A stretch of DNA of 29,996 nucleotides from a virus. Below the pieces are notes generated by a model. That model was not told the DNA's origin, made no database searches, and was given only the letters and a program-made list of their open reading frames with translations. The stretch is from positions 1-29,996 of IMG/VR virus record IMGVR_UViG_3300042924_003398. One strand, 5' to 3'. Every line of letters begins with the position of its first letter. The stretch's first letter is position 1. The position numbers and the translations under genes are program-made. This document shows positions 1 through 29,996 of this stretch, one piece after another.

Positions 1-1154
1 CGATCGACGTCGAGCTTCTTCCGAACGGGGTCGGTACGAAAGCGTCCGTAACTGCAAGCGATCCGACCGCGTGGCTCGAAAAGATTGTCGTCCGTAAAGG
101 GAAGATCGGATCGGCGACGCAACAACCCGTCGGGAACTTTACCGCTGCGGGTACGACCGACCAACAAATTATTACGTCGATCCTCGGGTACGTGAACGGT
201 GCGACGAACGGGTCGTATACGCAAGACGCCGCGACGAAGCTTATCTTCGATGCGTCTCTCGCTCCGACGTACGTCGGGTCGGCGACGGTGATCGCGTCCG
301 CCTCGAAGCCGTATCTCGTCGAAGTGCAGACTCTCGCCTCGGTGCTCGATTCGATTCGCAGTCTCGCCGAAGGAGTCGACGGCGTGATTCGCCGATATTG
401 GGTCGACGCTACGGGTCGGCTCAATTACGGGACGACGGGAACCGCTCCCGCGAATCCGACCGCACCCTTCGCCGTCATTACCTCGGGGACTCCCGTTACC
501 GGTTCGAGCTCGGCGAGGACGACCGTTTACGCGAACGCTCTTTCGGTGAACCTCGATCACGACGCGACGGTCGATCGAATCTTTACGAAAGCCGCGTCGT
601 ATCAGTCCGACCTCGATCGCGGTCGAGGGAATCTTTCAACTCGTACGGGTGCATTCACGACGGGGAATACGGTCGATCCGTACGTACGAACCGCGGGCTC
701 CGCTGCACCGAAGGGGCCGGGTACGGCGTACGCGCGAAGCGGCCCGAGGGCGGAGCAGCTCTTCGAACTCGGATCGTTCCGCGGTCTCGACAATGCGAAC
801 CGCGCGGATTATATCGACCGCTTCACGGGTGCGACGTTTAATCTTAATTACCAACCGAAGCGAACGATCTCCCTTACGATCACGGGGGCGGGCTCCTCGA
901 CTGCGACGCCCGATCACGAATACGGATTCGTTCAGGGGTACTCGGGCGGCTCGCCGTTCACGCTTACGAAGCGGATTCAAGCGGGAGATTATCTTCTCTT
1001 GACTGCACCCGCTCTCGATCTTGGGACGGCGACGATGTTTAGAATCGAATCCCTTACGCTCGGGTTCGAACCGGGCTCCTCGACCGCGAGGCTCGATCTC
1101 GAATTGAACTTCCGCAAGAAGGGCTTACGAGAAATTATTCTCGGGGAGAGTTAA
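1..1154 (+). CDS. Minor tail protein, C-terminal part (5' truncated by window edge)
   Basis: The frame is open from base 3 with no stop, so the gene begins before the window. A GTG at 192 is internal: the 63 codons before it read as ordinary protein in the same frame. The 383 visible residues are rich in Thr, Ala, Gly and Ser with beta-type composition, and carry a stretch of the form VTASDPTAWLEKIVV that resembles the first domain boundary of siphovirus minor tail (Dit/Tal-like) proteins. It ends four bases before the tail fibre gene. Position after the tape measure (reading the genome as a circle) and before the fibre supports a tail-tip role. It is probably the continuation of the gene that begins at 29788. 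No enzymatic motif was seen. Confidence 0.75.
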   Translation, partial: IDVELLPNGVGTKASVTASDPTAWLEKIVVRKGKIGSATQQPVGNFTAAGTTDQQIITSILGYVNGATNGSYTQDAATKLIFDASLAPTYVGSATVIASASKPYLVEVQTLASVLDSIRSLAEGVDGVIRRYWVDATGRLNYGTTGTAPANPTAPFAVITSGTPVTGSSSARTTVYANALSVNLDHDATVDRIFTKAASYQSDLDRGRGNLSTRTGAFTTGNTVDPYVRTAGSAAPKGPGTAYARSGPRAEQLFELGSFRGLDNANRADYIDRFTGATFNLNYQPKRTISLTITGAGSSTATPDHEYGFVQGYSGGSPFTLTKRIQAGDYLLLTAPALDLGTATMFRIESLTLGFEPGSSTARLDLELNFRKKGLREIILGES

Positions 1155-1157
1155 GAG

Positions 1158-2282
1158 ATGCGTAACAAATACGGTACGGACGAAGTCGTCTTTCAGACTT
1201 TAACGGGAACGCTTCAATCCGACGACGGCTCTCCGCTTCTCTCGACGTCTTCGGACGGCGGGACGGCGTACGCAATCGGCGACGCACTCTCCGCAGGGAT
1301 CTATTCCGGCATTCAAAACGGAAACCTTTCCGCTCCTCCGCAAGCGGTCGGAAGTGCGGATCCGATTTCCGACTCGAATCCGCTCCCGTACTTTACGTTC
1401 GTAGACGGTTCGTCGGGAAGGATTACCGCATTCGCCGTCGAGGATTCCCTGCAAGCGAATGGGTTCTCGATTCGATTCCGCGCGATCGGCGCGCAGTCGG
1501 GCGACCGCGTCTACCTTGAACGAAGGGTCTCGGCTCCGAGCTCGCGCGCGCAGTCGTACCTTTACTCACCGAGGGCATCGTTTACGGCGGCCTCGAATAC
1601 TGCGGGATATTCCGCGTTCGTCGAAACTCAGTATTTAAAAGCCGACGGGACGACGACGACCGGAGCGGCGGCGACCGCGCTCGAAGCGGGGACGAAGATC
1701 TTCGGATTCAACTCGACCGCTCTTGAAATCATTACGTACCCGGCGGCGGGCGGAGCCGTCCCTTCGGACGGTGCGTCGATTCTTTATCGGACGGGTATTA
1801 CTTTCTCGACCGCGGTCGCGGGGACGGTATCGGTTGACCTCGTCGAAATGCGTCTTATTCGCGGAACGACGATCGTCCCGTTCGTCGACCAATCGAACCC
1901 CGGATCGTACTCAGGGTATCTTGGGCAAGATAAAGGAGTAATGCAGCTCTACGGAAACGCGCGCGGAACTGCGGGAAGTAATCCGAAGATCGAACTTAGC
2001 GCGAGCAGCGGCTCTATCTTCATTAACGCAGCGGGAACGATTACGGGAGGCGGAACTCCCACGAGCGGGGATATCGAACTCCGCCATAAAGACGGCGGTT
2101 ATATTTATATCGGCGAGGGAACGGCGAACGCCGACGTCCGCCTATGGGTCAACGATCCGAACGAGCTACGAACCGACGACCGCTTCATTGTCGGTAATCG
2201 AACCTCCGCAAGCACTAACCAAGTCGAAGTCCCATCAATTCGGCGACGGACGCTTCCCTTTTCTTGTCGTCGGGTTTCCTAA
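1158..2282 (+). CDS. Tail fibre / receptor-binding protein, N-terminal and shaft part
   Basis: The start ATG follows a GGGGAGAG ribosome site by a few bases. The product (374 aa) is low-complexity, rich in Gly/Ser/Thr/Ala, with little predicted helix, as in trimeric beta-structured fibres. Its last 17 residues turn abruptly Arg/Cys-rich, while the downstream frame (open from 2219) continues fibre-like sequence into an S74 chaperone domain. The true protein is therefore probably about 520 aa, and the gene is read through a -1 shift or carries a one-base deletion between about 2219 and 2280. The N-terminal region presumably attaches to the minor tail protein just upstream; the C-terminal part would contact the host surface. 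Receptor binding is inferred from position and composition, not from a recognised binding domain. Confidence 0.7.
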   Translation: MRNKYGTDEVVFQTLTGTLQSDDGSPLLSTSSDGGTAYAIGDALSAGIYSGIQNGNLSAPPQAVGSADPISDSNPLPYFTFVDGSSGRITAFAVEDSLQANGFSIRFRAIGAQSGDRVYLERRVSAPSSRAQSYLYSPRASFTAASNTAGYSAFVETQYLKADGTTTTGAAATALEAGTKIFGFNSTALEIITYPAAGGAVPSDGASILYRTGITFSTAVAGTVSVDLVEMRLIRGTTIVPFVDQSNPGSYSGYLGQDKGVMQLYGNARGTAGSNPKIELSASSGSIFINAAGTITGGGTPTSGDIELRHKDGGYIYIGEGTANADVRLWVNDPNELRTDDRFIVGNRTSASTNQVEVPSIRRRTLPFSCRRVS

Positions 2283-2716
2283 GTGCAAACCTACAAATGG
2301 TTAGATTCTTCCGAAAGATTACCGTCGGCGGAACGGCCCTCTCTTCGACCGGGCATATCCTCGTGGCAAACAATACGACGACCGCTCCTTCGTTCGCTGC
2401 GGGTTCCGACTATCGCTTAAAGACGGATATCCGTTCAGCTTCGGAAGAGATCGACTTCGTCGAGAAGATCGACGCACTCCGTCCGGTGCTCTTCACGAAC
2501 CGAGAATCGGGCGACGAGAATCTCCTCGGCTTTATCGCGCACGAAGTCTCGCCGCATATTCCCGAAGCGGTCGAGGGCGAGAAAGACGCAGTCGACGCCG
2601 AGGGTAATCCCGCGTATCAGTCTCTCGCCGCGGCTAAGATGATCCCTTACCTCGTCGGCGCGGTGCGTGATCTCTCCGCGCGCATTAAGGAACTCGAAAG
2701 GAACGCCGCAGAATGA
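2264..2716 (+). CDS. Intramolecular chaperone domain (peptidase S74) of the tail fibre
   Basis: This is the C-terminal self-cleaving chaperone found on phage tail spikes and fibres (endosialidase family, S74). The sequence shows the cleavage motif Ser-Asp-Tyr-Arg-Leu-Lys, with the catalytic Ser and the Lys five residues later as in the family, followed by the LGFIAHEV block and a C-terminal coiled coil (VRDLSARIKELERN). The chaperone trimerises the fibre and then cuts itself off. The nominal TTG start at 2264 and the ATG at 2297 have no ribosome site, and the frame is open back to 2219, overlapping the fibre gene at 1158. It is most likely the C-terminus of that fibre reached by a -1 shift rather than an independent protein. 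Its stop overlaps the next ATG (ATGA). Confidence 0.85.
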   Translation: MSSGFLSANLQMVRFFRKITVGGTALSSTGHILVANNTTTAPSFAAGSDYRLKTDIRSASEEIDFVEKIDALRPVLFTNRESGDENLLGFIAHEVSPHIPEAVEGEKDAVDAEGNPAYQSLAAAKMIPYLVGAVRDLSARIKELERNAAE

Positions 2717-2880
2717 CCCGCTCGCAAGTCGACGCAATCCTCGACCGTCTCGACGTGCATTCGAAGAAGCTCGACGAGGTTCGTTCCGACGTCGATAAAA
2801 TCAAGGGAGGGCTAATCGTAATCGGGGCCGCCGTCGGTGCGGGTCTCCTCGGTGCGTTAATGCAACTCTTCGCGCAGTAA
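2713..2880 (+). CDS. Small XhlA-like holin accessory membrane protein
   Basis: A 55-residue product with an amphipathic, heptad-like N-terminal half (VDAILDRLDVHSKKLDEVRS) and one C-terminal membrane segment of about 20 residues (about 34-53). This is the layout of XhlA/haemolysin-type lysis proteins, which pair with holins. The start overlaps the fibre stop (ATGA) and the stop overlaps the next start (TAATG), so it is translationally coupled at the head of the lysis genes. The family is assigned from architecture; it could also be an unrelated tail-anchored coiled-coil protein. Confidence 0.6.
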   Translation: MTRSQVDAILDRLDVHSKKLDEVRSDVDKIKGGLIVIGAAVGAGLLGALMQLFAQ

Positions 2881-3905
2881 TGCGAATCCGCGCGATCGCA
2901 CTCTTCGTCGCGGTCGTATTCGCGACCCTCGGTATTCGCCCGGTGCAGGGCGCACAATGGAATTTAATTACGGAGCCGACCGACCTCGCGATCCTCGTCT
3001 CCGAGCCGACGATCTTCGAAGCCCGTTCGGTGTTGTGTTATCCCGAGCCCGTCGGATCTTGCCCGAACCTCGTCGACTCGCACCTATGGCTTTACGATTC
3101 GGCGGGTCTTCTCCTCGCTGCGAACGATGACTCTCTCGGCGAGTACGGTTGGACGCTCGCTTCGCATATCTCGATCGAGCTCGCACCGGGGGAATATCGA
3201 CTCCGCGCGGGTCGATGCTGCGGCAATCCCGACGCGACGTGGGAAGCGGGTCGAACCTATTACGTCGAGACAAGTCTCGACGCTATCCCCGGAGTGACTC
3301 CTTCTCCGTCGATCGAGCCCACGCCCGAGCCTACCGTTGAACCTACGGTCGAGCCTACGGTCGAACCTACGCCCGAACCGACTCCCGAGCCGACGATTGA
3401 ACCTACGCCGGAGCCGTCTCCGACCGTGACTCCCGAGCCGACCCCGAGCCCTACGCCCGAGCCTACGCCGAGCCCAACTCCCGAACCGACTCCAACGCCC
3501 GAGCCGTCGATCCCTGCGCCTCCCTCTTCCTCACCGAAGCCGACGACTCCTCCTCCGTCTCCGACCGAACCTCCGCCTACGCCGACGGAGCCTCCTCCGA
3601 GCCCAACCGAGGAGCCGCCAATTCCAACCGAGGAGCCTCCGCTTCCGACCGAGCCTCCTCCTTTCGAGCTACCCGATCCGGGCGAAGCCGCGCAAGCGAT
3701 CGCCGACGCAATCGGTAACGCTGCGGAATCCGTAGGTGAAGCGGTCGCCGCTATTGCGAACGTCGGTTCGGATCTCTCGCCCGTCGAGCGGGAGCGGGTC
3801 GCGAAAGTCGCGATCCCTGCGGTTATCATTTCGCAAGTCGGAGCGGCCGTCGCAGCGGCGGGAGCTGCGGCGGCAACTGCGAGCAGTTCAAGGAAAGGGA
3901 AGTAA
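2880..3905 (+). CDS. Secreted PPC-domain protein with Pro/Glu/Thr spacer and hydrophobic C-terminus
   Basis: The product (341 aa) starts with a clear signal peptide (residues 1-24; hydrophobic core, then VQGA-Q). Residues of about 30-130 resemble the bacterial pre-peptidase C-terminal (PPC) beta domain, with the pattern LWLYDSAGLLLAANDDS followed by a LAPGEYRLRAG strand, and four cysteines. Residues 140-265 are a Pro-Glu-Pro-Thr spacer in many near-repeats, grading to Pro-Pro-Ser/Thr-Glu. The end (about 310-335) is Ala/Val/Ile hydrophobic and closes with SSSRKGK, like a tail anchor. A cell-surface or wall-spanning location is inferred. It sits between holin-like genes, so a role in lysis, superinfection exclusion or surface modification is possible; none is proven. 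I do not recognise a named family for the whole protein. Confidence 0.7.
   Translation: MRIRAIALFVAVVFATLGIRPVQGAQWNLITEPTDLAILVSEPTIFEARSVLCYPEPVGSCPNLVDSHLWLYDSAGLLLAANDDSLGEYGWTLASHISIELAPGEYRLRAGRCCGNPDATWEAGRTYYVETSLDAIPGVTPSPSIEPTPEPTVEPTVEPTVEPTPEPTPEPTIEPTPEPSPTVTPEPTPSPTPEPTPSPTPEPTPTPEPSIPAPPSSSPKPTTPPPSPTEPPPTPTEPPPSPTEEPPIPTEEPPLPTEPPPFELPDPGEAAQAIADAIGNAAESVGEAVAAIANVGSDLSPVERERVAKVAIPAVIISQVGAAVAAAGAAAATASSSRKGK
3301..3675 (+). repeat. Coding repeat: Pro-Glu-Pro-Thr spacer
   Basis: Degenerate 6- to 12-base in-frame repeats encode (E/S)PTPEP-type units, changing at about 3540 to PPPSPTEPP-type units. They form an extended, glycosylation-prone spacer inside the secreted protein. 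The repeats also create a long false minus-strand Gly/Ser/Val frame. Confidence 0.85.
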
Positions 3906-4096
3906 TGCGCGGGTTTATCAATAGGATTCGTCCGTACGTCGCCGAGATCCTCGGCGGTGCGTTCCTTATCTTCGGACTCTTTATCGCTTACGCAGTAACC
4001 CCGGAGGGAGAGACGCGCGACGTGATCGGATCGATCCTTGCGACGCTCTCGATTATTTGGGCAATTACAATTCCGATTAGAATCTCGGGCGAATAA
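3905..4096 (+). CDS. Small two-helix membrane protein, holin-like
   Basis: A 63-residue product with a short Arg-containing N-terminus and two membrane segments (about 12-30 and 41-57) separated by a charged turn (TPEGETRD). The ATG overlaps the preceding stop (TAATG) and the stop overlaps the next ATG in the same way, so it is coupled within the lysis operon. Size, two helices and neighbours fit a class II holin or antiholin. Families of this kind diverge strongly, so the holin call rests on architecture and position only. Confidence 0.6.
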   Translation: MRGFINRIRPYVAEILGGAFLIFGLFIAYAVTPEGETRDVIGSILATLSIIWAITIPIRISGE

Positions 4097-4308
4097 TGCT
4101 TGCAACGTATATCGTTTACGGGATCGCAACGGTCGTCGGAGTCGTCGTCGCGTTGACGAACTCAGTCGTCGAGGGAGTCGTCGCAGGATTCGCCGCGCTC
4201 GGCGGACTCGTGACCGCGTGGATTCTCCTCGATACGGTTAAGGAAAAGATCGAGGGATTCTACGAAAAGAAGTTCGCCCCTAAGAAGTCGAAAGATTCCG
4301 AGCTATGA
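4096..4308 (+). CDS. Small membrane protein, holin-like
   Basis: A 70-residue product with two membrane segments (about 5-20 and 27-46) followed by a strongly charged tail rich in Lys and Glu (VKEKIEGFYEKKF), typical of holins and antiholins. It is coupled by stop/start overlap to the preceding gene and overlaps the start of the lysin gene by four bases. With the 63-aa gene upstream it could form a holin/antiholin pair; which one makes the hole cannot be told from sequence. Confidence 0.6.
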   Translation: MLATYIVYGIATVVGVVVALTNSVVEGVVAGFAALGGLVTAWILLDTVKEKIEGFYEKKFAPKKSKDSEL

Positions 4309-5498
4309 AATTCCGCACGAAGAGTCAGCTCGACCATATCGAGAAGGGCGGCATTCTCGACGACTGCGGCCCCTCATCAGTCGCGGCATTGGTCAGTTGG
4401 GCGGCGGGGTATGACGAACTCGATATCTCCGCGGGCGAGGCAATTAAAAAGAAAGCCCTCGTAACGGGTCAAGTCGACCGAAACGGAGTATCCGATAACG
4501 GGTCAAGCCTCGCGCAGTTAATTAAAGTCGCGAACGCATTCGGCGCACGAGCTCGATACGCTAAGTCGTGGCAAGACGTCGTCGACTCCGCGAAGCGGGG
4601 AGCAGGGATCGGTTTATGGGTTCAGCAGGGGCCGAAATGGTATCCCGCGGGGCAAGAAGTCTCCGCGTGGCACGTAAAATGGGAGAAGTATTGGTCGAAG
4701 AAAGATCCCGCGCGCGTTCGAGCCGGTTACGGTCATATGACGGCGGCGGGTTTTGACGTCGAAGAGGGGATTTGGTATTGGTGCTGCCCGACCCGTTCCG
4801 GTAAGGGAGCCGAGGCGTACGGCGTAAAGATCACCGAGGAGAATCTCCGCAGGATCGCCGACTCGAAGCGAGCCGCCGGAAAGGATAAGCTCCCCGATTT
4901 CCGTCATACGATTATCGTCGAGTACGCCCGCAAGAAGACGACCCCCGCTCCGGTGCTCGCACCCGACGAGGCTCTCGACCCTCGGGTCGTTGAACTCCCG
5001 TCTCCGAAGCCCGTAGCGGCTCCGAAAGCGGTCGAGCCCGTCATTACGCCGAAACCTATTATCGACCCCTCTCCGTCGCGCAAAACCGCAAAAGCGGGGA
5101 AGTCAGCGTACGAGGCGGAACTCGCCGCGCTCGGTCGGGTAGATTGGGACGCAGTCGGAGACGAGGCGGGGAAGCTCCTCGCTCGGGGTCTCGAAGAGAC
5201 GAAGGGTAAGAAGATGATCGACCGTATTAAATGGATTATCGCGAATACCGGTATCGACGAAGCCGTGATCGAGGCGGCCCGCGTAGGGCTCTCGACGGGA
5301 ATCGCCGTAATGCTCGCGACGGGCGCACCGATCCTCGATATGACGGCGGAGGATTTCCGAGTCGTCGGTTCGGGTGCGATCGCTGCGACGCTTCAAGTGA
5401 TCGTTCGAGCCCTAAACCCCGACGACCCGAAGTTCGGGGTCGGTCGAGCGAAAGCCGTTCGAGCCGCCGAGAAGACGGCTTCGGGCGTCGCGAGGTAG
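4305..5498 (+). CDS. C39-like cysteine peptidase / endolysin with hydrophobic C-terminal domain
   Basis: The 397-aa product begins with a papain-like peptidase region: Cys21 in DDCGPSS, His144 in GYGHMTAAGFD and Asp151 give a plausible Cys/His/Asp triad of the C39-like family, which in phages serves as a peptidoglycan-cleaving endolysin. Residues about 210-265 are a Pro/Ala/Lys linker. The C-terminal 80 residues (from about 317) hold two hydrophobic segments (about 326-345 and 350-370) ending in NPDDPKFGVGRA, reminiscent of r1t-type holins. The gene thus looks like a lysin fused to a holin-like membrane module. It closes the lysis operon, overlaps the preceding gene by four bases and is followed by a hairpin. 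The cleaved bond is unknown. Confidence 0.7.
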   Translation: MKFRTKSQLDHIEKGGILDDCGPSSVAALVSWAAGYDELDISAGEAIKKKALVTGQVDRNGVSDNGSSLAQLIKVANAFGARARYAKSWQDVVDSAKRGAGIGLWVQQGPKWYPAGQEVSAWHVKWEKYWSKKDPARVRAGYGHMTAAGFDVEEGIWYWCCPTRSGKGAEAYGVKITEENLRRIADSKRAAGKDKLPDFRHTIIVEYARKKTTPAPVLAPDEALDPRVVELPSPKPVAAPKAVEPVITPKPIIDPSPSRKTAKAGKSAYEAELAALGRVDWDAVGDEAGKLLARGLEETKGKKMIDRIKWIIANTGIDEAVIEAARVGLSTGIAVMLATGAPILDMTAEDFRVVGSGAIAATLQVIVRALNPDDPKFGVGRAKAVRAAEKTASGVAR

Positions 5499-5521
5499 AC
5501 GAGCCCGGCGGGGGAGTGTAG

Positions 5522-5539
5522 GCTCGGCGAAGCCCGAGC
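5522..5539 (+). terminator. Hairpin after the lysis operon
   Basis: A 6-bp perfect stem (GCTCGG/CCGAGC) with a six-base loop lies between the lysin stop and the next ribosome site. There is no convincing T-run, so it may slow or process transcripts rather than stop them. Confidence 0.4.
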
Positions 5540-5569
5540 TTGCAATCGGGGAAGTAAGGAGGCGAAATA

Positions 5570-5818
5570 ATGTCGAAGATCGAGGACGCTCTCGCTCTAC
5601 AACCGCGGAACGCGATCGGCGTTCGGTGCCACGTAGCGAAGCTGCGAGAAGAATTGCCGGAGGAGGAACGAGTCGCACTCGATCGCGTCCTCGACCCGAA
5701 TAACTCCGCGTCGCATTCTGCGATTACTCGCGCGATTCAAGTCGCGTACGGGTCGGATATTCAACGCGCGTCTATTGCGCGCCATAGGGTCGGCGATTGC
5801 CGCTGCGGGAGGTTGTAA
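5570..5818 (+). CDS. Small HTH-like DNA-binding protein
   Basis: The start ATG has a strong AAGGAGG site. The 82-aa product has the layout common in actinophage small proteins: an N-terminal helix, a conserved CxVxxLREEL segment, a Ser/His/Ala helix pair (NSASHSAITRAIQVAYG) that reads as a helix-turn-helix, and a C-terminal HRVGDCRCG tail. DNA binding is inferred. Its first eight residues (MSKIEDAL) are shared with the next gene at nearly identical DNA sequence, a local duplication. Confidence 0.55.
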   Translation: MSKIEDALALQPRNAIGVRCHVAKLREELPEEERVALDRVLDPNNSASHSAITRAIQVAYGSDIQRASIARHRVGDCRCGRL

Positions 5819-5820
5819 TT

Positions 5821-6861
5821 ATGTCGAAGATCGAAGACGCTCTCGAAGTCGCGAAAGAATCCGAGTCAGTCGCCGAGTTACGAGAGGCGCATAAACGCGT
5901 CCTCCGTCAACTCGAAAAAGCGAAGCGTTCGCAAGACGAGCTCGTCGATGCGGTTTACAACGCGGCGCGAGATGCGGCCGCGGGAATGCGAGTTCCTCCC
6001 GTTCCTGCTCCAAAGATCGACAAGCGAAAGAAAGACGCCGAAGTCGCCGTCCTCCTTCTCGCGGATTGGCAAGTCGGGAAAGTAACCCCGACGTATAACT
6101 CCGAAGTCGCAGCGGATCGCGTAAAGAAACTCGCCGAGAAAGTCGAGAAGCTCGTCGCGATTCAACGAGAGGATCACCCGGTACGCGAGGCGTACGTTTT
6201 CCTCCTCGGAGACTTCGTCGAAGGGGACGGGAATATCTTCCCGGGTCAGTCGTACCTCGTCGACTCTTCGCTCTACTCGCAGATTTTCTCGACCGCAGAA
6301 ATGCTCGCGGGTCTTATCCGTAAGCTCGCGGCGAACTTCGAGAAAGTCCACGTCGTCGGCGTGATTGGTAATCACGGACGGATCGGTCGATACGGCGAGT
6401 CGGCTCCCGAGTCGAACGCGGACGCGATCGCCTATCGAACCGCAGCGATGCTCGTTCGAGACGAGAAGCGGATTACGTGGAAGGAAACGTATACGAAGGG
6501 CGAGCGGCATTGGCACGAATACGTCGAAGTCCTCGGTCGTAAATGGCTTCTCTTCCACGGCGACCAATTGAAGGGCGGGAGCTTCGGCTTCCCGTGGTAC
6601 TCGCTCGCGAAGCGTCTCGGAGGTTGGTCTCTTGCACTCGACGGAGGAAAGCCGGATTACGCAGCGTTCGGGCATTGGCACACACCCGTCCGAGTCGTCG
6701 CGGCGGACGGCCGCATAACCGCATTCGGCGCGGGGTCGATCGAATCCTCGAATACGTACGCGCAAGAATGGGTCGCAGCGTCGGGGGAGCCGGCGCAATG
6801 GTTAATCTTTCAAGCCCCCTCGGGGTTAAGTGCGGAGTACCTCGTCCGACTCGAATCGTGA
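5821..6861 (+). CDS. Calcineurin-like metallophosphoesterase
   Basis: The ATG at 5821 is preferred over a TTG at 5797 because GGGAGG lies eight bases upstream and it begins with the same MSKIEDAL as the gene before. The 346-aa product has an N-terminal coiled-coil region (about 10-60), then the metallophosphoesterase motifs in order: LADWQVG, GDFVEG, GNHGR, HGDQ and GHWHTP, supplying the two-metal ligands. Such enzymes cleave phosphodiesters; in phages they are often predicted nucleases or repair enzymes, but the substrate cannot be read from sequence. It ends 31 bases before a strong terminator and is the last gene before the early promoter. Confidence 0.85.
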   Translation: MSKIEDALEVAKESESVAELREAHKRVLRQLEKAKRSQDELVDAVYNAARDAAAGMRVPPVPAPKIDKRKKDAEVAVLLLADWQVGKVTPTYNSEVAADRVKKLAEKVEKLVAIQREDHPVREAYVFLLGDFVEGDGNIFPGQSYLVDSSLYSQIFSTAEMLAGLIRKLAANFEKVHVVGVIGNHGRIGRYGESAPESNADAIAYRTAAMLVRDEKRITWKETYTKGERHWHEYVEVLGRKWLLFHGDQLKGGSFGFPWYSLAKRLGGWSLALDGGKPDYAAFGHWHTPVRVVAADGRITAFGAGSIESSNTYAQEWVAASGEPAQWLIFQAPSGLSAEYLVRLES

Positions 6862-6891
6862 CCTCGTAAGATCTCGGGTACGCCGCGTTTC

Positions 6892-6924
6892 GGGAGCCTC
6901 CCCCGGGACGCGGCTCCTCCTTTT
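6892..6924 (+). terminator. Rho-independent terminator after the metallophosphoesterase gene
   Basis: A stem GGGAGCC/GGCTCCT (6892-6898 with 6912-6918, one G-U pair) with a 13-base loop is followed by CC and TTTT. It separates late/lysis transcription from the early promoter downstream. Confidence 0.7.
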
Positions 6925-6945
6925 CGTGCTCAATTACGCACGAAA
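6922..6945 (+). terminator. Second hairpin, overlapping the terminator T-run
   Basis: A perfect 8-bp stem TTTCGTGC/GCACGAAA with an eight-base loop. The T-run of the first terminator forms its left arm, so the two structures are alternatives or act in tandem. Confidence 0.55.
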
Positions 6946-6977
6946 TCGACCCTCCTTGCACGTTTCCGCAACGGGGC

Positions 6978-7006
6978 TTGCGCGGGAACGGGCGTTCCCG
7001 TATAGT
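6978..7006 (+). promoter_or_regulatory. Early promoter with a LexA-box palindrome in the spacer
   Basis: TTGCGC (6978-6983), a 17-base spacer and TATAGT (7001-7006) form a near-ideal sigma-70 promoter. The spacer is a perfect dyad, CGGGAACG-GG-CGTTCCCG (6983-7000), touching both hexamers. It contains GAAC-N4-GTTC, the core of the Gram-positive LexA (SOS) box. A repressor bound there would block RNA polymerase. The transcript would begin near 7013, with an AAGGAGG site before the ATG at 7054. The same phage encodes a LexA-type DNA-binding domain at 11925. Confidence 0.8.
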
Positions 7007-7053
7007 GCTCGTAGATCGGGGACTTACCCCGTGAAAAATAAGGAGGCTCGTAA

Positions 7054-7278
7054 ATGAAAAACGCGAAGCGAATCGAATATCTTCGAAAGCTCATTCCGGC
7101 GCAGGAAGCCCATACGCGAATGATGATCGCTCTCGATCCGACAATGCCGTCGATCGCTGCGTCGAAGCGGATCGCGGTCGTCTTCCGCGCAGAATTGGCG
7201 CACCTCGAAGCGGGAAAGACTCGTACGTCTTTTGACTTGAACGCTGCGTCCGCAGCGGCTCGCGCGGAGTTCCGATAA
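7054..7278 (+). CDS. Hypothetical early protein
   Basis: First gene behind the early promoter, with the strong site AAGGAGG seven bases upstream. The 74-aa product is helical and basic with no recognisable domain. First early genes often encode host-takeover factors, but nothing here shows a function. Its stop overlaps the next ATG (TAATG). Confidence 0.65.
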   Translation: MKNAKRIEYLRKLIPAQEAHTRMMIALDPTMPSIAASKRIAVVFRAELAHLEAGKTRTSFDLNAASAAARAEFR

Positions 7279-7505
7279 TGGACGCGAAGTTTTCGCACCT
7301 ATGCCAATACGTAACCCGTCGAAATATTAGCGTCGCGTCGGGACGCGGCGTTCACGTATGCAAGGAAGCCGCGGACGATTTCGGGTACGACTATTACCCG
7401 GAAGGAGCGAAAGTTCCGACTTTCGTAACGATGTGCAAGAGGCACGCGGCAATTTGGGCGAAGAAGCTCGCGCGAATTAATCGCGTCAAGAAGGAGGCTC
7501 GATAA
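7278..7505 (+). CDS. Hypothetical early protein with Cys/His residues
   Basis: The 75-aa product has cysteines and histidines (HLCQY, HVCKE, MCKRH) that could bind zinc, and a basic C-terminal helix (KKLARINRVKKEAR) that could contact nucleic acid. This is the pattern of many small phage proteins; no family is recognised. It is coupled on both sides by stop/start overlaps. Confidence 0.6.
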   Translation: MDAKFSHLCQYVTRRNISVASGRGVHVCKEAADDFGYDYYPEGAKVPTFVTMCKRHAAIWAKKLARINRVKKEAR

Positions 7506-7708
7506 TGGCGGCGTTTATCGTTCGAGTTCACGGACGCACGTCGTCCGAAAGCGTCAACTGCGGGGACTGCACGAATGCAACCCTCGCCGCGAATCCCGGA
7601 GTGCAGTTCGAACTAATCGAGCTCGGGGATCTCGACCGCGAGAAGCTTCGCTTTAACGAGTGCGACTCGTGCGATGCGGCCCTCAATTCGAACCGAATCG
7701 CAGAATGA
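7505..7708 (+). CDS. Small zinc-ribbon-like protein
   Basis: The 67-aa product carries two CxxC pairs (CGDC at about 19-22 and CDSC at about 53-56) spaced like a zinc ribbon around a short beta region. The start overlaps the preceding stop; the stop overlaps the next start (ATGA). Function unknown. Confidence 0.6.
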   Translation: MAAFIVRVHGRTSSESVNCGDCTNATLAANPGVQFELIELGDLDREKLRFNECDSCDAALNSNRIAE

Positions 7709-7860
7709 AAAAGGAGGAGGCGAAGAAGGTTCAACTCGAAGACGCCGATCACCTCGGGGAATGCCCGACGTGCGGCAAATACCGGAAGAAGATCGAAGCG
7801 GGGAAACTTCGACCCTGCTACGAATGGGAACGAGTCGAAGTAAAGGAGGCGCAAGAATGA
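7705..7860 (+). CDS. Small zinc-finger-like protein
   Basis: The ATG at 7705 is chosen because it gives the four-base ATGA overlap. The 51-aa product starts with a Lys/Glu helix and has CPTCGKY with a further Cys about 19 residues on, a degenerate zinc knuckle. Function unknown. Confidence 0.55.
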   Translation: MKKEEAKKVQLEDADHLGECPTCGKYRKKIEAGKLRPCYEWERVEVKEAQE

Positions 7861-7961
7861 GAGAGGCAATTCGTAAGGGACTTATTCACGGGGTCATTCT
7901 CGGGACGTACGCCGTCCTCGGGTATTTGGTCGCGCGAGAGATTATGCGAGGCTCGTTGTGA
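7857..7961 (+). CDS. 34-residue single-helix membrane protein
   Basis: This very short frame is supported by an AAGGAGG site just upstream and by four-base overlaps with both neighbours. The product has a basic start and one membrane segment (GLIHGVILGTYAVLGYLVA). An early membrane micro-protein could alter the host envelope or block superinfection; that is speculation. Confidence 0.55.
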   Translation: MREAIRKGLIHGVILGTYAVLGYLVAREIMRGSL

Positions 7962-8452
7962 TCGCCGTCAAATATCGATCGCTCTTCGATACGAAGCCGG
8001 TCGGATCGTTTACCGATTGGGAGCAGCTCGTCGAGGCTTTTTCGACGAGCGTCGAATCGGTCGATAAGGAACGCGGGGCTCTATGGGCTCCGGTCGCGTT
8101 GACCGAGGGCGGACGCCGCAGGAATGCGGACGTCGAGCGGGTAACTGCACTCGTCCTCGACGTCGACGGCGGGACGGCGTACGCCGAGGCGAGAGAAGCT
8201 CTTCGGGAGAAGACGTGGGTCGCGTACTCGACCTACTCGCACACTCCCGCGAGTCCTCGATTTCACGTCGTAATGCGGCTCGACGAAGCGGTCTCGGGGA
8301 GCCTATGGCCGACCGAATACCGCAAGTTAAAGGAGCGAATCGGGTTCGGGGATAACCTCCCCGCGCCGTCGCACTCGTACTTTTTGCCGCAGCATAAGCC
8401 GGGGGCGGAATGGTTTTTCGAATCATACGCACCGAAGAAGGAGGGAAAGTGA
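7958..8452 (+). CDS. Minimal primase-polymerase (AEP)-like protein
   Basis: GTG start with a four-base overlap. The 164-aa product resembles the catalytic N-terminal part of archaeo-eukaryotic primase-type PrimPols: a hydrophobic strand ending in Asp-x-Asp (LVLDVDGG, D68 and D70), a YSTYSH strand with the RFHVV His motif (H103), and a C-terminal HSYFLPQ segment matching the common fYlP motif. It lacks the helicase or zinc domains usually attached, so it is either a minimal primase or a degenerate remnant. It lies just before the recombination genes, consistent with DNA replication. Confidence 0.6.
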   Translation: MIAVKYRSLFDTKPVGSFTDWEQLVEAFSTSVESVDKERGALWAPVALTEGGRRRNADVERVTALVLDVDGGTAYAEAREALREKTWVAYSTYSHTPASPRFHVVMRLDEAVSGSLWPTEYRKLKERIGFGDNLPAPSHSYFLPQHKPGAEWFFESYAPKKEGK

Positions 8453-8619
8453 AGCTTCGTAAAGAGACGTCTCCGATCGTTTATCGGAATCTTTCAGTTC
8501 GAGAGGACGCGTACGAGACGTTCGTCCGGGGCGAGCGAGCCGCGGAGCGTCGACGGTTCACCGTCGCAGCGGTACTCGCGCTCGTGCTCTTCGCGTTTAT
8601 TGTCGAGGGGCTTCGATGA
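8449..8619 (+). CDS. Small tail-anchored membrane protein
   Basis: GTG start with ATP-independent evidence only from layout: GAGGGA lies just upstream and both ends overlap neighbours by four bases. The 56-aa product has a charged N-terminal 35 residues and one C-terminal membrane helix (FTVAAVLALVLFAFIV). Function unknown. Confidence 0.55.
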   Translation: MKLRKETSPIVYRNLSVREDAYETFVRGERAAERRRFTVAAVLALVLFAFIVEGLR

Positions 8620-9497
8620 CGCCCGCGGCGATCTCGAAAGCGATCGACCCGAAACGAACGGGGATCTCGAAGTCTCTTATCACCTCGACCGCTTTATGCG
8701 GTCGGAAGGGTTGGTTTTCCGAGCACGTGCGGCTACCCGACGGCGCGCGCGTTCCGTGGATTCTCCCGGAGCGAGTCGTATTCGGCGCAGCTCTCGACGA
8801 GGCCGTCCTCTCGATCGCGTTCGCCGAGCGAACTAATACGGCGTGGAACCCGTACGAGATCCTCGCCGACGGAATGGGCGCAGTTCGAGGGAAGAAGACG
8901 GAGCCCGGTATCGATTGGTTGAAATTCGAGGACGATCTTAAAGTCGCGATCGATCTCTTCGTCTTCGACGTGCTCCGTCACGGCTCCTCGGAGGCTCCGC
9001 TCGTGGACTTCCACGGGTCGAAACTGCAAGGGCTCGACGGCGAATCGCTGCGAGTTGGGGATCTTATCGGGACGCCCGATTTTATCCTCTCGGGAGATAC
9101 CCGACCGAACGGTCGGACGTTAATCCTTGACTTGAAAGCGTCGAGTCGATCGAAGTCCGAGAAGGATCTCCGCTCGGCGGAGCTCTCTTATTACGCTTGG
9201 TTATGGGCGGCGTATACGAAGGGGGATCTTCCCGACGTGGGTTATTTGACCTACGTTCGGAAGACGAAGCCTACGTATCAGCTCATTACCGGGAGCGTTA
9301 CGTCGGCGCAACTCCTCCTCGCGGAAGAGTACGTAAAGACGACGCGCTCGATTATGTCGTCGAAGACGCAAGAAGACGTCGCATTCTCGACGAACTTTTG
9401 CGGCTCGTGCGAATGGCGGAAGCCGAACCCGGACGCAGGGTTCGAGGGTTGTAGCGTCGGCTCGCTTGTCGCGGCCGAGGAAGAGGAGGCGGAATAA
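8616..9497 (+). CDS. Cas4/RecB-like PD-(D/E)XK exonuclease with Fe-S cluster
   Basis: The 293-aa product has four cysteines placed as in Cas4 and AddB-type nucleases (C28 near the N-terminus; C262, C265, C279 near the C-terminus), expected to hold a 4Fe-4S cluster around the nuclease fold. The active-site core is GTPDF (D155), then LILDLKAS (D172-x-K174), followed by a Tyr helix (AELSYYAWLW). The family degrades DNA ends to give single strands. The next gene is an annealing-type protein, so the two likely form a phage recombination pair functionally like lambda exo/bet. Four-base overlap upstream and TAATG coupling downstream. Confidence 0.8.
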   Translation: MTPAAISKAIDPKRTGISKSLITSTALCGRKGWFSEHVRLPDGARVPWILPERVVFGAALDEAVLSIAFAERTNTAWNPYEILADGMGAVRGKKTEPGIDWLKFEDDLKVAIDLFVFDVLRHGSSEAPLVDFHGSKLQGLDGESLRVGDLIGTPDFILSGDTRPNGRTLILDLKASSRSKSEKDLRSAELSYYAWLWAAYTKGDLPDVGYLTYVRKTKPTYQLITGSVTSAQLLLAEEYVKTTRSIMSSKTQEDVAFSTNFCGSCEWRKPNPDAGFEGCSVGSLVAAEEEEAE

Positions 9498-10159
9498 TGG
9501 GATTCGAACTATCGAAGGATTATATCGACGTCGCGGAGCGGCTCCGCGAATGGTACGAGAAGTATCCGCTCGGGCGAGTTACGACGGCGATCGTCGAGCT
9601 TACCGAGAAGAAAGTCGTCGTAAAAGCGGAAGCGTTCCGCGATGCGACGGCGACGATTCCCGCGGGAGTCGGTCACTCCGCGATGGTTATTCCGGGGTCG
9701 ACCCCGTATACCCGCGGCTCGGAACTTGAAAACTGCGAGACGTCCGCAGTCGGTCGGGCTCTCGTTATGGCGGGACTCGCCTCGAAGCGGATCGCCTCGG
9801 CGGACGAGATCGAGGCGAAGCGGGCTCCCGAGGGGACTCCGACCGTCTTCCCCGTATCGGAACCCTCGGCGGCAGTTTCGCAAGCCTCTACGGGCGGGAA
9901 ATCCGCCTCTCCGTCGATCTCCGAAGACGACGCTCTCGTCTTCGCTGCGCGGGCTATGGGCTTCGTCGAGGCGGACGAGGCGAAGGGCTCGGGCGTATGC
10001 CCGAAGCACGCTCGCCCGTGGAAGCTTCGGGAAGGAACCGGGGCGAAGGGGCCGTATTCGTTTTATAGCTGCGGAGCGAAAGACGATACGGAGCGTTCGG
10101 GTTGGTGCAATCTTCGACCGTCGATCGCGTGGGTTAACGCGCAAGGGGGCGGACGATGA
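9497..10159 (+). CDS. ERF-like single-strand annealing protein with C-terminal zinc ribbon
   Basis: The first 100 residues carry the pattern of actinophage ERF-like proteins: YPLGRVTT, a KAEAFRDATA strand, then TRGSELENCETSAVGRAL and an ASADEIEA helix. A Ser/Pro-rich linker follows (about 110-145). The end (about 165-210) has Cys/His residues (VCPKHARP, YSCGAKDD, GWCNLRPS) resembling a zinc ribbon for DNA binding. The role would be to anneal single strands made by the Cas4-like exonuclease, in replication, recombination or end circularisation. The family assignment rests on the conserved block and on gene order. Confidence 0.65.
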   Translation: MGFELSKDYIDVAERLREWYEKYPLGRVTTAIVELTEKKVVVKAEAFRDATATIPAGVGHSAMVIPGSTPYTRGSELENCETSAVGRALVMAGLASKRIASADEIEAKRAPEGTPTVFPVSEPSAAVSQASTGGKSASPSISEDDALVFAARAMGFVEADEAKGSGVCPKHARPWKLREGTGAKGPYSFYSCGAKDDTERSGWCNLRPSIAWVNAQGGGR

Positions 10160-10377
10160 TCTCGTACGAATTCGCCGAAGAGGTAACGCGTTTTAAGAAA
10201 GCGTATTCGGAGATCTTCAAGACGGAGCCGCACTTCGTCGTCGATATCGGGGAGCGAATCTCGGTATCGGTCGTCGGTGCAGCGGGAAGCGTCGTCGGGA
10301 TTGGGTCGAACTTTCAAGACGCGGTCGTCGATCTCGGCGTCGCAATGATCCACGTCTCCCGGACGGTGAAGCCGTGA
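10156..10377 (+). CDS. Hypothetical protein between annealing protein and initiator
   Basis: A 73-aa alpha/beta product with four-base overlaps on both sides. It has no Cys or membrane segment and a Val/Gly-rich middle. I do not recognise it; the position suggests a recombination or replication accessory. Confidence 0.6.
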   Translation: MISYEFAEEVTRFKKAYSEIFKTEPHFVVDIGERISVSVVGAAGSVVGIGSNFQDAVVDLGVAMIHVSRTVKP

Positions 10378-10817
10378 AGGGTCGGCCGTGGGCGAAGTTC
10401 GACGTCGGTATGCCGAAAGACGGGAAAGTCGCGACGCTCTCTTCGGACGGGGTTCGATGGGCGTTCGTCGCGATCGTCCTCGCAGCGAAGGAGCAGGATC
10501 GGCAAGGGTTTTTCGATTCACTCGCGCACCTAAAAGCGGTCGTCTCGACGACCGTCGCGGACTGCGTCGAGGAGCTCGTCGATAAGGGTCTTCTCTCGGT
10601 CGATCCCGACGGCGTGATCCACGTCTCCCGTTGGACTCGATATCAAATTGACCCGACCGCAGCGGCTCGGGCGAAAGCGTATCGGGAGCGAAAGCCGGAG
10701 CCCGTCTCGGACGTACCCGCAGGGGTGCGTTTCCGTGATCGAGTTCCTCCTCCTCGTTCCTCGAAGGGGACGCCGCAGTCGATCGCGTCGATCGTTCGTA
10801 ATACGGTCGAATCGTGA
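10374..10817 (+). CDS. Replication-initiator-like winged-helix protein
   Basis: The 147-aa product starts with GTG and has the layout of phage replisome-organiser N-terminal domains: a conserved WAKFDVGMPKDGKVATL start, a helical body with an HTH-like DSLAHLKAVVSTTVADCVEELVD region and a beta wing ending VIHVSRW. A segment of form YQIDPTAAARAKAYRER follows, typical just before the DnaC/DnaB-recruiting part in relatives. Here the protein is short, with only a Pro/Arg-rich tail. It probably binds the origin; the helicase loader may be the host's. Confidence 0.6.
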   Translation: MKGRPWAKFDVGMPKDGKVATLSSDGVRWAFVAIVLAAKEQDRQGFFDSLAHLKAVVSTTVADCVEELVDKGLLSVDPDGVIHVSRWTRYQIDPTAAARAKAYRERKPEPVSDVPAGVRFRDRVPPPRSSKGTPQSIASIVRNTVES

Positions 10818-11389
10818 GCGGGTACGGAATGCGAATCGTGATCGACGACGAACTCCGGGCGAGGGCTCGCGAGCTCTACCCGAAGGGACTCGATCCCGAG
10901 ACGGCGTATCTCGGCGAGGAGGCTCTTGTCGCGGGTGCATTCGGCGAGGCCGCATTCGAGCGGGCTCTCTCGATCCTCGGGCTTCCCGCTCCGGCATACG
11001 TCGGGTATCAGCGGAAGCCGTGGGACTTCGAGGGGGAGCCGTTCGGGACGGTCGACGTCAAGACGAAGCCGCGCAGCGTTCCTCCGCAGGGAACCTACGA
11101 GGCGGGGATCGCAGTCGAGCAGCTCGCGAAAGAGGAGAAGCCCGCGATCCTCGCGTTCGTCTCGCTCTATCCGAAAGCGTCTCGTCCCGGCTACTACTAC
11201 GAGGAGGCGTGGATCGTCGGGTATATGCCGACCGAACGCTTCGAACGCTTCTCGTATCTCGTCCCCGAGGGTTCGCCTATGGGGAACGGGACGTCGAAGT
11301 CGTGGCGAGATATGCGGGACGTCAAGCTCGCGCAGTTATGGCCGATCGAATGGCTCGTACCCTTCGATAAACGGGAGGGTAACGCGTGA
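10814..11389 (+). CDS. PD-(D/E)XK nuclease-like protein
   Basis: GTG start overlapping the preceding gene by four bases. The 191-aa product has GEAAFER (E45/E49) in a helix, then DFEGEPFGTVDVKTKPR, giving Asp71 and Asp81-x-Lys83, the PD-(D/E)XK signature. An aromatic region follows (GYYYEEAWIVGY). It could be an endonuclease or a restriction-like or repair enzyme; it resembles the small VRR-type or phage exonuclease-like nucleases but I cannot place it in a named family. It ends the first early gene block, before a 100-base intergenic region. Confidence 0.6.
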   Translation: MSGYGMRIVIDDELRARARELYPKGLDPETAYLGEEALVAGAFGEAAFERALSILGLPAPAYVGYQRKPWDFEGEPFGTVDVKTKPRSVPPQGTYEAGIAVEQLAKEEKPAILAFVSLYPKASRPGYYYEEAWIVGYMPTERFERFSYLVPEGSPMGNGTSKSWRDMRDVKLAQLWPIEWLVPFDKREGNA

Positions 11390-11394
11390 TTATT

Positions 11395-11419
11395 CCGTGA
11401 CGGATCGTACGCGTCACGG
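11395..11419 (+). promoter_or_regulatory. 8-bp inverted repeat in the 11390-11490 intergenic region
   Basis: CCGTGACG (11395-11402) and CGTCACGG (11412-11419) are perfect inverted repeats around nine bases. No T-run follows, so an operator or origin element is as likely as a terminator. Confidence 0.5.
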
Positions 11420-11425
11420 TACGAG

Positions 11426-11460
11426 ACGTAGACTTGATACGTAGACTTGATACGTAGACT
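11426..11460 (+). repeat. Tandem 13-base direct repeats, candidate promoter array or iterons
   Basis: Two full copies and one partial copy (nine bases) of ACGTAGACTTGAT lie head to tail at 11426, 11439 and 11452. Each copy contains TAGACT, the same hexamer used as -10 at 12622, and the junctions make TTGATA, -35-like. TATTAA follows at 11463. The array may be a multi-start promoter, operator or iteron set for the DUF1599-like gene at 11491. Confidence 0.75.
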
Positions 11461-11490
11461 CTTATTAAAGAGGGAAAGTGAGGCTTGAAA

Positions 11491-11922
11491 ATGAGCGAGG
11501 CAATGCAACCGGAGAAGGAGCAGCTCCCCATTCTGCACGACGGAAAGGGACGTCCCTTCTTCGAATATTTACTCTTCCCGTACTACGTGGAAGCGTTCGA
11601 GATTCTCGTCGAGCGTCAAGGGAAATACGGCCCGAAGAATATCCTCGACGCAGGGGTTTACGGGGTCGTCGAGCAGCTTCGGAATAAAGTCGAACGAGCG
11701 TCGGCGCAACTGCGCGGATCGGTCGTCGATGGGCGGGTCGAACTCGAACCTATGGACGAGGAGACGAAGAAAGTCTTTCGGGACTCGCTTCTCGATCTCG
11801 CGAATTACTCGATAATCGCTCTCGCACTCTCCGAGGGACTATGGGTCGCCGATATGGTGCTCGACCCGACCAAGCCGGCTCGACCCTATGGGCTCGACGT
11901 CTCGTGGATTGGGGAGGGTTGA
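11491..11922 (+). CDS. DUF1599-like (nucleotide-modification-associated) protein
   Basis: The ATG at 11491 is chosen over a TTG at 11485 because GTGAGG lies about seven bases upstream. The 143-aa product has KYGPKNILDAGVYGVVEQLRNKVERA and later DSLLDLANYSIIALAL, which match the helical core of DUF1599 proteins (MazG-like fold), found in phages near nucleotide metabolism genes. The expected role is nucleotide handling or hydrolysis; no modification enzyme is visible nearby, so the biochemical role is open. It heads a new gene block after the repeat-bearing intergenic region. Confidence 0.6.
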   Translation: MSEAMQPEKEQLPILHDGKGRPFFEYLLFPYYVEAFEILVERQGKYGPKNILDAGVYGVVEQLRNKVERASAQLRGSVVDGRVELEPMDEETKKVFRDSLLDLANYSIIALALSEGLWVADMVLDPTKPARPYGLDVSWIGEG

Positions 11923-11924
11923 CG

Positions 11925-12128
11925 ATGAAGGAGACAACCGAGGAACTTCTTTACGCGATCCGCTCGTTCGTACGGATTCACGGGTACGCACCGACGATCC
12001 GCGAACTTGCCGAGGAGCTCGACGTCGGTCACTCGACGATCGCGAAGGGGCTAAACGAGTTAATTAACTTCGACAAGATCCGCCGAGACGCAGGGGTCGC
12101 GCGCGGGATTGTCGTCCGGGAGGAGTAA
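11925..12128 (+). CDS. Stand-alone LexA-type DNA-binding domain
   Basis: The ATG follows GGGGAGG by about seven bases. The 67-aa product aligns over its whole length with the N-terminal winged helix of LexA: an initial helix (TEELLYAIRSFVRIHG), the conserved YAPTIRELAEEL turn, the recognition helix (GHSTIAKGLNELI) and the wing with GVARGIVV corresponding to ASRGIRL in LexA. The C-terminal autoprotease and dimerisation domain, with its Ser/Lys dyad, is missing, and the frame stops cleanly where the DNA-binding domain ends. It could bind LexA boxes without being cleaved after DNA damage. A LexA box lies in the phage early promoter at 6983-7000. The start also fits translation coupling to the gene before. 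Confidence 0.85.
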   Translation: MKETTEELLYAIRSFVRIHGYAPTIRELAEELDVGHSTIAKGLNELINFDKIRRDAGVARGIVVREE

Positions 12129-12316
12129 TGCCGACGTACGAGTACCGGTGCGGGAAGTGCGGCGAGATCGTCGCCGTCCTCTCGCCTATGAACGAGCCGA
12201 AGAAACCGCTTCGGCATAACCTCGACGGGGGCGTCCTCGAACGGATCTTTACCGCTCCGGCGGTAACGTTCAAGGGCTCCGGTTGGGCGAAGAAAGATCG
12301 GAAGGAGGGTCGATAA
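12128..12316 (+). CDS. FmdB-like zinc-ribbon protein
   Basis: The 62-aa product opens with MPTYEYRCGKCGEIVAV, the FmdB-family zinc-ribbon start. The second CxxC pair of the family is absent (the region reads PLRHNLDGGVLERIF), leaving a half site with one His. The C-terminal TFKGSGWAKKDRK is the usual FmdB tail. Likely a small regulatory or nucleic-acid-binding protein. Start overlaps the LexA-like gene stop (TAATG). Confidence 0.75.
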   Translation: MPTYEYRCGKCGEIVAVLSPMNEPKKPLRHNLDGGVLERIFTAPAVTFKGSGWAKKDRKEGR

Positions 12317-12624
12317 TGGCCGAGGTAGCAGTAAAGCGAGCCGAACTCTCGTATCGAGATTCGTACGACGTCGACGACGTCCGTCTCGAAATCCGCGAGG
12401 GTCGGTATCCCTGCGGGAACGTGAAGCTCGAAGCGATTAACGTCGACTCGACGTTCACGTATGCGACGCTCTCGCAAGACGTCGAAGTCCCGCTCCCGGA
12501 CGGGATCTTTCAACTTCGAGATTGGGGTCACGTTAACGAGTTAGCGGTAACGCTTGTCTCTCTTGGGATTATCGAATCGGCGGACGACGAGGGGATCTTC
12601 TTCCGCCTCGTCGACGTCGGGTAG
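12316..12624 (+). CDS. Hypothetical early protein
   Basis: The ATG at 12316 gives the TAATG overlap and has GGAGG upstream; longer starts in frame would overlap the preceding gene. The 102-aa product is acidic alpha/beta without cysteines beyond one. No family recognised. Its last codons contain the -10 element of the next gene's promoter. Confidence 0.6.
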   Translation: MAEVAVKRAELSYRDSYDVDDVRLEIREGRYPCGNVKLEAINVDSTFTYATLSQDVEVPLPDGIFQLRDWGHVNELAVTLVSLGIIESADDEGIFFRLVDVG

Positions 12625-12627
12625 ACT
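12622..12627 (+). promoter_or_regulatory. Leaderless promoter -10 (TAGACT)
   Basis: TAGACT sits six bases (TCCCGA) before the ATG at 12634, which has no Shine-Dalgarno site. The same layout occurs at 13946 and 15411. No good -35 is seen at 16-18 bases upstream. Confidence 0.65.
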
Positions 12628-12633
12628 TCCCGA

Positions 12634-12834
12634 ATGGCGGGAGTTAAGACGCAAAAGGGAGGGCCTCGACGCGAGCCCGTATGGGCGGCGAAGCCGTGTG
12701 CGGATTGTCGCGAGGAGATCGCGAAGTTCGCCGACGCTGCGCGCATTAAGGAGATCTCGTTCCCCGAGGGATCGGGGCGTCGGACTTCTTATCGTTGGGT
12801 TCACCGAAAGCATTTATTCGCAGGGGCGAAGTAA
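12634..12834 (+). CDS. Small Cys/His protein from a leaderless promoter
   Basis: A 66-aa basic product with CADC and a C-terminal HRKH, possibly one zinc site. Its start has no ribosome site; a -10 hexamer ends six bases before the ATG, so the mRNA probably begins at the start codon. Stop overlaps the next ATG. Function unknown. Confidence 0.6.
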   Translation: MAGVKTQKGGPRREPVWAAKPCADCREEIAKFADAARIKEISFPEGSGRRTSYRWVHRKHLFAGAK

Positions 12835-13226
12835 TGGGACGCGTTAAGGATCTCGCGATCGATGAGTCGAACGAGGAGAGGCGCAAGCGAGGAGCCCGAA
12901 GTAATACGCGCGGGAAAGCGTTCGAACGGGAAGTCGCAGGGAAGCTTGGCGAGGACGCGAAGCGTACCGGGCAATTCGGCGGGAAGACGGACGTCGAGGC
13001 TCCGTGGATTCAGATTCAATGCAAGCTCGGGAACGGATATTTCCCAACGCGTCTCGATAACGCACTCCGAGCGATTAACCCGAGAGGCGACCAACTTCGA
13101 GCCGTCGTCGTCGGGAATCGGCCCGAGACTCCGGGCGTGAAGCGTACGACGCTAATCGTGCTCGACTTCGACTCCTTCGTTCAATGGTTCGGAGGGCGCA
13201 ACGATGAAGCGATTAACGAGGAGTAA
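12834..13226 (+). CDS. Hjc-like Holliday junction resolvase / PD-(D/E)XK endonuclease
   Basis: The ATG at 12834 gives the TAATG overlap. The 130-aa product has RGKAFEREVAGKLG (E31), GQFGGKTDV (D53) and IQIQCKLG (Q62-x-K64), the order of motifs in Hjc-type resolvases and phage PD-(D/E)XK endonucleases, with Gln in place of the usual Glu. Such enzymes resolve branched DNA before packaging. The C-terminal VLDFDSFVQWF segment completes the fold. The Gln variant may lower or alter activity. Confidence 0.65.
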   Translation: MGRVKDLAIDESNEERRKRGARSNTRGKAFEREVAGKLGEDAKRTGQFGGKTDVEAPWIQIQCKLGNGYFPTRLDNALRAINPRGDQLRAVVVGNRPETPGVKRTTLIVLDFDSFVQWFGGRNDEAINEE

Positions 13227-13416
13227 CCGACCCGTCGACGCTATCGAGCTCGTGCTCGCGTTGACGCAAGCCCGGATTATTGGGGAGTCGACCCTTAAAG
13301 ACGCTCCCGAATATCTTCGAGGCTACGAAGACGGAATCCGCGTCGCGATCGAATTAATCCGAGCCTCGGACGGAATGCTAAAAGCGGTCGACGATCGAGA
13401 GTACGAGAAGCGATGA
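13204..13416 (+). CDS. Hypothetical protein
   Basis: A 70-aa helical product overlapping the preceding gene by 23 bases and the next by four. GGAGG lies upstream (in GTTCGGAGGG). The sequence YLRGYEDGIRVAIELIR is typical of small phage proteins of unknown role. No motif found. Confidence 0.55.
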   Translation: MKRLTRSNRPVDAIELVLALTQARIIGESTLKDAPEYLRGYEDGIRVAIELIRASDGMLKAVDDREYEKR

Positions 13417-13925
13417 CCGGATTCGTACGAACCCTCGTCGGGGTCGTACTAATCGCCGCAGTCCTCGCGGTCGGTGCGATCCCTCCGCGCGTAATCGTTT
13501 ATCCGTCTCCGTCTCCGTCTCCCTCGGTCGAAGTGACTCCCGAGCCGTCTCCGACGCAAGGGTTCCTCTCGATCTCGGGTCGTGCGACGATTTACGACGC
13601 GACAAAAAATAACGCTTGGTATACCCGCGCACCGCGCGCAGGGGCGGAGAAATACAACCAAGAAGGAAGCCCGTATCCGTTTTACGGTGCGGCCTCTCCC
13701 GCTCTTCGTAAGCTGCGGGCGTTCAGTTGGGGAAGCGAACCGTACCGCGTGATCGTCACGAATGCGAAGACGAACGTCTCGATCGTCGTATGGATTGTCG
13801 ACGAGTGCGCTTGCGTAGGCGGCGGCGTGATCGATCTCTCTCCGCTCGCGTGGAAGACGCTCGGCGCGGGGAAGATCCCGTTCTCTCGGGGAGTGCAAGA
13901 CGTACGGGTCGAGATCCTTCCGTAA
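13413..13925 (+). CDS. Membrane-anchored or secreted double-psi beta-barrel (RlpA/expansin-like) protein
   Basis: The 170-aa product begins with an N-terminal membrane segment or signal (about 5-25), a Pro/Ser/Thr/Glu linker (about 32-50) like that of the 2880 protein, and a domain with a GRATIYDATKNNAWYT start and the block IVDECACVGGGVIDLSPLA. The latter matches the double-psi barrel of RlpA, barwin and expansins, where the Asp acts in glycan binding or lytic cleavage. A cell-wall role is likely, yet the gene lies among early replication genes, far from the lysis cassette. It may remodel the wall or alter adsorption during infection. Confidence 0.65.
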   Translation: MTGFVRTLVGVVLIAAVLAVGAIPPRVIVYPSPSPSPSVEVTPEPSPTQGFLSISGRATIYDATKNNAWYTRAPRAGAEKYNQEGSPYPFYGAASPALRKLRAFSWGSEPYRVIVTNAKTNVSIVVWIVDECACVGGGVIDLSPLAWKTLGAGKIPFSRGVQDVRVEILP

Positions 13926-13945
13926 CGCGAATCCACGGATTCCGC

Positions 13946-13951
13946 TATCCT
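13946..13951 (+). promoter_or_regulatory. Leaderless promoter -10 (TATCCT)
   Basis: TATCCT is followed by six bases (GCGCGA) and then the ATG at 13958, with no Shine-Dalgarno site. Same spacing and CGA end as at 12622 and 15411. Confidence 0.65.
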
Positions 13952-13957
13952 GCGCGA

Positions 13958-14455
13958 ATGTCGGGAGAATGGCGGCGCAAGGATCGAGACGAGAAGTCGA
14001 AGATTAACCTCGCGCGTCCCGAGGCGAAGATCTTTTACGCGATGGTTAAGGAGGCTCGCGGGAATAAGCGAGCACTTGCCGGAGTCAGCGTCGCGCAAGA
14101 CGAACTCGGACTCCCGACTTCGTGGCTTCGGGAACGGGTCGCGGGTCGAATCCGGGTTAAACCCGTCGATCTCGAAGTCTTGCAGCGGTTAATTAATATC
14201 GCGAAGTCTCGCGTCTACCATTCGGGGATTACCGTCGAGGAGGCGACCGCTCGACGTCGAGAGAATGCGAAGCCGTCCGCGGAGCTTGCGGAGTATCGAC
14301 GAGCCGTCCGCCGTATGTGCCGAGAGTGCGTCGGGTGCGACGGTCGGGATAAAGACGAGGATCTCGAATGCCCGGACGGATCTTGCCCGCTGCGTCCGAT
14401 CTCTCCGCTTAAACTCTCCGCGAAACCGATCGTAATTGGGGAGACGTGGGAGTAA
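13958..14455 (+). CDS. Cys-rich phage protein of unknown function
   Basis: The frame is open farther upstream inside the preceding gene, but the ATG at 13958 is chosen because it sits exactly behind a leaderless -10. The 165-aa product is basic, with a conserved helical middle and a C-terminal cysteine cluster (MCRECVGCDGRD then ECPDGSCPLRPISPL) that would bind zinc. This C-terminal motif is recurrent in phage proteins of unknown role near packaging genes. Possibly a late regulator; not shown. It ends about 10 bases before the tRNA-like stretch. Confidence 0.6.
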   Translation: MSGEWRRKDRDEKSKINLARPEAKIFYAMVKEARGNKRALAGVSVAQDELGLPTSWLRERVAGRIRVKPVDLEVLQRLINIAKSRVYHSGITVEEATARRRENAKPSAELAEYRRAVRRMCRECVGCDGRDKDEDLECPDGSCPLRPISPLKLSAKPIVIGETWE

Positions 14456-14465
14456 ACTCTCGACG

Positions 14466-14538
14466 GGGCCGCGTGGACGCTTCGCTTTATCCCGAGAGAT
14501 GAGCGGGGGAACCCGAGGTTCGACTCCTCGGCGGCTCC
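14466..14538 (+). other. tRNA-like relic or candidate attachment-type sequence
   Basis: GGGCCGC (14466-14472) can pair with GCGGCTC (14531-14537) as a 7-bp acceptor stem with one G-U pair. A perfect T-arm lies before it: CGAGG-TTCGACT-CCTCG (14514-14530). The 41 bases between fit tRNA spacing, and CCCG/CGGG can form most of an anticodon stem, but the D-arm does not fold and loop position 33 is A rather than U. It is not a functional canonical tRNA. A decayed tRNA, or a copy of a host tRNA 3' end as in attP sites, are the alternatives. Confidence 0.35.
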
Positions 14539-14539
14539 A

Positions 14540-14980
14540 TCACTTCCGACCCGAAGCTTCTCCTCGACGTTCCTTCGGTGCAGCGAATCCGTATTTAAGT
14601 GCGAAGAGAGGACGGGCGGATCGGTACTCGATCGCGAGGACTCGGTCGGCGTGAAGGGCTTTACGCGGCGACAAATACTTCGAGTGAAGACGCATAGTCT
14701 CGGCGGCCCATTTGCGCGAGTGCCAATCGCTTACGGATAAGTGCGCGAGCTCGTGAAGGATCGTCTCCTTATTTTGACCGGAGCATAGGCTTACGGAGTA
14801 TTCGTCGAAGTCAGCCTCTCCGTCGTAGCACCCGATCGATCCCTCGGGGTGCGAGTGCAGGATCACGGAGTCGACTCGGATCTTCTCGGTCTCGGATACT
14901 CTTTCAAGGAACGCGATCGTCGGCTTCCACGCGTCGACCTTCTCGACGGGCTTATCTTCGGGAACGATTAGTCGAATCAT
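14540..14980 (-). CDS. SprT-like zinc metalloprotease (HExxH)
   Basis: The only minus-strand gene in the window. The 146-aa product has KETILHELAHLSVSDWHSRKW: H76, E77 and H80 form the HExxH zinc site and H87 is a likely third ligand, as in SprT-type proteases. Host SprT/Spartan-type proteins cut proteins cross-linked to DNA; a substrate here is unknown. It faces the HNH gene head to head across 14 bases and converges on the tRNA-like stretch. Its start has no Shine-Dalgarno site, but TAGAAT lies nine bases upstream, so it has its own promoter. This layout is typical of a moron: an added, independently transcribed gene. Confidence 0.75.
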   Translation of the reverse strand: MIRLIVPEDKPVEKVDAWKPTIAFLERVSETEKIRVDSVILHSHPEGSIGCYDGEADFDEYSVSLCSGQNKETILHELAHLSVSDWHSRKWAAETMRLHSKYLSPRKALHADRVLAIEYRSARPLFALKYGFAAPKERRGEASGRK

Positions 14981-14989
14981 AGGAAGGGG

Positions 14990-14995
14990 ATTCTA
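14990..14995 (-). promoter_or_regulatory. -10 element (TAGAAT) for the metalloprotease gene
   Basis: Read on the minus strand, TAGAAT is followed by nine C/T-rich bases and the start codon, giving a nearly leaderless message. It overlaps the ATG of the divergent HNH gene, so the two genes may compete. No clear -35 was found. Confidence 0.5.
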
Positions 14996-15294
14996 TGCGG
15001 AAACCTTGCCTCGTATGCGGAGCGGTCTCGGAGGGTTCGCGATGCCCGACGCACGCTCTACGGGATACCCGGAAGCGAGAAGGGTACGGGTACGCGTGGG
15101 CCGTACGCTCCCGAGAGTTCCGCAAGCGGTATCCGTTTTGTGCGATATGCAACCGGGGCGGAAATGGGATCGAGCTCCACGTCGACCATATCGTCCCGCG
15201 TTCCCTCGGCGGATCGGACGACTATTCGAACCTCCGTACGTTGTGCGGGGATTGTCACCGTCGATACGGACGAACGCGACGCTCGAAGGGGTAG
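14995..15294 (+). CDS. HNH endonuclease (packaging-associated)
   Basis: The ATG follows GGAAGGGG. The 99-aa product has two N-terminal CxxC-type pairs (CLVC, CAIC), then the HNH core LHVDHIVPRSLGGSDDYSNLRTLCGDCHRRYG with His-His, Asn and the final CxxC. In HK97-like phages a small HNH protein next to terminase is required for cos cleavage and genome packaging; the position just before terminase genes fits. Zinc is held by the flanking cysteines. Confidence 0.9.
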   Translation: MRKPCLVCGAVSEGSRCPTHALRDTRKREGYGYAWAVRSREFRKRYPFCAICNRGGNGIELHVDHIVPRSLGGSDDYSNLRTLCGDCHRRYGRTRRSKG

Positions 15295-15329
15295 GGGGGT
15301 TTATTTGCAGCACGCTACGACCGCAGTAT

Positions 15330-15376
15330 CCGACCCCCCAAGCCGCAGACGGTCGGGGAGGTTTTTCGGTTTTTGT
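15330..15376 (+). terminator. Terminator-like hairpin before the ParB-like gene
   Basis: CCGACC (15330-15335) pairs with GGTCGG (15351-15356); T-runs follow at 15362 and 15370. A competing stem, GGGGGGT (15294-15300) with ACCCCCC (15333-15339), would disrupt it, which suggests an attenuator-like switch. Confidence 0.45.
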
Positions 15377-15410
15377 TACCGAACGGGTTTCGGTTCGGAA
15401 CTCGAACCGT

Positions 15411-15416
15411 TACACT
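15411..15416 (+). promoter_or_regulatory. Leaderless promoter -10 (TACACT) of the packaging operon
   Basis: TACACT is followed by six bases (CGGCGA) and the ATG at 15423, with no Shine-Dalgarno site. A dyad CGGTTCG/CGAACCG (15391-15397 and 15403-15409) lies directly upstream and could be an operator. This is the likely start of late packaging and structural transcription. Confidence 0.65.
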
Positions 15417-15422
15417 CGGCGA

Positions 15423-15923
15423 ATGAGTAAACCCCTACGGAATCGAATCGTCGGACTCGGGGCGGAAGATCCCGAGCAGCTCCTCGCGAACCCCGGTAAT
15501 TTCCGCGGTCACCCTATCCGACAACGGGACGCGCTCCTCGCGCTCCTCGACGAAGTCGGGTTCGTCGCACCCGTGATCGTGAACCGGACGACGGGTCACC
15601 TCGTCGACGGGCATCTTCGCGTCGAGCTCGCTCTCTCGCGAGACGAGAAAGCGATCCCCGTCTCGTACGTCGAACTTACCGCAGACGAGGAGCGGCTCGT
15701 CCTTGCGACGTATGACCCGGTCGGAGATCTCGCCTATGCGGACTCCGCTCGCCTCCGTGAACTCCTCGAAGACGTGACGTCGGGCGAAGCCGCAGTTATG
15801 CAACTGCTCGCGTCCGTCGCGACCGAGGCGGGCGTCCTCGACGCGGTCGTAAACCCTACGCCCAAGCCCGAGCGGAAGGTAACTTGCCCGAGCTGCGGCG
15901 AGGAGTTCGCTCCTCGTGGGTAG
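15423..15923 (+). CDS. ParB-like nuclease-domain protein with C-terminal zinc ribbon
   Basis: Start fixed by the leaderless promoter. The 166-aa product carries the ParB/Srx motifs: NPGNFRGHPIRQRDALLALLDEVGFVAPVIVN, then GHLVDGHLRVELAL (the GxxRxxA-type box) and the DPVGD segment. Phage ParB-like proteins next to terminase are often linked to DNA modification or packaging regulation. The C-terminal CPSCGEEF is half a zinc ribbon. The last eight bases overlap the small terminase gene. Confidence 0.8.
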   Translation: MSKPLRNRIVGLGAEDPEQLLANPGNFRGHPIRQRDALLALLDEVGFVAPVIVNRTTGHLVDGHLRVELALSRDEKAIPVSYVELTADEERLVLATYDPVGDLAYADSARLRELLEDVTSGEAAVMQLLASVATEAGVLDAVVNPTPKPERKVTCPSCGEEFAPRG

Positions 15924-16401
15924 CCGAGGGCCGCAACCGAAGCCGACGAGGTTAAAACTTCTTTCGGGAGAGACGCGTCCGAGCGTGATTAATTACGCGG
16001 AGCCGATTCCCGCGGGCGGATCAATGGCTCCTCCGAGCGATCTCCGACCCGAGGCTCGCGTCGTATGGGAGCGAATCCTCGACGCTCTCGGATCGACCGG
16101 AGTCTTAACCTCGGCGGATCGCGATATCCTGCGGCTTTACTGCGAGGCGTACGTCCGCTATGTTGAAGCCGAGACAATGCTCGCGAAGACGGGGCCTCTC
16201 TTGAAAGGGCGAGCGGGAGAGTTCGTTAAAAACCCGCTGCACCAAATCGTCCGCGATAATGCGGAGAGTGTGAAGAAATACGCGCGAGAGTTGGGCTTAA
16301 CCCCGGCGGCTCGTTCGGGACTGCGAGGCGTAATCGATGACGGAGCGAACTCCGCAACCGCGAAGCTCGAAGCGATCATTAAAGCCGCGCGCCGAGCCTA
16401 A
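15916..16401 (+). CDS. terS: Terminase small subunit, P27 family
   Basis: GTG start within the end of the ParB-like gene. The 161-aa product begins MGSRGPQPKPTRLKLLSGE, typical of the P27-type small subunit (Terminase_4), with the conserved LTSADRDILRLYCEAYVRY helix and a C-terminal ARELGLTPAARSGL block. It recognises the packaging start and hands the DNA to the large subunit encoded immediately downstream. Confidence 0.9.
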   Translation: MGSRGPQPKPTRLKLLSGETRPSVINYAEPIPAGGSMAPPSDLRPEARVVWERILDALGSTGVLTSADRDILRLYCEAYVRYVEAETMLAKTGPLLKGRAGEFVKNPLHQIVRDNAESVKKYARELGLTPAARSGLRGVIDDGANSATAKLEAIIKAARRA

Positions 16402-17851
16402 GTCCGAAGGGCCGCTCGTCGCGGAATTTATCGAGACGTTTTGCCGACTCTCGAAAGGAGACGGTGCGGGGAAGTTAATTAAACTCCGACCGTGGCAAAA
16501 GGAAATCCTCGACGAACTCTTCGAGCTTAAAAAAGACGGTCGACGCCGCAAGCGTCGCGGGCTCCTTCTCCTTCCGAGGAAGAATGGGAAGTCCCTCCTT
16601 GCCTCGGGGATCGCTCTTTATTCGCTCTTTACCGAAGTCGGAGCGTACGTCGGCGTCGTCGCCTCCGACCGCGCGCAAGGTCGAATCGTCTTTCGCGAGT
16701 GCGCTCGTATGGTTGAACTCGACCCCGTCCTCTCGTCGAAGCTTCGCGTCCTCCGCGACGTGATCGAATATCCCGAGACGGGCTCCGTCCTCCGCGTGCT
16801 CTCGTCCGACTCCGACGCTGCGGAAGGGTACGACTTCTCCGCTCTTATCTTCGACGAGCTGCATACGCAACCGAACGACCGACTATGGGCGACGGTTAAC
16901 CTCGGCTCCGGTACGCGGAAGAATCCGCTCGTCCTCGCGATCTCGACCGCGGGTTCGAAGACGGACGCGAAGGGTCAAGATTCAATCTGCTATCGACTCT
17001 TTCAATACGGGCAACGGCTCGCCTCGGGGGAGATTGAAGACGAGTCTTTTTACTTCCGATACTTCCACGCTCCCGACTCTCTCGAATGGGATACGCCCGA
17101 AGCGTGGCAATCGGCGAACCCTGCATACGGAGACTTTCTCGATCCCGACGATTTTAGTTCCGCGGTTAAGTCACTTCCGCGCGACGCGTTCGAGACGAAG
17201 CGTCTTAACCGTTGGATTACCGCAGGGGCGGCGGCGTGGCTTCCTGCGGGCGTCTTCGATAAGTGTCGGACGGATCGACGCTTGCAACCGGGGGAGAAGA
17301 TCGTCGCGGCGTGGGACGGGAGCTTCGACGGGGATAGTTCAGTCCTCGTAGCGTCGACGCTCGATGGGTATATCGAACCGCTCCTCGTCTACGAACGCCC
17401 GCTCGACGATCCGCATTGGCGCGTCGATATCGGCGACGTCGAGGAGGCCGTCCTCGCGCTGCGGTCGAAGTATGAGATCGTCGAACTATGCGCCGACCCG
17501 TACCGTTGGCAACGATCCCTCGAACGCTTCGAGAAGGAGGGAATGAACGTTACCGAATACCCGCAATCCGCCTCCCGAATGGTGAACTGCACGCAAGCCG
17601 CGTTCGAGGCGATCACGCAGGAATCGTTGACGTGGGGCGGGGAGCCGGTGCTCGCCGCAGCTCTCGCGAGGCACGTCGATAACTCTCGAATTAAGATCGA
17701 CCGCTTCGGGCCTCGGCTTACAAAAGAAGGGAGATCCTCCCCGCGGAAAATCGATTGTGCGGTCGCCCTATGTATGGCTCTCGACCGGGCGAGGTATTAT
17801 GCAGCGGAAGCCGCGAAGCCGGCTCGTAGCGTGGGGTTTTTTAGTCTATGA
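16337..17851 (+). CDS. terL: Terminase large subunit
   Basis: The ATG at 16337 has GAGG eight bases upstream and overlaps the small subunit gene by 65 bases. The 504-aa product has a Walker A motif (LLPRKNGKS, 78-86), Walker B (LIFDELH, 170-176), the coupling motif STAG (203-206) and a C-terminal RNase H-like nuclease with D326 (AWDGSFDGD), D386 (CADPYRW) and an Asp near 481 (KIDCAVAL). It is the ATP-driven packaging motor and headful or cos nuclease of an HK97-like phage. Followed by a coupled 44-aa gene. Confidence 0.97.
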   Translation: MTERTPQPRSSKRSLKPRAEPKSEGPLVAEFIETFCRLSKGDGAGKLIKLRPWQKEILDELFELKKDGRRRKRRGLLLLPRKNGKSLLASGIALYSLFTEVGAYVGVVASDRAQGRIVFRECARMVELDPVLSSKLRVLRDVIEYPETGSVLRVLSSDSDAAEGYDFSALIFDELHTQPNDRLWATVNLGSGTRKNPLVLAISTAGSKTDAKGQDSICYRLFQYGQRLASGEIEDESFYFRYFHAPDSLEWDTPEAWQSANPAYGDFLDPDDFSSAVKSLPRDAFETKRLNRWITAGAAAWLPAGVFDKCRTDRRLQPGEKIVAAWDGSFDGDSSVLVASTLDGYIEPLLVYERPLDDPHWRVDIGDVEEAVLALRSKYEIVELCADPYRWQRSLERFEKEGMNVTEYPQSASRMVNCTQAAFEAITQESLTWGGEPVLAAALARHVDNSRIKIDRFGPRLTKEGRSSPRKIDCAVALCMALDRARYYAAEAAKPARSVGFFSL

Positions 17852-17982
17852 TTTCAAATATTATCGAACTCGCAGGGATCGCCCTTCTTCTCGTCGCCGC
17901 GTGGATTCTGCACCCGGCAATTATAATCGGACTCGCGGGGATCTCGTTAATCGCAATCGGATATGCAAGGGGTAAGAAGTGA
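17848..17982 (+). CDS. 44-residue membrane protein between terminase and portal
   Basis: The frame starts with the four-base ATGA overlap with the terminase stop and ends overlapping the GTG of the portal. The product is almost wholly hydrophobic, with two possible membrane segments (about 5-21 and 23-39), and ends YARGKK. A micro-protein coupled between TerL and portal is not standard; it might tether head assembly to the membrane or be a lysis/exclusion peptide. Function unknown. Confidence 0.6.
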   Translation: MISNIIELAGIALLLVAAWILHPAIIIGLAGISLIAIGYARGKK

Positions 17983-19268
17983 GCGTTATTCGTCGCATTC
18001 TTTCGGGGAGCTCCGAGGAGCGAAACTTAAACGGGCTCGGTCTTCTTCCGCAAGCGTTCGACCGCGTCCCTTCGTTGACGATTCAACGCGTCGACCCGAA
18101 GTCCGTCCTCGGACTTTCGACGGCTTGGGCGTGCGTACGAATCCTAAGTGACCTCACCTCGACGATGCCGATCGACTCGTTCCGGAGGGATCAGGGTCAA
18201 CGGCGACCGTATCGTCCGGGCGGCGTCAAGCCGAATTGGATTACGCAACCCGTACCGAACGAAGTCTCGTATTCGATTCAATCGGTCATCTCGGAAATCG
18301 TAACCTCGTTAATGCTTTCGGGGAACGCATACGTATACGCCCCGCGTGACCCCGAGACGCTCGAACCGCTAATGGTAAAAGTGTTGCACCCCGAGTCGGT
18401 CACCATTACGCGCACGAATGGGAAGCTGCAATATATCGTCCGCAACTCCGACCAAGTCGAGGGAAGCGTCTACGGCCCGGAAACGATTTTGCATATCCCG
18501 CTAATCCGTCTCCCGGGTGCGGACTACGGTCTCTCTCCGCTCGACGCGCTGCGGAATACGTTCGCCCTCGGACTTACCGTCGAGGAGTACGCGCAACGCT
18601 TCTTCGCAACGGGTAGCACGCCGACGGGCGTAATCGAAGTCGCCGATTCCTCGTTGACTCCCGACCAAGTTAAAGCGATTAAAGAGGGTTGGATTCGCCA
18701 TCACACCGGAGCGAATATGCACACTCCGGGCGTCCTCGTTGGTGCGACGTTTAAAGCTCTCTCGTTCCGACCCGAGGACGCGCAGCTCCTCGGCTCGCGA
18801 GAGTTCACGGTTAACGAGATCGCTCGAATCTACCGCGTGCCTCCCGCACTTCTCGCGGTCACGACGCCGGGTGCTATGTCGTACGGATCGGTCGAGCAGC
18901 TTTCCGAGGACTTCGTCCGCTTTACACTTCGGCCATTGGCGGAGCTTATCGAGCGAGCACTCTCGACGCTAATCCCGCTTCCCGAGGCATTCGTAAAGTT
19001 GAATATGGACGCGCTTCTTCGAGGCTCGACCGAGGCTCGATATAACGCGTACGCTAAGGGGCTCGCTTCCGGTTGGTTGAGCGTTTCAGAAATTAGACGA
19101 AGTGAGGATCTCTCGCCGATCGAGGACGAATCCGCCGACGCATATCGTCAACCGCTTAACGAGTCCGACGCCGCTATCGCTGCGGCCCGTCAAAAAGCGG
19201 ACGTCTTCGCAATCCTTATCGGCGCGGGTATGACGCCCGAGGAAGCGAAAAAGATCTCGGGTCTATGA
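17979..19268 (+). CDS. Portal protein, HK97 family
   Basis: GTG start. The 429-aa product shows the portal family order: SVLGLSTAWACVRILSDLTSTMP, SLMLSGNAYVY, ILHIPLIRLPGADYGLSPL, and the C-terminal ARIYRVPPALLAV block followed by EQLSEDFVRFTLRPL. It forms the dodecameric DNA gate at one capsid vertex and the binding site for terminase and connector. Four-base overlap with the next gene. Confidence 0.95.
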   Translation: MSVIRRILSGSSEERNLNGLGLLPQAFDRVPSLTIQRVDPKSVLGLSTAWACVRILSDLTSTMPIDSFRRDQGQRRPYRPGGVKPNWITQPVPNEVSYSIQSVISEIVTSLMLSGNAYVYAPRDPETLEPLMVKVLHPESVTITRTNGKLQYIVRNSDQVEGSVYGPETILHIPLIRLPGADYGLSPLDALRNTFALGLTVEEYAQRFFATGSTPTGVIEVADSSLTPDQVKAIKEGWIRHHTGANMHTPGVLVGATFKALSFRPEDAQLLGSREFTVNEIARIYRVPPALLAVTTPGAMSYGSVEQLSEDFVRFTLRPLAELIERALSTLIPLPEAFVKLNMDALLRGSTEARYNAYAKGLASGWLSVSEIRRSEDLSPIEDESADAYRQPLNESDAAIAAARQKADVFAILIGAGMTPEEAKKISGL

Positions 19269-19531
19269 GCCTCTCAGTCGCGCAGGGAACCGTTACCGCT
19301 ACGGCTCGCGAGATCTTCCATTGCCGCGCGGAAGTCTGCATTCTCTCCCTGCACAATCACTCCGGCGGAGCGGTGTATATCGGCGAAGCCGGAGTTACGA
19401 CGACGACGGGATACGAGATTCGCAATAACGGGGAATTTATTTTGACGATTTACAACGAAGACAAGCTCTTCGGCGTTGTGAGTAACGGAACCGCGACGAT
19501 CGATATCCTCCATACCCAACCGAACCCGTGA
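19265..19531 (+). CDS. Small beta-rich structural protein (possible capsid decoration)
   Basis: The 88-aa product has beta-rich sequence with a GGAVYIGEAGVTTTTGYEIRN segment like the small head or decoration proteins of other phages. It lies between portal and protease with four-base overlaps on both sides. Role inferred from position and composition only. Confidence 0.55.
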   Translation: MSLSVAQGTVTATAREIFHCRAEVCILSLHNHSGGAVYIGEAGVTTTTGYEIRNNGEFILTIYNEDKLFGVVSNGTATIDILHTQPNP

Positions 19532-21309
19532 GCTCGATTGTTATCGACGTCGACGGGACGATCGATTTAAACGGGAAGCCGAACGAACCGCTTATTGCCG
19601 CACTTAATCGACGCGTCGCCGAGGGCGATCGAATCGTCGTCGTCTCTTCACGTCAAGAGTCCCGACTCCGAGAGACGAAGTTCTTTCTCGACGATGCGGG
19701 GCTTGGGTATTCCGAGATCTACCTCTCCGATTTCCCCGAAGGGCCGAACGCGGGTAATGCGTTTAAGTCGTATAAAGTTTTTAAGCTAATCGAGGACGGC
19801 TACGAGATCGACGAGGCGATCGATAACGACGCCGAGATCCGTCGCATTTATCGGGGAATGGGGATCGACGCATTTACGGCGGAGGAGTACCTCGCCGATA
19901 ACTCGCGTTCGACCGAGGGACGAGCGATCGATCCGAACGGGTACGAGCCGACCGCAGCGATGCGCGAAGAAGCCGAACGCGGTCTCGAATGGCGGCGTGA
20001 ATACAACCGAGGCGGGACGCTCGTCGGCGTCGCACGAGCTCGCGATATCGCCGCAGGGAAGAGACTCCCCGCGGATACCGTCCTCCGTATGCGATCATAT
20101 TTCGCACGTCACGAAGTCGATAAAGAGGCGCAGGGATTCCGACCGGGTGAAGACGGCTTCCCGTCGGCGGGTAGAATTGCGTGGGCATTGTGGGGAGGAG
20201 ATCCCGCGCAAGCGTGGGTCGAGTCTATTATCGAAACGTTCTCCGAGGAGAAGTCAACGAATAAGACGGGAGAGATAATGGGAATCGAGTTCCGAACCGC
20301 TACGGCGCACCTTCGCGCAGTCGACCCGGAGGGAATGACGTTCGAGGGGTACGCTTCGCTTTTCGATTCGCCGAGCGGCGAAGGAGTCGATCCCGAGATC
20401 GTCAAGAAGGGCGCATTCTCCCGAAGCCTCGCCGCTGCGCGACGCGGCGAATGGGACGTCCGCGCGTATCAGGATCACGACCCGAAGCTTCTTCTCGGTA
20501 CGACGAAGTCGGGAACGCTTGAACTTGAAGAAAACGAGAAGGGCCTCCTCGCCCGTATCCGTCTTAACCCTAATATCTCGTGGCACCGCGACCTCGCGGA
20601 GCTCGTTCGAACTATGTCGTCTTCGCTCGGAATGAGCTTCGGATTTTATTCAACCCGAGCGAATACGATTAACGATGACGGCGTCCGGGAACTGCGCGAC
20701 GTTAAGCTCGTCGAAGTCTCCGCGTTGACGGGGCTCCAACCGTACTACCCGGGAACGCTCTCGCTCGTCGCCGTTCGATCCCTTGCGGATAAAGCCGGCG
20801 TTGATACGGCCGAGCTCCGAGACGCGCTCTCCGCGATGCTCGCGGGGAAACTGCGCGGGGATCACGCTAAGTCGATTACTGCCGCTCTCGAAGTCTCGCT
20901 CCGAGACGTCGAAGGAGTCCCGACGAAGTTCCCGGGAGATGCCGAGGAGCCCGTCGAGAAGATCGAGGAGCCCGTCGTCGAAGAGGAGAAGAAGCCCGAG
21001 GAGAAGCGTTCGGTCGCCGAGGATCTCGGGATCGTCGTCTCGGATCTCTCCGAAGCCGTCGCCGCTGCGGACGCAGGGGTCGCGACTGCGGAGCAGCTCG
21101 CCCTTATCGTGACCGCTGCGAAGGGCGTTATCGACGAGGCCGCGGCGGAGCCCGTCGAGCTCGACGTAATGCCGGGCGAGACGGTTCCGTCCGAGGAGAT
21201 GCCCGAGCACGAGGACGGCGAGAAGATTAAAATCGAGATCGAGGTAACCGTCCCACGATCAATTCGCGAGAAGGAACTCGAACTCCTCGATCTCTCGCGT
21301 AAGATTTAA
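19528..21309 (+). CDS. HAD phosphatase / phage-domain / S78 prohead protease / acidic tail fusion
   Basis: The 593-aa product has four parts. Residues 1-125 look like a HAD-type phosphatase of polynucleotide-3'-phosphatase kind: DVDGT with D7 and D9, a VVVSSRQ strand and a terminal DNDAEIR. Residues about 130-240 form a domain seen beside phage proteases (RGGTLVGVARARDIAAGKRL, then FARHEVDKE). Residues 251-430 are the HK97 prohead protease (S78), with catalytic H317 in QDHDP and S370 in GMSFGF. The remainder (about 440-593) is acidic, Glu/Pro/Lys-rich and helical, scaffold-like. An internal ATG at 20278 with GGGAG five bases upstream starts exactly at the protease, so a shorter protease form may also be made. 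Confidence 0.85.
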   Translation: MSSIVIDVDGTIDLNGKPNEPLIAALNRRVAEGDRIVVVSSRQESRLRETKFFLDDAGLGYSEIYLSDFPEGPNAGNAFKSYKVFKLIEDGYEIDEAIDNDAEIRRIYRGMGIDAFTAEEYLADNSRSTEGRAIDPNGYEPTAAMREEAERGLEWRREYNRGGTLVGVARARDIAAGKRLPADTVLRMRSYFARHEVDKEAQGFRPGEDGFPSAGRIAWALWGGDPAQAWVESIIETFSEEKSTNKTGEIMGIEFRTATAHLRAVDPEGMTFEGYASLFDSPSGEGVDPEIVKKGAFSRSLAAARRGEWDVRAYQDHDPKLLLGTTKSGTLELEENEKGLLARIRLNPNISWHRDLAELVRTMSSSLGMSFGFYSTRANTINDDGVRELRDVKLVEVSALTGLQPYYPGTLSLVAVRSLADKAGVDTAELRDALSAMLAGKLRGDHAKSITAALEVSLRDVEGVPTKFPGDAEEPVEKIEEPVVEEEKKPEEKRSVAEDLGIVVSDLSEAVAAADAGVATAEQLALIVTAAKGVIDEAAAEPVELDVMPGETVPSEEMPEHEDGEKIKIEIEVTVPRSIREKELELLDLSRKI

Positions 21310-21321
21310 GAAGCCTAAACT

Positions 21322-21360
21322 CTAAGGATCGACGTCGACTTAGGTTATCCCCGGATAACC
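21322..21360 (+). promoter_or_regulatory. Nested dyads in the capsid gene leader
   Basis: CTAAG/CTTAG arms (21322-21326, 21339-21343) enclose the 10-base palindrome TCGACGTCGA. Directly after comes GGTTATCC-CC-GGATAACC (21343-21360), a perfect 8-bp dyad. The structured leader may terminate, process or stabilise the capsid message. Confidence 0.5.
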
Positions 21361-21397
21361 GCTCGCCTCGATACCGCAGTCGCGGCAAAGAATAGTT

Positions 21398-21412
21398 TTC
21401 CCGTAATGGGAA
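21398..21412 (+). promoter_or_regulatory. Small hairpin at the capsid ribosome site
   Basis: TTCCC-GTAAT-GGGAA, with the right arm joining the AAGAAGGGG Shine-Dalgarno site, could modulate translation of the capsid gene. Confidence 0.35.
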
Positions 21413-21424
21413 GAAGGGGTTTAT

Positions 21425-22603
21425 ATGTCGCAGGAACTAACCGCTCGACTGCACGACGCATATCGTCGTGACTTCGAGGCCGCAAAGAATCTCGTCGCCG
21501 CAGCGGCGGACGAGAAGCGGGAACTTTCAGCCGAGGAAGAGGCGCAGTACGCCAAGCTTTCCGACGCTATGAATTCGAAGCTCGCCAAGATCGACGATCT
21601 CGGCAAGAATGAGGAGCGAGCAGCGAAGCTCGGCGCAATTGCCGATCGCCTCGAAGTAACCGCTTCCGCTCCGATCAACAACGACGGCGACCTTCTCCGC
21701 GCGGTACTCGCGGGCGAGAAGAATCGCGCGACGTTCGAGATGCGCGCACTCGCGACCGCTACGGCGACGACGCCGGTAACGTTCGCCGACTTCGTAGTCG
21801 AGGCTCTCGTTTCCGGGAACCCAATCTACGAGGGCGCAACGAAGGTTCGCACCGCGGACGCTCGAAATATCACCGTTCCCGTTATGGCGGGGACGGCTCC
21901 GGCTGCGGCGTTCACGTCGCAGGGCGGAACGATCACTACGGGAGATCCCGTCTTTACGTCGATTACGCTCGGCGCGAATGCACTCGCAACGTTGACCCTC
22001 GCGTCGAACGATTTGATTCGAAGCGCAGGATTTAACCTCGTGGAATATATCGGTCGGGCCGCCGGTCGTGCTATTTCCTACACGGCGGGTTCAGCTTGCG
22101 CACTCGGTACGGGAACGGTGCAGCCTAACGGCTTCGTAACCGCTCTTAATGCTGCGGGCGCACTTTCGACCGCTACCGGCTCGGCGTTCTTTAACGCAAG
22201 CGACCTTATTACGGCAGTCTACGCACTCGCTCCCGAGTATCGCCGACCGGCGACCGCTTGGCAGATGAGCACGTCCGCCGTATCGAAGACTCGCAAGCTT
22301 ACGGATTCGCAGGGTCAGTTCCTATTGCAGCCGTCCCTCGCAGCCGGTCAGCCCGAGACTCTTCTCGGGTTCGTCGTCCACGAGAACGTGCATATGGCCT
22401 CAGTCGGCTCCGCGTCGAAGTCCGTCGTGCTCATTCACGAGCCGTCGTACTATATTCGCGAAGTTGGCTCGGTTGACGTGGCCACAAGTGCGGATCGCTA
22501 CTTCGAAATTAATAGCACGGGCGTACGCTCGATCTATACTTTCGACGGTCAGCTTCCGGACGCCGCGAACGCGGGTCGAATTCTCGTCTCGGCGAATAGC
22601 TAA
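21425..22603 (+). CDS. Major capsid protein, HK97 family
   Basis: The ATG follows AAGAAGGGG. The 392-aa product has a charged coiled-coil N-terminus (about 1-75, the delta/scaffold region removed by the protease) and then an HK97 fold: FADFVVEALVSGNPIYEGATKV, an axial TLASNDLIRSAGFNLVEYIGRAAGRAI helix region and the C-terminal ESTIN-type DRYFEINSTGVRSI strand. Cleavage is expected near residues 95-110. Preceded by a structured leader and followed by a strong terminator, consistent with a separately regulated, abundant message. Confidence 0.95.
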   Translation: MSQELTARLHDAYRRDFEAAKNLVAAAADEKRELSAEEEAQYAKLSDAMNSKLAKIDDLGKNEERAAKLGAIADRLEVTASAPINNDGDLLRAVLAGEKNRATFEMRALATATATTPVTFADFVVEALVSGNPIYEGATKVRTADARNITVPVMAGTAPAAAFTSQGGTITTGDPVFTSITLGANALATLTLASNDLIRSAGFNLVEYIGRAAGRAISYTAGSACALGTGTVQPNGFVTALNAAGALSTATGSAFFNASDLITAVYALAPEYRRPATAWQMSTSAVSKTRKLTDSQGQFLLQPSLAAGQPETLLGFVVHENVHMASVGSASKSVVLIHEPSYYIREVGSVDVATSADRYFEINSTGVRSIYTFDGQLPDAANAGRILVSANS

Positions 22604-22613
22604 GACGAACCCC

Positions 22614-22671
22614 GTCTACGAGGTGTAGACGTCGAGCCCGGAATCCGATAAAGTTCGGGTTCCGGGCTCGA
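22614..22671 (+). terminator. Double hairpin terminator after the capsid gene
   Basis: First hairpin GTCTAC-GAGGT-GTAGAC (22614-22630), then a perfect 12-bp stem TCGAGCCCGGAA/TTCCGGGCTCGA (22632-22643 with 22660-22671) around a 16-base loop that itself can form CCGA/TCGG. AATAATTT follows. The strength suggests reduced transcription of the sugar cassette relative to the capsid gene. Confidence 0.8.
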
Positions 22672-22689
22672 ATAATTTAAGGAGGCTTT

Positions 22690-23922
22690 ATGAGAATCGC
22701 GATCGCAAGTAACGCTCCGTGGACTCCGACCGGCTACGGTCAGCAGGTAGCGGAGCTCGCTCCGAAATTGAAGGAGGCGGGTCACGAGGTAGCCGTCCTC
22801 GCGAACTATGGCCTCGCGGGAACGTCTCTTGAATGGAACGGAATCCCCGTACTACCGCAGGGGATCGACGGCTATTCGAACGATATTACGCCCGCGCAAA
22901 TTGCGAACTTTATCGGAGACGGCGTCGGGTTCGGATTAACGCTCTTCGACGTATGGGTTTATAAAGCTCCGCAATGGGATACGCTCCCGCTTCTCTCGTG
23001 GACTCCGATCGATCACTCTCCCGTCCCCGACGAGGTGCGCCAATTCTTCACGCGCGGCGGTACGAAGTACGCGGTCGCAATGTCGAGGTTCGGCGAGAAG
23101 GAACTTCTTAACGCGGGGATCGCTCGCGATAAAGTCTTTTACGCACCGCACTCGATTAATACTTCCGTCTTCGCTCCGGGTGCGTCGACGATGCGATCGA
23201 AGATGCAACTCCCCGAGGGTGCGCACGTTTCAATGATTAACGCTGCCAATAAGGGGACGACCCCGATCCGTAAGTCTTTCGGGGAGATGCTCCTCGCTTG
23301 GTCGAGGTTCGCGGCTCGTCACGAAGACGCATATCTTTATCTTCACACCGAAGCCCTCGGGCTCGCGAACGGGATTAACTTCGAGCGTCTTATCGCTGCG
23401 GTTAAAGCTCCGATCGATCGAATCCGAATCGTTCCACAATACGAATACCGAATGGGAATCCCGAACTCTACCGTCGCGGATCTTTACCGCGCGGCGGACG
23501 TGCTCCTCTCCGCGTCGAGAGGCGAAGGGTTCGGACTATGCGTACTCGAAGCCCAAGCGTGCGGCGTCCCCGTGATCGTTACGGATTGGACGGCGCAACC
23601 GGAACTCTTGGGAGCGGGTTGGAAGATCGACGGCGAGCTCGATTACGACCCGTACCAAAATTCGTTTTGGAAGATCCCGAGTACGGACGGAATCGTCGAC
23701 GCACTCGAAGCGTCGTACGCGTTGAAGGGGAAGACGGAAGACGCGAAGAAAGCGTCGGAGACTGCGGTTCAGTTCGCCTCGCAATACGAGACGGGTCGGG
23801 TCTTCACCGAGCATTGGTCGCCGATCCTTAAAACCGCGGAGGAGATCTTCCGCGACTTCAAGCGAGGCCCGATCCCTGCGAACCGAGAAGCCCGTCGAGC
23901 TGCAATGAGGGCGAAGAAGTGA
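22690..23922 (+). CDS. Glycosyltransferase, GT4 (GT-B fold)
   Basis: The ATG has AAGGAGG upstream. The 410-aa product begins with IAIASNAPWTPTGYGQQVAEL, the donor-side N-terminal domain opening of GT4 enzymes, and has the C-terminal EX7E motif in SRGEGFGLCVLEAQACGVPVIVTD. It transfers an activated sugar to an unknown acceptor. Its place directly after the capsid gene and before the connectors suggests glycosylation of virion proteins, though host surface change is possible. It is coupled to the next gene by a four-base overlap. Confidence 0.9.
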   Translation: MRIAIASNAPWTPTGYGQQVAELAPKLKEAGHEVAVLANYGLAGTSLEWNGIPVLPQGIDGYSNDITPAQIANFIGDGVGFGLTLFDVWVYKAPQWDTLPLLSWTPIDHSPVPDEVRQFFTRGGTKYAVAMSRFGEKELLNAGIARDKVFYAPHSINTSVFAPGASTMRSKMQLPEGAHVSMINAANKGTTPIRKSFGEMLLAWSRFAARHEDAYLYLHTEALGLANGINFERLIAAVKAPIDRIRIVPQYEYRMGIPNSTVADLYRAADVLLSASRGEGFGLCVLEAQACGVPVIVTDWTAQPELLGAGWKIDGELDYDPYQNSFWKIPSTDGIVDALEASYALKGKTEDAKKASETAVQFASQYETGRVFTEHWSPILKTAEEIFRDFKRGPIPANREARRAAMRAKK

Positions 23923-24458
23923 AAGACGTTACAGTCATTACCGCAAGCCTCCCGGGTCGAGAGGCGCAGCGCGCGGAAGCGATCGCGTCCGTCGCGGCGC
24001 AGACAATCCTTCCGGCGGATCACCTCGTCGGGATCGACTATCGGCGAGAGGGCGGCCATAGGGTACGGAATCTCCTCGCCTCCGCGGTCGAGACGACGTG
24101 GACGCATATCCTCGACGACGACGATCTTCTTCTTCCGCACCATATCGAGACGCTCCTCGATCATTCCGGCGGAGCGGATATTGTTTATACGTACGCCCAA
24201 GTTATCGGCGATCCGAACTTCGATCTTTATAACCGACCCTTCGACCCTGCACTCCTTCGGAAATCCTCGATCGTCTCGCACGTCGCAATGATTCGAACCG
24301 AACTCCTCCTCGACCTCGGAGGTTGGCGCGCGGAGAAGGGGTACGATTGGAAGTTGTGGGTACGAGCTCTCGACGCGGGGGCGAAGTTCGTCGTATGTCC
24401 CTCGAAGACGTGGATCTACCGTCTCTCCCCGGATTGGATTCACGAGTCCCGACCGTGA
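23919..24458 (+). CDS. Glycosyltransferase, GT2 (GT-A fold)
   Basis: GTG start with overlap to the GT4 gene. The 179-aa product shows the compact GT-A core: VTVITASLPGREAQRAEAIASVAAQ, the metal-binding DDDDLL after a THIL strand, and the GWRAEKGYDWKLWVRAL acceptor-side motif. The size is small for the family and no membrane segment is present, so it is soluble. Together with its neighbours it forms a three-gene sugar cassette. Confidence 0.85.
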   Translation: MKDVTVITASLPGREAQRAEAIASVAAQTILPADHLVGIDYRREGGHRVRNLLASAVETTWTHILDDDDLLLPHHIETLLDHSGGADIVYTYAQVIGDPNFDLYNRPFDPALLRKSSIVSHVAMIRTELLLDLGGWRAEKGYDWKLWVRALDAGAKFVVCPSKTWIYRLSPDWIHESRP

Positions 24459-25156
24459 TTCGGAACGCAGTCATTCTCGCGGCGGGTAAATCGACGCGGC
24501 TCGGCGGCTCGAATAAGCTTCTCGTCGAGGCGGGCGGGCTTCCCGTTCACGCGTGGCACGAGCGGCTTCTCGACGGTATCCCGACCGCGATCGTTACTCG
24601 CACCGAGGAGGCGGCGGAAGTCGCCCTCGCGCTCCCGTGGGTAGCGCGGGTAATCGGTCACTCCGAGTACGACGGCCCGGTCGGTGCTCTCGCTGCGTAC
24701 CTCGAAGCCTATACGGACGAGGGCGAACTCCTCGTCCTCTTCGCCGATACCCTTATCGCTCCCCAACCGCGAATCCCTTCGGGGGATTGGGTCGGCGTCG
24801 CGTACGCACCCGCTCGCCGTTGGGACTTCCCGACCCCGGAGGGTTGGTACTCGCGAGGCGTCCCGCTCGTCGAGGTATGCGTCGGGGCGTATTCCTTCTC
24901 GTGCATAGGGGACGTGAAGAAAGCGATCGTTCAAGCCCGCGCGGAAGCTGCGCAAGCCGGGGAAGTCGACGTCCCTATGACGCGGCTCCTTAATGCGTAT
25001 ATGCGGGATCACCGTCTCGACCCGCTCCACGTTTACTCGTGGCACGACGCGGGGGATTGGGACGCGATCGACCGCGTTCCCGACTATCGATCCGCTACAA
25101 TCGAAGCCCGAGTCCCTCGCGTGGGCGGGAATCTTCGGATCGCATACGAAGAGTAA
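24455..25156 (+). CDS. Nucleotidyltransferase (MobA/NTP_transf_3-like), sugar or cofactor activation
   Basis: The GTG at 24455 is chosen because it overlaps the preceding stop by four bases and immediately precedes the nucleotide-binding motif AVILAAGKSTRLGGSNKLL. The 233-aa product has the LVLFADTLI strand with the metal-binding Asp and the aromatic HDAGDWDAIDR end, as in sugar-phosphate nucleotidyltransferases. It probably makes the NDP-sugar used by the two glycosyltransferases upstream. The specific sugar cannot be read. Confidence 0.85.
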   Translation: MIRNAVILAAGKSTRLGGSNKLLVEAGGLPVHAWHERLLDGIPTAIVTRTEEAAEVALALPWVARVIGHSEYDGPVGALAAYLEAYTDEGELLVLFADTLIAPQPRIPSGDWVGVAYAPARRWDFPTPEGWYSRGVPLVEVCVGAYSFSCIGDVKKAIVQARAEAAQAGEVDVPMTRLLNAYMRDHRLDPLHVYSWHDAGDWDAIDRVPDYRSATIEARVPRVGGNLRIAYEE

Positions 25157-25186
25157 GATCCACGAAATAAAGAAGGAGTCTCCTCC

Positions 25187-25792
25187 GTGGCAATCGTTAA
25201 CGGGTACGTTTCGAGGAATGACGTAAAGAATGCTCTCGGTCTTGGGACTGCGGCTCTTACGCCGGAGGACGACGAGATCGACCAAGTCGTAAACTCCGTA
25301 TCGCGCGCGATCGATGACGCGTGCGGACGTTTCTTTTATTCGACCGCGGGTACGGTGCTCTATACCGCCGAAGACTTTCTTTATCTTCCGATCGATGACT
25401 TCTCAGCGATTACCGAGATTAAGATCGACGAGATGAACGCAGGGACGGCGAACGTCACCCTCTCGGCGACGACGGATTACCGCGGCGAAGCGGTTACGGC
25501 GATCCCCGGATTCCCCTATACCGCGGTTCGCATTACGAGCTTCGGAACGAAGACGTTCCCCGTCGGCGTAACCGAAGGAATTTCGGTACGAGGCACGAGA
25601 GGCTTTGCGGCCATTCCCCAACCGATTATCGCTGCAACGCTCTTGCAATGTGTACGCACGCACGCGAGGCGGAATTCCCCCTACGGCGTGGCCGGGTCTC
25701 CCGACGGGGGGATTATCCGTCTCCTCTCGCGACTCGATCCCGACGTCGAGCTAATGATTCGCCCTTACCGTCGCGTTAAGGAAGCGGTTTAA
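25187..25792 (+). CDS. Head-tail connector (HK97 gp6-like)
   Basis: GTG start eight bases after GAAGGAG. The 201-aa product has the adaptor layout: an N-terminal YVSRNDVKNALGL helix, EDDEIDQVVNSVSRAIDDACGRFF, a beta middle and a C-terminal VRTHARRNSPYG helix with LLSRLDPDVELMIRPYRR. It sits under the portal as the head completion adaptor. Coupled to the next gene by TAATG. Confidence 0.75.
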   Translation: MAIVNGYVSRNDVKNALGLGTAALTPEDDEIDQVVNSVSRAIDDACGRFFYSTAGTVLYTAEDFLYLPIDDFSAITEIKIDEMNAGTANVTLSATTDYRGEAVTAIPGFPYTAVRITSFGTKTFPVGVTEGISVRGTRGFAAIPQPIIAATLLQCVRTHARRNSPYGVAGSPDGGIIRLLSRLDPDVELMIRPYRRVKEAV

Positions 25793-26229
25793 TGGACGAC
25801 GTAACCGTCCTCGAAGCCCTCGCTGCGCACGTCCGAACGAAGACTCCTCCCGCGGGGCGGGTCGTAAAGAAAGTCTTCGCCTACCCGGTCGAGTCAATCT
25901 CCGGGGCTCTCCCTGCGGTCGTGCTCTACTCGGGAGCGGACTCCGTCGAATACGGCGCGTCGAACCGACGGACGACGCTTACGGTCAAGCTCGCCCTATA
26001 CCTCCCGCTCGTGGAATACGCGGCGCAATACGAGATCCTTAATACGTGGCGCGCGTGGGTGCGGGATCTCCTTATCGACGGGGTTACCCTAAACTCGACG
26101 AACGGAGTATCGCAAGCGTCGGTCACTTCGACGGATATAAACTCGACGGAGTATGCGGACGCTCCCGTGATTGAAGTATCGGCTAACGTAGAAATCGTCG
26201 GGGTCGAAGCGATCTCGACGAGTGCATAA
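25792..26229 (+). CDS. Tail completion / neck protein
   Basis: The 145-aa alpha/beta product has VLEALAAHVRTKTPP, a YSGADSVEYG strand and a YAAQYEILNTWRAWVRDLL helix, similar to tail terminator or minor tail completion proteins that cap the tail tube at the neck. Assigned from order between the connector and the tail tube protein. Confidence 0.6.
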   Translation: MDDVTVLEALAAHVRTKTPPAGRVVKKVFAYPVESISGALPAVVLYSGADSVEYGASNRRTTLTVKLALYLPLVEYAAQYEILNTWRAWVRDLLIDGVTLNSTNGVSQASVTSTDINSTEYADAPVIEVSANVEIVGVEAISTSA

Positions 26230-26243
26230 AGAAGGAGTAAAAA

Positions 26244-27269
26244 GTGCCTCTCGCAAGTTCGGGAAATATTCTCTTCTCGTCCCTCATTGGTAAGGCCGAG
26301 GGTACGGCGGGTACGTCTCCTTCGTTCACTTCCGGCGGGCGAAAATTCCTCGTCGAGCCGACGGGCATTATCACAATCGGGAAGACGTGGGAGCTCGGAG
26401 CCGAGCGTTCCGTCGCGCTGCGAAACCCGATCGTCGCGACGACTGCGACGCTCGTCTCGAACGAGCCCGAACTCTCGGTCTCCGTTCCTGCAATCTCCGT
26501 CGGTGAACTCCCGGTATGGCTTGGAATGGCGACGTCCCCGACGATCACGGCGGGAACCCCGAACCGTTGGGACTTCAATTGGAATATGGGGACGGCCGCG
26601 AACTCGCCGACCTCGTACTCGTTTATCAGCGCGGATATCCCGGGCGGAACCGCAGCGGGCGGGAACGCGTATCTCTTGAACTATTGTCTCCCGACCGAAA
26701 TCTCGATCTCGGCGGATCGCTCCGGCTTGACGTCACTCTCCGCGAATCTCTTCGCGAAAGACGTCGCAGCTTCGACCGCAGTCCCCGCAGCGGGGACGGT
26801 CGTCCCGACTTCTCCGTTTATGTCGGGTCGCCTATGGACGGTCTCGACGGGAACCGCACTCGGAACCGCGGCGACGTATACGGCGTACAACTACGCGCTC
26901 GACTTCGCGTTGACGATCAATACCGGGATTACGCGTCAAGCGTACCTCGCGGGAACTGCAACGATGGTTACGCACGCGGAGTCCGCGGCGTTCGGCGGCG
27001 AGCTCACGCTTACCGTTCAGTCGAACGCAGCGGCGGCGGCGGCTTGGTTCGATAAGCTCGGTCAGCAATCGTTCGTGAAGTTGAATTGGACGGACGGAAC
27101 CTATTCGGCGGCGATCTTCGCCTCGATGATCGTCTCCGACGTTCAACCGATCGCGGGGAACGAGGACGGGCTTACGACAATGACCGTAACCGGCACGCTC
27201 GCCTACGATCCGACCTCGGCGAAGACGATTCAAATTGTCGTCGAAAGCGATACGGCCGCGCTTCCGTAA
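26244..27269 (+). CDS. Major tail (tube) protein
   Basis: GTG start behind AGAAGGAG. The 341-aa product is beta-rich with Ala/Thr-rich low complexity, a single-domain tube protein followed by a bacterial-Ig-like or extra domain in the C-terminal half. It is the gene before the tail chaperone and tape measure, the classical place of the tube subunit. Its leader is short and it ends about 10 bases before the next ribosome site. Confidence 0.8.
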   Translation: MPLASSGNILFSSLIGKAEGTAGTSPSFTSGGRKFLVEPTGIITIGKTWELGAERSVALRNPIVATTATLVSNEPELSVSVPAISVGELPVWLGMATSPTITAGTPNRWDFNWNMGTAANSPTSYSFISADIPGGTAAGGNAYLLNYCLPTEISISADRSGLTSLSANLFAKDVAASTAVPAAGTVVPTSPFMSGRLWTVSTGTALGTAATYTAYNYALDFALTINTGITRQAYLAGTATMVTHAESAAFGGELTLTVQSNAAAAAAWFDKLGQQSFVKLNWTDGTYSAAIFASMIVSDVQPIAGNEDGLTTMTVTGTLAYDPTSAKTIQIVVESDTAALP

Positions 27270-27298
27270 TCGGTCGAATCTAAAAATAAGGAGGCTTT

Positions 27299-27589
27299 AT
27301 GTCGGATATTCGTCCCGATCGTAAAATTCGTATTGACCTCGCGGCTCCGTTCGAGGGTTGGTTCGCGGAGATGAAACTCCACGTCCCGTTTAAAATGGCT
27401 CTTCTCCTCGAATCGGAGAATGCCGAGGATCGCGTGAACGCGATTCGTTCGCTTATCGTTTCGCATAACTTCCGCGAGGAGGCGGGGTTCGAGGAGATCC
27501 TCGACGACCCGACGGACGCACCGGACGACGCGATCGATCAGCTTCTTACGAGATGGGCAGCGGTTAAAGGAGCCGTCCCTTCCGCATAA
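27299..27589 (+). CDS. Tail assembly chaperone (G form), with -1 frameshifted GT form to 27786
   Basis: ATG with AAGGAGG. The 96-aa product is acidic and helical as in tail assembly chaperones. The -1 frame is closed at 27565-27567 but opens directly after and stays open to a TAG at 27784-27786, with protein-like sequence (TAVILAEKFGVTPRTILEEDLGDVLQW) and no usual start codon. This layout matches the G/GT chaperone pair: a -1 slip in the window 27568-27586. The candidate site is CCT-TCC at 27578 (preceded by C), where Pro-tRNA re-pairs perfectly and Ser-tRNA with one G-U. The GT product would have about 162 aa. Confidence 0.75.
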   Translation: MSDIRPDRKIRIDLAAPFEGWFAEMKLHVPFKMALLLESENAEDRVNAIRSLIVSHNFREEAGFEEILDDPTDAPDDAIDQLLTRWAAVKGAVPSA

Positions 27590-27772
27590 GGCGAGCGGCG
27601 CAGCGGATCGCCCTCGGCGAGACGCGGGTTAGCTCGCCGACAATCGTTACCGCGGTTATCCTCGCGGAGAAGTTCGGCGTCACTCCGAGGACGATCCTCG
27701 AAGAAGATCTCGGGGACGTCTTACAATGGACGACGATTCTCTCCGACTTGAATACGACGAAGGGCGGTAACC

Positions 27773-28357
27773 GTGGCAAGAGGTAGCGTGGCGCAATCAC
27801 GAGTCGACGTCGTCCTCGATAAGAAGTCGATCGAGGATATGTCGAGTCTCGCGCTCGGCTTCGCTGCGGGCTTCGACGAGAAGTTAATTAATAAAGCCCT
27901 TCAAGCGGCCTCGGAAGCCGCGGCTAAGTCAATGATTAAGCCCGTTCGAGCCGCAGCTCCTCGACGTACGGGTCGTCTCCGTCGAGCCGTGGGAACGAAT
28001 AAGGTTATGCGAGACAAGCCCGGAGCCTACGTCGGCATTCGACCCGGTACGAAGCGGGACGATACCCGCGGAGCGTTTTACCGTTGGATCGTTACGAGCG
28101 GCGTCTCTCGCGTTCCGTACGTGATCTCGCCGAATCGCAAGTCGGGAGCGGGCGGACTCTCCCTTCCGAACGCGGTCAACGGGTCGAGCGTGCGCGGTTC
28201 AGTCACGAGGACGGCGAAAATCCCCGGTCGACCCTTCGTCTCGGAAGCGGTCTCGCGAAATATCGGAACGGCGAAATCGGTATTTGCCGATACGCTACGC
28301 GCTATTATTGAACGCGGAATCCCTAAGAAGGGGAAGATCCGCATTCCGAAGAAGTAA
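27773..28357 (+). CDS. HK97 gp10-like head-tail joining protein
   Basis: GTG start; overlaps the frameshifted chaperone end by 14 bases. The 194-aa product has the gp10-like core: LINKALQAASEAAAKSMIKPVRAAAPRRTGRLRRAVG, then GAYVGIRPGTKRDDTRGAFYRWIVTSG and the RPFVSEAV end. Members of this family complete the head-tail joint. Its position after the chaperone, rather than among the connectors before the tube, is an unusual order. Confidence 0.75.
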   Translation: MARGSVAQSRVDVVLDKKSIEDMSSLALGFAAGFDEKLINKALQAASEAAAKSMIKPVRAAAPRRTGRLRRAVGTNKVMRDKPGAYVGIRPGTKRDDTRGAFYRWIVTSGVSRVPYVISPNRKSGAGGLSLPNAVNGSSVRGSVTRTAKIPGRPFVSEAVSRNIGTAKSVFADTLRAIIERGIPKKGKIRIPKK

Positions 28358-28366
28358 GGGGAAACT

Positions 28367-29788
28367 ATGGCCGCCAATAGCGCGCAAGTAACGTTCGCAT
28401 TCCTCGCGAAAGACGCAGCGTCGAAGACGATCCGAGGTATCTCGAAAGCCCTCGGAGCCGTTCGCGGTGCAGCGTCGAAGCTCGGCGGCGCGTTAAAGAC
28501 GTCCCTTAAAATTGGAACCGCTGCACTCGCGGGTCTTGCGGCGGGTGCGATCGGCGCGGCGGCCGCATTCGCGAAGGGTGCGATCGAGGACGAGGCGGCA
28601 AATAATCGACTAATCGCGGTCTTGCAGAAACGCAAGCTTGCGACCGACGCGAATCTAAAAGCGGTCGACGCTCTTATCGAGAAGGGAGCCGAGCTCGCAT
28701 TTACCGACGACGAGGTGCGAGCCGGTATCGCGACGGCGACGCAGTTTACGAAGAAGTTTACGGACGCGCAGCGAATCCTCGCGGTCGCGCAAGACGTCGC
28801 ACGCGCGAAGAATATCGGTCTCGAAGAGGCGACCGCACTCGTCGGAAAAGCGTATCAGGGGAATACGAAGGGTCTTAAAACTCTCGGCGTCGAGACGAAG
28901 AAGGGAGCGAATGGGCTCGCGGTATTAACTTCGATCTCGAATAAGTTCGGCACGTCGGCGGCGGCATATGCCGAGACGACGCAAGGGAAAATCGAGTCTC
29001 TCGGGATCACGCTCTCGGAGACGGGCGAGCAGATCGGCTACGCACTCCTCCCGATCCTTAATGAACTTCTTACGGTCTTTAAGAAAGACGGTATTCCGAT
29101 TATTAAAAACTTCGCGGACGGGATCTCGAACTTTATTACCGAGAATAAAGAAGCGATTAAGGGAATTATCGGAACCGTCGTCGCGGTCGGGAAGCGTCTT
29201 ATTCCCGTCTTTCAAAAAGTCGGGGAGTTTATCTTTACGAAAGTCCTCCCTCCGATTCGGTCGTTTATCGAGAACCTCGTTAAGCCGGGAGGAGTCGCCG
29301 ATTCAATCGGTCAAGTCGTCGGGCCGATCCTCGATAAGCTCGTTCCTGCGTTCGGCGCAATCTTCGACGCGGCGGTACGAATCGTCGGGAAAGTCGGAGA
29401 ACTCGCCGCGGCTCTATGGGATAACGGGAACGGCCCGCTCGCAGTCGCGGTAAAGCTCCTCGGCGCAGCGTTCGAAATCTTCTTCGGAATTCTCGGGAAG
29501 ATCCTCGGCGTTATCGAAGCGATTATCGACGCCGCAATCGACGCGGTGAATTGGCTTAAAAAAATGTTCGACGCCGAGCGTGCCGGTCAAAACGATAAAT
29601 TCCTCCGAATGGGCGGTATTAATCCCGTCTCCCTCGGCGGGTCGGGAATGACGCCGACGGGAACCGGAGCAGTCGCTCCGGGCTTTAATCAGTATTACAA
29701 CGTCTACGTTGGGGCGACAAGCGTCGCGGAAGCGGTCGTCCCGGTACTCGCACGCAACGTCGGGACGACTCCCCGCGGCGGTCGATAA
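28367..29788 (+). CDS. Tape measure protein
   Basis: The 473-aa product has the tape-measure profile: a helical Ala/Lys-rich N-terminus, a Gly/Ala membrane-like segment (about 45-65), a repeated KGLKTLGVETKKGANGLAVL zone, long hydrophobic stretches (about 245-275, 360-395) and a Gly-rich C-terminus. Using the usual proportionality of tape length to tail length, the tail would be short, about 70 nm. The stop overlaps the next ATG (TAATG). Confidence 0.85.
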   Translation: MAANSAQVTFAFLAKDAASKTIRGISKALGAVRGAASKLGGALKTSLKIGTAALAGLAAGAIGAAAAFAKGAIEDEAANNRLIAVLQKRKLATDANLKAVDALIEKGAELAFTDDEVRAGIATATQFTKKFTDAQRILAVAQDVARAKNIGLEEATALVGKAYQGNTKGLKTLGVETKKGANGLAVLTSISNKFGTSAAAYAETTQGKIESLGITLSETGEQIGYALLPILNELLTVFKKDGIPIIKNFADGISNFITENKEAIKGIIGTVVAVGKRLIPVFQKVGEFIFTKVLPPIRSFIENLVKPGGVADSIGQVVGPILDKLVPAFGAIFDAAVRIVGKVGELAAALWDNGNGPLAVAVKLLGAAFEIFFGILGKILGVIEAIIDAAIDAVNWLKKMFDAERAGQNDKFLRMGGINPVSLGGSGMTPTGTGAVAPGFNQYYNVYVGATSVAEAVVPVLARNVGTTPRGGR

Positions 29789-29996
29789 TGGGGGCGTTCC
29801 CGTGGGAGCTGCGGGTCGACGGAGTGAACGGCGGCGGGAATCTTCTCTCTCTCCCGACGTACGCCCAAGCGGGAACCCCGTTCGTCCTCCCGGAGTCGGT
29901 CTCGGTCAGTCAAGCCGCGAACGGCGGGGGGGCCTCGATCTCCTTCGAGGTAACCGAGGCCCTCTCGGTTGGGAGCCCGTGGTTCGCACTATCGAC
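29788..29996 (+). CDS. Minor tail protein, N-terminal part (3' truncated by window edge)
   Basis: The ATG overlaps the tape measure stop. The 69 visible residues read MGAFPWELRVDGVNGGG and continue as a beta-rich tail-tip protein without a stop to the window end. The next gene of a siphovirus tail would be the distal tail or minor tail protein. It is probably the start of the gene whose C-terminal part fills 1-1154. Confidence 0.7.
   Translation, partial: MGAFPWELRVDGVNGGGNLLSLPTYAQAGTPFVLPESVSVSQAANGGGASISFEVTEALSVGSPWFALS

Follow-up and report, generated by a model that had tools for sequence, protein, structure and literature searches.

We analyzed a 29,996-base phage contig deposited as an IMG/VR record (hereafter, the window) around a gene encoding a 67-residue LexA-type protein, MKETTEELLYAIRSFVRIHGYAPTIRELAEELDVGHSTIAKGLNELINFDKIRRDAGVARGIVVREE. 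The features of the locus are collected in Table 1. The open reading frame (ORF) starts with an ATG at 11925 and closes with a TAA at 12126–12128. A gene distantly related to the DUF1599/Nmad1 family ends 2 nt before this ATG, and a zinc-ribbon gene starts at 12128, inside the stop codon. No Pfam family scored for the window copy of the DUF1599/Nmad1-like gene; its distant relatives L014 and L015 matched PF07659 at 1e-7.

Table 1 Features at and around the gene for the LexA-like protein
Feature	Position	Strand	Basis
End of upstream operon: replication-initiation-like gene (phrog_3926) and conserved unknown gene	10374..11389	+	Similar surroundings in distant relatives
Intergenic region, putative promoter of the DUF1599/Nmad1-like gene and the LexA-like gene	11390..11484	+	Homologous gap also present in three further genomes
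Candidate operator or hairpin: inverted repeat CCGTGACG-N9-CGTCACGG	11395..11419	.	7-bp arms kept in two relatives
Overlapping palindrome TCGTAC-N8-GTACGA	11405..11424	.	Identical in two relatives
13-bp tandem repeats TAGACTTGATACG, 2.5 copies	11429..11460	+	Sequence
Distant member of the DUF1599/Nmad1 (nucleotide modification associated) family	11491..11922	+	76 related loci; PF07659 match of relatives
LexA-type winged-helix protein, 67 aa, DNA-binding domain only	11925..12128	+	ORF, Pfam, fold, same-length orthologues

The window encodes a terminase, a portal, a protease, a major head protein, a tape measure and an exonuclease, together with a PD-(D/E)XK nuclease, a primase-like fragment and a replication-initiation-like gene. 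A related genome, G001 (29,745 bases), aligns over nearly its full length with its order circularly permuted, and the ends of the window fall within 80 bases of each other on it. The window therefore probably represents an almost complete genome of about 30 kb that is circularly permuted. By large terminase, the closest cultured relative is Pontimonas phage phiPsal1 (41%), a 31-kb phage with a circular map that is described as lytic (PMC6106888) and has a head-gene order similar to that of the window. Given this relationship, the host is probably an actinobacterium. The phage itself is probably lytic. Neither a tyrosine integrase (Phage_integrase) nor a resolvase-type recombinase (Resolvase) was found in the window or in the related genomes G001, G003 and G004. 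A nucleotide search among cultured phages returned no match, and no homologue of the LexA-like protein was matched in phiPsal1 at tblastn sensitivity.

Elsewhere in the window, positions 3297–3661, within the ORF at 2880–3905, consist of long proline-rich-coding repeats with 12- and 21-bp periods. A tRNA-like element lies on the plus strand between two genes at 14464–14538, with a 7-bp acceptor-like stem, a TTCGA-containing T-arm and a 3′ end reading ...GGCGGCTCCA. It is kept in both L003 and L007, and one or more changes in its central hairpin, read by eye, preserve the pairing; a normal D-arm is missing, and neither Rfam nor ARAGORN, the latter at its default settings, called it as a tRNA. 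As a possible clue to the host or an attachment site, we looked for a matching bacterial tRNA gene, and the exact 3′ end was absent from the bacterial genomes searched.

A stand-alone LexA-type DNA-binding domain

The preliminary description of this locus had read the product as a LexA winged helix that stops where the DNA-binding domain ends and lacks the autoprotease, a reading that profile and fold comparisons bear out. The top Pfam family was LexA_DNA_bind (PF01726; E = 1.6e-7, 31.4 bits against a cut-off of 23.7), with residues 6–61 aligned to profile positions 9–65 of 65; GntR, ranked second, fell under its own cut-off. NCBIfam lexA (TIGR00498) aligned residues 4–66 to positions 7–70 of 203 with a score of 32, far under the full-length cut-off of 110.95, as expected for a protein with the DNA-binding domain only. 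When a profile was built from ten short LexA-like proteins (six of this protein's group and four from cultured phages), LexA structures were the first matches, down to 3.6e-16.

AlphaFold, run on a thin input alignment of four sequences, predicted three helices and a two-strand wing (pLDDT 77, pTM 0.63). Both Foldseek and VIA-align ranked LexA first for this model (PDB 3k2z, 3jsp), and the best LexA superposition reached Z 11.9 over 67 residues, in line with the structural expectation that had accompanied the preliminary description. The winged helices of MntR and DtxR followed closely (Z about 10–11), as expected for so small a fold. The predicted recognition helix spans residues 36–44, and sequence comparison showed that LexA proteins have other residues in this helix and in the helix-turn-helix (HTH) turn. 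We considered a shortened HTH turn as a mark setting the group apart from LexA and rejected it, as Thermotoga maritima LexA is equally long there.

The C-terminal S24 autoprotease and dimerization domain of a full LexA, with its Ser/Lys dyad, is absent: the protein ends at residue 67, the zinc-ribbon gene begins at 12128 with no S24 remnant 3′ of the stop codon, and no Peptidase_S24 domain was detected in the window or in the three related genomes. By sequence and predicted fold, then, the protein is a LexA-type DNA-binding domain and nothing more, of the length (about 60–80 residues) that marks a phage-encoded truncated LexA.

The short form is conserved. Five other phage contigs carry complete orthologues, all of 66–67 residues, at identities of 90% (L002 and L003), 53–54% (L013), 48–49% (L114) and 43–45% (L115); a further orthologue, in L012, is cut by the contig end. 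Among the three closest copies (window, L002 and L003), dN/dS was 0.05–0.16 and changes fell chiefly at third positions, which indicates purifying selection. With orthologues of the same length and a low dN/dS, the short form is no accident; the protein is a stable stand-alone one, not a broken LexA. No bacterial or prophage copies were found in a search of genome contigs. L013 shares the gene order of the window around the protein. No intergenic gap precedes the gene in L114 and L115, where it comes directly after the replication-initiation-like gene or after that gene and one more. These similar surroundings in the window, L013, L114 and L115 place the gene in a replication/recombination module.

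A conserved palindromic block in the upstream gap

Within the gap ahead of the DUF1599/Nmad1-like gene, a 31-bp block (11395–11425) is 90–97% identical in a three-genome alignment, while its flanks are mostly at or below 50–70% identity upstream and about 73% downstream. The block contains the inverted repeat and the overlapping palindrome listed in Table 1. By chance, such palindromes would be only moderately unusual: a palindrome with 7-bp arms arises in about 5% of shuffled gaps, and the window holds 18 perfect 6-8-6 repeats. TCGTAC-N8-GTACGA is unique in the window when no mismatch is allowed. The homologous gap of the distant relative G004 is without these palindromes and has at the same place CCGTTACAAAAGCGTTACGGGTAACGG, containing the perfect palindrome CGTTAC-GG-GTAACG, which has the 6-2-6 geometry of the site bound by gp6 of the Bacillus tectivirus GIL01. 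The tandem repeats have a counterpart there as well, 2.5 copies of a 14-bp unit whose sequence is unrelated to the 13-bp unit of the window, and in both genomes they may be promoter elements or origin iterons.

We regard the conserved nested-palindrome block as the best operator candidate for the LexA-like protein. A fair alternative is that it could act as the transcription terminator hairpin of the gene ending at 11389; the inverted repeat can form an 8-bp RNA hairpin just past that stop codon.

The preliminary description had placed a LexA box in the early promoter, by which it may have meant TCGTAC-N8-GTACGA. This palindrome has LexA-box spacing, the same as that of the Escherichia coli box, and its sequence is not a known SOS box; to our knowledge, no actinobacterial LexA uses it. 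For this phage, whose host is probably an actinobacterium, canonical SOS boxes of four common types were absent from the noncoding gaps of the window. Across the whole window, the actinobacterial box CGAACRNNYGTTYG had no exact match and six one-mismatch matches against 4.6 expected; GAACN4GTTC occurred twice (3758 and 6986, both within ORFs) against 1.05 expected; and GTTCN7GTTC occurred five times, each time within an ORF. There were no matches to CTGTN8ACAG or RGTACNNNDGTWCB. The LexA box is not confirmed; what the noncoding DNA holds is a palindrome with LexA-box spacing. The proposed two-part system of protein and promoter site keeps its general shape, in that a protein–operator pair is plausible and a conserved palindromic block lies one gene upstream, but the block contains no known SOS box.

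Candidate roles of the protein

GIL01 gp6 is a truncated LexA homologue made up for the most part of the DNA-binding domain. It recognizes not LexA boxes but the palindrome GaCACAnnTGTGaC, which overlaps the −35 element of the late promoter P3, and activates that promoter; purified gp6 binds DNA by itself, the recognition-helix change K38A abolishes binding, and host LexA binds its own boxes beside the gp6 site without interference (PMC6182141). Because gp6 is the one close experimental precedent, and the one protein of this kind for which regulation of phage transcription has been demonstrated, the simplest and, in our analysis, most likely model is that the protein regulates a phage promoter through a palindrome of its own, most likely the upstream block. 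We think it probable that the protein is a transcription factor of the gp6 type, a truncated LexA homologue binding its own palindrome and timing a phage operon. The LexA domain, its maintained short form, the place of the gene in a replication/recombination operon of an integrase-free phage of ~30 kb, and the palindromes in the gaps of the window and G004 fit this reading. As a winged helix with neither sensor nor protease part, the protein would be insensitive to RecA and to DNA damage. On phage DNA it would bind its palindrome as a dimer, either weak or DNA-induced, and set the timing of an operon. As the best candidate site, 11395–11425, precedes the two-gene unit that includes the protein's own gene, it would probably act on its own promoter, either as repressor or as activator. 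Autoregulation from an adjacent promoter cannot be general, because L114 and L115 are without the intergenic block.

The preliminary description had instead proposed an uncleavable SOS antagonist: by sitting on the LexA boxes of the host, it would prevent SOS genes from being switched on after damage, or it would act as a partner of host LexA. The LexA-like domain, the missing S24 part and the LexA-box spacing of one of the overlapping palindromes fit this proposal, as does the slowed growth of Mycobacterium smegmatis on expression of a LexA-like protein with the DNA-binding domain only from phage Wildcat (PMC7474061). We nonetheless consider it very unlikely. The noncoding DNA of the window holds no known SOS box, the HTH-turn and recognition-helix residues are unlike those of LexA proteins, and the gp6 precedent activates phage genes from a different site while coexisting with LexA (PMC6182141); the Wildcat protein, gp13, co-precipitated a cell-wall scaffold protein and not LexA (PMC7474061). 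The argument that a lone DNA-binding domain has to partner host LexA also loses force, because gp6, once purified, binds DNA unaided. SOS antagonism finds no positive evidence in this analysis and is not needed to account for the locus. In a related scheme, a lytic actinophage would combine a LexA winged helix lacking the protease with TCGTAC-N8-GTACGA, a palindrome of LexA-box spacing that overlaps a second one. Host LexA would then compete with the phage protein for a single promoter, or two forms of the phage protein would compete with each other, and the switch would be tied to the damage state of the host. We regard this scheme as a long shot.

The best alternative to a gp6-type regulator, though an unlikely one, is a replication accessory protein that binds the tandem repeats at 11429–11460 as origin iterons and helps to start phage replication. 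The window and G004 have tandem repeats of unrelated sequence, 13 and 14 bp long, at matching places, and the gene lies near the phrog_3926-like initiator in all lineages, even those without an adjacent gap. Against this role stand the known function of LexA-type domains as transcription factors, the phrog_3926 protein as the more plausible initiator, and a cumulative GC skew that shows no turn at the site; the repeats themselves may be elements of a promoter, TAGACT being similar to a −10 hexamer. A role as lysogeny repressor in a temperate phage, the one annotated in F116-like phages, is decidedly unlikely. Those phages, which carry a 69-residue LexA-like protein, are indeed temperate (PMC13028781), but the window and its three relatives encode no integrase or resolvase-type recombinase, the relative phiPsal1, described as lytic (PMC6106888), gave no match to the protein, and no divergent repressor-style gene pair surrounds the gene. 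The integration genes of a temperate phage with a CI-type repressor were not found in the four genomes; a ParB-like domain protein at 15354–15920 leaves a small chance of plasmid maintenance.

Comparison with known phage LexA-like proteins

LexA proteins with the DNA-binding domain only are already annotated in several cultured phage groups, and the sequence comparisons make the window protein a further example of this known phage kind, not a full LexA. On such short phage proteins, the label LexA is wrong as to the protease and unsupported as to SOS. In many of the F116-like Pseudomonas records (H1–H14), the matched genes are labelled "SOS-response repressor and protease"; the protease part of this label is wrong, because the F116 homologue has 69 residues and can hold no protease. 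That homologue (YP_164276.1) likewise has the DNA-binding domain only, is 38% identical to the window protein over the alignment and 44.6% over the aligned core, and is also encoded by an operon gene that has exonuclease and recombination genes for company. Unlike the window phage, F116 is temperate and infects Pseudomonas, and its protein has a longer N-terminus.

Among other cultured phages, phage Wrath has an annotated LexA-like protein of 82 residues with the DNA-binding domain only. The "LexA" of Psychrobacillus phage PVJ1 has the same length of 67 residues and the same domain as the window protein; unlike the window gene, beside which no such genes were found, it lies directly before dinB and a YolD-like gene, and a link of the PVJ1 protein to damage-response genes is plausible. 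The PVJ1 region (L118, 1501–2960) is a better place than the window to seek a phage LexA domain tied to such genes. The protein gp13 of mycobacteriophages Wildcat and Cosmo (77 residues) is a LexA-like protein with the DNA-binding domain only in an actinophage operon of small genes; it differs from the window protein in a longer N-terminus and one extra HTH-turn residue. Wildcat gp13 is reported to be toxic on expression and to co-precipitate Msmeg_1285 (PMC7474061).

Compared by published description, GIL01 gp6 resembles the window protein as a truncated phage LexA made up mainly of the winged helix and encoded by an early gene amid replication and regulation genes. GIL01 differs in being a temperate tectivirus, maintained by host LexA together with gp7, and gp6 acts through its LexA-distinct site at the late promoter P3; for the window protein, a candidate site lies before its own gene unit. 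Should the regulator reading be true, the gp6 type of regulator, a LexA domain that has lost its damage sensor, would extend beyond Bacillus tectiviruses to tailed phages of actinobacteria that are small and probably lytic, and one 67-residue protein with one conserved 31-bp block would make a simple test pair.
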